The notes below the pieces were generated by a model. That model did no database searches. It saw only the letters and a list, made by a program, of their open reading frames with translations, and was not told where the DNA came from. Of a stretch of DNA of 64,000 nucleotides, positions 1 through 64,000 are shown one piece after another. The stretch is from Xanthomonas sp. DAR 35659. Lineage in GTDB: Bacteria > Pseudomonadota > Gammaproteobacteria > Xanthomonadales > Xanthomonadaceae. The position numbers and the translations under genes were made by a program. Where the stretch lies: positions 4,516,001-4,580,000 of the forward strand of contig NZ_CP162488.1 of NCBI RefSeq assembly GCF_041242975.1. Reading direction: 5' to 3'. Each line of letters starts with the position of its first letter. Positions within the stretch are counted from its first letter, which is position 1.

Positions 1-1162
1 CCAGGCCCACGACCGAGGCCAGGACCAGGGTGATCAGCGGCACCAGCGCGGCGAGCATGCGGTCGATCGCCTGCGCGGTTTCCTGCTCGAAGGTGTCGGC
101 GGTCTTGAGCAGCATCGTGTCCAGGGCGCCGGATTCCTCGCCGACCTGGATCATCTGCAGCGCCAGGCGCGGAAAGCGCTTGCCCTTGGCCAGCGACACC
201 GACAACCCATGGCCGTTCTTGACGTCGTCGGCGGCGCCACCGAGGTCTGCGGTCAGCGCCAGGTTCGACAGCACGTTGCGCGAGATGCCCAGCGCGGCCA
301 GCAGCGGCACGCCGTTGCGCAGCAAGGTGCCCAGGGTACGGGTCAGGCGCGCGGTTTCCAGCCGCACGATCAGCCCGCCGACGAAGCGCTGCTTCAGCAA
401 CCAGGCGTCGAACGCGGCACGGAAGGCCGGATCGCGGCGCTTGCGGTCCACCGCCAGCGCCAGCACCGCCGGCACGATCAGCAGCACGATCCACCAGTCG
501 CGCACGAACAGGCCCACGCTCAGCACCGCCTGGGTGAACCACGGCAGGGCCACGTCCAGGCTCTCGTACATCTGCGCGAACTGCGGCACCACGTAGCCGA
601 GCAAGAACAGCAGCGCGCAGCCGACCACGCTGACCAGGATCGCCGGATAGATCAGCGCGTTGATCACCCGGCCTTTCAGTTCGCGGCTGCGTTCCAGATA
701 TTCGGCCAGCCGCTGCAGCGTGTCGTGCAGATTGCCGCCGGCCTCGCCGGCACGCACCATGTTGATGTACAGGCGCGAGAACAGCCCGTGCTGGCGCTCC
801 AGCGCCACCGACAACGGCGCGCCGCCGCGTACCGCGTCGCGGATGTCGCCGACGGTGCGCTTAGAGCGCTCGTCCTCCGGCAGTTCCAGCAGGATCGACA
901 GCGCGCGGTCCAGCGGCTGGCCCGCGCCGAGCAGGGTCGCCAGTTGCTGGGTGAACTGCACCAGCGCGGTGCCGTCGAACGGCTTGGGCCGGAACAGGCT
1001 GCGCAGCGAGGTGCCGCCGCCCTGCGCGGCGAGCCGCGCCTCCATCGGCATGTGCCCCTGTTCCTGCAGGCGCAGCGCCACCTCGGCGTCGCTGGCGGCC
1101 TCCATCTGGCCTTCCAGGATCTCGCCGTGCGAATCCAGCGCCTTGTAGCGGTACAGGGGCAT
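1..1162 (-). CDS. xpsF: Type II secretion inner-membrane platform protein XpsF (GspF), 3' end cut by window
   Basis: About 387 codons are readable from the ATG at 1162 (MPLYRYKALDSHGEILEGQ); the window edge removes roughly the last 18 residues. GspF forms the inner-membrane platform of the type II secretion system and couples the ATPase XpsE to the pseudopilus. The sequence shows two tandem T2SSF domains, with hydrophobic segments near YPAILVSVVGCALLFLLGYV and at the C-terminal LVPLITLVLASVVGL. The gene lies directly downstream of xpsE on the same strand, the usual xpsE-xpsF order. The 133-bp gap between them carries a GGGAATC heptamer tract. Family assignment is firm. Confidence 0.95.
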   Translation of the reverse strand, partial: MPLYRYKALDSHGEILEGQMEAASDAEVALRLQEQGHMPMEARLAAQGGGTSLRSLFRPKPFDGTALVQFTQQLATLLGAGQPLDRALSILLELPEDERSKRTVGDIRDAVRGGAPLSVALERQHGLFSRLYINMVRAGEAGGNLHDTLQRLAEYLERSRELKGRVINALIYPAILVSVVGCALLFLLGYVVPQFAQMYESLDVALPWFTQAVLSVGLFVRDWWIVLLIVPAVLALAVDRKRRDPAFRAAFDAWLLKQRFVGGLIVRLETARLTRTLGTLLRNGVPLLAALGISRNVLSNLALTADLGGAADDVKNGHGLSVSLAKGKRFPRLALQMIQVGEESGALDTMLLKTADTFEQETAQAIDRMLAALVPLITLVLASVVGL

Positions 1163-1168
1163 CAGGGC

Positions 1169-1199
1169 TGGGAATCGGGAATGGGGAATCGGGAATCGG
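1169..1199. repeat. GGGAATC heptamer tract between xpsE and xpsF
   Basis: Four GGGAATC/GGGAATG heptamers lie just upstream of the xpsF start, within its leader. Only one arm is visible; no inverted partner lies nearby. It belongs to the dispersed heptamer family seen at about ten other sites in this window. Confidence 0.8.
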
Positions 1200-1295
1200 C
1201 AAGCGCATCGTGCGCGACCCCGGCGCAAGCGCGCGGTTGCCGCCAACCGATGGCGGAATGACCCACTGCCACAGCCGCGCCGCGTGCCGCGCGCA

Positions 1296-3026
1296 TCAGG
1301 TTTCCTCCGTCACGCGCAGCACTTCCTCGATCGTGGTCTGGCCGCTGAGCGCCTTGCTCAGGCCGTCCTCGTACATGGTGCGCATGCCGGCCTCGCGCGC
1401 CAGTTGCTCGATCTCGCCCATGCCGGCGTGGCGCATCACCGCGCGCCGCAGCGCGTCGTTCATGACCAGGAATTCCATGATCGTGGTGCGGCCCAGGTAG
1501 CCGGTCGGCGCGATCGCCGACGGCCGCGGGCGGTACAGGAAGATCTCGCCGTCGGGCTGCAGCCGGCGCAGGTCGAACTTCTCGATCTCCTCCGGCGAGG
1601 CCGCATAGCGCTCGGCATGGGTCGGCTCCAGCCGCCGCACCAGGCGCTGGGCGAGGATGCCGTTGATCGTGGAGGTCAGCAGATAGTCCTCCACGCCCAT
1701 GTCGAGCAGGCGGGTGATGCCGCCGGCGGCGTTGTTGGTGTGCAGGGTGGACAGCACCAGGTGGCCGGTCAGCGCCGACTGGATCGCGATGCGCGCGGTT
1801 TCCAGGTCGCGCATTTCGCCGATCATGATGATGTCCGGGTCCTGACGCACGATGCTGCGCAGCGCATGCGAGAAATCCAGGCCGATCTGCGGCTTGGCCT
1901 GGATCTGGTTGATGCCCTCGATCTGGTACTCGACCGGGTCCTCGACGGTGATGATCTTGACGTCGGCGGTGTTGAGCTGGCTCAGCGCGGTGTACAGCGT
2001 GGTGGTCTTGCCCGAGCCGGTGGGACCGGTGACCAGCAGGATGCCGTGCGGCTGCTCCAGCACCCTGCGGAACTGCGGCAGGAACGCATCGGTGAAGCCG
2101 AGCCGGTGGAAGTCGAACACCACGGTCTCGCGGTCGAGCAGGCGCATCACCACGCTCTCGCCGTGCGCGGTCGGCACCGTGCTCACACGCAGGTCCAGTT
2201 CCTTGCCCTGCACCCGCAGCATGATGCGGCCGTCCTGCGGCAGGCGGCGCTCGGCGATGTTGAGCTTGGCCATGATCTTGACGCGGCTGATCACCGCCGC
2301 GGTCAGGTTGGCCGGCGGGCTCTCGCCGTCGATCAGCACGCCGTCGACGCGGTAGCGCACCTTCAGCCGGCTCTCGAACGGCTCGATGTGGATGTCCGAG
2401 GCGCGCAACTCCACCGCGCGCTGGATCACCAGGTTGACCAGGCGGATCACCGGCGCCTCGGAGGCCAGGTCGCGCAGGTGCTCGATGTCGTCGGCGGCGA
2501 CGCTGTCGCCGTCGGCGGTTTCCACGATCGCGCCCATCGCGCTGCGGCCCTGGCCGAACCAGCGCTCGATCAGGTCGTCGATCTCCGAGCGCAGGCCGAT
2601 CCGCGGCACCACCTGCAGCCCGGTGGCCAGGCGCACCGCGTCGGCCGCATAGGGTTCGTGCGGATCGGACATCCACAGTTCCAGCGCGCCGTCGCGCTCG
2701 CCCAGCGGGCACACGTGGAACTGCTTGAGGAAACGCAGCGACAGCGGCTGCGCCTCGGGCAGGTTCTCCGGCGCGGTGGCCGGCAATTGCTTGGCATCGA
2801 GCAGCGGCAGGCCCAGGACCTCGGCGCTGACCTCGGCGTGGTCGCGCTCGGAGACCAGCCCCAGCCGCGCCAGCAGCGACAGCAGGCTGCCGCCGGATTC
2901 GCGCTGCAACTGGCGCGCGCGCAGCAGGTCGCCTTCCTTGAGCCGGCCCTTGGCCAGCAACGCATCGACGATGCGCGCCTCGGGCGTATCGGCAGCGGCG
3001 ACAGTGTCCTTGACGAGCGCGTTCAC
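1296..3026 (-). CDS. xpsE: Type II secretion ATPase XpsE (GspE)
   Basis: This 576-residue traffic ATPase powers pseudopilus assembly on the cytoplasmic face. The N-terminal GspE_N region spans about 1-150. The ATPase core has Walker A GPTGSGKT at 334-341, a Walker B-type segment IIMIGEMRDLETA, and the Asp/His boxes (ASDIHIEPF, GHLVLSTLHTN). Most GspE proteins carry a zinc-binding tetracysteine (CxxC...CxxC) after the LAQRLVRRL segment. Here that region has no Cys, and Cys106 is the only cysteine I see in the protein. The same absence is, as I recall, described for X. campestris XpsE. The ATG at 3026 gives the normal family N-terminus. xpsF follows downstream. Confidence 0.95.
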   Translation of the reverse strand: MNALVKDTVAAADTPEARIVDALLAKGRLKEGDLLRARQLQRESGGSLLSLLARLGLVSERDHAEVSAEVLGLPLLDAKQLPATAPENLPEAQPLSLRFLKQFHVCPLGERDGALELWMSDPHEPYAADAVRLATGLQVVPRIGLRSEIDDLIERWFGQGRSAMGAIVETADGDSVAADDIEHLRDLASEAPVIRLVNLVIQRAVELRASDIHIEPFESRLKVRYRVDGVLIDGESPPANLTAAVISRVKIMAKLNIAERRLPQDGRIMLRVQGKELDLRVSTVPTAHGESVVMRLLDRETVVFDFHRLGFTDAFLPQFRRVLEQPHGILLVTGPTGSGKTTTLYTALSQLNTADVKIITVEDPVEYQIEGINQIQAKPQIGLDFSHALRSIVRQDPDIIMIGEMRDLETARIAIQSALTGHLVLSTLHTNNAAGGITRLLDMGVEDYLLTSTINGILAQRLVRRLEPTHAERYAASPEEIEKFDLRRLQPDGEIFLYRPRPSAIAPTGYLGRTTIMEFLVMNDALRRAVMRHAGMGEIEQLAREAGMRTMYEDGLSKALSGQTTIEEVLRVTEET

Positions 3027-3387
3027 ACAATCCCTCCAGAGCGTGCGGCGACTTTAGCAGTTCGGCGCGACCTGCCGCCCACCCCGGTCGCGGCGGCCGC
3101 CGCGACTGTCTACGAGGCCACGGCTGCACGACGCACGGTCATCGGCATGACACGCGCGGTGCGCAGCATGGCCGATTGCGGCGCGGCGCGCACGGCGGCA
3201 CGTGGCGACCACCGCTCGCTCACGCCCATACAGGACCGCCCAAGGCCGTGCCGATCCTCGCACGGCGCATCTGCGACAGGCGCTGCGGGAACAGGACGTT
3301 TTTGCCGCGCGGACGCAGAAGACCCGGCCGTAGCCGGGTCTTCTGGGTGACCTGCGGCGCCGCGAACGGCGCCGTCCTTCGCTCCCG
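3027..3387. other. Intergenic region, xpsE leader and protease 3' flank
   Basis: This 361-bp gap separates the protease stop from the xpsE start. It holds the stem-loop at 3317-3344 and presumably the promoter of the xps operon. I find no convincing -35/-10 pair and no coding sequence. Confidence 0.6.
3317..3344 (-). terminator. Stem-loop downstream of the S8 protease gene
   Basis: An inverted repeat with about 11-bp arms (AGAAGACCCGG / CCGGGTCTTCT) sits 45-70 bp after the protease stop. It lacks a U-tract on the minus strand, so it may be a transcript-stabilising hairpin or a weak terminator rather than a canonical intrinsic terminator. Confidence 0.5.
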
Positions 3388-5283
3388 TTACTGGCGAGCG
3401 ACCAGGCTGACGCCGCTGTACGCCGTCGTGCCGACCAGCTTGATGTAGTACGTCCCGGCCTGCGGCGCGGTGAAGCGCACCGTCTCGTTGTTGCCCGGGC
3501 GGGCCGACTTAGCGTCGTAGCTGCTGCTAGTGGGCTCCTTGTCGAAGCTCACGTACAGCGACACGTTGCCGCTGCCGCCGTAGGTGAGGAAGCTCAGCAC
3601 CGCGCCGGCTTCGGCCTGGAAGCTGTACAGCGTCTCGTTGCCGGCCGCGCCGGTCAACCCGGAGACCACGACCTTGTTGGTCAACGCCGTCGCCGGCGGC
3701 GCGCACTGCTCGGTGTCCGGATCGCACGGCTCTTCCAGCGCCTTGGCCAGCGCGGCCTTGGCGTCGAGGATACCGGTGCCGATCGGCGTGCTGGTCGGGA
3801 TCGACACCGGGAACGGACGCGCGGTCTGCTTGAGCAAGGTCTCCAGCGCGGCCGGAGTCAGCGGCGCCTTGTCCGCGGCGATCAGCGCGCTCTGCACCAG
3901 CGCCGCCACCGCGGCCACGTGCGGCGAGGCCATCGAGGTGCCGCCCAGGCCCATGTAGGTGTAGTTGCCGGAGGTCGGCGTGGTCGTGCCGCTGTAGCCG
4001 GTCTGCCAGATGTAGCCGCCCGGATTGCCGTCGACGCTGCCGCCGCCGCCCGGGCCGGACAGATCGACCTTGGCGCCGTAGTTGGAGTAGTAGGTGATGC
4101 CGCCGGTGATGCGGGTGGCGCCGACCGCGATCACGTTGTCGCAGCTGGCCGGGCTGAAGTTGGCGGCATTGCCGCTGCTGTTGCCGGCGGCCACCACCAC
4201 GGTGGTCCCGCGCGACACCGCGCCGTTGATCGCGTCCTGGGTGGCGCTGTCGCAGGCGCCGCCGCCGCCCAGGCTCATGTTGATGATCTCGGCCGGGTTC
4301 TGGTTGGCCGGCACGCCGGCCACGGTCCCGCCGGACGCCCAGACGATGGCGTCGGCGATGTCGGAGGTGTAGCCGCCGCACTTGCCCAGCACGCGCACCG
4401 GCAGCACCGTGGCGTTGGGCGCCACGCCGGCCATGCCGACGCCGTTGTTGGTGGCTTCGGCCACCGTTCCGGCCACGTGGGTGCCGTGCCAGGAGCTGTC
4501 GTCGGCCAGCGAGCCGGCGTAGCACTCGTTGTCGTTCTCGACCCAGTCGCCGTAGTCGAGCGCGCCGGGCACGCGCGCGTCGGTCGGACGCCGCGAGGTC
4601 TCCGCGTCGGAGATGAAGTCGTAGCCCTGCAGCAGGTTCACCGCCACGTCCGGGTGGTTCGGCAGGATGCCGGTATCCAGCACCGCGACCACCACGCCGT
4701 CGCCCTTGGACACGTCCCAGGCCGACGGCGCATTGATGCCGCCGGTGGCGTTGCTGTAGTGCCACTGGTACTGCGCGTACAGCGGATCGTTGGGCACCAG
4801 TTGCGGCTGCACCTGCGTCTTGGCCCGCAGCAGTTCCACCGGCCGCAGCTTGGCGTCGACCTGCGCGTACTTCACCGCCGGGTCGGCGGCGATCTCCGCC
4901 ACCACCTTGTCCAGGTCGGCCTTGCTCAGCTTGCCGGTCAGGCGGATCAGGTCCGCGCCGATGCCCAGGGTGCGCACGTACTCGGCGCGCACGCTGGCCG
5001 CGGCCGCGCGCGAGATGCCGTTGCCGCCGCCGAGGCTGGCGCGGCCCACCGCCGACTGCACCGTCGACAGCTTGGCGCTGCGGTCGCTGGCCGCGGCGGT
5101 GCCGGCGTTGTAGCGCACCAGGATGCGGTTGGAGGTCACCGCGTCGGCCGGCGCGGACGCGCTCGGCTCCTTGACCGGCAGCGACGACGCGGCACCGGCC
5201 GCGTACGCGCTGGACGCGCCCAGCGACATCATCAGCATGGCGGCGGCGATGGCATTGATACGGGGATTTTGCTTGTCGATCAC
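3388..5283 (-). CDS. Secreted subtilisin-like (S8) serine protease with C-terminal PPC domain
   Basis: This 631-residue preproprotease has a signal peptide ending near residue 29 (SLGASSAYA-A) and a propeptide to about residue 165. The S8 catalytic domain carries the triad Asp203 (VAVLDTGI), His266 (HGTHVAGT) and Ser450 (GGTSMASPHVA). The pre-peptidase C-terminal (PPC) domain covers about 548-631, a domain often removed after secretion. The family resembles Xanthomonas extracellular protease PrtA-type enzymes. It sits beside the xps cluster and is a probable type II secretion substrate (inference). A purine-rich GAAGAGG lies just upstream of the ATG at 5283. The strong 3' stem-loop suggests a monocistronic unit. 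Confidence 0.93.
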   Translation of the reverse strand: MIDKQNPRINAIAAAMLMMSLGASSAYAAGAASSLPVKEPSASAPADAVTSNRILVRYNAGTAAASDRSAKLSTVQSAVGRASLGGGNGISRAAAASVRAEYVRTLGIGADLIRLTGKLSKADLDKVVAEIAADPAVKYAQVDAKLRPVELLRAKTQVQPQLVPNDPLYAQYQWHYSNATGGINAPSAWDVSKGDGVVVAVLDTGILPNHPDVAVNLLQGYDFISDAETSRRPTDARVPGALDYGDWVENDNECYAGSLADDSSWHGTHVAGTVAEATNNGVGMAGVAPNATVLPVRVLGKCGGYTSDIADAIVWASGGTVAGVPANQNPAEIINMSLGGGGACDSATQDAINGAVSRGTTVVVAAGNSSGNAANFSPASCDNVIAVGATRITGGITYYSNYGAKVDLSGPGGGGSVDGNPGGYIWQTGYSGTTTPTSGNYTYMGLGGTSMASPHVAAVAALVQSALIAADKAPLTPAALETLLKQTARPFPVSIPTSTPIGTGILDAKAALAKALEEPCDPDTEQCAPPATALTNKVVVSGLTGAAGNETLYSFQAEAGAVLSFLTYGGSGNVSLYVSFDKEPTSSSYDAKSARPGNNETVRFTAPQAGTYYIKLVGTTAYSGVSLVARQ

Positions 5284-5411
5284 GTTGACGTCCTCTTCAA
5301 AGTTTCGTGGATCAGGCGACAGTTGCGGCCGTAGAAGAACTCCTTTTTCCCGAATCCGTTGGCCGGCCCAGCCAAGGTCCTTTGGTCTGCCCCCTCAGGC
5401 CATGTCTGTGA

Positions 5412-5437
5412 CGGACGGCGGCGCTTGCCGCCGTCCG
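5412..5437 (-). terminator. GC-rich stem-loop after the adhesin gene
   Basis: An inverted repeat CGGACGGCGGC-gctt-GCCGCCGTCCG lies immediately after the adhesin stop. It has 11-bp perfect arms and a tetraloop. There is no clear U-tract, so efficient intrinsic termination is uncertain. Confidence 0.55.
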
Positions 5438-5444
5438 CGATGCC

Positions 5445-8400
5445 TCACCAGCCGAAACCGGCGCCGATGCCGACCGAGCTGTCGTCGCCGCTGAACGCGC
5501 CGCCGATGGTCAGCGTGGCGCGGTCGCTGAAGGCGCGCTGGTAGCCCACCGACAGCGCCGACTCGCCGTTCTGGAAGCCGACGCCGGCGCCGACCCGGTT
5601 CTGGGTCCGGATGCCCGCGGCGCTGGTGGCCATGTTGAGCATCGCCGCGCTCATCGCGCCCTGCCGGTCGATGCGGCGGTCCTGGTCGCGCAACCGCGCA
5701 TCCACGTCGCCGCGCAGCACATCGAAGCTGTCGGCCATGGTGTTGAAGCGCGTGTCGGTGTACGCCTTGGCGGTAGCCACGCCGTTGTCCAGCTGGCCCT
5801 TGTTGACCGCATCGGTGGCGCGGGTGCCGGCGGCGACATTGGCGACCTGACGCTCGTTGCCGGCGCTGCCCACCGACACCGTGTTGGCGCGGTCGGCGAC
5901 CGAGCCCTGGCCCAGCGCGACCGCCCCCTGCGCCGTGGCGCTGGCCCCCTGGCCGAGCGCGGTGCCCGAGGCGGCGCTGACGCTGGCACCCTCGCCCATC
6001 GCCACCGCGTTGGTCGCCACCGCGGCGATGTGGCTGTTGGCGCCCACCGCGGTGCTGCCGTCGGCGTTGACCTTGGCGTTGCTGCCGATCGCGGTGTCGT
6101 TGGGGCCGTGCGCATAGGCGCTGCCGCCGATCGCGGTGCCGGTGACGTCGTTGGCGCGCGCGGCGGTACCGACCGCGGTGGCGCCGCCGCCGGCATCGGC
6201 CACGGCGCTGGTCCCGACCTGCGCGGCGGACGGGCTGCCCGACACAGTGGCCGTCGAAGTCCCCGCCTGCGCCGTGTCCTGCGCCGCCGCGGGCGCCGCG
6301 ACCGTGGCGCTGGCCATCCGCGCACTGCGCGACACGCTGGCCGTGCCCGTGCCACGCGCATCCAGCTCGCTGACCTTGGTGTCCAGCGCGGCCAGCGCAT
6401 CGCCGACGTTGCTGTAGCTGGCGCCCTGGATCAGGTAGGTCGGCGCCACGAACACGCCTTGCGCGCCAAGCCCGGCACCGCCACCCAGGAACGCGGCCAT
6501 GTTGCTCAGCGACTGGTACAGCTGGCTGCCGTTGATCGCCTCGGTGCTGCCGGCGGCGACTCTGCCCGCGGTCAGGTTGACGATGCGCCGCGTGGCCGGG
6601 CCGCCGCGGCCGTTGCCGCTGCCCAGCGACACCGTGTCGGCCTCGTAGACGCGCGAACCGGCACCCAGCGCGACCGCATTGTCGGCCGACACGCCGGCGT
6701 TGGCGCCGATCGCCACGCCGTTGCTGCCGCTGTTGCGGACGAAGCTGTTGTAGCCCAGCGCCACGCCGTTCTCGCCGATCGCATTGGTCTGCAGGCCGAT
6801 CGCGGTGCTGCGCGCGCCGCTCGCCGAACTGCTGGCGCCCGAGGCGGTCGCGCCGGCGCCGCTGGCGACGCTGGCCACGCCCAGCGCGGTGCTGCGCAGG
6901 CCGCTGGCACTGGCGCCGGCACCGGCCGCGGTGCTGTTCGCGCCGCTGGCGCTGGCCACCCCGCTGCCCGAGCTCTGGAACGCCGCGCTGGTTTCGCCGG
7001 CGGCCGCGGCCACCGCGTCGAGCTGCGCCTTGTTCACCGCATCGTTGGCGTTCAGCGCCGCACCGACATTGGTGATGCGGCGCGTGGCCGGCGCACTGAC
7101 CCCGTTGCCGCCGCCCACCGACACCACGTTGGCTTCGCTGGCGCGCGAACCGGCGCCGAGCGCGACGCTGTTGGCGCCGTTGGCCCAGGCGCTGGTGCCG
7201 AGCGCGGTGGCGTTGATGCCGCTGTAGGCGTACGCGTCCTGGCCGATCGCGGTGCCGCCCTGCACGGTCGCCCAGGCGAACTGGCCCACCGCCGTGGCCT
7301 GCGCCGCGGTGGCCCAGGCCGAGGCGCCGAGCGCGGTGGCGTCCTCGCCGGTGGCGCGGGCGCTATGGCCCAACGCCGACGCGTACGCGCCGGACGCGGT
7401 GCTGCCCCAGCCCAGCGCCGAGGCATAGTCGCCCGCCGCCGCCGCGCCGTAGCCGAACGCGCTGGTGCGGGTGCCGCTGGCGCTGCTGAAGGCACCGACC
7501 GCGGTGCTGTAGTCGGTCGCGGCCTCGGCCTTGTAGCCGCTGGCGGTGGCCTGCACGCCGCTGGCGCTGGCGCCGGCGCCGCTGGCGCTGCTGAACGCAG
7601 CGGTGGCCTGCGCGCCCGCGCCGAGCGCGGTGGCGCCGGCTTCGCTGGCGGTGGTGGTGCCGTCGAGCAGCACATTGCCGTCGGCGTCGGTGTAGTACAG
7701 CGAGCCGCCGATCGCGGTGCTGGACTCGCCGGTGGCGGTGGCGTTGTAGCCGGACGCGGTGGCGTACTGCGCGCCGGCCAGCGCGCCGCTGCCGAACGCC
7801 GAGGCGCCGGTGCCGTAGGCGTTGGACGCCTCGCCGGCGGCGGTGGCGTAGTTGCCCTCGACGTAGCTGCCGACGTCGTCGGCGGCGGTGTCGCCACCGC
7901 TGGCCTTGAACTGCTTGCCGGTCGCGTCGGCCGATTGCTTGACCGCGTCCAGCTGCGCGACGTTGACCGCGTCGGTGGCCTCGGTACCGGCGGCGACGTT
8001 GGTGATCTGCCGCTCGCTGCCGGCGCTGCCCACCGACACCGTGTTGTCGCGGTCGGCCTCCGACGCCGCGCCCAGCGCCACGCTGTTGCTGGCCGAGGCA
8101 TAGGCGCCGTAGCCGAAGGCGCTGGAATCGCTGGCGCTGGCGTAGCTCAGGCTGCCGATGGCGGTGCTGAAGTCGGCGGTGGCGCCGGCGCCGGCGCCGA
8201 ACGCCGACGCATTCGCACCGGACGCCTCGGCCGGAATCAGCCCGAAGAACGAGGTGCCGCCGACCGCCACGCTCTCCTCGCCGGAGGCCACGCTGTACTC
8301 GCCCACCGCCACGCTGCCGCTACCGGAAGCGGTGGAGGACACGCCGACCGCGGTGCCGTAGCTGCCGGAGGCGAGCGCGCCATAGCCCAGTGCCGAGGAC

Positions 8401-11400
8401 AGGTAACCGGTCGCCTCGCTGTAACCGCCCAGCGCGGTGGCCCCGGTGCCCGAGGCGGTGCTGCGGAAGCCGGTGGCGGTGGCCTGGTTGTCCGAGGCCA
8501 CGGCCTCGTTGCCGACCGCCGTGGCGTAGGTGGCGCTGGCCTGCGCGCCGGCACCGCTCGCAGTGGCCCCGATGTCCGCAGCCAGCGCGCCATTGCCGAT
8601 GGCGATGCTGTCCTGGCCCAGCGCCTGGCTGGCACTGCCCAGCGCAACCGCGTCGCTGCCGCTGGACACGGCGTTGAAGCCGATCGCGGTGGCCCCGGCG
8701 GCCAGCGCATTGGCGCCGCCGCCGAGCGCGGTGCTGCCGTCGCCGATCGCGTTGGCCGCTTCGCCGGCGGCCAGCGCATCGTCGCCGTCGACCAGCGCAC
8801 CGGCATCGCTGGCGTCGCTGCCACTGGCCTGGAAGTACTTGCTGGTGGTTGCGGCGGTCTGCTTGACCGCGTCCAGCTGCGCCACGTTGACCGCGTCGGT
8901 GGCCTCGGTGCCGGCGGCGACGTTGGTGATCTGGCGCGCGTTGCCGGCACTGCCCACCGACACGCTGTCGGCGCGGTCGGCGACGGAACCCGCGCCCAGC
9001 GCCACCGCATTGGACGCGGTCGCCTCGCTGCCGGCGCCGATCGCCACCGCGCTTTCCGCATCGGCCAGGCTGTTGGTGCCCAGCGCGATCGTGTTGACCT
9101 GATTGCCCAGCGCCTGGAAGCCCATCGCCACGCTGTAGTTGCCGTAGCCGAACGCGCCGCGGCCGACCGCGGTGGCGCTGAGGCCCGGCGCCCAGCTGTT
9201 GAAGCCGACCGAGGTGGCGCCGCTGCCGCTGGCCCAGGCGCCGGTGCCAAACGCCGAGGCGTTGGTGCCGGTCGCCCACGCCGAAGCGCCGAACGCCGAG
9301 GCGCCATCGGCGGTGGCCCAGGCATAGGCGCCGCTGGCGGTGGCGTCGTCGCCGCTGGCCCAGGCGTTGTCGCCCTGCGCCAGGCTGTAGCTGCCGGTCG
9401 CGCGCGCCTTGTAGCCGCCGGCGGTGCTGTGGTCGCCGGTGGCCTGCGCGCCGTAGCCGGTGGCGGTGGCCTGCGCTCCGGTGGCCTGCGCACCGGCGCC
9501 GAGCGCGGTGGCGTTCTCGCCGGCGTTGGCGCCGATCAGTTGCGCGTTGCCGTCGGCATCGACGATCGGCTGGTTGTACTGGTCGAAGGCCTGGCCCTGG
9601 CCGCCGATCGCGGTGGCGCCGGTCCCGCCGGCGCTGCTGCCGTTGCCGAGCGCGACGGCGTTGTCGCCCATCGCCGCAGCGCCGCTGCCGTAGGCGGCCG
9701 CGCCGGCGCCGTAGGCATTGGCCGCATCGCCCGCGGCCAGTGCGCCCTCGCCGTCGGCATAGGCGCCGACCGTGCCGCTGCCGCCGGCGGTGAAGAACTT
9801 CGCGGTGGACTCGGCGGTCTGCTTCACCGCGTCCAGCTGCGCCACGTTGACCGCATCGGTGGCCTGGGTACCGGCGGCGACGTTGACGATCTGCCGCTCG
9901 CTGCCTGCATCGCCGACCGACACCGTGTTGGCGCGGCGGGCGACCGAGTTCGCGCCCAGCGCCACGCTGTCGGCGGCGAGCGCGGTGCTGTAGTAGCCGA
10001 GCGCGGTGCTGTTGGCGCCGCTGGCCCAGGACTCGGCGCCGAGCGCGCTGGCGAAGGCGCCCGGCGCATAGGCGAAGTAGCCGAGTGCGGTGCTCTCCAG
10101 GCCGGACGCCTCGCTGAGGCTGCCGTTGGCGACGCTGTAGTCGCCGGAGGCGATCGCACCGGCGCCGAACGCCGCCGCGCTCTGCCCGCTGGCCTGGGTC
10201 TGCACGAACAGGCCCAGGCCCGGGATCAGGTCGGCCGGACCGCCCACCGCGACGCTGCTGGCGCCGGTCGCCGCGCTCTGCGTGCCGACCGCGGTGGCGT
10301 AGTCGCCGCTGGCATTGGCCACCGCGCCGAACGCGGAGGCCTGCGCGCCGCTGGCGTAGGCGCCCACGCCCACCGCCGAGGCGGCGAAACCGCCGGCATC
10401 GGCGCTGGCGCCCAGCGCGGTGCCGCCGACCCCGGCGCTGGTGGCGCCGGTCTCCACCGCCACCCCGCCATTGGTGATCAGCGGATCGCCGTTCTCGTCG
10501 ACCGCCACGCCGCCCACCGCCACCGCCGCCGGCCCGGTGGCCTGCGCGTTGGTGCCGAACGCGGCGCTGTTCTGCCCGGCCGCGACCGCGCCGCTGCCCA
10601 CCGCGGTGGCGCCGCTGGCGAGCGCGTCGGCGCCGCCACCGAGCGCGGTACTGCCGTTGCCGATGGCGTTGGCGGCTGCGCCGGCGGCGAGCGCGTCGTC
10701 GCCTTCGACGTAGGCGCCGGCGTCGCTGGCGCTGCTGCCGCTGGCCTGGAAATGCTTGGCGGTGGCGTCGGCGACGCTGGCGACCGCATCGAGCTGGTCG
10801 CGGTTCACCGCGTCGGTGCCCTCGGTGCCGGCGGCGACGTTGGCGATCTGGCGCTCCTTGCCGGCGCTGCCGATCGAGACCGTGTCGGCGCGATCGGCGG
10901 TGGAGCCCTGGCCGAGCGCGACGCTGCCGCTGGCCGCGGCCTTGGCGCCGTAGCCCAGCGCGGTGGCGTCGTCGGCCTGCGCCCACGAGGCGCCGCCGAG
11001 CGCGGTGCTGGAGTCGCCATCGGCCGAACTCAGCCAGCCGATCGAGGTGGAGAACGCGCCGTTGGCCCAGGCGCCGGCGCCGAACGCGGAGCCGCCTTCG
11101 CCCTGCGCCTCGGTGGCGAAGAAGCCGAGCACGCTGCCGCCGACCGCCGTGCTGGATTCGCCGCTGGCCAGGCTCGATTCGCCCACCGCCACGGCGCTGC
11201 CGCCGCTGGCATTGGCGCCGTAGCCGAAGGCGGAGGCGAAATCGCCGCCGGCCTGGCTGAAGCCGCCGGTGGCCGTGGTGGCCAGACCGCTGGCCGCGGC
11301 CGAGAAGCCGCTGGCCGTGCTCTGCACACCGTCGGCGCGCGCGGCGGTTCCCAGCGCGGTGGAGAACGCGCCGTTGCCCTGCGCGCCGGCACCGAACGCG

Positions 11401-12428
11401 CTGGCGCCCTGCGCCGCGGCGCTGGTGGTGCCTTCCAGCAGCACTTCGCCGTTCTCGTCGACGATGGACAGCGCACCGCCGACCGCGGTCGCCGAGGCGC
11501 CGGTCGCGGTCGCGTTGCTGCCCACCGCGGTGGCATTGCCGCCGATGCTGGTGGCGCCGCTGCCGAGCGCGCTGCTGCCGTTGCCGATCGCATTGGCGGC
11601 TTCGCCGGCGGCCAGTGCGTTGTCGCCCTCGACATAGGCGCCGGCATCGCTGTCGGCGCTGCCGCTGGACTGGAAATACTTGGCGGTGGTGTCGGCGGTC
11701 TGCTTGACCGCGTCCAGTTGCGCCACGTTGACCGCGTCGGTGGCCTCGGTGCCGGCGGCGACGTTGGTGATCTGGCGCTCCTTGCCGGCGCTACCGACCG
11801 ACACGCTGTCGTCGCGATCGGCCACCGCATCGGCGCCCAGCGCCACGCTGTTCTCGCCCTGGGCGACGGCGGCGTTGCCCAGCGCGGTGCTGTTGCGGCC
11901 GGCCGCATTGGCGAAGCCGCCGATGGCGGTCGCGTAGTCGGCGTCGGCGCTGGCGGCCAGGCCGAGCGCCGCGCTGGCGACGCCGGTGGCGACGCTCTCG
12001 GCACCCAGCGCGGTGGCGCCGGTGCCTTGGGCGGTGCTGTAGTAGCCGAGGGCGGTGGATTCCAGGCCGCTGGCTTCGCTGAGCGTGCCGCTGGCCACGC
12101 TGCCGTCGCCGCTGGCGTTGCTGGCCGCGCCGGTGGCGGTGCTCTGCTCGCCGCTGGCGCTGCTTTCGGCGCCGACCGCGGTCGCGTAGTCGCCGCTGGC
12201 GCTGGCGCCGTCGCCGATCTGCAGTGCTTGCGCGTGCGCCGCGGAAGGCAGTGCCGCCGCGCCGGCGCCCAGCGCCATGGCGATCGCGGCCGACAGCGCC
12301 AGCCCCTGCGCGCGCCCCGACCTGCCTTCACGGACCACCTGCCCGCGGGCGTCGCCGCTGGCCAGTTCCGAGGCCACGGTCCACATGCCCAATGCCTTGT
12401 TCCAGACCTTGCGATAAATCCGATTCAT
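5445..12428 (-). CDS. Giant trimeric autotransporter adhesin (YadA/XadA-like)
   Basis: This 2327-residue type V secretion adhesin has an extended signal peptide (ESPR) beginning MNRIYRKVWNKALGMWTV, with cleavage likely after PSAAHAQA near residue 70. A passenger of left-handed beta-roll head repeats (SxALGxxAxAxG units) follows. Eight neck/connector segments of the type VSVGSAGxERQITNVAAGT...DAVNxxQLDAV occur at about residues 238, 545, 865, 1185, 1493, 1803, 1968 and 2212. The first six are spaced 300-320 residues apart, showing internal block duplication. A short coiled-coil stalk precedes the C-terminal YadA anchor, which ends in ...VGIGAGFGW with the expected terminal aromatic residue. 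It should trimerise in the outer membrane and mediate attachment. It is transcribed alone from a long leader. Confidence 0.95.
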   Translation of the reverse strand: MNRIYRKVWNKALGMWTVASELASGDARGQVVREGRSGRAQGLALSAAIAMALGAGAAALPSAAHAQALQIGDGASASGDYATAVGAESSASGEQSTATGAASNASGDGSVASGTLSEASGLESTALGYYSTAQGTGATALGAESVATGVASAALGLAASADADYATAIGGFANAAGRNSTALGNAAVAQGENSVALGADAVADRDDSVSVGSAGKERQITNVAAGTEATDAVNVAQLDAVKQTADTTAKYFQSSGSADSDAGAYVEGDNALAAGEAANAIGNGSSALGSGATSIGGNATAVGSNATATGASATAVGGALSIVDENGEVLLEGTTSAAAQGASAFGAGAQGNGAFSTALGTAARADGVQSTASGFSAAASGLATTATGGFSQAGGDFASAFGYGANASGGSAVAVGESSLASGESSTAVGGSVLGFFATEAQGEGGSAFGAGAWANGAFSTSIGWLSSADGDSSTALGGASWAQADDATALGYGAKAAASGSVALGQGSTADRADTVSIGSAGKERQIANVAAGTEGTDAVNRDQLDAVASVADATAKHFQASGSSASDAGAYVEGDDALAAGAAANAIGNGSTALGGGADALASGATAVGSGAVAAGQNSAAFGTNAQATGPAAVAVGGVAVDENGDPLITNGGVAVETGATSAGVGGTALGASADAGGFAASAVGVGAYASGAQASAFGAVANASGDYATAVGTQSAATGASSVAVGGPADLIPGLGLFVQTQASGQSAAAFGAGAIASGDYSVANGSLSEASGLESTALGYFAYAPGAFASALGAESWASGANSTALGYYSTALAADSVALGANSVARRANTVSVGDAGSERQIVNVAAGTQATDAVNVAQLDAVKQTAESTAKFFTAGGSGTVGAYADGEGALAAGDAANAYGAGAAAYGSGAAAMGDNAVALGNGSSAGGTGATAIGGQGQAFDQYNQPIVDADGNAQLIGANAGENATALGAGAQATGAQATATGYGAQATGDHSTAGGYKARATGSYSLAQGDNAWASGDDATASGAYAWATADGASAFGASAWATGTNASAFGTGAWASGSGATSVGFNSWAPGLSATAVGRGAFGYGNYSVAMGFQALGNQVNTIALGTNSLADAESAVAIGAGSEATASNAVALGAGSVADRADSVSVGSAGNARQITNVAAGTEATDAVNVAQLDAVKQTAATTSKYFQASGSDASDAGALVDGDDALAAGEAANAIGDGSTALGGGANALAAGATAIGFNAVSSGSDAVALGSASQALGQDSIAIGNGALAADIGATASGAGAQASATYATAVGNEAVASDNQATATGFRSTASGTGATALGGYSEATGYLSSALGYGALASGSYGTAVGVSSTASGSGSVAVGEYSVASGEESVAVGGTSFFGLIPAEASGANASAFGAGAGATADFSTAIGSLSYASASDSSAFGYGAYASASNSVALGAASEADRDNTVSVGSAGSERQITNVAAGTEATDAVNVAQLDAVKQSADATGKQFKASGGDTAADDVGSYVEGNYATAAGEASNAYGTGASAFGSGALAGAQYATASGYNATATGESSTAIGGSLYYTDADGNVLLDGTTTASEAGATALGAGAQATAAFSSASGAGASASGVQATASGYKAEAATDYSTAVGAFSSASGTRTSAFGYGAAAAGDYASALGWGSTASGAYASALGHSARATGEDATALGASAWATAAQATAVGQFAWATVQGGTAIGQDAYAYSGINATALGTSAWANGANSVALGAGSRASEANVVSVGGGNGVSAPATRRITNVGAALNANDAVNKAQLDAVAAAAGETSAAFQSSGSGVASASGANSTAAGAGASASGLRSTALGVASVASGAGATASGASSSASGARSTAIGLQTNAIGENGVALGYNSFVRNSGSNGVAIGANAGVSADNAVALGAGSRVYEADTVSLGSGNGRGGPATRRIVNLTAGRVAAGSTEAINGSQLYQSLSNMAAFLGGGAGLGAQGVFVAPTYLIQGASYSNVGDALAALDTKVSELDARGTGTASVSRSARMASATVAAPAAAQDTAQAGTSTATVSGSPSAAQVGTSAVADAGGGATAVGTAARANDVTGTAIGGSAYAHGPNDTAIGSNAKVNADGSTAVGANSHIAAVATNAVAMGEGASVSAASGTALGQGASATAQGAVALGQGSVADRANTVSVGSAGNERQVANVAAGTRATDAVNKGQLDNGVATAKAYTDTRFNTMADSFDVLRGDVDARLRDQDRRIDRQGAMSAAMLNMATSAAGIRTQNRVGAGVGFQNGESALSVGYQRAFSDRATLTIGGAFSGDDSSVGIGAGFGW

Positions 12429-12606
12429 CGACTGCTGCTCCTCAAATAGGCTGGTTTTTGGTCAGAAAAGCCACCCTCGCCCGGCATTCCAGCCGGCCGA
12501 CCCCCTGTCGGTATTTGGCGCCGCATGCCCTGGAACCTCGGGGCGACCCGCTTGCGCGAGTCGCGGCTCGGTGCGCGTTGATGAACCGAGACGAAATGCG
12601 GAACTG

Positions 12607-12641
12607 TCTCGAGTGTTAACCCCGTATCTCGAGTACGTCAA
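12607..12641 (-). promoter_or_regulatory. Candidate adhesin promoter with paired TCTCGAGT sites
   Basis: On the minus strand TTGACG (12641-12636) and TAACAC (12618-12613) are separated by 17 bp, giving a leader of about 180 nt for the adhesin. The -10 match is only 3 of 6. Two identical TCTCGAGT octamers (12607-12614 and 12627-12634), each with a CTCGAG palindrome, are exactly 20 bp apart, two helical turns. They overlap the -10 and spacer, as an operator would. The regulator is unknown. Confidence 0.35.
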
Positions 12642-12644
12642 GTT

Positions 12645-13000
12645 TTTGACTTAAATCCGCGCAATCAGTGATGCAAACCTCAAAAATGCAAATTAATTGT
12701 TAACTTTTGGATAAAATTCAATCAAAACAAGACATTCCGCCAAATTCCCGGCACGTCACTTGCCGAGCGTTGACGCCGAGCGGTGGCGGCATTCGCTGTC
12801 GCGCCAAGGGTTTGACTCGTAGCCGGGCATGCAGGGACAGGCGTCCCGGCCGCGCTCGACGCCCGGCTGCCTGCGGCCGTGCACAAGCGCAACTGCGCAG
12901 ATCGCGGTCGCTGTCCGGGAGCGGCGGGGCGCGGGCGGTGCGGCGGGCACTGGGCGCGGACTGGGTGTTTTTCAGCCGGCGGGAGGCTGTGGTAGCGACT
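12645..13000. other. Noncoding stretch upstream of the adhesin
   Basis: About 80 bp (12640-12735) is unusually A/T-rich for this genome, with runs such as AAAAATGCAAATTAATTG. It could be a nucleoid-protein (H-NS-type) binding or UP-like region for the adhesin. The rest (12750-13000) is G/C-rich. I see no credible gene in it. Confidence 0.5.
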
Positions 13001-13580
13001 GGCGAGGGCGACTCGCGGAGGTTAGTGCACGAGGCTGCGCCCGTACCCTCATCCGCCCTTCGGGCACCTTCTCCCGATGGGAGAAGGGAACAGCCGATCG
13101 CCCCTCTCCCATCGGCAGAGAGCTTGGGGTGAGGGTCCGGCGCGAAAGCGACTCGCGGAGCTGGGCACACGAGGCTGCGCCCGTACCCTCATCCGCCCTT
13201 CGGGCACCTTCTCCCGATGGGAGAAGGGAACAGCCGATCGCCCCTCCCCCATCGGGAGAGAGGTTGGGGTGAGGGTCCGGCGCGAAAGCGACTCGCGGAG
13301 TTGGGGACACGAGGCTGCGCCCGTACCCTCATCCGCCCTTCGGGCACCTTCTCCCGATGGGAGAAGGGAACAGCCGATCGCCCCTCTCCCATCGGCAGAG
13401 AGCTTGGGGTGAGGGTCCGGCGCGAAAGCGACTCGCGGAGTTGGGGACACGAGGCTGCGCCCGTACCCTCATCCGCCCTTCGGGCACCTTCTCCCGATGG
13501 GAGAAGGGAACAGCCGATCGCCCCTCTCCCATCGGCAGAGAGCTTGGGGTGAGGGTCCGGCGCGAAAGCGACTCGCGGAG
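13001..13580. repeat. 140-bp tandem repeat array, four units
   Basis: Four units start at 13001, 13141, 13281 and 13421, with an exact 140-bp period and a 20-bp terminal piece (CGCGAAAGCGACTCGCGGAG) at 13561. Each unit contains small inverted repeats, for example GCCCTTCGGGC and CTTCTCCCGATGGGAGAAGG, which would form hairpins. The first unit start is slightly diverged. Related, more diverged units recur at 42478-42933. ORFs across it are artefacts of the repeat. Confidence 0.92.
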
Positions 13581-13588
13581 CACAGCCG

Positions 13589-13623
13589 CCTTCTGCCTTC
13601 CGCCTTCCGCCTTCCGCCTTCCG
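13589..13623. repeat. CCTTCCG heptamer microsatellite
   Basis: Four perfect CCTTCCG copies (13596-13623) follow one variant copy (13589-13595). They lie between the 140-bp array and the purL stop. The sequence is distinct from the GGGAATC family. Confidence 0.8.
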
Positions 13624-13669
13624 CCGCAGCGCCGCAGCGCCGCCAGCAGCGGACGCGGCTACGCGCCGC

Positions 13670-17725
<4,056 letters not shown>

Positions 17726-17768
17726 GTCCGGGGAACCGTGTGAGGAAACGGGCTGGCTATTGTAGCTG

Positions 17769-17826
17769 GAGAGCTGGGAATGGGGATTCGGGAATGGGGA
17801 ATGGGAAACAGCCGGGGGGGGGGGGG
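17769..17826. repeat. Heptamer tract ending in a G13 homopolymer, purL leader
   Basis: Degenerate GGGAATG/GGGATTC heptamers run 45-85 bp upstream of the purL start and are followed by thirteen consecutive G residues (17814-17826). The homopolymer is a likely length-variable site, though sequencing error in such a tract is possible. Confidence 0.75.
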
Positions 17827-17827
17827 C

Positions 17828-18202
17828 GGACAGGGCGTCGGCTGCGGAGAAGTCAGCCGTAGCGGACTGGCCTCAGCATCGGGACAGCAGGAATGGCAAC
17901 GGGCGGTGGCCTGACAGGGCGTCGGCCGCGGGGCAGTCAGCCATTCAACAGCGGGGAATGGAGAAGGGGGATCGGGAATGGGAGGCCTGCAGCGGACGGG
18001 GCGTCGGCTGCGTAGAAGTCAGCCGTAGCGGACTGGCCTCAACATCGGGACAGCAGGAATGGGAACGGGCGGTGACCTGACAGAGCATCGGCCGCGGGAC
18101 AGTCGGCCGTAACGGACTGCCCTCGCACCGAAAGCGGGATTGCGGATCCAGCGGTGGGAATCAAACAGCCGACGCTCTCGATTCCCTATTCCCTATTCCC
18201 CG
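17828..18202. repeat. 166-bp-spaced direct repeat in the dsbC-purL gap
   Basis: Two long copies begin with a GGCGTCGGCTGCG...GTCAGCCGTAGCGGACTGGCC core, at 17828 and 17993, offset 166 bp. They differ at only a few positions over about 75 bp, then diverge with partial GGCCGCGGG(G/A)CAGTC re-iterations. Short heptamer tracts lie inside (17955-17985) and at the end (18178-18202, ATTCCCT units). No coding sequence is credible here. Confidence 0.75.
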
Positions 18203-18212
18203 CGCGCGGCCC

Positions 18213-19016
18213 TTAGCGGCTTCCGCCAGCCTTCGTCGCTTCCGCCGCGCGCTTGTCCAGCGCCTGGCGCAGCTGCGCCGGCGGCAGGTAGCCGCCGAGC
18301 TGGGTGCCGTCCGGGGCGAAGATCGCCGGGGTGCCGTTGACGCCCAGGCGCTGGCCCAGGTTGTACTGCATGGTCACCGGGTTCTTGCAGTTGGCCGCCG
18401 TGGGCACCTTGCCGCTGGCCTTGGCGTCGGTCAGCGCCTTCTTCTTGTCGGCCGCGCACCACACCGCGACCATGTCCTTGTAGTCCTGGCTGCCCAGGCC
18501 CATGCGCGGGAACGCCAGGTACTCCACCGCGATGCCCTGCTTGTTGAGCTCGGCGATCTCGCTGTGCAGCTTGCGGCAATAGCCGCATTCGATGTCGGTG
18601 AACACGCTGATGGTGTACTTGGGATTGGGCGGCGCGAACACGATGCGCTCGGCATGCGGCGCCGATTCCAGCAACTTGCGGCGGTAGCTCAGCAGGCCCT
18701 CGCTGGAAGCGAACTGCTTCTCCTGGATGTCGAACGGCTGCGCCTGGAACAGATAGCGGCCGTCGTCGGACACGTACAGCACCTGCCCGCCGACCACCAC
18801 CTCGCGGAAGCCCGGGAACGGGGCGGCGCCCATGTAGTCGGGCTTGAAGTTCGGATCCAGTTGCAGCAGGGCCGCGCGCACGCGCTGCTCGCCGGGCGCG
18901 CCGGCGGCGGGAGCGGCCGGCTTGGCCGCGGCGGCGGCGCCGGTCGGGGGCGCCGGCTGCGCGCAGGCGGAAAGGGAGGCGGCGCCCAGCAGCGCGCAAA
19001 GAGCAAAACGGAGCAT
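18213..19016 (-). CDS. dsbC: DsbC-like thiol:disulfide interchange lipoprotein
   Basis: This 267-residue periplasmic disulfide isomerase homologue has a signal peptide ending in a lipobox-like LSAC at Cys18, so it may be lipid-anchored, unlike soluble E. coli DsbC. An Ala/Pro-rich linker (about 20-45) precedes a DsbC N-terminal dimerisation domain (about 45-115) and a thioredoxin-fold domain. The active site is CGYC (in FTDIECGYCRKLHSE), the cis-Pro motif is NGTPAIF, and a second Cys pair (VWCAADKK...ANCKNP) matches the DsbC structural disulfide. It lies 100 bp downstream of xerD on the same strand. E. coli also has xerD-dsbC adjacent, which supports the call. Confidence 0.9.
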   Translation of the reverse strand: MLRFALCALLGAASLSACAQPAPPTGAAAAAKPAAPAAGAPGEQRVRAALLQLDPNFKPDYMGAAPFPGFREVVVGGQVLYVSDDGRYLFQAQPFDIQEKQFASSEGLLSYRRKLLESAPHAERIVFAPPNPKYTISVFTDIECGYCRKLHSEIAELNKQGIAVEYLAFPRMGLGSQDYKDMVAVWCAADKKKALTDAKASGKVPTAANCKNPVTMQYNLGQRLGVNGTPAIFAPDGTQLGGYLPPAQLRQALDKRAAEATKAGGSR

Positions 19017-19115
19017 TGGCTATCCATCAGGGCTGCGAATCGGCCGGATTGTCGCATACCCCCGCGCTCGCTCCATGTAGACAGGCTGAGCGGTCCGCGG
19101 CGCGGCGCTGGCGCC

Positions 19116-20090
19116 TCAGCCGCGGGGATGATGCTTGCTGTGCAGCTTCTGCAGGTGTTCGCGCGCGACCAGGGTGTAGATCTGGGTGGTGGATAGCGAA
19201 CTGTGGCCGAGCAGCATCTGCAGCGCGCGCAGGTCGGCGCCGCGGTTGAGGAGGTGGGTGGCGAAGCTGTGGCGCAGGCCGTGCGGGCTGACCGCGGCCG
19301 GATCGATGCCGGCCAGCGCCGCGTAGCGCTTGACCAGGCTCCAGAACTGCTGCCGGCTCAGTGGGCGTCGCGCCGCGTCGATGAACATCGGCACGCGGCC
19401 GTCGCTGGCCGGGACCGCCTGCCCGGCCGCCAGCGCCGGCCGCGCGCTGTCCAGGTAGCGCTGCAGCCAGTGCTGCGCCTCCTCGCCCAGCGGCACCAGG
19501 CGTTCCTTGCTGCCCTTGCCGGTCACCCGCAACACGCCCTGGCGCAGGTTCACCGCGTTGGCCGGCAGTTCGACCAGTTCGCTGACGCGCAACCCGGCCG
19601 CGTACATCAGCTCCAGCATGGCGCGGTCGCGCAGCCCGGCCGGATCGGCCGTGTCCGGCGCCGCCAGCAGCGCGTCGATCTGGCTTTCGGCCAATGCCTT
19701 GGGCAACGAGCGCGGCAGCTTGGGCGGGTCCAGCAGCGCGGTCGGATCCTCGCTGCGCTCGCCGCGGCGCAGGCGCAGGGCGAAGAACGCGCGCAGCGAC
19801 GACAGCCAGCGGGCGTTGCTGCGCTGCGAATAGCCCATGCGCGCGCGCCAGGCCAGATAGTCGAACAGGGCCTGGCGATCGGCCCCGGCCAGCCCACCGC
19901 CGGCGCCGTCGCGCCAGCGCGCGAAGCCCTCCAGGTCGCGCCGATAGCTGTCCAGGCTCTGCCGCGCCAGACCTTGCTCGGCCCAGGCCACGTCCAGGAA
20001 CTGCTGGATCGCGGCCGCATCGGCGTCGCGCAGCGGGGCGAGCTGCTGGGCCTGCTGGCGGCGTTCGGCGGGGGTGCGGAGTTCTGGCAT
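19116..20090 (-). CDS. xerD: Tyrosine site-specific recombinase XerD
   Basis: With XerC this protein resolves chromosome dimers at dif. The SAM-like N-terminal domain covers about 25-115. The catalytic domain shows Arg in [12 protein letters not shown], Lys in [13 protein letters not shown], the H-x-x-R box [12 protein letters not shown], the [12 protein letters not shown] segment with the second His, and the nucleophile Tyr in the same segment. I chose the start [13 protein letters not shown] at 20090 (324 residues). An upstream in-frame extension would translate the GGGAATC array as PIPDSRF repeats and is not part of the fold. No clear ribosome-binding site precedes 20090. The array begins 18 bp upstream. 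Confidence 0.93.
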
Positions 20091-20107
20091 TGGCGGGCTT
20101 GGGGGGT

Positions 20108-20184
20108 CGGGAATCGGGAATCGGGAATCGGGAATCGGGAATCGGGAATCGGGAATCGGGAATCGGGAATCGGGAATCGGGAAA
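20108..20184. repeat. Perfect tandem array of ten CGGGAAT heptamers upstream of xerD
   Basis: Ten identical CGGGAAT units run from 20108 to 20177 with one imperfect unit after. The array lies in the 177-bp region between divergent xerD and the RDD gene. Because 7 is not a multiple of 3, copy-number change would shift any frame reading through it and alter promoter spacing for both genes. Confidence 0.92.
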
Positions 20185-20267
20185 AGCCTAGCGTCCGTGC
20201 GGCGGGACGCAAGGGTGAGACGCGACGGGCGGTGACGCGTCCGCGGCGCTGCCGCTAAGCTGTGGCG

Positions 20268-20744
20268 ATGCCCGCCACGCCTGCCGACGCCTCTGCCCGC
20301 CCCCGTGCCCTGCTGCCGTGGCGGCTGCTGTCCCTGTTCTACGACGCCTGGCCGGTGCTGGCCCTGTGGTTCGTGATCTCGGCGCTGTTCACCCTCGGCT
20401 ACACCCTGGACGGCCACGCGCCGCGCGAGAACATCGCGCCGTTCAGCGCGCTGCAGTGGTTGCTGTGGCTGTGCTGCTGGGTGGTGTCCGGGTTGTACGC
20501 GACGCTGAGCTGGCGCCGCGGCGGCCAGACCCTGGGCATGCGCCCATGGCGACTGCGTCTGCAGGCCGCCGACGGCGGCACGCCGCGCTGGGGCGCGCTG
20601 TGGCTGCGCTATGTGATCGGCACCCTATCGCTGCTGCTGGGCGGGCTGGGCTTCTGGTGGGCGCTGTTCGATCGCGAGCGGCTGACCTGGCACGACCGTG
20701 CCAGCGCCACGCGGCTGGTACGGCTTCCGAAGCGAAAGCCCTGA
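20268..20744 (+). CDS. RDD-family membrane protein
   Basis: A 158-residue membrane protein with about four hydrophobic segments (near [55 protein letters not shown]). The RDD-type charged residues are present: Arg/Asp near [10 protein letters not shown] and the closing [14 protein letters not shown]. The function of RDD proteins is mostly unknown, with ion or small-molecule transport suggested. The ATG at 20268 is preferred to a GTG two codons upstream. The gene is divergent from xerD, an arrangement common in Xanthomonas relatives as far as I recall. Confidence 0.8.
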
Positions 20745-21014
20745 CCGTATCCATCGACGCGCGGCGCGGCACGTCCAGCGACATTGGCACGTCAGAACCG
20801 ATGCGGCACGACCACGCCAGCGCCACCGGGCTGATTCGCCCCCAAGGCAACACTCTGATTGCAATCGCTGCGACCTCGGCACCACAACCAATCGTGTCTG
20901 CCGGGCAGTCGAGGCGTGGCTTTTCTACATCGCCCCGTCGCGCATCACGCGAGCGCGCCTATCCCCGGAGCGCCGCATTCCCTTCGCGAATGCGGCCGCA
21001 CTCCGACACGAGCC

Positions 21015-21704
21015 CTACACCTTGGATTGCCCGTTCGCGATCTTTTCGATGACCGCCAGCTTCACCCTGTCCTCGGGAGAATCGCTGTAGTTCAGGAACC
21101 CATCGACGCCGTGCTTGTAGCCATTCCGGAAATCCTGGAACGTGTCCAGAATCCTGGTCTCGTATCGCTCGACGTACTGCTCGCCCTTCAGGAAGACGGT
21201 CACGCAATCGTTCCATTGGTCCAGGTGCTGATTGCCGACATAGGACTCCAGGAGCACTGCATCGACCTTGTTCCACTTGGCCCAGGAGATCAGCGCCTTG
21301 CCGCTGTCGGGATAGAATCTCCAGCAGTCGACCGGATAGCGGTGGAAATCGCCATTGGACGGCGTATTCAGGTAGCACAGCCCGCCGGGCTTCAGCACCC
21401 GCATGATCTCCAGGAACACGAGCCAGAACATTTCCGAATGCTCGAGGCAACTGCTCGACAGCACCATGTCGATGGACGCATCGTCGAACGGAAGCGAATA
21501 CGGCGAATCCAACACGACATCGACGCCGTCGCCACTGGAAAAATCCACGCCGATGTACTCGAACTGCTGCGGCGCCACCTCGCGCAGGCTGCCGTTGAAA
21601 TTCCTGGAGCCTATCTCGACGACCTTGACATTCGCTTGATCCTTGAGTGGCTTGGAGTAAGCCTCAAAAAAAAGCTTGCCATTGCTCATAGCAGTGGGAT
21701 GCAT
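21015..21704 (-). CDS. Orphan SAM-dependent methyltransferase of lower GC
   Basis: A 229-residue class I methyltransferase. Motif I is VVEIGSRNFNGS, motif II is the YIGVDFSSGDGVD acidic strand, and there is a methyltransf_11-like SSCLEHSEMFW...RVLKPGGLCYLNTPS region. The AAGGG six bases upstream supports the ATG at 21704. The substrate is unknown; the family often modifies glycans or small molecules. Its codon use is clearly less G/C-rich than its neighbours (many Asn, Lys, Asp, Tyr and AT-ending codons). It stands alone between converging RDD and unrelated genes, so recent acquisition is likely. Flanks of about 270 bp on each side hold no gene I can support. Confidence 0.8.
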   Translation of the reverse strand: MHPTAMSNGKLFFEAYSKPLKDQANVKVVEIGSRNFNGSLREVAPQQFEYIGVDFSSGDGVDVVLDSPYSLPFDDASIDMVLSSSCLEHSEMFWLVFLEIMRVLKPGGLCYLNTPSNGDFHRYPVDCWRFYPDSGKALISWAKWNKVDAVLLESYVGNQHLDQWNDCVTVFLKGEQYVERYETRILDTFQDFRNGYKHGVDGFLNYSDSPEDRVKLAVIEKIANGQSKV

Positions 21705-21976
21705 CTGGAACCCTTCAATTTGGCAATTACAACGATCTCGGGCTTCATCGAGTCGGCAAGCAGCGCCGCTCGAAGCGCCAGCTTCTATGGAGCACGACGT
21801 GCAATGCCCTCTGCAGAACGCGCACGATTATTGCCGCATACCCACGCAGGGTAAAGCAAAACGGCACCGCCTGGCGCGTCGCACCCGGATCGTCGTTGGA
21901 TCGCACAAGCATTGACTTGCATTTTCAGCATCACGCCGATGCCGCGCACGACCGCAAACTCCGCGGACTGCCCCGC

Positions 21977-22279
21977 TCAACGCGACCGCACGAACCGCAT
22001 CACCGCACGGTCCAGCAAAGCCTGCAGCCCATGCCCGGCAACGTACAACAGCAGCAACAGCGGCGGCACCAGCAGCAGATAGCCGACGGTCCAGGACATG
22101 CCCTGCAACCAGGCATCGAGGCCGAGCGCATCCAGCGCCGCCAACTGCGGGGTCAACGGCAGCTGCAGCATCACGAAATGGCCCTTGTCGTCGGCGCCCT
22201 GCGCGGCCCAGATGCATAACGCGGTCGGCACCGCGTACAGTAGGCAAAAGCCGACACCGAGCCAGCTCACCCGGCGCAT
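21977..22279 (-). CDS. Small two-TM membrane protein (paralogue of the next gene)
   Basis: This 100-residue protein begins MRRVSWLGVGFCLLYAVPTA and has hydrophobic segments at about 5-25 and 63-85 and a basic C-terminus (RAVMRFVRSR). I do not recognise a named family. The layout (MRR start, FC-LY-A motif in TM1, Leu/Pro-rich middle, second TM then an amphipathic end) matches the neighbour at 22374-22706, suggesting a duplication. It is the last gene of the lptF-lptG strand run. A longer upstream extension reads through non-protein-like Arg-rich sequence and was rejected. Confidence 0.55.
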   Translation of the reverse strand: MRRVSWLGVGFCLLYAVPTALCIWAAQGADDKGHFVMLQLPLTPQLAALDALGLDAWLQGMSWTVGYLLLVPPLLLLLYVAGHGLQALLDRAVMRFVRSR

Positions 22280-22373
22280 CGACCTACTCGCTGCGTTTGC
22301 GCAACCGCGACCACGCCACCGGCGCACAGGTTGCGCGGCGCGGTCAGTCGCGAGCACCACGGCACCTTCAGGA

Positions 22374-22706
22374 TCATGGGCGGTCGACCTGCCTGCGCGC
22401 CGATGCGGCCCTGCGCGCGGCGTTCTTCTCGCCGATCCACCGCTCCAGGAATCGGCCCAGCCAATAGCTCGCCCAGAACATGGGCAGGAGCACCAGCACA
22501 TTCGCGACCATCGCAGGCAACCACTCCAGCAACGGCGTCACGCCGAGAATGTCCAGCGGAAGCACGATCGGCGCGGTCGGCAGTGTCCGCAGTCCCGACC
22601 GCAGATGGGCATCCATCTGCGCATTGTTCGCCAGCCATTGGCAGCCAGCGATCACTGCCGCGTAGCACCCGCAGAACGCCAGACCGGTGGGACTCGGACG
22701 GCGCAT
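22374..22706 (-). CDS. Small two-TM membrane protein downstream of lptG
   Basis: This 110-residue protein begins MRRPSPTGLAFCGCYAAVIA, with TM segments at about 9-26 and 63-85 (MVANVLVLLPMFWASYWLG) and a basic tail. Its start lies 4 bp after the lptG stop, so it is probably co-transcribed with lptFG. No function can be assigned. It resembles the following small gene in layout and in the LPLDILGVTPLLEWL / LAALDALGLDAWL region. Confidence 0.6.
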   Translation of the reverse strand: MRRPSPTGLAFCGCYAAVIAGCQWLANNAQMDAHLRSGLRTLPTAPIVLPLDILGVTPLLEWLPAMVANVLVLLPMFWASYWLGRFLERWIGEKNAARRAASARRQVDRP

Positions 22707-22710
22707 CGCC

Positions 22711-23817
22711 TCAATTACTCCGTTTGCGGAACAGCAGCCACGACACCGTCAGCATCACCAGCGGCGGCAAGGCGTAGGCGATGCGGTAATCGAACTTGAG
22801 CGCGCCGGCCATGCGGCCGAAGAACAGTTGCAGCAGCCAGAACACCAGCGCGAACAGGATGCCCAGGAACAGGCGCTTGCCCATGCCGCCGCTGCGCAGC
22901 GCGCCGAACGCGAACGGGATCGCGGCGAAGCACAGCGCCAGCACGTTGATCGGGTAGAACCAGCGGCTCCAGTACTGGTCCTCGTAGTCGCGCGCGTCCA
23001 GGCCGTTGCGGCGCCGGTACTCGATGCTGGTGTGCAGGTCGTGCGCGGACAGGTTGCGCGGCTTGGCCAGGCCGGAGGCCAGCGCCGCCGCGTCCAGCCG
23101 CGACTGCCACGGCAGGCTGTCGAATTTCTCGCGCTGCACCGAGCGCTCGGCGAAGGTATCGCGGTAGACCTGCCTCAGGGTCCAGCCGCTGCTGCGGTGC
23201 TCGGCGGTGATGGCGTGGGTCAGCGAGGCCAGGCGCCCGGCCTGGTCCAGCGTGTACAGGCGCACGTCGCGCAGCTCCAGCCAGGCGCCGCCGCCGGCTT
23301 CCAGGTGCTCTTCGCCGCTCTGCGCGTTGAGGAAGGTGTCGCCCTCCCGCGCCCACAGCCCGGAGTAGCGGGCCATGCTCATGTTGCCGTTGTACTTGGC
23401 GTTGGCCTTGATCGCGTCGGCCTGGTTCTGCGCCCACGGCGCCAGGGTCTCGCCGCTGAACACCATCGCCGCGGTCAGCACCGCCATCGTCGCCGCGGCG
23501 GCCACGCTCAGCCGCCGCCGCGACAGGCCCAGCGCGCGCAGCGCGGTCAATTCCGAGGCCGCCGCCAGTTGCCCCAGGCCCATCAGCACGCCGATCACCG
23601 CACCGGTCGGGAACAGGGTATAGGCGCGCCGCGGCACGGTGTAGGCGACGAACGCCACGGCGTGGCCGAGGCTGTAGCTGCCCTTGCCGATGTCCTTGAA
23701 TTCGTTGGACAAGGCCATGATCACGTCGAGGCCGAGCAGCACCGCCCAGGTCAGCAGGACGGTGCCGAGCACGGCGCGGCCGACGTAGACGTCGTGCAGG
23801 TGCGGACGCAGCCTCAT
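22711..23817 (-). CDS. lptG: LPS export permease LptG
   Basis: A 368-residue inner-membrane subunit of the LptB2FG transporter that extracts LPS and passes it to LptC. It shows an N-terminal TM pair (VLGTVLLTWAVLLGLDVIMAL, then the AYTLFPTGAVIGVLMGLGQLAA coupling region), a periplasmic beta-jellyroll (about 130-270) and three C-terminal TMs ending at VMLTVSWLLFRKRSN. The ATG at 23817 overlaps the lptF stop by 4 bp (ATGA), typical translational coupling. A much longer open frame upstream is a shadow of lptF. Confidence 0.95.
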   Translation of the reverse strand: MRLRPHLHDVYVGRAVLGTVLLTWAVLLGLDVIMALSNEFKDIGKGSYSLGHAVAFVAYTVPRRAYTLFPTGAVIGVLMGLGQLAAASELTALRALGLSRRRLSVAAAATMAVLTAAMVFSGETLAPWAQNQADAIKANAKYNGNMSMARYSGLWAREGDTFLNAQSGEEHLEAGGGAWLELRDVRLYTLDQAGRLASLTHAITAEHRSSGWTLRQVYRDTFAERSVQREKFDSLPWQSRLDAAALASGLAKPRNLSAHDLHTSIEYRRRNGLDARDYEDQYWSRWFYPINVLALCFAAIPFAFGALRSGGMGKRLFLGILFALVFWLLQLFFGRMAGALKFDYRIAYALPPLVMLTVSWLLFRKRSN

Positions 23818-24899
23818 GCCGCCTGCCTCCGCGGCCGCGACAGGCGGCCGTCGCGCAGGTAGCTCCACACCGCCAGCGCCAGCAGCGGCAGGGTCAGCCA
23901 CCACAGGCCCAGCATCCGCGGCAGCTTGTCGGTGCTCAGCCACTGGGTGCCGAGGAACATCAGGTTGGTGCCGACCAGGTAGGCCAGGAACGCCAGCATG
24001 ATCCGTCCGTAGCGCTGCTGCCGCGGCGAACTGCGCGACAGCGGCAGGGTCAGCAGGGCGAAGGCCAGCGCCAGCAGCGGCGGGGCGATGCGCGCGTGCA
24101 GCTGCGCGTTGGCCTGCGGGCGCGGATCGCCGACCAGCTGCGCGGTGGGCAGCAGTTCCGGATCGTCGTCCTTGCGCGACTCGTCGCGGTCCGGCAGGGC
24201 CACGTCGTTGCTGGCGTAGCGCATCAGCCGGTAATCCATGTCCTCCCCGGCCAGCGGCCCCTCGATGCGGTAGCCGTCCTCCAGGCGCAGGTAGCGGTCG
24301 GCGCTGCCCTCGAAGAACATCGCGCCGCGCTGCGCGGTGACCACGTCCAGGCGCCCGTCCTTCTGCCGCTGCATGAACACCTTGCCGAGCTTGGTGCCGT
24401 CGCCGGACAGGGTGCTGATGTAGACGATGCCGCCATCGGACAGGGTGGTGAAGCGCCCCGCCTCCAGCCCCGCCATCAGCAGGCTGCGGTTGGCCTCGTC
24501 GATCAGCCGGTCGGAGGTGCGGTCGGCCCAGGGGCCCAGCCACAGCGAGCACAGCCCGACCAGGGTCACCACCGGGATCACCAGCAGCAGGATCGGCCGC
24601 AGCAGGCGCCGCGGGCCGACGCCGATGGCGGTGATCACCGCCATCTCCGAGTCGCGGTACAGCCGCGCCAGGGCCAGCAGCAGGCCCAGCATCAGCGCCA
24701 GCGGCAGGATCAGCGGCAGGTACACCACGAACTGCAGGCCCAGTTGGGAGAACAGCAACTTGGCCGGGATGCGGCCATCGGCGATGTTGCCCAGCACATC
24801 GACCAGCACGCCGCCCACGCTGACCACCAGCAACACGATGAGGGTCGCCAAGAAGCTCTGGATGAAATCGCGCAGCAGGTATCGATCGAGCTTCGGCAT
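23814..24899 (-). CDS. lptF: LPS export permease LptF
   Basis: This 361-residue partner of LptG begins MPKLDRYLLRDFIQSFLATL. The first TM pair and coupling helix (SEMAVITAIGVGPRRLLRPI), a periplasmic jellyroll and three closing TMs fit the YjgP/YjgQ family. The gene is divergent from pepA across a 108-bp gap that must hold both promoters. lptFG divergent from pepA-holC-valS is the E. coli arrangement too. Confidence 0.95.
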   Translation of the reverse strand: MPKLDRYLLRDFIQSFLATLIVLLVVSVGGVLVDVLGNIADGRIPAKLLFSQLGLQFVVYLPLILPLALMLGLLLALARLYRDSEMAVITAIGVGPRRLLRPILLLVIPVVTLVGLCSLWLGPWADRTSDRLIDEANRSLLMAGLEAGRFTTLSDGGIVYISTLSGDGTKLGKVFMQRQKDGRLDVVTAQRGAMFFEGSADRYLRLEDGYRIEGPLAGEDMDYRLMRYASNDVALPDRDESRKDDDPELLPTAQLVGDPRPQANAQLHARIAPPLLALAFALLTLPLSRSSPRQQRYGRIMLAFLAYLVGTNLMFLGTQWLSTDKLPRMLGLWWLTLPLLALAVWSYLRDGRLSRPRRQAA

Positions 24900-25007
24900 G
24901 GGGGTGGGTTGATTTAAACTCTCGGATTCGTTCGCGGCGCGGCCAGCCTAACCCGGCTGGGCGTAAACAGCCCGCGATTGTACGGATTTGCCAACGGAAT
25001 CTGCTCA

Positions 25008-26492
25008 ATGGCCCTGGAATTCACCCTGAACCACGACGCCCCGGCCACCGCGGCGTTCGACTGCATCGTCGTCGGCATGTTCGCCGACAAGCGCCTGTCG
25101 CCGGCCGCCCAGGCCCTGGACGCCGCCAGCGGCGGGCGCCTGACGGCCCTGGCGGGCCGCGGCGACGTCGGCGGCAAGACCGGCGCCACCGCCCTGCTGC
25201 ACGACCTGCCCGGCGTGGCCGCGCCGCGCGTCCTGGTGATCGGCCTGGGCGAGTCCGCCAAGTTCGGCGTGCCGCAGTACCTGAAGGCGGTCGGCGACGC
25301 GGCGCGCGCGTTGAAGGGCGGCCCGGCGGCCAAGGCCCTGTTCACGCTCTCCGAACTGGAGGTCAAGGGCCGCGACCAGGCCTGGGCGATCCGCCAGGCG
25401 GTGATCGCCAGCGACCATGCCTGCTACCGCTACACCGCCACCCTGGGCAAGAAGAAGCCCGAGGCCGGCGGCCTGGCCCACCTGGCCGTGCTCGGCGAGG
25501 ACGCCACCGCGCTGGCCCAGGGCCAGGCCATCGCCGCCGGCGTGACCTTCGCCCGCGAGCTCGGCAACCTGCCGCCGAACCTGTGCACCCCCGCCTACCT
25601 GGCCGAGACCGCCGCCGCCTTCGCCCAGGGCGTGGACGGCGCCGAGGCCGAGATCCTCGACGAGACGCAGATGCAGGACCTGGGCATGGGCTCGCTGCTG
25701 GCGGTGGCGCGCGGCTCGGCCAACCGGCCGCGGCTGCTGGTGCTGAAGTGGCACGGCGGCGGCGACGCCAAGCCCTACGTGCTGGTCGGCAAGGGCATCA
25801 CCTTCGATACCGGCGGCGTCAACCTGAAGACCCAGGGCGGCATCGAGGAGATGAAGTACGACATGTGCGGCGGCGCCAACGTCATCGGCACCTTCGTCGC
25901 CGCGGCCACCGCGCGCCTGCCGCTGAACCTGGTGGTGGTGGTGCCGGCGGTGGAGAACGCGATCGACGGCAACGCCTACCGCCCGTCCGACGTCATCACC
26001 AGCATGTCCGGCAAGACCATCGAAGTCGGCAACACCGACGCCGAGGGCCGCCTGATCCTGTGCGACGCGCTGACCTACGCCGAGCGCTTCGAGCCCGCTG
26101 CGCTGATCGACGTGGCCACCCTGACCGGCGCCTGCATGGTCGCGCTCGGCCACCAGACCGCCGGCCTGATGAGCAAGCACGACGACCTGGCCGAGGAACT
26201 GCTGGCCGCCGGCGAGCACGTGTTCGACCGCGCCTGGCGCCTGCCGCTGTGGGACGAGTACCAGGGCCTGCTGGATTCCAGCTTCGCCGACGTCTACAAC
26301 ATCGGCGGCCGCTGGGCCGGCGCGATCACCGCCGGCTGCTTCCTGTCGCGCTTCACCGAGAACCAGCGCTGGGCGCACCTGGACATCGCCGGCGTGGCCA
26401 GCGACGAAGGCAAGCGCGGCATGGCCACCGGCCGCCCGGTGGGGTTGTTGTCACAGTGGTTGCTCGACCGCGCCGCAGGCGGCGCGGCGTGA
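25008..26492 (+). CDS. pepA: Leucyl aminopeptidase PepA (M17)
   Basis: A 494-residue M17 metallo-aminopeptidase that removes N-terminal residues in the cytoplasm; in E. coli PepA also assists Xer recombination at plasmid sites and binds DNA. The macro-like N-terminal domain covers about 1-165. The catalytic domain has [14 protein letters not shown] (Lys/Asp metal ligands), [11 protein letters not shown] and the signature [14 protein letters not shown]. The start [12 protein letters not shown] at 25008 fits the family; ATGs upstream add unconserved sequence. It is first in pepA-holC-valS, with a heptamer inverted repeat after the stop. Confidence 0.96.
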
Positions 26493-26615
26493 TTGGGGAG
26501 TCGGGAGTGGGGATTCGTGAAAGGCGCCTCCGCGTTCCCTTTGCGCGCCCCTTGCTCCAGCAGGCGACCATGATCCGCGGTTGCCAATCCCCAATCCCGA
26601 ATAACGAATCCCCGC
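26493..26615. repeat. Heptamer inverted-repeat element between pepA and holC
   Basis: The left arm 26493-26519 (TTGGGGAGTCGGGAGTGGGGATTCG) directly abuts the pepA stop. The right arm 26583-26615 (GCCAATCCCCAATCCCGAATAACG...) ends 5 bp before holC. The 65-nt loop is not obviously related to other copies. It fills the entire pepA-holC gap. Confidence 0.85.
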
Positions 26616-26619
26616 CCTG

Positions 26620-27042
26620 ATGCGCGCCGACTTCTACCTGATCGCCAAGCCGCGGTTCCTCACCGAACCGCTGCGGCTGGTCTGCGAGCTGGCGCGCAAG
26701 GCCAACGACGCCAACCTGTGGACGCTGGTGCTGGCGCGCGACATGGCCCAGGCCGAGGAACTGGACGAGCTGCTGTGGGCGTTCGACGACGATGCCTACA
26801 TCACGCACCAGATCGCCGGCGCCGACGTCGACGAGGAGGAGGCGCAGGTGCTGATCGCCCCGCCCGGGGTGGAGGCGCCATCGCGTCCGCTGGTGATCAA
26901 CCTGCGCGACGACGCCTACCGCGGCGCCTGCGACCGCGTCCTGGAAGTGGTGCCGGCCGACCCGGCCGCGCGCGAACCGCTGCGCGAACGCTGGAAGCAG
27001 TACAAGGCGCTGGGCTTCGAGGTCAGCAAGTACGACATGTGA
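26620..27042 (+). CDS. holC: DNA polymerase III chi subunit HolC
   Basis: This 140-residue chi subunit links SSB to the clamp loader through psi. It shows the HolC N-terminus MRADFYLIAKPRFLTEPLRLVCELARKA-type fold, the LDELLWAFDDDAYITHQI segment and the LVINLRDDA core. It lies between pepA and valS as in many gammaproteobacteria. Both flanking gaps are made of heptamer inverted repeats. The probable psi partner is encoded at 33159-33629. Confidence 0.93.
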   Translation: MRADFYLIAKPRFLTEPLRLVCELARKANDANLWTLVLARDMAQAEELDELLWAFDDDAYITHQIAGADVDEEEAQVLIAPPGVEAPSRPLVINLRDDAYRGACDRVLEVVPADPAAREPLRERWKQYKALGFEVSKYDM

Positions 27043-27045
27043 TGA

Positions 27046-27144
27046 AGCCGGGATTGGGGATTCGGGATGGGTCCCTTCCCCGCTCCCCTTCACGAGCACC
27101 GCACGGCAACGAATCCCCAATCCCGAATCTCCAATCCCGGCTTC
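27046..27144. repeat. Heptamer inverted-repeat element between holC and valS
   Basis: The left arm 27046-27070 (AGCCGGGATTGGGGATTCGG) and right arm 27110-27144 (GAATCCCCAATCCCGAATCTCC...) are strongly complementary, with a 40-nt loop. The right arm ends 3 bp before the valS ATG, leaving no Shine-Dalgarno sequence and possibly folding the start region. Confidence 0.88.
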
Positions 27145-27147
27145 TCC

Positions 27148-30090
27148 ATGACCACCCTCGCCCCCAGCTACGACCCCTCCTCCTTCGAATCGCGCCTGTA
27201 CGCCCAGTGGGAAGCGGCCGGCCACTTCAAGCCGTCCGGGCAGGGCGAGCCGTACACCGTGCTGCTGCCGCCGCCGAACGTGACCGGCACGCTGCACATG
27301 GGCCACGCCTTCCAGCAGACGCTGATGGACGCGCTGGTGCGCTACCACCGCATGCGCGGCTTCGACACGCTGTGGCAGGTCGGCAGCGACCATGCCGGCA
27401 TCGCCACCGAGATGGTGGTGTCGCGCAACCTGGCGCTGGAAGGCAACGGCGAGACCCGCGATTCGCTGGGGCGCGAGGGCTTCATCGCGAAGGTGTGGGA
27501 GTGGAAGCAGCATTCCGGCGACACCATCGAGCGGCAGATGCGCCGCCTCGGCACCTCGGCCGACTGGTCGCGCAGCACCTTCACCATGGACCCGCAGCCG
27601 TCGGCGGCGGTGGTCGAAGCGTTCGTGCGCTGGCACGAGCAGGGCCTGATCTACCGCGGCCAACGCCTGGTCAACTGGGACCCGGTGCTGAAGACCGCGA
27701 TCTCCGACCTGGAAGTGGAGAACGTCGAGGAAGACGGTTTCCTGTGGTCGATCGCCTACAAACTGGAAGACGGCGCCAGCTACACGCATGTCGAACACGA
27801 TGCCGACGGCAACGAGACCCTGCGCGAGACCCGCGACTACCTGGTGGTCGCCACCACCCGCCCGGAGACCCTGCTCGGCGATACCGCGGTGATGGTGCAC
27901 CCGGAGGACGCGCGCTACGCGCACCTGATCGGCAAGACGGTGACACTGCCGCTGACTGGCCGCCGCGTGCCGGTGATCGGCGACGACTACGTCGACCGCA
28001 TGTTCGGCACCGGCGTGGTCAAGGTGACCCCGGCGCACGACTTCAACGACTACCAGGTCGGCGTGCGGCATGGGTTGCCGATGATCAACATCCTGACCAA
28101 GGAAGCCAAGATCGTCAGCAACTCCGCGGCCGATTGGCACATAAATCAAACAACATCCAATCCGAGCGAAAACAGGAATCGGGTGTTCAGTGTTGTTGAC
28201 ATGGCCTCCGACATTGGCATTCCGGAAAAGTATTGGGGCCTGGACCGCTACGACGCGCGCAAGGCGGTGCTGGCCGACCTCGAAGACCTCGGCATCCTGG
28301 TCGAGACCAAGCCGCACAAGCTGCAGGTGCCGCGCGGCGACCGCACCGGCCAGGTGATCGAGCCCTACCTCACCGACCAATGGTTCGTGAAGATGGACGC
28401 GCTGGCCAAGCGCGGCCTGGAACTGGTCGAATCGGGCCAGATCCAGTTCGTGCCGCCGAACTGGATCAACACCTACCGCCACTGGATGGAGAACATCCAG
28501 GACTGGTGCATCAGCCGCCAGCTGTGGTGGGGCCATCGCATTCCGGCCTGGTTCGACGACGCGGGCAACTGCTACGTCGGCCGCGACGAGGCCGACGCGC
28601 GCGCGAAGGGCGGCTTGGGCGCCGACGTCGCCCTGCACCAGGACAGCGACGTGCTGGAGACCTGGTTCTCCTCGCAGCTGTGGCCGTTCGCGACGATGGG
28701 CTGGCCGGATCCGCAGGCGATGGCCGCGCGCGGCTTCGACCGCTACCTGCCGTCGAGCGTGCTGGTCACCGGCTTCGACATCATCTTCTTCTGGGTGGCG
28801 CGGATGATCATGGCCACCGACAGCTTCACCGGCCAGGTGCCGTTCCGCGATGTGTACATCACCGGCCTGATCCGCGACAAGGACGGGCAGAAGATGTCCA
28901 AGTCCAAGGGCAACGTGCTCGATCCGCTGGACATCATCGACGGCATCCGCATCGAGGACCTGGTCGCCAAGCGCACCACCGGGCTGATGCAGCCGCGCAT
29001 GGCCGAGAAGATCGAGAAGGCCACGCGCAAGGAATTCCCCGAGGGCATCATCGCCCACGGCGCCGACGCGCTGCGCTTCACCATCGCCGCGCTGGCCGGC
29101 CACGGCCGCGACATCAAGTTCGACCTGGGCCGCGCCGAGGGCTACAAGAACTTCTGCAACAAACTGTGGAATGCCAGCCGCTTCGTGCTGATGAATACGC
29201 AGGGCCGGGAATCGGGAACCGGGAATCGGGAATCGGCACAGCAGGCACCCGTCACCGATGCCGAGAAGTGGATCCTGGTGCGCCTGGACAAGGTCGCCGC
29301 CGAAGCGCAGGCGCACTACGCCGCCTATCGCTTCGATCTGCTGGCGCAGTGCCTGTACGAGTTCGCCTGGAACGAGTTCTGCGACTGGTTCCTGGAACTG
29401 ACCAAGCCGGCCTTGAACGGCGACGACGCCGTCGCCGCCGACAGCACCCGCCACACCCTGTTGCAGGTGCTGGAAACCCTGCTGCGCCTGCTGCACCCGC
29501 TGACCCCGTTCGTCACCGAGGAACTGTGGCAGCAGGTGGCGCCGCGCCTGGGCATCGCCGCATCGACCATCTCGCTGCAGCCCTATCCGCAGCCCGGCGC
29601 GCTGAACGTGGCCGACTACGCCAGTGCCGAAGCCGATATCGAATGGCTCAAGGCGATGGTCTCGGCGCTGCGTCGCGTGCGCAGCGAACTGCAGGTGGCG
29701 CCGTCGCGGCAGGTGCCGCTGCTGCTGCAGGGCGGCCAGGCGCAGGACCGCGCGCGGGTCGAGCGCTTCGCCCCGCAACTGCGCTTCCTGCTCAAGCTGG
29801 AGGCCATCCAGTGGCTGGAGGATGGCGCAGCGGCGCCGGCCGCGGCCACCGCGATCGTCGGCGAACTGCGGCTGTTGGTGCCGCTGGAAGGCCTGGTCGA
29901 CCTGGATGCCGAGCGCCTGCGCCTGGACAAGGAGATCGCCCGCGTCGCCGCCGAGAAGGACAAGAGCGCGGCCAAGCTGGAGAAGTTCACCGACAAGGTG
30001 CCGGCGGCGGTGGTCGAACAGGAGCGACAGCGCCTGGCCGACTGGAGCGCGCAGCTGGACGGCCTGCGCGCACAGCGCGCCAAGCTGTAG
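27148..30090 (+). CDS. valS: Valyl-tRNA synthetase ValS with two in-frame insertions
   Basis: A 980-residue class Ia synthetase that charges tRNA-Val and edits Thr-tRNA-Val. The HIGH-type motif is HMGH at 50-53 and KMSKS is at 582-586. The CP1 editing domain (about 200-370) includes [21 protein letters not shown]-terminal coiled coil ([21 protein letters not shown]) closes the protein. Two stretches look inserted. Residues 324-358 ([20 protein letters not shown]...) lie between DNA that fits the family. Residues 686-697 ([10 protein letters not shown]) come from a GGGAATC tract. The family norm is about 945-955 residues. The start at 27148 matches the conserved N-terminus; upstream codons are repeat-derived. 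Confidence 0.95.
28117..28221 (+). other. Low-GC 35-codon insertion in the ValS editing domain
   Basis: Compared with the ValS family, where AKI-N-x-NAPEKYxGLDR is nearly contiguous, about 105 bp is added here. It is visibly AT-richer than the gene around it (for example ACATAAATCAAACAACATCC) and rich in Asn, Ser and Thr codons. No flanking direct repeats or intein motifs were found. Confidence 0.6.
29204..29236. repeat. GGGAATC heptamer tract inside valS
   Basis: GGGAATC, GGGAACC, GGGAATC and GGGAATC follow in tandem inside the valS reading frame, encoding the peptide [10 protein letters not shown]. Only one arm is present, so there is no inverted partner. Confidence 0.85.
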
Positions 30091-30109
30091 CAGGGGCCGG
30101 CGGCACACC

Positions 30110-30562
30110 ATGCGCTGGTGCGTGCCGCCGCCGTTGCTGGTGCTGGTGGGTGCCGCGGCGGCCTGGGCCGCGGCCCGCGCGTGGCCCGCGCCGACCTTGC
30201 TGCTGCCTGGTCAACGCGCGCTGGGCGTGGCGATGATCGCGGCCGGCGTGATCGCCAACCTGGCACCGAAACGGCATTTCCGCCGCGCCGGCACCACGGT
30301 GAACCCGCTGCGGCCGCAGCGCGCCAGCGCGCTGGTGGAGTCCGGGCTGCATCGCCACTCGCGCAACCCGATGTACGTCGGACACGCCCTGGTGCTGCTG
30401 GGCTGGCTGCTGTGGCTCGGCCATCCCGCCGCGGGCGTGGCGTTGGCGATCTACCTGCTGTATGCCGATCGCGTGCAGATCCCGCGCGAGGAGGCCGCAT
30501 TGCAGACGCGCTTCGGCGCCCGCTACACCGACTACTGCCGGCGCGTGCGCCGCTGGCTGTAG
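30110..30562 (+). CDS. Isoprenylcysteine-methyltransferase-like small membrane methyltransferase
   Basis: A 150-residue integral membrane protein of the PEMT/ICMT superfamily. It has about four hydrophobic segments and the diagnostic C-terminal motifs GLHRHSRNPMYVGHALVLLGW and EEAALQTRFGARYTDYCRRVRRWL. It probably methylates a lipid or thiol/isoprenoid substrate; the true substrate is unknown. The start MRWCVPPP at 30110 is 19 bp after the valS stop, so read-through from valS is likely. It converges on the pectate lyase gene. Confidence 0.82.
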   Translation: MRWCVPPPLLVLVGAAAAWAAARAWPAPTLLLPGQRALGVAMIAAGVIANLAPKRHFRRAGTTVNPLRPQRASALVESGLHRHSRNPMYVGHALVLLGWLLWLGHPAAGVALAIYLLYADRVQIPREEAALQTRFGARYTDYCRRVRRWL

Positions 30563-30606
30563 AACACCCGCTCCGCCGGGCGCGAAGCCCGCGCCTTCAC
30601 GCGGTC

Positions 30607-30638
30607 CGCGCCGCCGCCCGATTCGCGGGCGGCGGCGC
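30607..30638. terminator. GC-rich stem-loop between convergent genes
   Basis: CGCGCCGCCGCCCG-attcg-CGGGCGGCGGCGCG forms a stem of about 14 bp, between the convergent ends of the membrane methyltransferase and pectate lyase genes. It has no U-tract in either direction, so it may block or stabilise both transcripts rather than act as a classic terminator. Confidence 0.5.
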
Positions 30639-30644
30639 GTGCGT

Positions 30645-31796
30645 TCAGAGCTTGCCGGCGCCGGCCTTGGCCTTGACGTCCGCCGCCACCTTGTTCGCCG
30701 GCAGCAGCGAATAGGTATACGGCGGCGTCCAGCCGATGCTGTTGTTCCAGGAACAGGTCAGCGCCTTGCCGTTGAGCAGCGAGCCGAAGTCGCGGTAGAC
30801 GCTGCCGCCGTAGTCGGCCGCGATCTTGTCGCAACTGCTCACGCCGCCGATGTCGAAGACGTTGTTCTCGGAGAAGATCTTCGACTCCTTGCCGACGCCG
30901 TGCGCGTAGGAGAACGGATATACCGCGTTGCTGGTGCTGCCGACGTGGTAGTTGTTGTACAGGTGCACCTGGCCGTAGCGCACCCGCGGCGCGCGCGCGG
31001 AGATGTTCTCGAACAGGGTGTTGTGGATGGTCACCTTGAGCTTGCCGCTGTCGGTGCTGGAGGCGCTGTCGCTGGAGCCGATCAGGTTGTTCTTCTCGTG
31101 CGACTTGAACGCCGAGTAGGACACGGTGACGTAGTTGGCGCCCTTCTTGATGTCCAACGCGCCGTCGTGATGCTGCTTGGGGCGACCGTTGGCGGTGCCG
31201 TTCTGGTCGTCGGTGCGGCGGCCGTCGGTGAAGGTCACGTGGTCCACCCACACGTTGCTGGCGCCCTCGATGGTCATGCCGTCGTATTCGGAATTCCAGT
31301 TGCCGGCGCTGCCGTCGTCCGGATCCCACACCGGTTGCGGATCCCACGGATTCTCGATGGTGAGATTGCGCACGATCACGTCGTTGGCCTTGACGTAGAA
31401 GTAGCCTTCGCGGATCTCGGCATTGCTGCCGACGCCGATCAGCGTGGTCTTGGTGGGAATGTCCAGGCGCGCGCGGCTCTTCATGTCCGCGGTGGTGCTG
31501 TAGGGCGTGCCTTCGCTGATGTCGATGATGCCGTTGACCTTGATGATGCGGCCGTTGCTGCCGACGCTGGCCTTCAATGCGGCTTTCAGCTGCGCGGCGT
31601 TGCTCACGCTGTAGACGTTCGCGGCGGCGGCCTTGGAGCCGCCCTTGGTGCCGCCATTCTGGGTCGCCCAGCCGGTCGTGGCGACGTCCAGGCTGGCATC
31701 GGCCTGCGCGCTGCCGGCCACTCCCGCCAGGCAGAAGGCAAGCGCAAGTGCGCCGGTGCGCATGCGCGGGAAAGCGATGGGTGGCTGTGTCTTCAT
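30645..31796 (-). CDS. Secreted pectate lyase (PL1 family)
   Basis: A 383-residue protein with a signal peptide ending near residue 33 (GVAGSAQA-D). It cleaves polygalacturonate by beta-elimination and is a likely type II secretion substrate acting on plant cell walls (inference). PL1 parallel beta-helix features include [19 protein letters not shown] (the conserved WxDH motif), [15 protein letters not shown] and the catalytic-strand motif [17 protein letters not shown] chose [12 protein letters not shown] at 31796, the first start giving a normal signal peptide; the upstream frame extension is unconserved. GAGG precedes it. The leader is long and noncoding. Confidence 0.93.
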
Positions 31797-32419
31797 CCTG
31801 GAACCTCGTCGGCATGGAAGGAGTCGGCGCGCCCGCGGCGCGGGCGCATTCGCTGTCCCTTCGGACAACCGCGCGTAATGCGACCAACCGCGGCGGCGCC
31901 GAAGAGGCGCGCACTGTAGGGAGCGCGCGCGCCTTGGGAAGAGACAAATGCGATGGGTTCGACTTCGATGCAGCGATATGCGAATGGCATCTAAGAAAAT
32001 GCGATGGCGGCGGCACTTCCACGCGCGCAACCGCTGCGGGACAACAACGCTGTCCACACGACACCTCGCGACATTCGCGAATCGCGACGTGTCCCGCCGA
32101 AGCACGCTTCCGGATTTGGAACAGAGGTGGCGCAGCGTGCGGCATTACCGCTAGCTATCACTGCGCGGCACGAATGGACCTGGACGCAATTGCCGATCGC
32201 ACCGGCGCATGGGCGCGGCCAATCCGACTCTAGCCTCGCCACACCGACTACACGCGCTCGCGACACGTCGCGCGCGCCGGCGCGGAAAGTCACGCTGACC
32301 CGCACCCACGGAGTCGCGGGAAAAGTGTTCGTTGCGTTTCAACAAGTCGAACCGAAACGCTGCGACCGCACCGGCAACCAGACGCCGCACGACCATAACC
32401 AGCCGCGATCCGCGTCGCC
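31797..32419. other. Long noncoding region upstream of pectate lyase
   Basis: This stretch separates pel from rimI, counting on to the palindrome at 32420. A region around 31940-32010 is less G/C-rich and could hold the pel promoter, but no clean -35/-10 or PIP-box pair (TTCGB-N15-TTCGB) was found. Open frames here have no protein-like character. Confidence 0.5.
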
Positions 32420-32492
32420 CCTGTAGGAGCGGCTTTAGCCGCGACGAGGCGTTCCCGGTAAAGCCCGTCGCGGCTAAAGCCGCTCCTACAGG
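32420..32492. repeat. REP-like palindrome with 27-bp perfect arms
   Basis: CCTGTAGGAGCGGCTTTAGC... at 32420-32446 is exactly inverted at 32466-32492 around a 19-nt loop. The GTAGGAGCGGCTTTAGCCGCGAC core is a well-known extragenic palindrome type in Xanthomonadaceae and pseudomonads, usually mobilised by RAYT transposases. This is the only copy seen in the window. Confidence 0.9.
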
Positions 32493-32582
32493 ACACTTTC
32501 CGAAGTGATTAGAGCTGCCCTTCACTCGCGACGCGAGATACCAGAAAAAACGGCCGACATCGCCACCAACCGCGTCTTCTCT

Positions 32583-32616
32583 CCCGAATCCCCAATCCCC
32601 AATCCCCAATCCCGGC
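32583..32616. repeat. Heptamer tract (CCCCAAT type) downstream of rimI
   Basis: CCCGAAT followed by three CCCCAAT-type heptamers, then CCCGGC, in the rimI 3' flank. It is a single-arm member of the GGGAATC family. Confidence 0.8.
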
Positions 32617-32670
32617 TTCTTACAGCCCGACACATACGTCAATGCGCCCGCCACCGCAGGCCGCGACGCG

Positions 32671-33162
32671 TTACGACATGCCTTCGAAGAACAACTCGAT
32701 CGCCATCACCAACGCATCCTCGCGGCCGTTCGCCGCCGGGTAGTAGCGCGGGCGGCGGCCGATCTCGTTGAAGCCTTCGCTGTGGTACAGCGCGATCGCG
32801 TTGGGATTGGACGGGCGCACTTCCAGGAACACCCGACGCGCGCCCAGGTCGACGCCGTACTTGATCAGCGCGCGCAGCAGCACGCGGCCGTAACCGCGCG
32901 ATTGCCGCTCCGGCGCGACGCAGACGTTGAGGATATGCGCCTCGTCGGCGGCCACGCTGATCACGCCGTAGCCGACGATCTGGCCCTGCTCCTGCAGCAC
33001 CCAGCCCGGATACCCGGCCTGCAGGCAGTCGCGGAAGATGCCGCGCGTCCACGGGAACGGATAGGCGCGGCGCTCGATCTCCATCACCGCATCGAGGTCG
33101 GCCTCGCGCAGCGGACGCAGCGTGGCCGCGGCCGGCGAGGAGGCCGAACCCTGTGCGCTCAT
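32671..33162 (-). CDS. rimI: Ribosomal protein S18 alanine N-acetyltransferase RimI
   Basis: A 163-residue GNAT acetyltransferase. The acetyl-CoA site is visible as NVCVAPERQSRGYGRVLLRALI (R/QxxGxG/A), followed by FLEVRPSNPNAIALYHSEGF, the RimI-type EVRxxNxxAxxLYxxxGF signature. Its known role is N-terminal acetylation of ribosomal protein S18. The ATG at 33162 overlaps the upstream gene's stop by 4 bp (ATGA), so translation is probably coupled. holD-rimI adjacency also occurs in E. coli. Confidence 0.93.
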   Translation of the reverse strand: MSAQGSASSPAAATLRPLREADLDAVMEIERRAYPFPWTRGIFRDCLQAGYPGWVLQEQGQIVGYGVISVAADEAHILNVCVAPERQSRGYGRVLLRALIKYGVDLGARRVFLEVRPSNPNAIALYHSEGFNEIGRRPRYYPAANGREDALVMAIELFFEGMS

Positions 33163-33629
33163 CGCGGCGCCTGCTTGCGCAGCGCGCGCAGTTGCGGCCA
33201 CAGCGCGCGCTTGGCGGCGGCATTGCCGCGCAGTTCGGCCAACGGCCAGGTGGCCATCAACGTCTGCGTGGCCGGATCGTTCGGATTGCGCCCGGACGCG
33301 CGCAGCAGCGCGATCTGCAGGCGGTCGGGCAGACGCAGGCCGCTGCGGCGCGCCGGCGGCGCGCGTGGCGGCTCGGGCGTGGTCGCCGGCGGTGACGGCG
33401 CGCGCTCGCGCGGCGGCGCAGTTGCAGGCGCGGCGGAGCGCGCTGGCGCCGGGACGGTGGCCCGGCGCTCAGGAGTCGCCGCGTCGGCGGCCGCTGTGCC
33501 GCGCGCCTCGGTCGCCGGCTGCGCCACCACCGCATCGACCTCGGCGTCGGCCGCGACGTACAGCGTATGGCCCAGCGCCTGCAGCCAGCCGTGCTGCTCG
33601 GCCGACCACAACGGTGCGTCGTTGCGCAT
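33159..33629 (-). CDS. holD: Probable divergent DNA polymerase III psi subunit (HolD)
   Basis: A 156-residue protein with a short N-terminal piece (SAEQHGWLQALGHTLYV), a long Ala/Pro/Arg-rich linker (about 45-100) and a conserved-looking C-terminus, LQIALLRASGRNP...WPLAELRGNAAAKRALWPQL. The end aligns by eye with E. coli HolD (...LTDLRANPTARAALWQQI...), and the N-terminus with its WQLQQLGI segment. It sits directly upstream of rimI with a 4-bp overlap, as holD does in E. coli. Psi would bind chi (HolC, encoded at 26620) and tether it to the clamp loader. The proline-rich linker is a lineage-specific oddity. Similarity and synteny are seen; the function is inferred. Confidence 0.7.
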   Translation of the reverse strand: MRNDAPLWSAEQHGWLQALGHTLYVAADAEVDAVVAQPATEARGTAAADAATPERRATVPAPARSAAPATAPPRERAPSPPATTPEPPRAPPARRSGLRLPDRLQIALLRASGRNPNDPATQTLMATWPLAELRGNAAAKRALWPQLRALRKQAPR

Positions 33630-33637
33630 CGCCTCGC

Positions 33638-34414
33638 TCACGCCGCGTCCGGCAACTTGCGCCAGCGCCGCCACAGCCAGTAGCAGGGCCCGGACAAGGC
33701 GTACAGCACGCCGATCGCCAGCAAGGCGCGCGACAGATCGATGACCAGCACCGCGATCACCACCGGCGCCAGTACCAGCATCAGGAACGGCACCCGGTCC
33801 GCGCGCGGGCCTTTCTCGCCGCCGCCCTTGAAGCTCCAGAAACGGATGCGACTGACCATCAACAGCGCCGCGACCACGGTCACGCCCAGCGCCACGTAGC
33901 GCAGCTGCTCGCCGTCCCAACCGAGGTTGCCGTCGGCGAAGGCCCACACGAAGGCCATCATCAGCCCCGCCGCGGCCGGGCTTGCCAGGCCGACGAACCA
34001 GCGCTTGTCCACGGTGCCGACCTGGGTATTGAAGCGCGCCAGGCGCAGCGCGGCGCAGGCCGCGTACAGGAAGGCCGCCGACCAGCCGACCCGGCCCATC
34101 ATGCCGCCGTCGAACTTCAGCGACGACAGCGACCAGTGGTACATCACTAGCGCCGGGGCCATGCCGAAGCTGACCAGGTCGGCCAGCGAGTCGTACTGCA
34201 CGCCGAATTCGCTGCTGGTGCCGGTCAGCCGCGCCACCCGCCCGTCCAGCCCGTCCATCACCGCGGCGACGAACACCGCCACGCTGGCGTGCACGAACTG
34301 GCCATTGGCCGCGGCGATGATGGCGTAGAAACCGGAGAACAGGCCGGCGGTGGTGAACAGGTTCGGCAGCAGATAGATGGTGCGCGAACGGGGAGGCGGT
34401 CGGGATGGGTCCAT
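33638..34414 (-). CDS. pssA: CDP-diacylglycerol-serine O-phosphatidyltransferase PssA
   Basis: A 258-residue integral membrane CDP-alcohol phosphotransferase that makes phosphatidylserine, the precursor of phosphatidylethanolamine. The signature DGxxAR-x8-Gx3Dx3D is present as MDGLDGRVARLTG...EFGVQYDSLADLVSFG. About seven to eight hydrophobic segments follow. The family is the PssA type, not the peripheral E. coli phospholipase-D-like PssA. The start MDPSRPPPRSRTIYLLPN at 34414 fits. It is 8 bp upstream of the holD start, suggesting a pssA-holD-rimI operon. Confidence 0.93.
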   Translation of the reverse strand: MDPSRPPPRSRTIYLLPNLFTTAGLFSGFYAIIAAANGQFVHASVAVFVAAVMDGLDGRVARLTGTSSEFGVQYDSLADLVSFGMAPALVMYHWSLSSLKFDGGMMGRVGWSAAFLYAACAALRLARFNTQVGTVDKRWFVGLASPAAAGLMMAFVWAFADGNLGWDGEQLRYVALGVTVVAALLMVSRIRFWSFKGGGEKGPRADRVPFLMLVLAPVVIAVLVIDLSRALLAIGVLYALSGPCYWLWRRWRKLPDAA

Positions 34415-34489
34415 CCGGGCAGTTTAATCGACTTGCCAGCCCCGTCGGCGGGTGCTGCAATCGGCGTTCGCCCTGCCCCGGAGAACGTG

Positions 34490-34882
34490 ATGCGCGCCCT
34501 GACCCGGCTTTGTTGCCTGTCCCTGCTCGCCGCCAGCGGTGTGGCCGGCGCCGCCACCTTGTACCAGTGGAAGGATGCGCAGGGCGTCACCCACTATTCG
34601 CAGAGCCCGCCGCCGGGCGGCAAATACCAGGCGCGGCGGGTCGACAGCCGCGGCGGCGCCCCGGCCGAGGCCACCGAGGCCGCCGCCCCGGCCGAAAGCG
34701 GCAACTGCCTGAGCGCGCGCAAGAACCTGGACATCCTGAGCAAGCCGGGCAAGGTGATGACCGACCGCGACGGCGACGGCAAGCCCGACGCGGAGCTGGA
34801 CGAGGACCAGCGCACCGCGCAAAAGGCGCTGGCCGAGGCCGCGATCAAGGCCTATTGCGCGCCGCCGCCCGCCGCCGAATGA
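34490..34882 (+). CDS. DUF4124-domain periplasmic protein
   Basis: A 130-residue protein with a signal peptide cleaved near SGVAGA-ATLY. The DUF4124 motif LYQWKDAQGVTHYSQSPPPGGKY follows, with a Cys pair (GNCLSARKN... / KAYCAPPP) that could form a disulfide. Its function is unknown; the domain is common in Xanthomonadaceae envelope proteins. I chose the ATG at 34490 over upstream starts because it gives the signal peptide; GGAGAA precedes it. It is divergent from pssA and lies 100 bp before proS. Confidence 0.85.
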   Translation: MRALTRLCCLSLLAASGVAGAATLYQWKDAQGVTHYSQSPPPGGKYQARRVDSRGGAPAEATEAAAPAESGNCLSARKNLDILSKPGKVMTDRDGDGKPDAELDEDQRTAQKALAEAAIKAYCAPPPAAE

Positions 34883-34983
34883 GCGCAAGCGCCCGGCGCG
34901 GACACGGCGCCGGCCGCCATACACCCCCGCAGCGCCGGCAATGACTGGCAAAATGGGCGACCCGCCGTCTGCGAAGCCCTTCG

Positions 34984-36678
34984 ATGCGCCTTTCCCAGTT
35001 CCACCTGCACACCACCAAGGAAACCCCGGCCGACGCCGAACTGGTCAGCCACCGGCTGATGCTGCGCGCCGGCATGATCCGCAAGCTCGCCTCCGGCCTG
35101 TACACCTGGTCGCCGCTGGGCCTGCGCGTGCTGCGCAAGGTGGAGGCGGTGGTGCGCGAGGAAATGAACCGCGCCGGCGCCGTGGAAGTGCTGTTCCCGA
35201 CCATCCAGCCGCGCGAGCTGTGGGACGCCACCGGGCGCTGGAAGAAGTTCGGCGGGCTGATGCTGCGCATGAAGGACCGCAAGGACCAGGAATACTGCTA
35301 CAGCCCCACCGCCGAGGAGGCCGCCGCCGACTTCGCGCGCCAGGAGCTGAGCAGCTACAAGCAGTTGCCGCTGAACGTCTACCAGATCCAGACCAAGTTC
35401 CGCGACGAGATCCGCCCGCGCTTCGGCGTGATGCGCGCGCGCGAGTTCCTGATGAAGGACGCCTACTCGTTCCATGTCAGCGACGAGGACCTGGCGCGCG
35501 AGTACGAGAACATGAAGGCCGCCTACAGCCGCATCTTCACCCGCCTGGGCCTGCAGTTCCGCGCGGTGCAGGCCGATTCGGGCGACATCGGCGGCGACGC
35601 CTCGCAGGAATTCCACGTGCTGGCCGAGTCCGGCGAGGATTCGCTGGCGTTCTCCACCGGCTCGGACTACGCGGCCAATGTCGAGACCGCGGTCGCCGCC
35701 GACCCGGCGCCGCGCCCGGCGCCGCAGGAAGCGCTGCGCAAGGTCGCCACGCCCACCCAGAAGACCTGCGAGGCCGTGGCCGAATTGCTGGGTATCGCCC
35801 TGCAACGCACGGTCAAGTCGGTCGCGGTGATGGCCGGCGAGCGCTTCGTGCTGGCGTTGGTGCGCGGCGATCACGCGGTGAACGAGATCAAGCTGGGCAA
35901 GGTCGCCGGCCTGGCCGGCTACCGCATGGCCAACGAGGCCGAGATCCGCGCCCATCTCGGCAGCGAGCCGGGCTTCCTCGGTCCGCTCAATCCCTTGCTG
36001 CCGGTGCGCGTGGTCGCCGACCGCGACGTGGCGGCGATGGCCGATTTCGTGGTCGGCGCCAACGAAGCCGGCTTCCACCTGGCCGGCGTGAACTGGGGCC
36101 GCGACCTGCCCGAGCCGGAAACCGTCGCCGACCTGCGCAACGTGGTCGAGGGCGAGCGCGCGGCCGATGGCGGCGAGATCCGCCTGGCGCGCGGCATCGA
36201 GGTCGGCCATGTGTTCCAGCTCGGCCGCCAGTACGCGCAGGCGCTGGACGCCACCGTGCTGGACGAGAACGGCAAGACCGTGGCGATGGCGATGGGCTGC
36301 TATGGCATCGGCATCTCGCGCATCGTCGCCGCGGCGATCGAGCAGAACCACGACGAGGCCGGCATCCGCTGGCCGCAGCCGATGGCGCCGTGGGCGGTGG
36401 CGATCTGCGTGATCAACCCCAAGCGCGACCCGGCGATCGACGCCGCCGGCCAGGCGTTGCTGGCGGACCTGCAGCAGGCGGGCCTGGACGCCGTGCTCGA
36501 CGATCGCGGCCTGCGCGCCGGCGCGATGTTCGCCGATATCGAACTGATCGGCATCCCGCACCGCGTGGTGGTGTCCGAGCGCGGGCTGGCGGCCGGCACC
36601 TTCGAATACCGGGCGCGCAGCGGCGGCGAGGCCGAAAGCCTCGACCGGGCCGCCTTGCTGGCGCGGCTGCAGGGTTAA
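34984..36678 (+). CDS. proS: Prolyl-tRNA synthetase ProS (bacterial type)
   Basis: A 564-residue class II synthetase that charges tRNA-Pro. Motif 1 surrounds [20 protein letters not shown] and motif 2 is [21 protein letters not shown]. An INS editing domain (about 235-385) inserted between motifs 2 and 3 marks the bacterial type. Motif 3 is [17 protein letters not shown]. The C-terminal anticodon-binding domain starts about 465. It is followed by a classic intrinsic terminator, so it is monocistronic or last in its unit. Confidence 0.96.
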
Positions 36679-36690
36679 TCGGATCGAAAA

Positions 36691-36717
36691 GGCCGGGAAT
36701 ATATCCCGGCCTTTTTT
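36691..36717 (+). terminator. Rho-independent terminator of proS
   Basis: GGCCGGGA-ATATA-TCCCGGCC followed by a run of six T residues, 13 bp after the proS stop. Stem and U-tract are both canonical. Confidence 0.95.
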
Positions 36718-36881
36718 GTTTGCGCGGCCATCGCCGCGACATCGCCTGCACATTCGCCCCGGCAGTATGCCCGGCTGGATCGCGGCGGCATGCCGGATTT
36801 GTTTGGCATCGCATATCCGGGGCGTATACCTGTCCCGTGCGCTTATTCCGATTCGGCGGCCGCCACCGAATGACGGAATAT

Positions 36882-36910
36882 TTGTCAATTCGATAAAGCG
36901 ATATTATGAT
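36882..36910 (+). promoter_or_regulatory. Near-consensus sigma-70 promoter of the H-NS-like gene
   Basis: TTGTCA (36882-36887), a 17-bp spacer and TATGAT (36905-36910) each match consensus at 5 of 6 positions. They lie about 55 bp before the start codon in a locally A/T-rich stretch. This is the cleanest promoter seen in the window and predicts strong constitutive transcription. Confidence 0.75.
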
Positions 36911-36964
36911 TCCATTCGCGCCAGGGAATGGCTGCATGCCCATCGTCCATTTTCCGGAGTACAG

Positions 36965-37432
36965 ATGACCATCGATCTCAGCGGCCTGTCGGCCAAGCAG
37001 TTGGGCGCTCTTATCAAGACTGCCAAGAAACAACAGACCATCGTCGCCAAGCGCACGCCCATCGCCAAGGTCCGCACCCTGCTGGCACGCCTGGCCAAGA
37101 GCCATGGTTACAGCCTCGAAGAGGCCGTCGGTGGCGCCGCTCCGGCCAAGCGCGGCCGCAAGGCCGCCGGCAAGCCGGGTCCGAAGGCGGGTCGCAAGCT
37201 GGGCAAGGTGCCGCCGAAATACCGCAATCCGGCCAATCCGGCGGAAACCTGGACCGGCCGCGGCAAGCAGCCGCGCTGGCTGGCCGAGCAGGTCGGCAAG
37301 GGCAAGAAGGTCGAGGATTTCCTGATCGCCGGCGGCGCCGCCAAATCCGCCGCGCCGGCCAAGAAAACCGCCAAGAAAGCCAGCAAGCGCGTGGCCAAGA
37401 AGGCCAGCAAGGCCGCGTCGTCGAAAGCCTGA
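36965..37432 (+). CDS. H-NS-family nucleoid protein with histone-like Lys/Ala tail
   Basis: A 155-residue protein of the type usually called H-NS or Xrv in Xanthomonas. The N-terminal part (about 1-50) should be the helical oligomerisation region. The H-NS DNA-binding core is YRNPANPAETWTGRGKQPRW, which contains the hallmark T(W)xGRGxxPxW. The C-terminus is an Ala/Lys-rich tail (AKKTAKKASKRVAKKASK) resembling histone H1/AlgP tails. It would silence A/T-rich or transferred DNA. The start MTIDLSGLSAKQL at 36965 has CCGGAG upstream. It has its own promoter and a shared 3' terminator. Confidence 0.9.
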   Translation: MTIDLSGLSAKQLGALIKTAKKQQTIVAKRTPIAKVRTLLARLAKSHGYSLEEAVGGAAPAKRGRKAAGKPGPKAGRKLGKVPPKYRNPANPAETWTGRGKQPRWLAEQVGKGKKVEDFLIAGGAAKSAAPAKKTAKKASKRVAKKASKAASSKA

Positions 37433-37453
37433 TCGGCAACGACGCGCGCATCG

Positions 37454-37483
37454 AAAAACGCCGGCGCATGCCGGCGTTTTTTA
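37454..37483. terminator. Bidirectional intrinsic terminator
   Basis: AAAAACGCCGGC-gcat-GCCGGCGTTTTTT has a perfect 8-bp GC-rich core extended by A/T pairs, with A-tract and T-tract on either side. It lies between the convergent H-NS-like and thrE-like genes and serves both strands. Confidence 0.92.
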
Positions 37484-37492
37484 TTACCGGAT

Positions 37493-38752
37493 TCAAAGAT
37501 TCTTTCGCGCCGGCACCAGCAGATTGCCGAACAGCAGCCCGGCCACCAGCGCCATCACGATATTGGTCACCGCCAGCAGCGCCGACTGCCCGCCGGGCAC
37601 GTCGTGCTGCTGCACCAGGGTCAGCAGGCCGCGCAAGCTGGCGCTGCCGGGCACCAGCATGATGATCCCGGGCAGCCGGATCAGCGCGCCCGGCCGCTGC
37701 ACCAGGCGACCGAACAGGTTGCCGGCCGCGGTCAACGACATCGCCGACAGGAAGATGCCGACCGGGCTGCCCCAGGCCTCGCCGGCGACGCGCGCGATCA
37801 CGTAGCCGGCCACCGAGGCCGCCATCACCCACGGGTAGTCGCGGCCGCTGGCCTTGAACAGCAGCGCGAACGCATAGGCGGCGACCGGCAGCGAGGCCCA
37901 TTCCACCCATCCCGCCTGCGGCCGCGACACGTGCGCCATCGGCTCCAGGCCCAGCAACTGCGCCAGGGTCACCGCGATCACCGCGCCCACGGTCAGCTTG
38001 AGGATGGTGGTGACCGCGCCGGCGAAGCGCGCGGTGCCCGACACCCAATGCTGGCTGGTGAGCTCGTTGACCGCATTGGTCAGCGCCATACCCGGCAGCA
38101 GCACCACCAGCGAGGCGATGATCACCGAGTTGAGGTTCAGCGGCGCCACCATGGTGGCCACCAGCGCCGCGACCACGCCGGCCAGCAGCGCCGCCAGGGC
38201 CTCGTTGGCCTCCTTGGCGGCCGGGCGTTTGTCGGTCAGTTGGGTCAGCGCGCCGATCAGCACGCCGATCGCGGTGGCGGTGGCGATGTCCAGCCACGGC
38301 AGCCGCCACAGCCCGGCCACGCCGGCCGCGGCCAGGCCGAAGCCCAGCACCTGCATCGCCATCCAGCGCCGTCCCGGCGGCTGGTCCAGCTGGCGCAACG
38401 CGGTGTGGCCCTGGGCCACGCTCATGCGCCCGCTGGCGACATCGTCGGCGATGCGGTCGGCGACGCTGAGCTTGTGCAGGTCGTTGTCGCCCGGCGCCAG
38501 ACGCACCACGCGGGTGATGTCGCTGGAGCCGATCGCCTTGGTCGGATCGCTGAAGCTGAGGATCAGCCCGGTCGGGTTGGACCACGGCTCGCAGTCCAGG
38601 TCCAGCTGCTGCGCCAGGGCCACCACCGCAGCCTCCAGGCGCTGCGCGGTGGTGCCGTAGGTATGCAGGCGGCCGGCGATCTCGGAGACGAAGGCGATCC
38701 GCTGCGCATAGGTGGCGGTGGAGGACGGGCTGACGGTAGGCGCGACGGGCAT
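37493..38752 (-). CDS. ThrE-family threonine/serine exporter
   Basis: A 419-residue inner-membrane protein with a soluble N-terminal domain (about 1-140, the DUF1212/ThrE part: AQRIAFVSEIAGRLHTYGTTAQRLE...) and about ten hydrophobic segments in the C-terminal two thirds. These include VIIASLVVLLPGMALTNAVNEL and RLPGIIMLVPGSASLRG, both typical of ThrE. The family exports threonine and serine. I chose MPVAPTVSPS at 38752; the upstream frame adds unconserved Arg-rich sequence. It is divergent from mlaE. Confidence 0.88.
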   Translation of the reverse strand: MPVAPTVSPSSTATYAQRIAFVSEIAGRLHTYGTTAQRLEAAVVALAQQLDLDCEPWSNPTGLILSFSDPTKAIGSSDITRVVRLAPGDNDLHKLSVADRIADDVASGRMSVAQGHTALRQLDQPPGRRWMAMQVLGFGLAAAGVAGLWRLPWLDIATATAIGVLIGALTQLTDKRPAAKEANEALAALLAGVVAALVATMVAPLNLNSVIIASLVVLLPGMALTNAVNELTSQHWVSGTARFAGAVTTILKLTVGAVIAVTLAQLLGLEPMAHVSRPQAGWVEWASLPVAAYAFALLFKASGRDYPWVMAASVAGYVIARVAGEAWGSPVGIFLSAMSLTAAGNLFGRLVQRPGALIRLPGIIMLVPGSASLRGLLTLVQQHDVPGGQSALLAVTNIVMALVAGLLFGNLLVPARKNL

Positions 38753-38859
38753 GTCGGCTAGTATGGCGCCAACGCCGCGCGCAGCCACCCCGTCGCGCGC
38801 GATGACGTTGCGGCGCCGGCGAAACAGGTATGCTCGCGCCCGCACGCCCCGGACGCCCC

Positions 38860-39972
38860 ATGATCGAACCGCAACCGCCCAGCCTCAGCCAAGACGAACG
38901 GGATCCCGCGCGGGTGCGGCTGTCCGGAAGCTGGACCCTGGCCACCGCGCTGGCCTCCTCGGACGTGCTGCGCACGATGCCGCCGGGCACCACCGGCATC
39001 GACGCCAGCGGCATCCTCCAATTGGATTCGGCCGGCGTGCTGCAGCTGATGCGCCACGCCACCCGCAACGGCATCGCCCACGAGGCGCTGGACTTCCGCC
39101 AGGATCACCGCGCGCTGGTCTCCACCATCGAGGACGTCGCCGACGACCGCCCCAAGCGCAAGCGCGACTACGGGTTCGCCGCGGCGCTGGAGCGCCTGGG
39201 CTACGCGGTGCACCGCAACGGCAAGGAGATCGTCGCCCTGGTCGGCTTCCTCGGCGAGACCCTGGTCAAGATGATGCGCCTGCTGCACGCGCCGCGGCGC
39301 TTCCGCCTGACCTCCACGGTGCATCACATGGAGCAGGTCGGGCTGGACGCGGTGCCGCTGGTGGCGCTGCTGTCGTATCTGGTCGGCGCGGTGATCGCGT
39401 TCCTGGGCTCGACCATCCTGCGCGACTTCGGCGCCGAGATCTATGTGGTGGAACTGGTCAGCATCGCCTTCCTGCGCGAGTTCGCGGTCCTGCTGACCGC
39501 GATCGTGCTGGCCGGACGCACCGCCAGCGCCTTCACCGCGCAGATCGGCGCGATGAAGGCGCGCGAGGAAGTGGATGCGATCCAGACCCTGGGCCTGGAC
39601 CCGATGGACCTGCTGGTGATCCCGCGGCTGGTGGCACTGCTGGTGATGCTGCCGCTGCTGACCTTCGTGGCGATGATCGCCGGCCTGGCCGGCGGCGTCA
39701 CCGTCGGCGCCTTCGACCTGGGCATCCCGCCGCAGATGTACCTGGCGCGCATGCACGAGACCATCCAGCTGCGGCACATGCTGGTCGGCCTGTCGAAGGC
39801 GCCGATCTTCGCCCTCGTGATCGGCCTGATCGGCTGCCTGGAAGGCCTGCGCGTGGAGGGCACCGCGCAATCGGTCGGCGAGCGCACCACCTCCAGCGTG
39901 GTGCAGACGATCTCGCTGGTGATCATCATCGACGCGATCGCCGCGCTGTGGTTCATGAACGTGGGGTGGTGA
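38860..39972 (+). CDS. mlaE: MlaE permease with N-terminal STAS domain
   Basis: A 370-residue permease of the Mla phospholipid transporter that keeps the outer-membrane leaflet asymmetric. Residues about 1-100 form a STAS-like domain (VRLSGSWTLATALASSDV...IDASGILQLDSAGVLQLM), whereas in E. coli MlaB is a separate STAS protein. The MlaE membrane domain follows (EQVGLDAVPLVALLSYLVGAVIAFLG, EIYVVELVSIAFLREF, IGAMKAREEVDAIQTLGLDP). It opens the mlaE-F-D-lipoprotein operon. The start at 38860 (MIEPQPPSL) is preferred over an upstream ATG at 38830. Confidence 0.93.
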   Translation: MIEPQPPSLSQDERDPARVRLSGSWTLATALASSDVLRTMPPGTTGIDASGILQLDSAGVLQLMRHATRNGIAHEALDFRQDHRALVSTIEDVADDRPKRKRDYGFAAALERLGYAVHRNGKEIVALVGFLGETLVKMMRLLHAPRRFRLTSTVHHMEQVGLDAVPLVALLSYLVGAVIAFLGSTILRDFGAEIYVVELVSIAFLREFAVLLTAIVLAGRTASAFTAQIGAMKAREEVDAIQTLGLDPMDLLVIPRLVALLVMLPLLTFVAMIAGLAGGVTVGAFDLGIPPQMYLARMHETIQLRHMLVGLSKAPIFALVIGLIGCLEGLRVEGTAQSVGERTTSSVVQTISLVIIIDAIAALWFMNVGW

Positions 39973-39979
39973 CGTGAGG

Positions 39980-40088
39980 CCGGGACTGGGGAATCGGGAA
40001 TCGGGAATGGGAAAAACCGGCTGCATTGGCGACGTCGGTCAGGAGTGCGTGCTTTGACGATTCCCGATTCCCCAGTCCCGATTCCCGG
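39980..40088. repeat. Heptamer inverted-repeat element between mlaE and mlaF
   Basis: The left arm 39980-40011 (GCCGGGACTGGGGAATCGGG...) and right arm 40058-40088 (GATTCCCGATTCCCCAGTCC...) share even the off-pattern GGGACTGGGGAAT unit. This shows the arms are related and not independent tracts. The right arm is translated as the N-terminus of MlaF. Confidence 0.9.
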
Positions 40089-40875
40089 CCAGGAACTGGC
40101 CATCTCCGTCCGCGGCCTGGTCAACCGCTTCGGCAGCCAGACCGTGCACGAGGAACTGGACCTGGACGTGCGCCGCGGCGAGATCCTCGGCGTGGTCGGC
40201 GGCTCGGGCACCGGCAAGTCTGTGTTGATGCGCAGCATCCTCGGCCTGCGCACGCCCGATGCCGGACGCATCCACGTGCTCGGCGTGGATACCGACTCCA
40301 GGCGTCGCGAAGACCGCCTGCACGTGGAGCGCAACACCGGGGTGCTGTTCCAGGACGGCGCGCTGTTCTCCTCGCTGACCGTCGGCGAGAACGTGCAGGT
40401 GCCGCTGAAGGAACACTTCGGCGAGCTGCCCGACAGCTGGCACTACGAGCTGGCGCTGCTGAAGGTGAAGCTGGCCGGGTTGCCGGCCGATGCGCTCAAC
40501 AAGCTGCCCTCGCAGCTGTCCGGCGGCATGCGCAAGCGCGCCGGGCTGGCGCGCGCGCTGGCGCTGGACCCGCCGCTGCTGTTCCTGGACGAACCCACCG
40601 CCGGCCTGGACCCGATCGGCGCGGCCGCCTTCGACCGGCTGATCCGCACCCTGCAGGAAGCGCTGGGCCTGACCGTGTTCCTCATCACCCACGACCTGGA
40701 CACCTTGTACGCTATCTGCGACCGCGTCGCGGTCCTGGCCGACCGCAAGGTCATCGCCACCGCGCCGCTTTCCGAGATCGAGCAGGTCGACCACCCCTGG
40801 ATCCAGGACTATTTCCACGGCCCGCGCGCGCGCGCGGCCCGCGACGCCAAAACCGCCTGGACCGAGAACGCCTGA
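40054..40875 (+). CDS. mlaF: MlaF ATPase with a repeat-derived N-terminus
   Basis: This ABC ATPase of the Mla system has Walker A GGSGTGKS, Q-loop region LFQDGALFSS, signature LSGGMRKRAGLARALA, Walker B LLFLDEPTAGLDP and H-loop ITHDLDT. I favour TTG at 40054 because AGGAG (40041-40045) is 8 nt upstream. That gives 273 residues beginning MTIPDSPVPIPGQELAISV. A GTG at 40045 would leave no ribosome-binding site. In either case the first 11-14 codons are the right arm of the heptamer repeat, ahead of the normal start of the ABC fold at about residue 14. It is the second gene of the mla operon. Confidence 0.92.
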   Translation: MTIPDSPVPIPGQELAISVRGLVNRFGSQTVHEELDLDVRRGEILGVVGGSGTGKSVLMRSILGLRTPDAGRIHVLGVDTDSRRREDRLHVERNTGVLFQDGALFSSLTVGENVQVPLKEHFGELPDSWHYELALLKVKLAGLPADALNKLPSQLSGGMRKRAGLARALALDPPLLFLDEPTAGLDPIGAAAFDRLIRTLQEALGLTVFLITHDLDTLYAICDRVAVLADRKVIATAPLSEIEQVDHPWIQDYFHGPRARAARDAKTAWTENA

Positions 40876-40878
40876 GCC

Positions 40879-41805
40879 ATGGAAACCAAAGCCAATTACG
40901 TCCTGATCGGCGCCTTCACCATCGTCGCCGGCTTCGCCCTGCTGCTGTTCGGGCTATGGGCCGCCAAGTACTCGTCCGACCGCACCTGGCAGGAGTACCG
41001 CGTGGTGTTCCGCGAAGCGGTCACCGGTCTGTCGGTCGGCAGCCCGGTGCAGTACAACGGCATCGCGGTCGGCTCGATCACCGAGCTGACCCTGGCGCCG
41101 AACGACCCGCGCCAGGTGGTGGCGCGGATCCGGCTGAACTCGACCACGCCGGTCAAGACCGACACCCGCGCCAAACTCGGCATCACCAGCCTGACCGGGC
41201 CGTCGATTATCCAGCTCTCCGGCGGCACCCCGGAGGCGCCGACGCTGACCTCGACCGATCCCAGCGACGCGCCGATCATCCAGACCACGCCCTCGGCGCT
41301 GCAGAACATCACCGATACCGCCAACCGCATCGTCGAGCGCCTGGACGAAGTGCTCAGCGACCGCAACGTGGCCAGCATCACCGCGACCCTGCACAACCTG
41401 GAAACGATCAGCGGTTCGCTGGCCGACCGCGACGAGGGCATGCAGTCGCTGATCCTCAGCGCGCGCGACGCCGCGCGCAATCTCGACGTGACCCTGAAGA
41501 CCACCAACGGCACCATCCAGCGCCTGGACCAGAATCTGGTGCAGCAGCTGCCGCCGATCCTGGACAAGCTGGAAAGCACGCTGAGCAAGCTCGATTCGGC
41601 CTCCGGCAACGCCGACAAGATCCTGGGCGAGAACCGCGCGGCGATCAACAGCTTCGCCAACGACGGCCTGGGCCAGCTCGGCCCGACCCTGACCGAACTG
41701 CGCGGGCTGATCCGCGACCTGCGCCGGGTCAGCGACCGCCTCGACAACAATCCCGCGCGCTACCTGCTCGGCCGCGACGCCCCGAAGGAGTTCGAACCCA
41801 AATGA
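40879..41805 (+). CDS. mlaD: MlaD-type MCE-domain phospholipid-binding protein
   Basis: A 308-residue periplasmic substrate-binding subunit anchored by one N-terminal TM (about 6-28, VLIGAFTIVAGFALLLFGLWA). The MCE domain covers about 38-118 (VGSPVQYNGIAVGSITELTL...). A long helical C-terminal region (about 145-300), with spaced hydrophobics and repeated Leu/Asp/Asn, is longer than in E. coli MlaD (about 183 residues) and resembles PqiB/YebT-like extensions. It starts 3 bp after mlaF and its stop overlaps the next gene. Confidence 0.93.
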   Translation: METKANYVLIGAFTIVAGFALLLFGLWAAKYSSDRTWQEYRVVFREAVTGLSVGSPVQYNGIAVGSITELTLAPNDPRQVVARIRLNSTTPVKTDTRAKLGITSLTGPSIIQLSGGTPEAPTLTSTDPSDAPIIQTTPSALQNITDTANRIVERLDEVLSDRNVASITATLHNLETISGSLADRDEGMQSLILSARDAARNLDVTLKTTNGTIQRLDQNLVQQLPPILDKLESTLSKLDSASGNADKILGENRAAINSFANDGLGQLGPTLTELRGLIRDLRRVSDRLDNNPARYLLGRDAPKEFEPK

Positions 41806-42473
41806 AGCCGACGCGCGCCCTCCTGCTGCTCGCCATCCCGGCCCTGCTGCTGCTCGCTGGCTGCTCCGCGCTGACCGGCGGCAGCAAGGACCCGGTGACC
41901 ATCTACGCGCCCGACGTGCGGGTGCCGCCGGACCCGTCCTGGCCGCAGGTGACCTGGCAACTGGCGATCGCCAAACCCAGCGCGGCGCGCGTGGTCGACA
42001 GCCCGCGCATCGCGGTGCGTCCCACCCCGGGCGAACTGCAGGTGTACAGCGGGGTGAGCTGGGCACAGCCGGCCACCGACATGCTCGAGGACACCCTGGT
42101 GCGCGCGTTCGAGGATTCCGGGCGCATCCCTGGCGTGGCCCGGCTCGGCACCGGCATCCGCGCCGACTACAAGCTGGTGCTGGACCTGCGCCGTTTCGAA
42201 TCGGACTACGCCGGCCGCGCGGTGCCGTCGGCGACGATCGAACTCAACGCCAAGCTGCTATATACGCCCGACCAGCGCGTGGTCGCCTCGCGCACCTTCC
42301 TGGCTGCGCAGCCGTCCGCCAGCACGGCGCAGGCGCAGGTGGCCGATGCCTTCGGCCAGGCGCTGTCGCAGGTGACCGGCCAGGTCGTCGGCTGGACCCT
42401 GCAACAAGGCCAGGCCGACGCGGCCACCGCGTTGGCGCCGGCGCCGACGGTCGCACCCGCACCGCGCCGCTGA
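41802..42473 (+). CDS. ABC-type transport auxiliary lipoprotein (PqiC/ABC_trans_aux-like) of the mla operon
   Basis: A 223-residue outer-membrane lipoprotein with lipobox LLLLAGC (Cys at about 21). It carries the ABC_trans_aux fold: QLAIAKPSAARVVDSPRIAV, ELQVYSGVSWAQPATDMLEDTL, LDLRRFESDY. It overlaps mlaD by 4 bp (ATGA) and closes the mla operon. It takes the place of mlaC/mlaB genes, which are not present here. It probably receives or guides lipids at the outer membrane, as PqiC does in Pqi. An Ala/Pro-rich tail ends the protein. Confidence 0.88.
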   Translation: MKPTRALLLLAIPALLLLAGCSALTGGSKDPVTIYAPDVRVPPDPSWPQVTWQLAIAKPSAARVVDSPRIAVRPTPGELQVYSGVSWAQPATDMLEDTLVRAFEDSGRIPGVARLGTGIRADYKLVLDLRRFESDYAGRAVPSATIELNAKLLYTPDQRVVASRTFLAAQPSASTAQAQVADAFGQALSQVTGQVVGWTLQQGQADAATALAPAPTVAPAPRR

Positions 42474-42477
42474 TCTA

Positions 42478-42933
42478 AAGCCCCTCTCCCCTCGGGAGAG
42501 GGGTTGGGGAGAGGGTCCGGCGCGAAAGCGTCTCGCGGAGTTGGGCGCACGAGGCTGCGCCCGTACCCTCATCCGCCCCTACGGGGCACCTTCCCCCGAA
42601 AAGGGGGCCATGGTCCCGAGGGGAGAAGGAAGCCGCTAACCCCTCTCCCACCGGAAGAGGGGTTGGGGTGAGGGTCCGACGCGAAAACGTCTCGCGGAGT
42701 GTGGACGCACGAGGCTGGGCCCGTACCCTCATCCGCCCCTGCGGGGCACCTTCTCCCGATGGGAGAAGGAAGCCGCTAGCCCCTCTCCCCTCGGGAGAGG
42801 GGTTGGGGTGAGGGTCCGGCGCGAAAGCGTCTCGCGGGGTGTGGGTGCACGAGGCTTCGCCCGCACCCTTATCCGCCCCTGCGGGCACCTTCCCCCAAAA
42901 AGGGAGCCATGGTCCCGAGGGGAGAAGGCATAC
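42478..42933. repeat. Second array of the 140-bp repeat family, about three diverged units
   Basis: CGCGAAAGCG-TCTCGCGGAG-type unit starts appear near 42521, 42680 and 42819. Each is followed by CACGAGGCT...CCCTCATCCGCCCCT...CTTC(T/C)CCC and the CCCCTCTCCC...GGGAGAGGGGTTGGGG hairpin. Units differ from one another by small indels, unlike the near-identical array at 13001-13580. Two units contain an extra AAAAAGGGAGCCATGGTCCCGAGG-like palindromic segment. It fills the mla-alkB gap. Confidence 0.88.
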
Positions 42934-42940
42934 GGCGTTC

Positions 42941-43522
42941 CTAGCCCACCGCGACCCTGCGAAACGTCAGATTGATCCGCTCGCCAACTGGTCTTGCGGT
43001 ACGTGGCAAGGCATGTCGGTACAGGCGCTGGGTCTCGCCCCCCATCAGTAACAGGCCGCCGGAGGTCAACTCCAACGCCTGTCGTAGCGCCGGCTCCTGC
43101 CGATGGCGCAACGCGAAGCGGCGCGTAGCCCCCAGACTCAACGATGCGATCAGCGGCCGCGGGCCGAGTTCCTTTTCGTCGTCGCTGTGCCAGCCCATCG
43201 CATCGCGGCCATCGCGATAACGGTTGGCGAGCACGCTGTTGAACGCCACGCCGGTTTCGGCTGCCAATCGCGCGCGCAACGGCAGCAGCGCTTGCGGCCA
43301 TGGATGCGGCGCGAAACGGGTGCCGGAATAGCGGTAACTGGCCTGCGCATCGCCGATCCAGCAGCTCAGCCGCGGCGAATCGACCAGCCGCCCGAACAGG
43401 CGGATGCGATGCACTTCCCACTCCACCGTGTGCAGTAGTTGGGCGAACAGGGCGGCGGCCTCCGCCTGCGCCAACCAGCCGGGGAGCCAGCGGACCTCGG
43501 CGCCAGGCAGATCGAGTTGCAT
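42941..43522 (-). CDS. AlkB-type 2-oxoglutarate/Fe(II) dioxygenase
   Basis: A 193-residue AlkB homologue that repairs 1-methyladenine/3-methylcytosine, or demethylates related substrates. The iron-binding HxD is in MGWHSDDEKELGP, the distal His is in YRHALPRT, and the 2OG-binding Arg residues are in RINLTFRR. NSVLANRYRDG and RPLIASLSLGATRRFALRH are typical of the AlkB (ALKBH2-like) group. The start is MQLDLPGAEVRWLPG at 43522. It is divergent from the ETF-QO gene. Confidence 0.9.
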   Translation of the reverse strand: MQLDLPGAEVRWLPGWLAQAEAAALFAQLLHTVEWEVHRIRLFGRLVDSPRLSCWIGDAQASYRYSGTRFAPHPWPQALLPLRARLAAETGVAFNSVLANRYRDGRDAMGWHSDDEKELGPRPLIASLSLGATRRFALRHRQEPALRQALELTSGGLLLMGGETQRLYRHALPRTARPVGERINLTFRRVAVG

Positions 43523-43635
43523 CGCGCCACGCTACCACGCCCGCGCCCACCATACGCCAGCGTGCGGAATTTGCCCCTTCACGCGCAAAGCCTGAAAATG
43601 CGGGCAGCCAGATCGAGCCAACGGGAGCGGACCAA

Positions 43636-45279
43636 ATGACGGGAACGGAGGGCGGCGCCAGCGCGCCGGAGCCAGTGGAGCGCGACGTCATGGAGTACGA
43701 CGTCGTCACCGTCGGCGCGGGCCCGGCCGGATTGGCGTTCGCGATCCGGCTCAAGCAGCTCAACCCCGACATCTCGGTCTGCGTGATCGAGAAGGCCAGC
43801 ACGGTCGGTGCGCAGATCCTGTCCGGCGCGGTCATCGAACCGGCGCCGCTGGACGCGCTGCTGCCGGGCTGGCGCGACAACCCGCCGCCGATCTGTGTCC
43901 CCGCCGGCGAGGACGAGTTCTGGCACCTGAGCAAGGACGGCGGACGCAAGTTCCCGATCGTGCCGCCGGGCATGCGCAACCACGGCAACTTCATTGTCAG
44001 TTTGGGCGCGCTGTGCGCATGGCTGGCGCCGCAGGCCGAGGCGCTGGGCGTGGAGATCTACCCCGGATTTGCCGCGGCCGAGACCCTGCATGCCGACGAC
44101 GGCACCGTGCTCGGCGTGCGCATCGGCGACATGGGCGTGGCCAAGGACGGATCGCACAAGCCCGGCTACACCCCCGGCATCGACATCCGCGCCAAGGTCA
44201 CGGTGCTGGCCGAGGGCGCGCGCGGGCACCTGACCAAGCGCCTGGTCAAGCGCTTCGCGCTGGACGCCGATAGCGATCCGCAGGCCTACTCGATCGGCAT
44301 CAAGGAGCTGTGGCAGTTGCCCGAGGGCCGCGTCAGCCCCGGCAAGATCGTGCACACCCTGGGCTGGCCGGCCGACAGCAAGACCTACGGCGGCAGCTTC
44401 CTGTACCACCTGGAGAACAACCAGGTGGCGCTGGGCTACGTCAGCGGCCTGGACTACCACGACCCCGAATACCGCCCGTGGGAGGCCTTCCAACAGTGGA
44501 AGAACCACCCGATGATGAAGGCGCTGCTGGAAGGCGGCACCATCCTCTCGGCCGGCGCGCGCGCCATCGCCAGCGGCGGCTGGCAGTCGCTGCCGAAGGT
44601 GGAGATGCCCGGCGCGCTGCTGATCGGCGACACCGCCGGCCTGCTCAACGTGCCCAAGATCAAGGGCACCCACCAGGCGATCCGCAGCGGCATGCTGGCC
44701 GCCGAACACCTCGCCGCCGGCGCCGCGCTCGACCCGACCGGCTTCGACGCGCGCCTGCGCGGTTCGGAGGTGATGGCCGAACTGCGCCAGGTGCGCAACA
44801 TCAAGCCCGGCTTCAAGAAGGGCCTGTGGTTCGGTCTGCTCAACGGCGCCTGGGAAACCCTGGTCAAGGGCGCCTCGCCGTGGACGCTGAAGGTCGGCGC
44901 CGACTGGAAGAGCCTGGACCGGCTGGGCGAGCACGAGCAGCCCAAGCGCGACTACGTGCAGCGCGAGCTGGCCCCCCGCGACCGCCTGCAGGGCGTGTAC
45001 TTCGCCGCCACCGAGCACGACGAGGACCAGCCGGTGCATCTGCACGTGCTCGATCCGCAGATCTGCGTGACCCGCTGCACCGCGGAATACGGCAACCCCT
45101 GCACGCGCTTCTGCCCGGCGGCGGTGTACGAGATCGTGGACGACGCGGCCGGCAAGCGCCTGCAGATCAACGCCGCCAACTGCGTGCACTGCAAGACCTG
45201 CGACATCAAGGATCCCTACGCGATCATCGACTGGGTCACGCCGGAAGGCGGCTCCGGGCCGAACTACCAGAACCTGTGA
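43636..45279 (+). CDS. Electron transfer flavoprotein-ubiquinone oxidoreductase
   Basis: A 547-residue membrane-associated flavo-iron-sulfur enzyme that passes electrons from reduced ETF to ubiquinone. The FAD site is VVTVGAGPAGLAFAIRLKQL. The 4Fe-4S cluster ligands are in VTRCTAEYGNPCTRFCP and NCVHCKTCDIKDP at the C-terminus. The length is typical. The start MTGTEGGASAP at 43636 is the nearest ATG before the Rossmann fold. Its electron donors EtfB/EtfA are encoded at 55435-57216. Its stop overlaps the next gene's GTG. Confidence 0.94.
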   Translation: MTGTEGGASAPEPVERDVMEYDVVTVGAGPAGLAFAIRLKQLNPDISVCVIEKASTVGAQILSGAVIEPAPLDALLPGWRDNPPPICVPAGEDEFWHLSKDGGRKFPIVPPGMRNHGNFIVSLGALCAWLAPQAEALGVEIYPGFAAAETLHADDGTVLGVRIGDMGVAKDGSHKPGYTPGIDIRAKVTVLAEGARGHLTKRLVKRFALDADSDPQAYSIGIKELWQLPEGRVSPGKIVHTLGWPADSKTYGGSFLYHLENNQVALGYVSGLDYHDPEYRPWEAFQQWKNHPMMKALLEGGTILSAGARAIASGGWQSLPKVEMPGALLIGDTAGLLNVPKIKGTHQAIRSGMLAAEHLAAGAALDPTGFDARLRGSEVMAELRQVRNIKPGFKKGLWFGLLNGAWETLVKGASPWTLKVGADWKSLDRLGEHEQPKRDYVQRELAPRDRLQGVYFAATEHDEDQPVHLHVLDPQICVTRCTAEYGNPCTRFCPAAVYEIVDDAAGKRLQINAANCVHCKTCDIKDPYAIIDWVTPEGGSGPNYQNL

Positions 45280-47342
45280 GCGCAGGCCTGCCCGCGCGCC
45301 TGAAGACCGCGCTGTTCCTGACGCTGCGTGCCGGCTTCCGTGCCCTGCCCCTGGCGCCAGCGCAGCGCGACCGCCTACGCGCGCGCTTCCTGGAGCGCCA
45401 TGCGGATCTGGTCCCGCCCCCGCCGCGCGGCCGCGACGCTGCCGGGCACGGCGAACGCCGGCCGCGCGCGCGCGCCGACGAGCGTGCGATCGGCTACGTG
45501 CCCTCGCAGCAGGCGCCGTTGCCTACGCCGCTGCCGGCCACCGTCGTAGCGTTCTACCTGCCGCAGTTCCATCCGATCCCGGAGAACGACGCCTGGTGGG
45601 GCGCCGGCTTCACCGAATGGCGCAACGTCACCCGCTCGCTGCCGCAGTTCGAGGGGCACGTGCAGCCGCGGCTGCCGGCGGACCTCGGGTTCTACGACCT
45701 GCGCAATCCGCACAGCATGCGGCAGCAGGTGGTGCTGGCGAAGCAGTACGGCGTCGGCGCGTTCTGCTTCTACTTCTACTGGTTCGGCGGCAGGACCTTG
45801 CTGGAGACGCCGCTGCGGCAGTGGCTGGACGATCCGACACTGGATCTGCCGTTCTGTCTTTGCTGGGCCAACGAACAATGGTCGCGGCGCTGGGACGGCC
45901 GAGGCGACGACGTACTGATGGCGCAGGCGCACAGCGCGCAGGACGACCTGGACTTCATCGCGCACGTCGCCGACTACCTGCGCGACCCGCGCTGTCTGCG
46001 CGTGGACGGCCGGCCGATGCTGCTGGTGTACCGCCCACACCTGCTGCCCGACCCGCAGGCCACCGCCACGCGTTGGCGCGATTGGTGCCGAGCGCACGGC
46101 ATCGGCGAACTGCACCTGGCCTACGTGCAGGGTTTCGAGCGGCCGGACCCGCGCGACATCGGTTTCGACGCGGCGGTCGAGTTCCCGCCGAACATGAGCA
46201 ATCCGCGCTCGCTGGCCGCCGACCAGCAACTGCTCAATCCCGACTACAGCGGCGCCGTGCTGGATTGGCGCGCCCTGGCCGCGGAGATCGCCGCGCGCCC
46301 GCTGCCCGACTATCTGCTGTATCCGGGCGTCAACCCGGGCTGGGACAACGAAGCACGCCGCCCAGGTGCCGGTCGCGTGTACCTGCACGCGTCACCGCGC
46401 GGCTACGAGGACTGGATGCGCACCACCATCCATACCCGGCTACAGGGTCGCCGCGCCGAGCAGCGTCTGGTGTTCGTCAACGCCTGGAACGAATGGGCCG
46501 AAGGCGCGGTGCTGGAGCCGGATGCGCGGCTGGGCCATGCCTATCTCGACGCCACCGGCCGCGCGCTGGCGCCGCGGCCGGTGCGCGACACGACGCCGCA
46601 CGCGATCGTCCACGCGTGGTATCCGGACGTGCTGCCCGAACTGCTGGCGCAACTGGCCGCAAGCGCCCTGCCCTGGCGCCTGCTGGTCACCACCGCGCCC
46701 GACCAGGCCGATGCGGTGCGGGCGCACCTGCGCGCGTGCGCGTTGCCGTCCGAGCTGATGGTGCTGGAGAACCGCGGCCGCGACATCCTGCCGTTCCTGC
46801 ACGCCGCCGAGCGGCTGCTGCGCGACGGCGTGGACGTGGTGCTGAAACTGCATACCAAGCGCAGCACCCATCTTCCCAACGGCGATGCCTGGCGCTCCGA
46901 GCTGCTGCAACGCCTGGCCGGCGCCGACCGCGCCGCGCGCGTGTTGCAGGCCTTCGCGCAGGAGCCTGCGCTCGGCCTGGTCGCGCCCGAAGGCCATCTG
47001 CTGCCGCTGGCCGAATTCTGGGGCGGCAACCGCGCGGCCGCCGACTATCTGCTGCGCCGGACCGGCCACAGCGACGCACGCCTGGAGCAGGCGCAGTTCG
47101 TCTCCGGCAGCATGTTCTGGGTCCGCCTGGACGCGCTGCGGCCGCTGCTGGACAGCGGCCTGTGCCCGTCGGAATTCGAGGCGGAGCAAGGGCAGCTCGA
47201 TGCCACCCTGGCGCATGCGGTGGAGCGGCTGGTGGCGCCGCTGGCCGAGCGCGTCGGCTATCGGGTCACCACCGCGGCCGACCTGCTCGGCCAGCCACCG
47301 CCGGCAGCCACCGACTACGCCTACGCGCAGCGCAGCGCCTGA
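45276..47342 (+). CDS. WbsX (GH99-like) - RgpF fusion glycan protein
   Basis: A 688-residue cytoplasmic protein. Residues about 80-430 form the glycosyltransferase WbsX/GH99-like domain (AFYLPQFHPIPENDAWWG, FTEWRNVTRS, CWANEQWSRRWDG, FVNAWNEWAEGAVLEPD). Residues about 440-660 form a rhamnan-synthesis RgpF domain (HAWYPDVLPELL, VLENRGRDILPFLHA, VLKLHTKRSTH, FVSGSMFWVR). These domains occur together in O-antigen and rhamnan loci. The GTG at 45276 overlaps the ETF-QO stop (GTGA); no ATG lies before the first domain. It likely builds or modifies a rhamnose-containing surface glycan. The location next to ETF-QO, outside the LPS block, is unusual. Confidence 0.82.
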   Translation: MSAGLPARLKTALFLTLRAGFRALPLAPAQRDRLRARFLERHADLVPPPPRGRDAAGHGERRPRARADERAIGYVPSQQAPLPTPLPATVVAFYLPQFHPIPENDAWWGAGFTEWRNVTRSLPQFEGHVQPRLPADLGFYDLRNPHSMRQQVVLAKQYGVGAFCFYFYWFGGRTLLETPLRQWLDDPTLDLPFCLCWANEQWSRRWDGRGDDVLMAQAHSAQDDLDFIAHVADYLRDPRCLRVDGRPMLLVYRPHLLPDPQATATRWRDWCRAHGIGELHLAYVQGFERPDPRDIGFDAAVEFPPNMSNPRSLAADQQLLNPDYSGAVLDWRALAAEIAARPLPDYLLYPGVNPGWDNEARRPGAGRVYLHASPRGYEDWMRTTIHTRLQGRRAEQRLVFVNAWNEWAEGAVLEPDARLGHAYLDATGRALAPRPVRDTTPHAIVHAWYPDVLPELLAQLAASALPWRLLVTTAPDQADAVRAHLRACALPSELMVLENRGRDILPFLHAAERLLRDGVDVVLKLHTKRSTHLPNGDAWRSELLQRLAGADRAARVLQAFAQEPALGLVAPEGHLLPLAEFWGGNRAAADYLLRRTGHSDARLEQAQFVSGSMFWVRLDALRPLLDSGLCPSEFEAEQGQLDATLAHAVERLVAPLAERVGYRVTTAADLLGQPPPAATDYAYAQRSA

Positions 47343-47360
47343 GCGGCGCCGACACGGCGC

Positions 47361-47993
47361 TTACGCGCGCCGGAACGGCACGCCGGTCTTGGCGACCAGT
47401 TCGGCCTCGTCCACGCCCTCGGCGGTTTCCACCAGCAGCAGGCCGCTGTCGGTGACGTCGAACACCGCCAGGTCGGTGATGATGCGGTCGACCACGCCGA
47501 CGCCGGTCAGCGGCAGATCGCAGGCCGGCAGGATCTTGTGGCTGCCGTCCTTGGCGACGTGTTCCATCAGCACGACCACGCGCTTGACCCCGGCCACCAG
47601 GTCCATCGCGCCGCCCATGCCCTTGACCATCTTGCCCGGCACCATCCAGTTGGCCAGGTCGCCCTTCTCGCTGACCTGCATCGCGCCGAGGATGGCCAGG
47701 TCGATATGGCCACCGCGGATCATCGCGAAGGAGTCGTGGCTGCCGAAGTAGCTGGCGCCGGCGCGGGCGGTGACGGTCTGCTTGCCGGCGTTGATCAGGT
47801 CGGCGTCGACCTCGTCCTCGCTGGGGAACGGGCCGATGCCGAGCAGGCCGTTCTCCGATTGCAGCCACACGTCCACGCCATCGGGGATGTGGTTGGCGAC
47901 CAGGGTCGGCAGGCCGATACCCAGGTTCACGTAGGCGCCGTCGGTGAGTTCGCGGGCGGCGCGCTGCGCCATTTCGTCGCGGGTCCAGGCCAT
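47361..47993 (-). CDS. scoB: 3-oxoacid CoA-transferase subunit B
   Basis: The 210-residue beta subunit of succinyl-CoA:3-ketoacid CoA-transferase. It carries the catalytic Glu in [14 protein letters not shown] and the conserved [20 protein letters not shown]. With subunit A it moves CoA from succinyl-CoA to acetoacetate. It follows scoA with a 1-bp gap, so translation is coupled. The 3' end converges on the WbsX-RgpF gene with only 18 bp between stops. Confidence 0.93.
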
Positions 47994-47994
47994 G

Positions 47995-48732
47995 TCAGGC
48001 GTCCTTCTGGCGCAGGGTGCGCTGTTCGATGCGTTTTTCGGGATGCGGGTTGTGCACGAGGCGGTCGACGTAGATACCGGGCAGATGCACCTGGTCCGGG
48101 TCGATGCTGCCGGTCTCCACGATCTGCTCGACCTCGGCGATGCAGAGCTTGCCGGCCATCGCGCAGGCCGGGTTGAAATTGCGCGCGGTCTTGCGGAACA
48201 CCAGGTTGCCGGCGGCATCGGCCTTCCACGCCTTGACCAGCGCCAGGTCGGCGCGCAGCGCGGTCTCCAGCACGTAGTGCTTGCCGTCGAATTCGCGGGT
48301 CTCCTTGCCCTCGGCCACCACCGTGCCGTAGCCGGTGGCGGTGAAGAACGCGGGGATGCCCGCGCCGCCGGCACGCAGGCGTTCGGCCAGAGTGCCCTGC
48401 GGATTGAATTCCAGTTCCAGTTCGCCGGCCAGGTACTGGCGCTCGAACTCCTTGTTCTCGCCGACGTAGGACGAAATCATCTTGCGGATCTGCCGGGTGG
48501 CCAGCAATTGGCCCAGGCCGAAACCATCGACGCCGGCGTTGTTGGAGATCACGGTCAGGCCACTGGCGCCCGAGTCGCGCAAGGCCGCGATCAGCGCCTC
48601 GGGAATGCCGCACAGGCCGAAACCGCCGACCGCCAGGGTCTGGCCATCGGCGACCACATCGGCCAGCGCCGTGGCCGCATCGGGGAAAAGCTTGCCGCGT
48701 CGCCCGGTCGCCCGGGTAGAGGTGTCGCTCAT
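47995..48732 (-). CDS. scoA: 3-oxoacid CoA-transferase subunit A
   Basis: The 245-residue alpha subunit. Motifs are [14 protein letters not shown] (CoA binding), [17 protein letters not shown] and [16 protein letters not shown] chose [14 protein letters not shown] at 48732, five codons inside the longest frame, because it fits the family N-terminus better. It is divergent from xanA and first of the scoAB pair. Confidence 0.92.
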
Positions 48733-48864
48733 TCGCCAGCTCCGCATCGGAAGTAGACAAGTAGTTTAGCCGCTCGCCGCGCGCGGCCCGCTGCGCACTG
48801 CCGCAATGACCGATTAAGGGCCGGAACGTTACACTCGAGGTTCCCCCATGCAAGGTCCCTCCCT

Positions 48865-50211
48865 ATGTCGCTTCCCGCATTCAAGGCCTACGACATCCGC
48901 GGCCGCGTTCCCGACGAATTGAACGAGGACTTGGCCCGCCGCATCGGCGTGGCATTGGCGGGACAGTTGCAGAGCGGCCCGGTCGTGGTCGGCCACGACG
49001 TGCGCCTGGCCAGCCCCGCGCTGCAGGCGGCGCTGTCGGCCGGCCTGCGCGCCAGCGGCCGCGAGGTCATCGACATCGGCCTGTGCGGCACCGAGGAGGT
49101 CTACTTCCAGACCGACCACCTGAAGGCGGCCGGCGGGGTGATGGTCACCGCCAGCCACAACCCGATGGACTACAACGGTATGAAGCTGGTGCGCGAGAAC
49201 GCGCGCCCGATCAGTTCCGACACCGGCCTGTTCGCGATCCGCGACACGGTGGCCGCCGACACCGCGCCGGCCGTCGCGCCGACCGCCGCCGAGCATCATC
49301 GTCCGGACAAGAGCGCGTATATCGAACACCTGCTCAGCTACGTGGACCGCAGCACGCTCAAGCCGCTGAAGCTGGTGGTCAACGCCGGCAACGGCGGCGC
49401 CGGCGCCATCGTCGACCTGCTGGCGCCGCACCTGCCGTTCGAATTCGTGCGCGTGTTCCACGAGCCGGACGGCAACTTCCCCAACGGCATCCCCAACCCG
49501 CTGCTGCCCGAGAACCGCGACGCCACCGCCAAGGCGGTGAAGGACCATGGCGCGGACTTCGGCATCGCCTGGGACGGCGACTTCGACCGCTGCTTCTTCT
49601 TCGACGAGAACGGCCGCTTCATCGAAGGCTATTACCTGGTCGGCCTGCTGGCGCAAGCGATCCTGGCCAAGCAGCCGGGCGGCAAGGTGGTGCACGATCC
49701 GCGCCTGACCTGGAACACGATCGAGCAGGTCGAGGAGGCCGGCGGCATTCCGGTGCTGTGCAAGAGCGGCCATGCCTTCATCAAGGAGAAGATGCGCAGC
49801 GAGAACGCCGTGTACGGCGGCGAGATGAGCGCGCACCACTACTTCCGCGAATTCGCCTACGCCGACTCGGGGATGATCCCGTGGCTGCTGATCGCCGAAC
49901 TGGTCTCGCAATCCGGCCGCTCGCTGGCCGACCTGGTCGAGGCGCGCATGCAGAAGTTCCCGTGCAGCGGCGAGATCAACTTCAAGGTCGCCGACGCCAA
50001 GGCGGCGGTGGCGCGGGTGATGGAGCACTTCGCCTCGCATGCGCCGGCGCTGGACTACACCGACGGCGTCAGCGCCGAATTCGCCGACTGGCGCTTCAAC
50101 CTGCGCAGTTCCAACACCGAACCGCTGCTGCGCCTGAACGTGGAAACGCGTGGCGATGCGGCCTTGCTGGAAGCGCGTACGCAGGAGATTTCCGAACTGT
50201 TGCGCGGCTGA
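48865..50211 (+). CDS. xanA: Phosphoglucomutase/phosphomannomutase XanA
   Basis: A 448-residue alpha-D-phosphohexomutase that makes mannose-1-P and glucose-1-P for xanthan, LPS and nucleotide sugars. Phospho-serine Ser97 lies in [14 protein letters not shown], the Mg loop is [12 protein letters not shown], sugar binding is [13 protein letters not shown] and the phosphate loop is [12 protein letters not shown]. It lies 41 bp upstream of xanB, so they form the xanAB operon. It is divergent from scoA across 132 bp, where I see no confident promoter. Confidence 0.96.
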
Positions 50212-50252
50212 TCCTTTCCTCCCCCTAGACGCACTATGGAGTTCCCCCGCCC

Positions 50253-51656
50253 ATGAGCGACGTCCTTCCCATCATCCTGTCCGGCGGTTCCGGCACCCGT
50301 CTGTGGCCGCTGTCGCGCGAGTCCTATCCGAAGCAGTTCCTGCCGCTGGTCGGCGAGCAGAGCATGCTGCAGGCCACCTGGCAGCGCGCGGCGCCGGTCG
50401 CCGCGCACGCGCCCATCGTGGTCGCCAACGAGGAGCATCGCTTCGTCGCGGCCGAGCAGTTGCAGCAGATCGGCGTGACACCGCATGCGATCCTGCTCGA
50501 ACCCAAGGGCCGCAACACCGCGCCGGCGATCGCCGTGGCGGCGCTGGAGGCCTCGCGCGACGGCGCCGACCCGTTGTTGCTGGTCCTGCCGTCGGATCAC
50601 GTGATCGGCGACGAAGCGGCGTTCCAGGCAGCGGTGCGCCTGGCCGCCGCGGCGGCCGAGCAAGGCAAGCTGGTGACCTTCGGGATCAAGCCGACCGCGC
50701 CGGAAACCGGCTACGGCTACATCAAGGCCGCCACCGGCGACGGCGCGCGCGCGGTCGAGCGCTTCGTCGAAAAGCCCGACCTGGCGACCGCGCAGACCTA
50801 CCTGGCCTCCGGCGAGTACTACTGGAACAGCGGCATGTTCCTGTTCCGCGCCTCGCGCTACCTGGAAGAACTGCGCAAGTTCCAGCCGGCGATCGCCGAT
50901 GCCTGCACCACGGCATGGCAGGCCGCCAAGCGCGATGCCGACTTCACCCGCCTGGACAAGGACGCCTTCGCCGCCAGCCCCTCCGACTCCATCGACTACG
51001 CGGTGATGGAGAAGACCGCCGACGCGGTGGTGGTGCCGCTGGATGCGAAATGGAGCGACGTCGGTTCCTGGTCGGCGCTGCTGGATGTATCGCCGCAGGA
51101 CGCCAACGGCAACGCACACCACGGCGACGTGATCGAGATCGACTGCCGCAACACCTACGCCTACGGTTCGCGCCTGATCGCGATGGTGGGACTGCAGGAC
51201 GTGGTGGTGGTGGAGACCGACGATGCGGTGCTGGTCGGGCACCGCGAGCGCATCCAGGAAGTGAAGGACATCGTCGGCAAGATCAAGGCCAGTGGCCGTT
51301 CCGAAGCCACCTGGCACCGCAAGGTGTACCGTCCGTGGGGCGCCTACGATTCGATCGACAACGGCCAGCGTTTCCAGGTCAAGCGCATCACGGTCAAGCC
51401 CGGCGCCACGCTGAGCCTGCAGATGCATCACCACCGCGCCGAGCACTGGATCGTGGTCAGCGGCACCGCCGAGGTCACCCGTGGCGACGAGGTGCTGCTG
51501 CTCACCGAGAACCAGAGTACCTACATCCCGCTGGGTGTGACCCATCGCCTGAAGAACCCGGGCAAGTTGCCGCTGGAACTGATCGAGGTGCAGTCCGGCA
51601 GCTACCTGGGCGAGGACGACATCGTGCGCTTCGAGGACACCTACGGACGCACCTGA
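50253..51656 (+). CDS. xanB: Bifunctional phosphomannose isomerase / GDP-mannose pyrophosphorylase XanB
   Basis: A 467-residue type II PMI-GMP. The N-terminal guanylyltransferase has [20 protein letters not shown] and FVEKPD. The C-terminal cupin isomerase (about 345-467) has [20 protein letters not shown]. It makes GDP-mannose from fructose-6-P through mannose-6-P. A strong terminator follows 22 bp after the stop, so the xanAB transcript ends here. Confidence 0.96.
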
Positions 51657-51677
51657 ATCCGGCGCAGGCCGCACACG

Positions 51678-51712
51678 CAAAGAGCCGGGCACTGCCCGGC
51701 TCTTTGTTTTTC
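51678..51712 (+). terminator. Intrinsic terminator of xanAB
   Basis: CAAAGAGCCGGGC-act-GCCCGGCTCTTTG followed by five T residues. The 13-bp stem is perfect. It lies between convergent xanB and rmlD; the minus-strand side has only a short A-rich start, so it is mainly for xanAB. Confidence 0.93.
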
Positions 51713-51743
51713 CGCTGCGCGGCGTGCTACCGCGCGCGCCGCG

Positions 51744-52658
51744 TCAGGTCGCCGGCGACGTCGCAGCGAGTTCGCCGATGACCTGGCGCAGGCCGTCGCG
51801 CCACTGCGGCAACTCGAGCGCGAAATCGCGCTGCAGGCGGGACACGTCCAGCCGCGAATAGGCCGGACGCTTGGCCGGCGTCGGATACTCCGCGGTGGTG
51901 ATCGGCAGCACCCGCGGCGCACGCAGCAACAGGCCCGCGGCCACCGCCTCGGCGAAGATCGCCTCGGCGAAGCCGTGCCAGGTGGTCTCGCCGGCCGCGG
52001 TCAGGTGCCAGGTGCCGGACGGCAGCGTCGCGCGCTGCGCCAGCACGCGCGCGGTGACATCGGCGATCAGCGCCGCCGGGGTCGGCGTGCCGACCTGGTC
52101 GGCGACCACCCGCAGTTCGTCCCGGTCGGCACCGACGCGCAGCATGGTGCGCAAGAAATTGGTCCCGTGCGCGGCGTACACCCAGGCCGTGCGGAAGATC
52201 AGGTGCTGCGCGCCGGAGGCGCGGATCGCCTCCTCGCCGGCCAGCTTGGTGGCCCCGTACACGCCCAGCGGCGCGGTCGGTGCGTCCTCGCGATAGGGTT
52301 GCGTGCCCTGGCCGTCGAACACGTAGTCGGTGGAGTAATGCACCAGCGGTACGCCATGCGCAGCGCACCAGGCGGCGATCGTCGCCGGCGCCTCGGCATT
52401 GGCGCGATGCGCCGCCTCGGCGTCCTGTTCGGCGCGATCGACCGCGGTGTAGGCGGCGGCGTTGACCACCGCCGTCGGCCGCAGCCGGTCCAGCAGCTCG
52501 ACCAGGGTCTGCGGCTGGTCGAAATCGGCGCGCTCGCAGGCGCCGCCGTCCGGCAACCGGCCGCTGCGCGTGGTCGCGATCACCGGCCCCTGCTCGGCCA
52601 GCGCGCGCAGCAGCTCCTGGCCGACCTGGCCGTTGCCGCCGAAGACCAGCACGCTCAT
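51744..52658 (-). CDS. rmlD: dTDP-4-dehydrorhamnose reductase RmlD
   Basis: A 304-residue SDR that makes dTDP-L-rhamnose in the last step. The nucleotide site is VFGGNGQVGQELL; the catalytic Thr/Tyr/Lys are in HYSTDYVFDG and GVYGATKLAGEEA. The ATG at 52658 overlaps the rmlC stop by 4 bp. It is last of rmlBACD. Confidence 0.95.
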   Translation of the reverse strand: MSVLVFGGNGQVGQELLRALAEQGPVIATTRSGRLPDGGACERADFDQPQTLVELLDRLRPTAVVNAAAYTAVDRAEQDAEAAHRANAEAPATIAAWCAAHGVPLVHYSTDYVFDGQGTQPYREDAPTAPLGVYGATKLAGEEAIRASGAQHLIFRTAWVYAAHGTNFLRTMLRVGADRDELRVVADQVGTPTPAALIADVTARVLAQRATLPSGTWHLTAAGETTWHGFAEAIFAEAVAAGLLLRAPRVLPITTAEYPTPAKRPAYSRLDVSRLQRDFALELPQWRDGLRQVIGELAATSPAT

Positions 52659-53212
52659 GCCTGATAGACCGGCAGACGCTCGACCGGGATATCGGCCAGG
52701 AACGGCGCGACGGCATCCTTCGCCGACAGCAGCGGTTCGGCGATCGGCCAATCCACGCCGATCGCGGCATCGTCCCAGCGCACGCCGGCGTCGGCTTCCT
52801 TCACGTAGACATCGGTGCACAGATAGCTGAATACCGCGCGTTCCGAGAGCACGGCGAAGCCGTGGGCGAAGCCTTCCGGAATCCAGAACTGCTTCTTGTT
52901 CTCCGCGCTCAGCACCACCGCGGCCCAGCGCCCAAAGTGCGGCGAGCCATGGCGGATGTCGACGGCGACGTCGTACACCTCGCCCTCCAGCACGCTGACC
53001 AGCTTGCCCTGCGGCCGCGGCCACTGGTAGTGCAGGCCACGCAGCACGCCCTTGGCCGAGGTGGAGACGTTGCTCTGCACGAACTTGGTGGGCAGCCCGT
53101 GCGCGCCGAAACGCTCGGCGTTCCAGGTCTCGAAGAAGTAGCCACGCGCGTCGCCGAACACCGCCGGCTCGATCACCACGCAGCCGGGCAGATTGGTTTC
53201 AATCACTTTCAC
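52655..53212 (-). CDS. rmlC: dTDP-4-dehydrorhamnose 3,5-epimerase RmlC
   Basis: A 185-residue cupin epimerase, the third step of dTDP-rhamnose synthesis. Typical motifs are [21 protein letters not shown] (catalytic His) and [16 protein letters not shown]. It overlaps both neighbours by 4 bp, indicating tight translational coupling through rmlA-C-D. Confidence 0.95.
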
Positions 53213-54096
53213 GGAACGGATCCTCGGACAGCCAGTTCATGCAGGTATTTGCCGTAATCGTTCTTCAGCAGCGGAGCGGCAAGTTTCTCCAGCTGCGCCG
53301 CATCGATCCATCCCTGCCCGAAGGCGATCTCTTCCGGGCAGCACACCTGCAGGCCCTGGCGCGACTGGATGGTCTCGATGAAGTTCGACGCTTCGTGCAG
53401 CGACTGGTGGGTGCCGGTGTCCAGCCAGGCATAACCGCGGCCCAGCGCTTCCAGGTGCAGTTCGCCGGCTTCCAGGTAACGGCGGTTGAGATCGGTGATC
53501 TCCAGTTCGCCGCGCGGCGAGGGCTTCAGTTCCGCCGCATGGTCGCTGGCCTGGCCATCGTAGAAATACAACCCGGTGACCGCGTAGTTGGAGCGCGGCT
53601 TGGCCGGCTTTTCCTCGATGTCGATGACCTTGCCAGCCGCGTCGAACTCGGCCACGCCGTAGCGCTCGGGGTCGTTGACCCAGTAGCCGAACACGGTGGC
53701 GCCCTGTTGCCGCGCATCGGCGCGGCGCAGGGTCTCGGTCAGGCCGTGGCCGTGGAAGATGTTGTCGCCCAGCACCAGGCAGCTCGGCTTGCCGGCGACG
53801 AAGTCGCGGCCGATCAGGTAGGCCTGGGCCAGCCCGTCCGGGCTCGGCTGCACCGCGTACCGGATGTCCATGCCCCACTGCGCGCCATCGCCCAGCAGCG
53901 CCTGGAACAGCGCCTGCTCGTGCGGGGTGTTGATGATCAGCACCTCGCGGATGCCGGCCAGCATCAGCACGCTGAGCGGGTAGTAGATCATCGGCTTGTC
54001 GTACACCGGCAGCAGCTGCTTGCTGACGCCCTTGGTGATCGGATACAGCCGCGTGCCGGAGCCGCCAGCGAGGATGATGCCCTTGCGTTGTGTCAT
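53209..54096 (-). CDS. rmlA: Glucose-1-phosphate thymidylyltransferase RmlA
   Basis: A 295-residue enzyme for the first step (Glc-1-P + dTTP). It has the nucleotidyltransferase motif [20 protein letters not shown] and [20 protein letters not shown] chose [12 protein letters not shown] at 54096 rather than the longer frame because it fits the family. The stop overlaps rmlC. Confidence 0.95.
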
Positions 54097-54154
54097 GAGG
54101 TGCTTCCTAGTGACGTCCGCACGTGGAGGTGCGGACTCTTGCAATGGACGCGCG

Positions 54155-55210
54155 TTATGCCGCGGTGCCGATCCGTTCCAGCCGATAGCTACCGTCGAGC
54201 ACGCCCTGCACCCAGTCCTGATGGCTCAGATACCAGTCCACGGTGAGCGCGATGCCCTGTTCGAACGTGTATTTCGGTTCCCAGCCCAGGTCGTTCTTCA
54301 GCTTGGACGCGTCGATCGCGTAGCGGCGGTCGTGGCCGGGGCGGTCGGCGACGTAGGTGATCTGGCTGGCGCGCGGCTTGCCGTCTTCGCGCGGACGCCG
54401 CGCGTCGAGCAGCGCGCAGATCGCCTGCACCACCTCGATGTTCTGCTTCTCGGAGTTGCCGCCGACATTGTAGGTCTCGCCGACCTTGCCCTTGGCCAGC
54501 ACGGTGCGGATCGCCTCGCAGTGGTCGCCGACGAACAGCCAGTCGCGCACCTGCTTGCCGTCGCCGTACACCGGCAGCGGCTCGCCGGCCAGCGCCTTGG
54601 CGATCACCAGCGGGATGAGCTTTTCGGGGAAGTGGTACGGGCCGTAGTTGTTGGAGCAGTTGGTGGTCAGCACCGGCAGGCCGTAGGTGTGGTGGAACGC
54701 GCGCACCAGGTGGTCGGAGGCGGCCTTGGACGCCGAATACGGCGAGTTCGGCGCATACGGCGTGGTCTCGCTGAACTTGCCGGTCTCGCCGAGCGTGCCG
54801 TAGACCTCGTCGGTGGACACGTGCAGGAAGCGGAATGCGTCGCGGCGGCCGTCCGGCAGCGCCTTCCAGTGGTCGCGCACCGCCTCGAGCAGGCCGAGCG
54901 TGCCGACCACGTTGGTCTGGATGAAGGCGCCGGGACCGTCGATCGATCGGTCCACGTGGCTTTCGGCGGCGAAATTGACCACGGCGTCGGGCTGGTGCTC
55001 GGCCAGCAGGCGGCTCACCAGGTCGCGGTCGCCGATATCCCCGTGCACGAACACGTGGTCGGGATTGCCTTCCAGCGACGCCAACGTGTTCAGGTTGCCG
55101 GCATAGGTCAGGGCATCGAGGTTGATCACACGGATGCCGCGCGCCACCGCCTCGAGCACGAAATTACCGCCGATGAAACCGGCGCCGCCGGTCACGAGCC
55201 AAGTCGCCAC
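54155..55210 (-). CDS. rmlB: dTDP-glucose 4,6-dehydratase RmlB
   Basis: A 351-residue SDR for the second step. The NAD site is [14 protein letters not shown], the catalytic Thr is in HVSTDEVYG and YxxxK is in [13 protein letters not shown]. No ATG fits the N-terminus. A GTG at 55210 preceded by AGGAGAG with good spacing gives the normal family start. It is first of rmlBACD, divergent from etfB across 224 bp. Confidence 0.94.
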
Positions 55211-55434
55211 TGTGTGTCTCTCCTGATTCGGCGCCGCGGCGCCTGCTGTCCAAACCGCACAGGATATACGCTTTATATGAACCGGTCGTGGTGGCCGCGC
55301 GGGACGATCGCGGCCCGCGCCTGCGCCAACCATACGCCCTCGCATGGTCTTCCGCAGCCGGTTAGAATTCCCCACTGCCCCGCGCCAGCCGCCGCGGCCG
55401 GGCCTTCCCGCACTGCTGAAGGATCTCGTACAAG

Positions 55435-56181
55435 ATGAAAATCCTCGTCGCCTACAAGCGCGTGGTGGACTACAACGTCCGCATCCAGGTCAAGCCGGAC
55501 GGCTCCGGCGTCGTGACCGAGGGCGTCAAGCTCTCCGCCAACCCGTTCGACGAAATCGCCCTGGAAGAGGCGCTGCGCCTGCGCGACGCCGGCATCGCCA
55601 GCGAGGTGGTGGTGGCCACCATCGCCCCGGCCGACGCCGCCGCGCACCTGCGCAACGGCCTGGCGATGGGCGCCAACCGCGCCATTCACGTGGTCGCCGA
55701 CGCGGCGATCCAGCCGCTGACCGCCGCGCGCACCCTGCTCAAGCTGGTCGAGCAGGAGCAGCCGGACCTGGTGATCCTGGGCAAGCAGGCGATCGACGAC
55801 GACGCCAACCAGACCGGGCAGATGCTGGCCACGCTGTGGGGCCGTCCGCAGGCGACCTTCGCCGGCAAGCTGGTGGTGGCCGACGGCAAGGCGACGGTCA
55901 CGCGTGAAGTCGACGCCGGCCTGGAGACCCTGGAAGTGGACCTGCCGGCGGTGGTCACCACCGACCTGCGCCTGAACGAGCCGCGCTTCATCAAGCTGCC
56001 GGACATCATGAAGGCCAAGAGCAAGCCGTTGCAGACGCTGGCCTTCGCCGACCTGGGCGTGGAGGCCAACGACAGCCTCACCACCACCCACTACGCCCCG
56101 CCGGCCAAGCGCAGCCGCGGCGTGATGGTCAAGGATGCCGCCGAACTGGTGGCCGCACTCAAGCAGAAGGGGCTTTTGTGA
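55435..56181 (+). CDS. etfB: Electron transfer flavoprotein beta subunit EtfB
   Basis: A 248-residue AMP-binding subunit of the ETF heterodimer. The N-terminus [17 protein letters not shown] and the ETF-beta signature region [28 protein letters not shown] are present. It is followed by etfA across a 93-bp gap with a small hairpin (56201-56218). The ETF delivers electrons to the ETF-QO at 43636. etfBA is the classic right border of the rml/xan block in Xanthomonas LPS loci. Confidence 0.95.
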
Positions 56182-56274
56182 TCGTCCCTGATCAAGAGCC
56201 CGGCCATCCATGGCCGGACTTCTCAATGCCGAAGCTCGCATCTTCCAGCGCCCCACGTTTGAAAGGACACTGTG

Positions 56275-57216
56275 ATGTCTAAAATCCTCATCGTCGCCGA
56301 ACACCTCAACGGGCAGCTCAACGCCGCCACCGCCAAGTGCGTCAGCGCTGCGCAGGCCCTGTCGCCCGAGGCCATCGACATCGTGGTGCTGGCCGCCGAT
56401 CCGGCGGCGGTCGCCGCGCAGGCCGCGCAGATCGCCGGCGTCGCCCGGGTCCTCACTGTCGCCAATCCCGCCAACGCACACGCCATCGCGCAGGTGCTGG
56501 GCCCGCAGATCGCCGCCCTGGCGAAGGGCTACAGCCACGTGTTCGGCCCCTCCACCACCTTCGGCAAGGACCTGATGCCGGTGGTGGCCGCCCTGCTCGG
56601 CGTCAACCAGATCTCCGACCTGATGGCGGTGGACGGCGACTACGCGTTCAAGCGTCCGATCTACGCCGGCAACGCCATCATCAGCGTGCAGGCGCCGGCC
56701 GATCAGATCGTGGTCGCCACCGTGCGCAGCGCGTCCTGGCAGGAAGCGGCGCAGGGCGGCAACGCGGCGGTCGAAGCGGCCAGCGTGGACGCGGCGCTGC
56801 CGAGCCACACCCGCTTCGTCGGCCTGGCCGCCGGCAAGTCCGACCGCCCCGACCTGCAGAGCGCCAAGCGCGTGGTCTCCGGCGGCCGCGGCGTGGGGTC
56901 CGCGGACAACTTCAAGCACATCTACAGCCTGGCCGACAAGCTCGGCGCGGCGGTCGGCGCCTCGCGCGCGGCGGTGGACGCCGGCTATGTGCCGAACGAA
57001 CTGCAGGTCGGCCAGACCGGCAAGATCATCGCGCCGGAGCTGTACGTGGCGGTCGGCATCTCCGGTGCCATCCAGCATCTGACCGGCATCAAGGACGCCG
57101 GCACCATCGTCGCGATCAACAAGGACCCGGAATCGCCGATCTTCGAGATCGCCGATATCGGGTTGGTCGGTGACTTGTTCACCTTGTTGCCGGAGTTGGA
57201 AAAGGCGCTGGGCTGA
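56275..57216 (+). CDS. etfA: Electron transfer flavoprotein alpha subunit EtfA
   Basis: A 313-residue FAD-carrying subunit. The FAD-binding C-terminal domain includes [41 protein letters not shown] and [24 protein letters not shown] used ATG 56275 over the GTG one codon upstream; GAAAGGA precedes it. In Xanthomonas the strain-variable LPS genes typically begin next to etfA, as they do here. Confidence 0.95.
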
Positions 57217-57231
57217 CGCGGGGCGGTAGCA

Positions 57232-58218
57232 ATGAGTCCGCTGCCGCCTTCCGGTCACGACGGCGTGCAGGTGCCACGACGGCGCATGGATCACCTTGCC
57301 ATGTTCGTGCTGCTATTGAGCGCGGGCTATGTCGCAGCGCTGTTTTGGCTGGACCGCGGCAACGGCACCTTCTCGCGGCTGAGCGAGGTCGCCAACCTGA
57401 TGGCGCTGGCCACAGTGCCCGTCACCGCCAGTTACCTGTTCCGGTACTGGCGCTGGCGCTGGTTGCTGCGGCGCTACGGCCATCAGGTCCCGTTCGCCGC
57501 CGGGTTGGCCGGTTATCTGGCCGGTTTCGCGCTGACCGCGACACCTGGCAAGGCCGGCGAACTGCTGCGTATCCGCTATTTCGCCAGGCTGGGTGTGCCG
57601 GCGCGACGGACCATCGCTGTGTTCGTGTTCGAGCGCGCGTCCGACCTGTTGGTGATCCTGTCGCTGTCCTTGTTGGCGGCGCCGGTGTTTCCCACATTGG
57701 GCGTTTTGGCGGCCGTGGTGCTGGCCTTCGTGGGCCTGTTGTTCGGCGCGGCCGCCTGGCCGCCGCTGCTGAACAGGCTGACGGATCTGGCCGGTCGGCT
57801 CCCTGGCCGCTGGCTGCAGCGGCCGGCGCAGTTCGCGCTGGCAGCAGCGAAGGAGGTGCGTGGCTGCCTCGGCCTTCGCCAGTTCGGGCAGAGCATGTTC
57901 GCGGGGTTGATGGCCTGGGGCCTGACCTCGGCGGTGTTCGTGGGGCTGTGCCTGGGGATGGGACTGGACCTCGATCCCAGTGTGGCGTTCGGAATCTACC
58001 CGCTGGCGATGCTGGTCGGCGCACTGTCCTTCGTACCAGGCGGTGTCGGCACCACCGAACTTGCGATCGTGCTGATGCTCGACCGCCTCGGTATCGCCAC
58101 CGCGGACGCGGTCGCGGTGGCGGTGGCCGCACGCCTGGTCACGCTGTGGTACGCCATTCTGGTCGGGGCACTGGCGATGATCCGCGCCGAACTCCTGCCC
58201 CGCGACGAGAGCACCTGA
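57232..58218 (+). CDS. LPG-synthase-TM/UPF0104-type polytopic protein (flippase-like)
   Basis: A 328-residue protein with about eight hydrophobic segments and the family motifs [33 protein letters not shown] and [21 protein letters not shown]. This fold (lysylphosphatidylglycerol synthetase TM region) appears in glycan loci and has been proposed to flip lipid-linked sugars; its role here is inferred. It starts 15 bp after etfA and 46 bp before the HAD-UbiA gene, so it opens the glycan cassette. If the polyprenyl-phosphate-pentose model is right, it could move that donor across the membrane. Confidence 0.75.
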
Positions 58219-58264
58219 TCCACTGGGTATAATCGCGGCCCGCCATGGATCGCCAGGCCCTCGA

Positions 58265-59716
58265 ATGCCCGCCCCCTCCCCCAGCTCCCTGCCCCAACTC
58301 CCGGTAGTTTCGGGGCGCGCCCTGTGCGTGGATCTGGACGGGACCCTGCTGAACTCGGATATTCTCTACGAGTCGGTACTCGCACTGCTGGCACGCAACC
58401 CGCTGTACCTGTTCATGCTGCCGCTATGGCTGCTGCGTGGAAAGGCGGCGCTGAAGCGAGAACTGGCGTCGCGCGTCTCTTTGCCTGCCGAAACCCTGCC
58501 CTACAACGAAAAGGTTCTGGAGCTGCTGCGCACCACGACGCAGCGCCCGCGGGTGCTGTGCACGGCCTCGGACGCCCTGCTGGTCAAGCCGATCGCGGAT
58601 TATCTCGGCCTGTTCGAACAGGTGATCGCCAGCGACGGCAAACGCAATCTCTCCGGGCGCAACAAGGCCGATGTCCTGGTCGACGCGTTCGGCACCGGCA
58701 ATTTCGACTATGCCGGCAACGGCACGGTGGACCTGCATGTCTGGGAAAAGGCCGGCGGTGCCTGGGTGGTCAACAACGGTGCCGCGCTCAGCAGGGCCGC
58801 CGCGCAGCGCACCACGGTGCACGCGCATTGGCCCGCACCGCCGCGTGGCCGCGCTTGGCTGAAGGCGCTGCGGTTGCATCAGTGGCTGAAGAACCTGCTG
58901 GTCTTCGTCCCACTGCTGACCGCGCACCGCTTCCTGGACCCGGAGTCGGTCCTCCAGGCGGCGATCGCGCTGATCGCATTCGGGTTGTGCGCCTCCGGCG
59001 TGTACGTGCTGAACGATCTGCTCGATCTCACGCCAGACCGCCAACACCTGCGCAAGCGCCGGCGCCCGTTTGCCGCTGGCCAGATTCCCTTGCTGCATGG
59101 CCTGTTCGCCGCTCCGGTACTGACCCTGGGCGGACTCGCGCTGTCGCTGGCCTGCAACCTGGAATTCACCCTGGTGCTGTTGGCCTACTACGTGATGACG
59201 CTGGCGTACTCGTTGCGCCTGAAGCGGATCGTGATGATCGATGTGGTCCTGTTGGCCGCGCTGTACACGGTGCGCATCATCGGCGGCGCGATGGCGATCG
59301 GCGTCGAACTATCGTTCTGGCTGCTCGCGTTCTCGATGTTCATGTTCCTGTCGCTAGCCCTGCTCAAGCGCTATACGGAACTGCACGCGATGCTGAACAC
59401 TGGCAGGACCAAGGCCAGCGGGCGTGCCTACTCGGTGGAGGACCTGTCCCTGCTGCAATCGATGGGTGCCGCCTCCGGCTACATCGCGGTGATGGTGATG
59501 GCGCTGTACATCAATAGTCCCGCGAGCGTGGCGCTGTATCGCCACCCGCAGGTGCTGTGGTTGATCTGCCCGGTGCTGCTGTATTGGGTGAGCCGAGTCT
59601 GGGTGATCGCGCACCGCGGCGACATGCACGACGACCCCATCGTGTTCGCCGCCACCGACAGGGTCAGCCAGATAGTGGTCGCGCTATGCGGGCTGTTCGC
59701 GCTGAGCGCGATCTGA
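58265..59716 (+). CDS. HAD phosphatase - UbiA prenyltransferase fusion (polyprenyl-P phosphoribosyltransferase-like)
   Basis: This 483-residue two-domain protein has an N-terminal HAD domain (about 18-180) with motif I CVDLDGTLLNSD (Asp23, Asp25), Thr100 in LCTASD and a late Asp in YAGNGTVDLHVW. The UbiA domain (about 198-483) has the Mg-binding NDLLDLTPDR (250-259), KRRRPFAAG and about eight TM segments. Mycobacterial UbiA Rv3806c joins PRPP to decaprenyl-P, and a phosphatase then removes the 5-phosphate. Fusing the two domains fits both steps in one protein (inference). It overlaps the next gene by one base (TGATG). It is not COQ2/UbiA of quinone synthesis, given the HAD fusion and the neighbours. 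Confidence 0.82.
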   Translation: MPAPSPSSLPQLPVVSGRALCVDLDGTLLNSDILYESVLALLARNPLYLFMLPLWLLRGKAALKRELASRVSLPAETLPYNEKVLELLRTTTQRPRVLCTASDALLVKPIADYLGLFEQVIASDGKRNLSGRNKADVLVDAFGTGNFDYAGNGTVDLHVWEKAGGAWVVNNGAALSRAAAQRTTVHAHWPAPPRGRAWLKALRLHQWLKNLLVFVPLLTAHRFLDPESVLQAAIALIAFGLCASGVYVLNDLLDLTPDRQHLRKRRRPFAAGQIPLLHGLFAAPVLTLGGLALSLACNLEFTLVLLAYYVMTLAYSLRLKRIVMIDVVLLAALYTVRIIGGAMAIGVELSFWLLAFSMFMFLSLALLKRYTELHAMLNTGRTKASGRAYSVEDLSLLQSMGAASGYIAVMVMALYINSPASVALYRHPQVLWLICPVLLYWVSRVWVIAHRGDMHDDPIVFAATDRVSQIVVALCGLFALSAI

Positions 59717-61023
59717 TGGCGGACGCGGGGCAAGCCTGGGGGCGCTATCCGAAGGCCACGCAGGTGTTGCTGCCGGTCGGCGATCGGGCGGCGGCGCTGC
59801 CTCCGTTCGACGGTCGCGCGCTCCCGCGCGGCAACGGCCGCAGCTATGGCGACAGCTGCCTGAATCCGGACGGCACCCTGCTGTGCGCGCGCAGCCTGGA
59901 CCGGTTCATCGGATTCGATCCGGCAACCGGCCTGCTGCACTGCGAAGCCGGGGTCACATTGGCCGAGATCATCGACCTGGCCTTGCCGCAGGGCTGGTTC
60001 CTGCCGGTCACTCCAGGTACGCGCTACGTCACCGTGGGCGGGGCCATCGCCAACGACGTGCACGGCAAGAACCACCACCGCACCGGCAGCTTCGGCCACC
60101 ATGTGCGCGCCTTCGAGTTGCTGCGCAGCGACGGCGCGCGCCGCGTGTGCACCCCCGACGATGATGCCGAAGGCTGGTTCGCCGCCACCGTCGGCGGCCT
60201 GGGATTGACCGGTCTCATCACCTGGGTGCAGCTCCAGTTGCGCCGGGTCGCGAGCGCCGCCCTGGAGACGGAGAACATCCGCTTCGGCTCGCTGGACGAG
60301 TTCTTCGCCTTGTCGGCAGCGTCTGCAGACACCCATGAATACAGTGTCGCCTGGATCGACTGCCTGGCCAGCGGCCGCGCGCGCGGCCGTGGCCACTTCA
60401 CCCGCGCCGACCATTGCCAGGGCTTGCCGGACGAACGCCCCAAGCCCCCCGGCGCGGGTCTGCCCATGCCGCTGACGCCGCCGTTCTCCTTGGTCAACCA
60501 ACTGTCGCTGCGGCCGTTCAACGCGCTGTACTTCTGGCGCCAGCCCGCGCCGCGCAAACGCTTCGTCAGCCACTTGCTGCCGTTCTTCTATCCGCTGGAC
60601 GGCATCCGCAACTGGAACCGCATGTACGGCCCGGCTGGCTTTCTGCAGTACCAGTGCGTCCTGCCGCCGGCCGCCGCCCGAGACGGGGTGGACGCATTGT
60701 TGGCGGAGATCGCGCGCAGCGGCAGCGGCTCGTTCCTGGCGGTACTGAAGGAATTCGGCGCAGCGCGTTCGCTCGGCATGCTGTCGTTTCCCCGGCCAGG
60801 CACCACCCTCGCACTGGATTTCCCCAATAGCGGCCCGGAGGTGTTCCGGCTGCTGGAGCGGCTGGACCGCATCGTCGACGCGGCCGGCGGCGCTCTGTAC
60901 CCTGCCAAGGACGCGCGGATGAGCGCAGCCTCGTTCCAGCGCGCCTACGGCCGCTGGCGGGAATTCACTGAGTATCTAGATCCACGCTTTTCTTCCGGCT
61001 TCTGGCGCCGGGTCACGGAGTAG
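59716..61023 (+). CDS. DprE1-like FAD oxidoreductase (decaprenylphosphoryl-ribose 2'-oxidase family)
   Basis: A 435-residue vanillyl-alcohol-oxidase-type flavoenzyme. The FAD-binding N-terminal half includes LPRGNGRSYGDSCLNPDG and IANDVHGKNHHRTGSFGHHV; His116 corresponds to mycobacterial DprE1 His132. Catalytic Lys398 lies in YPAKDAR (DprE1 Lys418). At the DprE1 Cys387 position there is Ala366 (PGTTLALDFP versus PGWNVCVDFP), so benzothiazinone-type covalent inhibition is not expected. DprE1 oxidises the 2'-OH of polyprenyl-phosphoribose, and the next gene would reduce it to arabinose. The start overlaps the previous stop. M. tuberculosis comparisons are from memory. Confidence 0.8.
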   Translation: MADAGQAWGRYPKATQVLLPVGDRAAALPPFDGRALPRGNGRSYGDSCLNPDGTLLCARSLDRFIGFDPATGLLHCEAGVTLAEIIDLALPQGWFLPVTPGTRYVTVGGAIANDVHGKNHHRTGSFGHHVRAFELLRSDGARRVCTPDDDAEGWFAATVGGLGLTGLITWVQLQLRRVASAALETENIRFGSLDEFFALSAASADTHEYSVAWIDCLASGRARGRGHFTRADHCQGLPDERPKPPGAGLPMPLTPPFSLVNQLSLRPFNALYFWRQPAPRKRFVSHLLPFFYPLDGIRNWNRMYGPAGFLQYQCVLPPAAARDGVDALLAEIARSGSGSFLAVLKEFGAARSLGMLSFPRPGTTLALDFPNSGPEVFRLLERLDRIVDAAGGALYPAKDARMSAASFQRAYGRWREFTEYLDPRFSSGFWRRVTE

Positions 61024-61025
61024 AC

Positions 61026-61754
61026 ATGCAACGCGTCCTCATCATCGGCGCCACCTCGGCCATCGCCGAAGCCACTGCCCGACGCTATGCCGCACGTGGC
61101 GCGGCGATCCATCTGCTCGGCCGCCAGGCCGCGCGCCTGGACGCGATTGCGGCCGACCTGTCCGTGCGCGGCGCCAAGGCCAGCACGGGCGTGCTCGACG
61201 TCAACGACGGCGCGCGCCACGGCGAAGTGTTCGACACCGCATGGGCGGCATTGGGCGGCGTGGACGTCGTCCTGATCGCCCATGGCACCCTGCCGGATCA
61301 GGCTGCCTGCGACGCCTCGGTCGAGCTTTCGTTGCGCGAATTCGCCACCAACGGCACCTCCACGATCGCACTGTGCGCTGCACTGGCACCGCGTCTGGCG
61401 GCTGGCGCGACGCTGGCGGTGATCTCGTCGGTGGCTGGCGATCGCGGCCGCGCCAGCAACTATCTGTACGGCAGCGCCAAGGCCGCGGTCAGCGCCTACC
61501 TGAGCGGCCTCGGCCAGCGCCTACGACCGGCCGGGATCAACGTCCTCACGATCAAGCCGGGCTTCGTCGACACGCCGATGACCGCCGCCTTCAAGAAGGG
61601 GGCGTTGTGGGCCAAGCCCGACCAGATCGCCCAGGGCATCGTGCGCGCCGTCGATCGCCGCCGCGCCGTTGCGTACCTGCCTGGATTCTGGTGGGCCATC
61701 ATGATGGTGATCAAGAACATCCCAGAGTTCGTTTTTCGTCGTATTTCTCTGTAA
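61026..61754 (+). CDS. DprE2-like SDR (decaprenylphosphoryl-2-keto-arabinose reductase family)
   Basis: A 242-residue short-chain dehydrogenase. Its nucleotide motif is IIGATSAIAEATAR, close to DprE2-like SDRs and unlike the usual TGxxxGIG. Ser135 lies in AVISSVAGDRGRASN; catalytic Tyr148 and Lys152 lie in YLYGSAKAA. SVAGxRxRxSNxxYGSAKA is a DprE2 hallmark. A C-terminal hydrophobic segment (PGFWWAIMMVIKNIPEFVFRR) may anchor it to the membrane. It starts 2 bp after the DprE1-like gene and would complete the 2'-epimerisation of polyprenyl-P-ribose to arabinose. Confidence 0.8.
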   Translation: MQRVLIIGATSAIAEATARRYAARGAAIHLLGRQAARLDAIAADLSVRGAKASTGVLDVNDGARHGEVFDTAWAALGGVDVVLIAHGTLPDQAACDASVELSLREFATNGTSTIALCAALAPRLAAGATLAVISSVAGDRGRASNYLYGSAKAAVSAYLSGLGQRLRPAGINVLTIKPGFVDTPMTAAFKKGALWAKPDQIAQGIVRAVDRRRAVAYLPGFWWAIMMVIKNIPEFVFRRISL

Positions 61755-61782
61755 CCACCCCGTCCACCAAGGAAGTGCTGAG

Positions 61783-62454
61783 ATGCCTGATATCGACCAA
61801 GATCTCGATGTGCTCTACCAACATCGGTTCCCCAAAGAAGAACTCGCCAACAAGAACCGGATCTGGCAAGTGCTGTGCAGGCAATATTTCAGCCGATTCG
61901 TCGGGCCGAATGAAACCGTGGTGGACATCGGCGCGGGCTACTGCGAGTTCATCAACAACATCCAGGCCGCGAACAAGATTGCCGTCGATCTCAATCCCGA
62001 CGTGCGCAAGTTCGCCGCCGACGGCATCCGCATCATCAACGAATCGTGCGTCGCGGTCAGCTCCATCCCCAGTGCCAGCGTCGATGTCGTATTCATGAGC
62101 AACTTCCTCGAGCACCTGCCGAGCAAGGACCTGGTGCTGCAGACGCTGCGGGAGAGCGCGCGCATGCTCAAGCCGGGCGGCAGGGCGATCATCCTGCAAC
62201 CCAATATCCGCTTCCTGTACGCCGAATACTGGGATTACTTCGACCACCACACCGCGTTGAGCGACCGCAGTCTGGTCGAAGGCGTCTTGATGGCGGGGCT
62301 GGATCCGAAGGTGGTGATCCCCAAGTTCCTGCCCTATACCACCAAGAGCCGGCTGCCGCAGGCCCCCTGGCTGGTGTCGCTGTATCTGCGCATCCCGCTC
62401 GCCTGGCACATTCTTGGCAAGCAGGCGCTGGTCGTCGCGTACAAGCGCGGCTGA
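61783..62454 (+). CDS. Class I SAM-dependent methyltransferase of the glycan cassette
   Basis: A 223-residue methyltransferase. Motif I is VVDIGAGYCEFINNI, the acidic strand is KIAVDLNPD, and SNFLEHLPSKD with ESARMLKPGGRAIILQPN gives the methyltransf_11/23 fold. AAGGAAG precedes the ATG at 61783. It lies 28 bp after the SDR in the same run. The substrate is unknown; by context it may be a sugar in the surface glycan or its lipid-linked donor. Confidence 0.85.
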   Translation: MPDIDQDLDVLYQHRFPKEELANKNRIWQVLCRQYFSRFVGPNETVVDIGAGYCEFINNIQAANKIAVDLNPDVRKFAADGIRIINESCVAVSSIPSASVDVVFMSNFLEHLPSKDLVLQTLRESARMLKPGGRAIILQPNIRFLYAEYWDYFDHHTALSDRSLVEGVLMAGLDPKVVIPKFLPYTTKSRLPQAPWLVSLYLRIPLAWHILGKQALVVAYKRG

Positions 62455-62483
62455 TCCTTCATTCACTGTTTCCGAGTCCGTCC

Positions 62484-63428
62484 ATGGCACAGAAAAGCGA
62501 CAAGATCGTCTTGACCGGAGCCGCTGGCCTGGTGGGGCAAAACCTCATCGTCGAGATGAAGCAGCAGGGATATACGCAGTTGGTCGCCATCGACAAGCAT
62601 GAACACAATCTCCAGATCCTGCGCAAGCTGCACCCGGACGTGACAACGGTACTGGCCGACCTCGCCGAACCCGGCGCGTGGACCGAAGCGTTCGCGGGCG
62701 CCCGCCTTGTGGTACAGCTGCATGCACAAATCACCGGCAAGTTCCGCGCCTTGTTCGACCGCAACAACCTGCAGGCGACCGAGCGCGTGCTGGAGGCCTG
62801 CATGGAGCATCGGGTTCCCTACATGGTGCACATCAGTTCGTCGGTGGTGAATTCGGTCGCCACCGATGACTACACCGAAACCAAGAAGCTGCAGGAAGCG
62901 CAGGTCCGCGCCAGCGGCATCGCGCATTGTGTATTGCGCCCCACGCTGATGTTCGGCTGGTTCGACCCGAAGCACCTTGGCTGGCTGTCGCGCTTCATGG
63001 CGCGCACCCCCGTGTTTCCGATCCCCGGCGATGGGAAGTTCATGCGCCAGCCGCTGTATGAGCGCGATTTCTGCCGCTGCATCGTCAAGTGCATCGAAAC
63101 GGAGCCGGATGGCGCGGTGTACGACATTGTGGGCGATACGCGCGTGGACTACGTGGACATCATCCGCACCATCAAGCGGGTCAAGAAGTTGCATACGCTT
63201 ATCGTGCATATCCCGATCGGCTTCTTCGCGCTCCTGCTGCGCACGTATTCGTTGTTCAGCAGCAAGCCTCCTTTCACCGCGGACCAGCTGAAAGCACTGA
63301 GCGCCGGCGATGATTTCAAGGGCGTCGACACCGAAGCGGTGTTCGGTGTGCGGCAGACGCCGTTCGAGGATGCGATCCGCGAGAGCTACACCGACCCACG
63401 CTACAGCCACATCGTGCTGCAGCGCTGA
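62484..63428 (+). CDS. NAD-dependent epimerase/dehydratase family protein
   Basis: A 314-residue extended SDR with nucleotide motif LTGAAGLVGQNLIVEM, HISSSVVNS as the catalytic Ser strand and the segment YTETKKLQEAQV. The YxxxK is represented by Tyr-Thr-Glu-Thr-Lys. LRPTLMFGWFDPKHLGWLSRFM and the substrate-binding C-terminus fit nucleoside-sugar or lipid-linked-sugar epimerases. It is 29 bp after the methyltransferase. The exact substrate is unclear. Confidence 0.82.
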   Translation: MAQKSDKIVLTGAAGLVGQNLIVEMKQQGYTQLVAIDKHEHNLQILRKLHPDVTTVLADLAEPGAWTEAFAGARLVVQLHAQITGKFRALFDRNNLQATERVLEACMEHRVPYMVHISSSVVNSVATDDYTETKKLQEAQVRASGIAHCVLRPTLMFGWFDPKHLGWLSRFMARTPVFPIPGDGKFMRQPLYERDFCRCIVKCIETEPDGAVYDIVGDTRVDYVDIIRTIKRVKKLHTLIVHIPIGFFALLLRTYSLFSSKPPFTADQLKALSAGDDFKGVDTEAVFGVRQTPFEDAIRESYTDPRYSHIVLQR

Positions 63429-63458
63429 CCAGACAAAGACAGACGGAACAACACTCGA

Positions 63459-64000
63459 ATGAGCAAATTCGCCATCACCGGTAGCGGCCCCATGGGCCTC
63501 ATGGCAGCACTGGAGCTGCTCAAGCGGGGCCATGCGGTCGACGTGTACGAACGCGACGACCGGATCGGCGGCATGTCGGCGGACTTCGACTTCGATGGCC
63601 TGCGCATCGAGCGCTATTACCACTTCATCTGCAAGACCGACTATCCGCTATTCAAGCTACTGGACGAGCTGCAACTGTCCGATCGCCTGCATTGGACGGA
63701 TACCAAGATGGGGTATTACTACCAAGGCAAGCTGCACAAGTGGGGAACTCCATTCGCACTTCTCAGCTTCCCCCACCTTGGGCTGATCGACAAGGTCCGC
63801 TACGCCCTGCATGTGATGCACACCAAGGGCATCAAGGATTGGACCGAGCTGGACAAGGAGAATGCGCGCGCCTGGATCACGCGCTGGATCGGCCCGAAGG
63901 CCTACAAGGTGATGTGGGAAAAGGCGTTCTCGCTTAAGTTCTTCGAGTATCAGAACGCCCTGTCCGCGTCCTGGATCGGCACGCGCATCAAGCGCGTGGC
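63459..64000 (+). CDS. NAD/FAD-dependent oxidoreductase, amine-oxidase-like (5' part only)
   Basis: The first 180 residues are in the window. The N-terminus [24 protein letters not shown] is an FAD-binding Rossmann start, followed by [23 protein letters not shown], typical of protoporphyrinogen-oxidase/amine-oxidase-like proteins found in glycan loci. The 3' end lies beyond the window. It follows the epimerase gene by 30 bp. It may be related to UDP-galactopyranose-mutase-like or carotenoid-desaturase-like flavoproteins, which cannot be separated from this portion. Confidence 0.8.

Follow-up and report, generated by a model that had tools for sequence, protein, structure and literature searches.

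The window is the whole stretch of DNA that was analysed, 64,000 nucleotides of contig NZ_CP162488.1 from Xanthomonas sp. DAR 35659. The ORF listing and the translations place four intact, closely spaced ORFs on its + strand, at 57232-61754. The first of them starts 15 bases past the end of the neighbouring ORF 56272-57216, and the ATG of the DprE1-like gene shares one base (59716) with the stop codon of the UbiA gene. The name etfA given to the neighbouring ORF in a preliminary description of this DNA is consistent with the published metB-etfA layout. Past the four genes, the + strand carries a methyltransferase, an SDR and a FAD enzyme and, beyond position 64000, a GT-C-fold protein, a GtrA protein and a GDSL protein. 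The features are:

57232..58218, + strand, LPG_synthase_TM / TIGR00374 flippase-like membrane protein, 328 aa (PF03706, 141 bits; TIGR00374, 58.8 bits, cut-off 43.2)
58265..59716, + strand, HAD-UbiA fusion, predicted polyprenyl-phosphate phosphoribosyltransferase and 5'-phosphatase (PPPRS), 483 aa (NF006088, 677 bits, cut-off 351)
59716..61023, + strand, DprE1-like FAD oxidase, proposed to oxidize C2 of polyprenyl-P-ribofuranose, 435 aa (FAD_binding_4, 67 bits)
61026..61754, + strand, DprE2-like SDR reductase, 242 aa (adh_short, 110 bits; NF005489, 318.8 bits, cut-off 267)
61783..62454, + strand, SAM-dependent methyltransferase, optional member of the cassette, 223 aa (PF08241, 43.7 bits)
62484..63428, + strand, GalE-like extended SDR, proposed pentose C4-epimerase, about 314 aa (PF01370, 67.5 bits)
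63459..64000 (end of the window; the whole gene runs to 64766), + strand, FAD enzyme of the Amino_oxidase/PRK07233 family, proposed furanose-pyranose mutase on a lipid-linked pentose, 435 aa (PF01593, 121 bits)
64942-66231 in window-equivalent numbering, same strand, putative GT-C-fold protein (VIA-align on the model)

The preliminary description had read the first four genes as a flippase-like TM protein, a HAD-UbiA fusion, a DprE1-like and a DprE2-like enzyme. This set is confirmed by the ORFs, the Pfam and NCBIfam families, the matches to solved structures and the catalytic residues, and the motifs HGKNHH, YPAKDAR and SVAGDRGRASNYLYGSAKA are present in the translations. In the Pfam search, LPG_synthase_TM, FAD_binding_4 and adh_short were matched with the scores listed above, UbiA with 75 bits and HAD with 26.2 bits, just below the cut-off of 27. 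The UbiA part matches the M. tuberculosis decaprenyl-P phosphoribosyltransferase 8j8j (E 6e-27); its residues N250, D251, D254 and D258 are kept in 138 of 138 aligned relatives, and the catalytic D23 of the HAD part (DLDGT, 23-27) in 132 of 132. A HAD-UbiA protein has been shown to make polyprenyl-P-ribofuranose, and the UbiA residues of Citrobacter youngae ORF15 are N247, D248, D251 and D255, with D18 as the HAD catalytic Asp (Kelly 2024, PMC11127046). Both the UbiA residues, equated through a constant offset of 3, and the HAD catalytic Asp are found in the Xanthomonas fusion.

The DprE1-like protein matches solved DprE1 (4aut) with an E-value of 1e-77. The first His of HGKNHH and the Lys of AKD, kept in 130 of 130 and 131 of 131 aligned relatives, align to solved DprE1 at what we take to be the FAD-linking His132 and the active-site Lys418 of the M. 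tuberculosis enzyme. Y148 and K152 of the YxxxK motif in the DprE2-like protein are kept in 126 of 126 relatives. The scores lie under the NCBIfam equivalog cut-offs (NF053785, 367.7 bits against 500; NF053786, 173.4 bits against 250), and therefore DprE1-like and DprE2-like, and not the strict names, are right. The matches to solved DprE1 and to 8j8j are much stronger than chance would give. The alignment also places an Ala where mycobacterial DprE1 has its inhibitor-reactive Cys, presumably numbered Cys387, which makes the Xanthomonas protein a useful natural comparison for the mycobacterial enzyme.

The Tyr and Lys of YxxxK in the GalE-like SDR are kept in 100 of 100 aligned relatives. The FAD enzyme scores 546.2 bits (cut-off 252) with NF005560, a family labelled 'hypothetical protein', and its motifs ERYYHF and YYYPEDR are almost invariant in 102-103 aligned relatives. 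It differs from UDP-galactopyranose mutase (UGM) in that the GLF domain is not among the nine Pfam families matched at E 0.1, desaturase and porphyrinogen oxidase scoring higher, and in its proposed substrate, a lipid-P-pentose and not a nucleotide sugar. Its model lies nearest to desaturases and oxidases in VIA-align. Foldseek and VIA-align do not tell a mutase from a desaturase or oxidase, and a family missing from their lists counts as no evidence. The predicted fold gives no specific pointer to a mutase and, as far as the model goes, counts against the mutase proposal. Hopanoid enzymes were rejected as candidates for both proteins, HpnA for the SDR (45.4 bits, cut-off 367.65) and HpnE for the FAD enzyme (64.9 bits, cut-off 283.05).

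The co-occurrence of these genes was scored in two sets. The FAD protein retrieved 80 loci among the matches listed, all scored with our own bit thresholds, which were set low for UbiA, DprE1 and DprE2 to let in genes truncated at contig ends (L044, L052, L053 and L065 lie at contig ends). UbiA, DprE1, DprE2, SDR, FAD and GtrA genes occur together in 69 among the 80 loci listed, and 60 of these 69 have the six in one order and on one strand. With the HAD-UbiA fusion as protein query, 72 genomes besides Xanthomonas sp. DAR 35659 were positive and 71 were included, leaving out G136 (a fragment hit). Of 73 regions scored 70 were counted, outside being L144 (second contig of G340), L155 (UbiA sub-threshold) and L157 (distant FAD gene only). 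The regions are called UbiA-positive because some hits are fragments or span only the UbiA domain, as at least 9 of the 70 do, and contig ends truncate some of the regions. Natural controls exist, as 4 of the 9 genomes listed from the same genus gave no UbiA hit. The two sets are not independent, since they overlap, as contigs of equal length show (e.g., L025/L143, L012/L135 and L014/L139).

The SDR and FAD genes are both present in 21 of the 70 UbiA-positive regions and both absent in 49. DprE1 and DprE2 accompany them in 21 of 21; one or both DprE genes are missing from 17 regions, and neither SDR nor FAD occurs in any of these (hypergeometric p 0.0008, kinship ignored). DprE1 and DprE2 stand without SDR or FAD nearby in the remaining 32 regions; in one of these genomes, G340, the SDR and FAD genes are on a different contig. 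Among 398 genomes of the phylum, 8 have the FAD orthologue (Xanthomonas sp. DAR 35659 included), and all 8 have HAD-UbiA. The full set was also found at five FAD loci, in Burkholderia stagnalis and in four genomes of family f19 (L164, L180-L183), one of the UbiA matches having only 29% identity. One MAG has SDR and FAD genes but not DprE1/E2.

A GT-C transferase had been predicted to lie beyond 64000, and a candidate was found there: the top 48 of the best 50 VIA-align matches to the model of the 64942-66231 protein are GT-C or GT-C-like enzymes. This protein is matched by neither Pfam (E 0.1) nor NCBIfam, and a sequence search of the PDB at E 1 found nothing. The role of flippase, on the other hand, would pass from the LPG_synthase_TM protein, to which it had been given, to GtrA, which is in the conserved core; the LPG_synthase_TM gene is over threshold in 29 among the 80 loci listed and is a patchy accessory of the cassette. 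The methyltransferase is over threshold in 27 of the same 80 listed loci. An ABC-transporter-dependent O-antigen locus is marked by Wzm/Wzt and rhamnan-type transferases between metB and etfA; as candidates for such a set, the present locus holds a Wzt-like ABC ATPase (below equivalog cut-offs), an RgpF-type protein (220.9 bits) and a WbsX-type protein (446.5 bits).

Three known systems resemble this one. The three-component pentofuranose side-chain system of C. youngae O1/O2 (Kelly 2024, PMC11127046) shares the HAD-UbiA catalytic residues, the nearby SDR epimerase and probably the ABC-transporter type of O-antigen locus; its transferase (ORF12) belongs to CAZy GT136, and a GT-C fold like that of this system is predicted for the 64942-66231 protein. 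Xanthomonas adds the DprE1-like and DprE2-like genes and the FAD enzyme, and has GtrA in place of the Citrobacter ORF14 (EmrE/ArnE-like, assigned to the MATE family in Kelly 2024); an ORF14-type flippase was not matched among those cassette proteins that were scanned. The same paper mentions unexplained extra epimerases in Xanthomonas and examples that have more than one candidate epimerase or GT-C. The mycobacterial decaprenyl-P-arabinose pathway (Rv3806c, Rv3807c, DprE1 and DprE2) likewise has a UbiA-type phosphoribosyltransferase, an oxidase and a reductase with conserved sites, whereas in Xanthomonas a HAD domain joined to UbiA takes the place of the phosphatase, the DprE1 Cys site is an Ala, further SDR and FAD enzymes are present, and the genes lie in an LPS locus and not with arabinogalactan. 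The metB-etfA LPS locus of Xac 306 and Xoo BXO8 has the same genes in the same flank (ORF9, GtrA-like, and ORF11-ORF17). In the available part of the paper on that locus (Patil 2007, PMC2238763), these ORFs are 78-95% identical between Xac and Xoo, except for ORF9 (50%), no Xac match is listed for ORF13, and the labels (integral membrane, prenyltransferase, oxidoreductase, phytoene desaturase or epimerase) carry no pathway assignment.

The families, the conserved residues and the locus support a module of the mycobacterial DPA type for a lipid-linked pentose, as the preliminary description held. It had also taken D-arabinofuranose (D-Araf) as the final donor. The SDR and FAD genes stand next in the same run and are usual companions of the set, so that D-Araf is probably an intermediate and not the final donor. 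With a probability of roughly 0.55 for the explanation as a whole, the cassette makes a polyprenyl-phosphate-linked pentose that is attached to the O antigen after export. Judging from the conserved residues, HAD-UbiA would form polyprenyl-P-ribofuranose from PRPP. The DprE1-like oxidase and the DprE2-like reductase would then invert C2, a reaction known from DprE1/DprE2 in mycobacteria, to give polyprenyl-P-beta-D-arabinofuranose. The sugar would be taken further by the GalE-like SDR and the FAD enzyme, whose genes co-occur and are nearly always found with those of these two steps, most likely with the FAD enzyme converting the furanose to D-arabinopyranose and the SDR inverting C4 to yield L-xylopyranose. 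The pentose might also be methylated by the methyltransferase. GtrA, perhaps aided by the LPG_synthase_TM protein, would flip the donor, and the GT-C-fold protein may move it to the O antigen, an acceptor suggested by the locus.

By computation, inverting C4 of D-arabinose gives L-xylose, and inverting C3 gives D-lyxose. That the cassette is specifically a route from PRPP to L-xylose on the lipid carrier, through C2 inversion, a D-Araf to D-Arap mutase and C4 inversion to L-Xylp, is a tentative proposal with less than even odds, and the MAG lacking DprE1/E2 counts against it. With retention of the 1,2-cis anomer, the donor would be alpha-L-Xylp-P-polyprenol, from which an inverting GT-C enzyme could build a beta-L-xylosyl branch as in R. 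solanacearum. On this route the FAD enzyme would use a lipid-linked pentose, a substrate for which we know of no mutase.

A donor that stays polyprenyl-P-beta-D-arabinofuranose, while the SDR, the FAD enzyme and the methyltransferase serve a different sugar in the same O antigen and have only the locus in common with it, is unlikely but the strongest of the alternatives. The 32 regions with DprE1 and DprE2 alone suggest that such a cassette exists, DprE1/E2 have been linked to Araf-containing glycans (Kelly 2024, PMC11127046), and some loci have SDR and FAD (L072, L075, L078 and L084) or FAD alone (L073 and L080) without UbiA or DprE genes nearby. However, the genomes of L072, L075, L080 and L084 all carry HAD-UbiA and DprE1 (53-55% identity) on other contigs, and none of the 70 UbiA-positive regions has SDR and FAD without DprE1 and DprE2. 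Less probable still is that the SDR works, like Citrobacter ORF13, as a C3 epimerase on the furanose, with the FAD enzyme as its oxidase partner and another pentofuranose, such as D-lyxofuranose, as product. D-Lyx is the C3 epimer of D-Ara, the FAD model is nearest to desaturases and oxidases, and ORF13 of C. youngae O2, a GalE-like SDR, converts Ribf to Xylf (Kelly 2024, PMC11127046); but ORF13 is the single extra gene in its locus, whereas SDR and FAD are paired here (21 of 21), and lyxofuranose occurs in no solved carbohydrate structure according to the same work. A donor for type IV pilin glycosylation is very improbable: a DPPRS orthologue was proposed for pilin Araf in Pseudomonas aeruginosa, with a P. 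syringae candidate (cited in Kelly 2024, PMC11127046), but the present cassette probably lies within a metB-etfA type O-antigen locus, among the Wzt-like, RgpF-type and WbsX-type proteins.

Should D-Araf be no more than an intermediate, DprE1/DprE2-like genes alone would be no marker of LPS arabinose, and the SDR and FAD pair would mark an additional sugar. L-xylose has been reported from O antigens of plant pathogens. The O antigen of pv. begoniae is a 'partially L-xylosylated L-rhamnan' by the title of its paper; beta-L-Xyl is reported in the OPS of R. solanacearum, and Rha and Xyl, the latter with no configuration stated, in X. translucens LPS. In an open-access literature library, no paper was found that ties these genes, or assigns any genes, to L-xylose synthesis. 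A comparison with Ralstonia was wanted because of the beta-L-Xyl in R. solanacearum. A 16S diagnostic pattern matched 0 of 398 genomes. Family f19 is Burkholderiaceae by inference, the 16S of its member G449 being 99.2% identical to a Cupriavidus record, and 12 of 249 genomes sampled from it gave FAD hits (nine with 70-100% identity and three near 30%). The FAD gene was not found in the 16 genomes of genus g281 (Ralstonia-like, loosely), presumably part of the 249; one of the 16 has HAD-UbiA, with DprE1/E2 alongside and SDR and FAD absent nearby. A stretch of one g281 member has its best plasmid matches in Cupriavidus (79%). The best 120 homologues listed for a Cupriavidus-type FAD protein, few of them with any name, include a single Ralstonia by name (R. 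pickettii DTP0602, 92% identity) and none named R. solanacearum. The comparison leans against a universal L-Xyl role of the cassette.

The L-xylose proposal, if true, would assign a function to NCBIfam NF005560 (PRK07233). Members of this family within the cassette gene set occur in Xanthomonas, Stenotrophomonas, Lysobacter, Dyella, one Rhizobium MAG, a Pseudomonas, Burkholderia stagnalis and a probable Cupriavidus.

The four genes at 57232-61754, which the preliminary description took for a lipid-linked D-arabinofuranose module, are all intact and placed on the + strand, as verified by ORF and profile checks. Reading of the DNA beyond the window (G000:C1:4516001-4580000, in a host genome of 5.4 Mb) extends the same-strand run past these genes and past the window end (coordinates above 64000 are window-equivalent):

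57232-61754, +, first of four genes: TIGR00374/LPG_synthase_TM membrane protein
57232-61754, +, second of four: HAD-UbiA fusion
57232-61754, +, third of four: DprE1-like flavoprotein
57232-61754, +, fourth of four: DprE2-like SDR
61783-62454, +: methyltransferase
62484-63428, +: GalE-like SDR
63459-64766, +: FAD enzyme, ending past the window
64942-66231, +: membrane protein (GT-C gene)
66386-66790, +: GtrA
66787-67557, +: GDSL protein

Beyond the GDSL protein are opposite-strand genes, including a methyltransferase, RgpF-type and WbsX-type genes and a Wzt-like ATPase, followed by an ORF judged by eye to be metB-like, a layout that matches the one described in Patil 2007 (PMC2238763). Between the FAD and GT-C genes lies a decayed second copy of the GtrA N-terminus, residues 1-45 (64763-64897, or L003:9764-9898 in the DNA fetched around the window end; 51% identity, E 5e-10), with the intact gtrA downstream; it is probably the scar of a transferase swap. 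Two ORFs overlap in different frames on the - strand at L003:12606-14997 (window-equivalent 67605-69996), a hydrophobic one without Pfam match (13843-14997) and a second long one (12606-14258), possibly a single membrane protein gene that carries a frameshift.

Working on Citrobacter youngae, Kelly 2024 (PMC11127046) used mutants, NMR and in vitro assays to show that polyprenyl-P-ribofuranose is the product of a HAD-UbiA protein, that the GalE-like SDR ORF13 converts Ribf to Xylf, and that a GT-C enzyme attaches the pentofuranose once the O antigen has been polymerised. The same paper reports DprE1/E2 homologues from Araf-containing systems and mentions, unexplained, 'multiple candidate epimerases or GT-Cs' for Xanthomonas and Bacillus examples. 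Patil 2007 (PMC2238763) catalogues the same cassette genes for Xac 306 and Xoo BXO8, with no pathway assigned in the sections consulted. Neither the kind of module nor its location is therefore new.

Catalytic residues are retained. The UbiA part matches 8j8j (E 6e-27), and its N250, D251, D254 and D258, conserved in 138/138 aligned relatives, have the spacing of N247/D248/D251/D255 in C. youngae ORF15 (Kelly 2024, PMC11127046). The HAD Asp is conserved in 132/132 aligned relatives. The DprE1-like protein matches solved DprE1 (E 1e-77) and keeps the His of HGKNHH and the Lys of AKD. The site equivalent to Cys387, the inhibitor-reactive Cys of mycobacterial DprE1, is Ala in 124 and Thr in 7 of 131 aligned relatives. 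Both DprE-like scores fall below the NCBIfam equivalog cut-offs.

By computation, C2 inversion turns D-ribose into D-arabinose and C4 inversion turns D-arabinose into L-xylose. In a furanose pentose the ring oxygen is borne by C4, and consequently a GalE-like epimerase would need a pyranose. The FAD enzyme is proposed to act as a UGM-type mutase providing this pyranose to the GalE-like SDR, which would explain why the two occur together. Since structure comparison with the FAD model (pLDDT 77) gives mutases scores similar to those of desaturases, porphyrinogen oxidases and amine oxidases, the mutase activity is one that we infer. The general scheme of the cassette is given a probability slightly above one half (about 0.55); L-xylose as its product is a tentative proposal, with the odds somewhat against it.

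L-xylose is a reported branch sugar of rhamnose-rich O antigens. In pv. begoniae a 'partially L-xylosylated L-rhamnan' is described (title), its repeat xylosylated non-stoichiometrically, and the R. solanacearum O antigen carries non-stoichiometric beta-L-Xyl. Such xylosylation is consistent with a sugar added to the finished polymer, a point made by Kelly 2024 (PMC11127046) for its own system. The LPS of X. translucens contains rhamnose and xylose, the latter of configuration not given in the material available. The sugar data fit the proposal only in part, because beta-D-Xylp is reported for the Xylella O antigen and a polymer of rhamnose for Xac Xcc99-1330. A genome comparison bearing on R. 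solanacearum, which is not a clean test, leans against a universal rule.

Searching named genomes with the FAD protein gave 181 relatives, and cassette genes were scored at the loci of the best 80. UbiA, DprE1, DprE2, SDR, FAD and GtrA are all present in 69 of these 80, in that order on a single strand in 60 of the 69. The other 11 comprise four loci cut by contig ends and seven more (L048, L072, L073, L075, L078, L080, L084); genome searches place HAD-UbiA and DprE1 (53-55% identity) on other contigs for L072, L075, L080 and L084. L048, from a Dokdonella MAG, has UbiA, SDR, FAD and GtrA at about 6200-11900; DprE1/E2 are absent at the locus, and the best DprE1 match in its genome reaches just 32%. 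By cassette logic this set would yield L-lyxose, the C4 epimer of D-ribose. A locus titled Bacillus subtilis SK7B5 encodes enzymes 68-90% identical to the Xanthomonas cassette, for which reason the organism name is probably wrong; its membrane protein is 45% identical. Across the phylum the FAD query matched 9/398 genomes, one distantly (31%), and the other eight all carry HAD-UbiA.

Seen from HAD-UbiA, 25/198 family and 49/398 phylum genomes matched, some through the UbiA domain only. Of 70 fetched UbiA-positive regions, 21 have both SDR and FAD, all 21 with DprE1 and DprE2, and 49 have neither, one of which belongs to a genome (G340) encoding both on another contig. The pattern is nested, from UbiA alone, through UbiA plus DprE genes, to UbiA together with DprE1, DprE2, SDR and FAD, and is seen again in Xanthomonadaceae, a Pseudomonas, Burkholderia stagnalis and four genomes of family f19 (Burkholderiaceae by inference). 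In B. stagnalis plas2 (L164, 328-15736) the six-gene core and a related methyltransferase adjoin isonitrile synthase, efflux and sugar-transferase-like genes, a neighbourhood that suggests a pentose-bearing natural product. In a 1.7 Mb f19 genome (L181, 4864-11540), DprE1 and DprE2 share one strand, and the other strand encodes a flippase-like protein, GtrA, FAD, SDR and a UbiA-domain match at only 29% identity.
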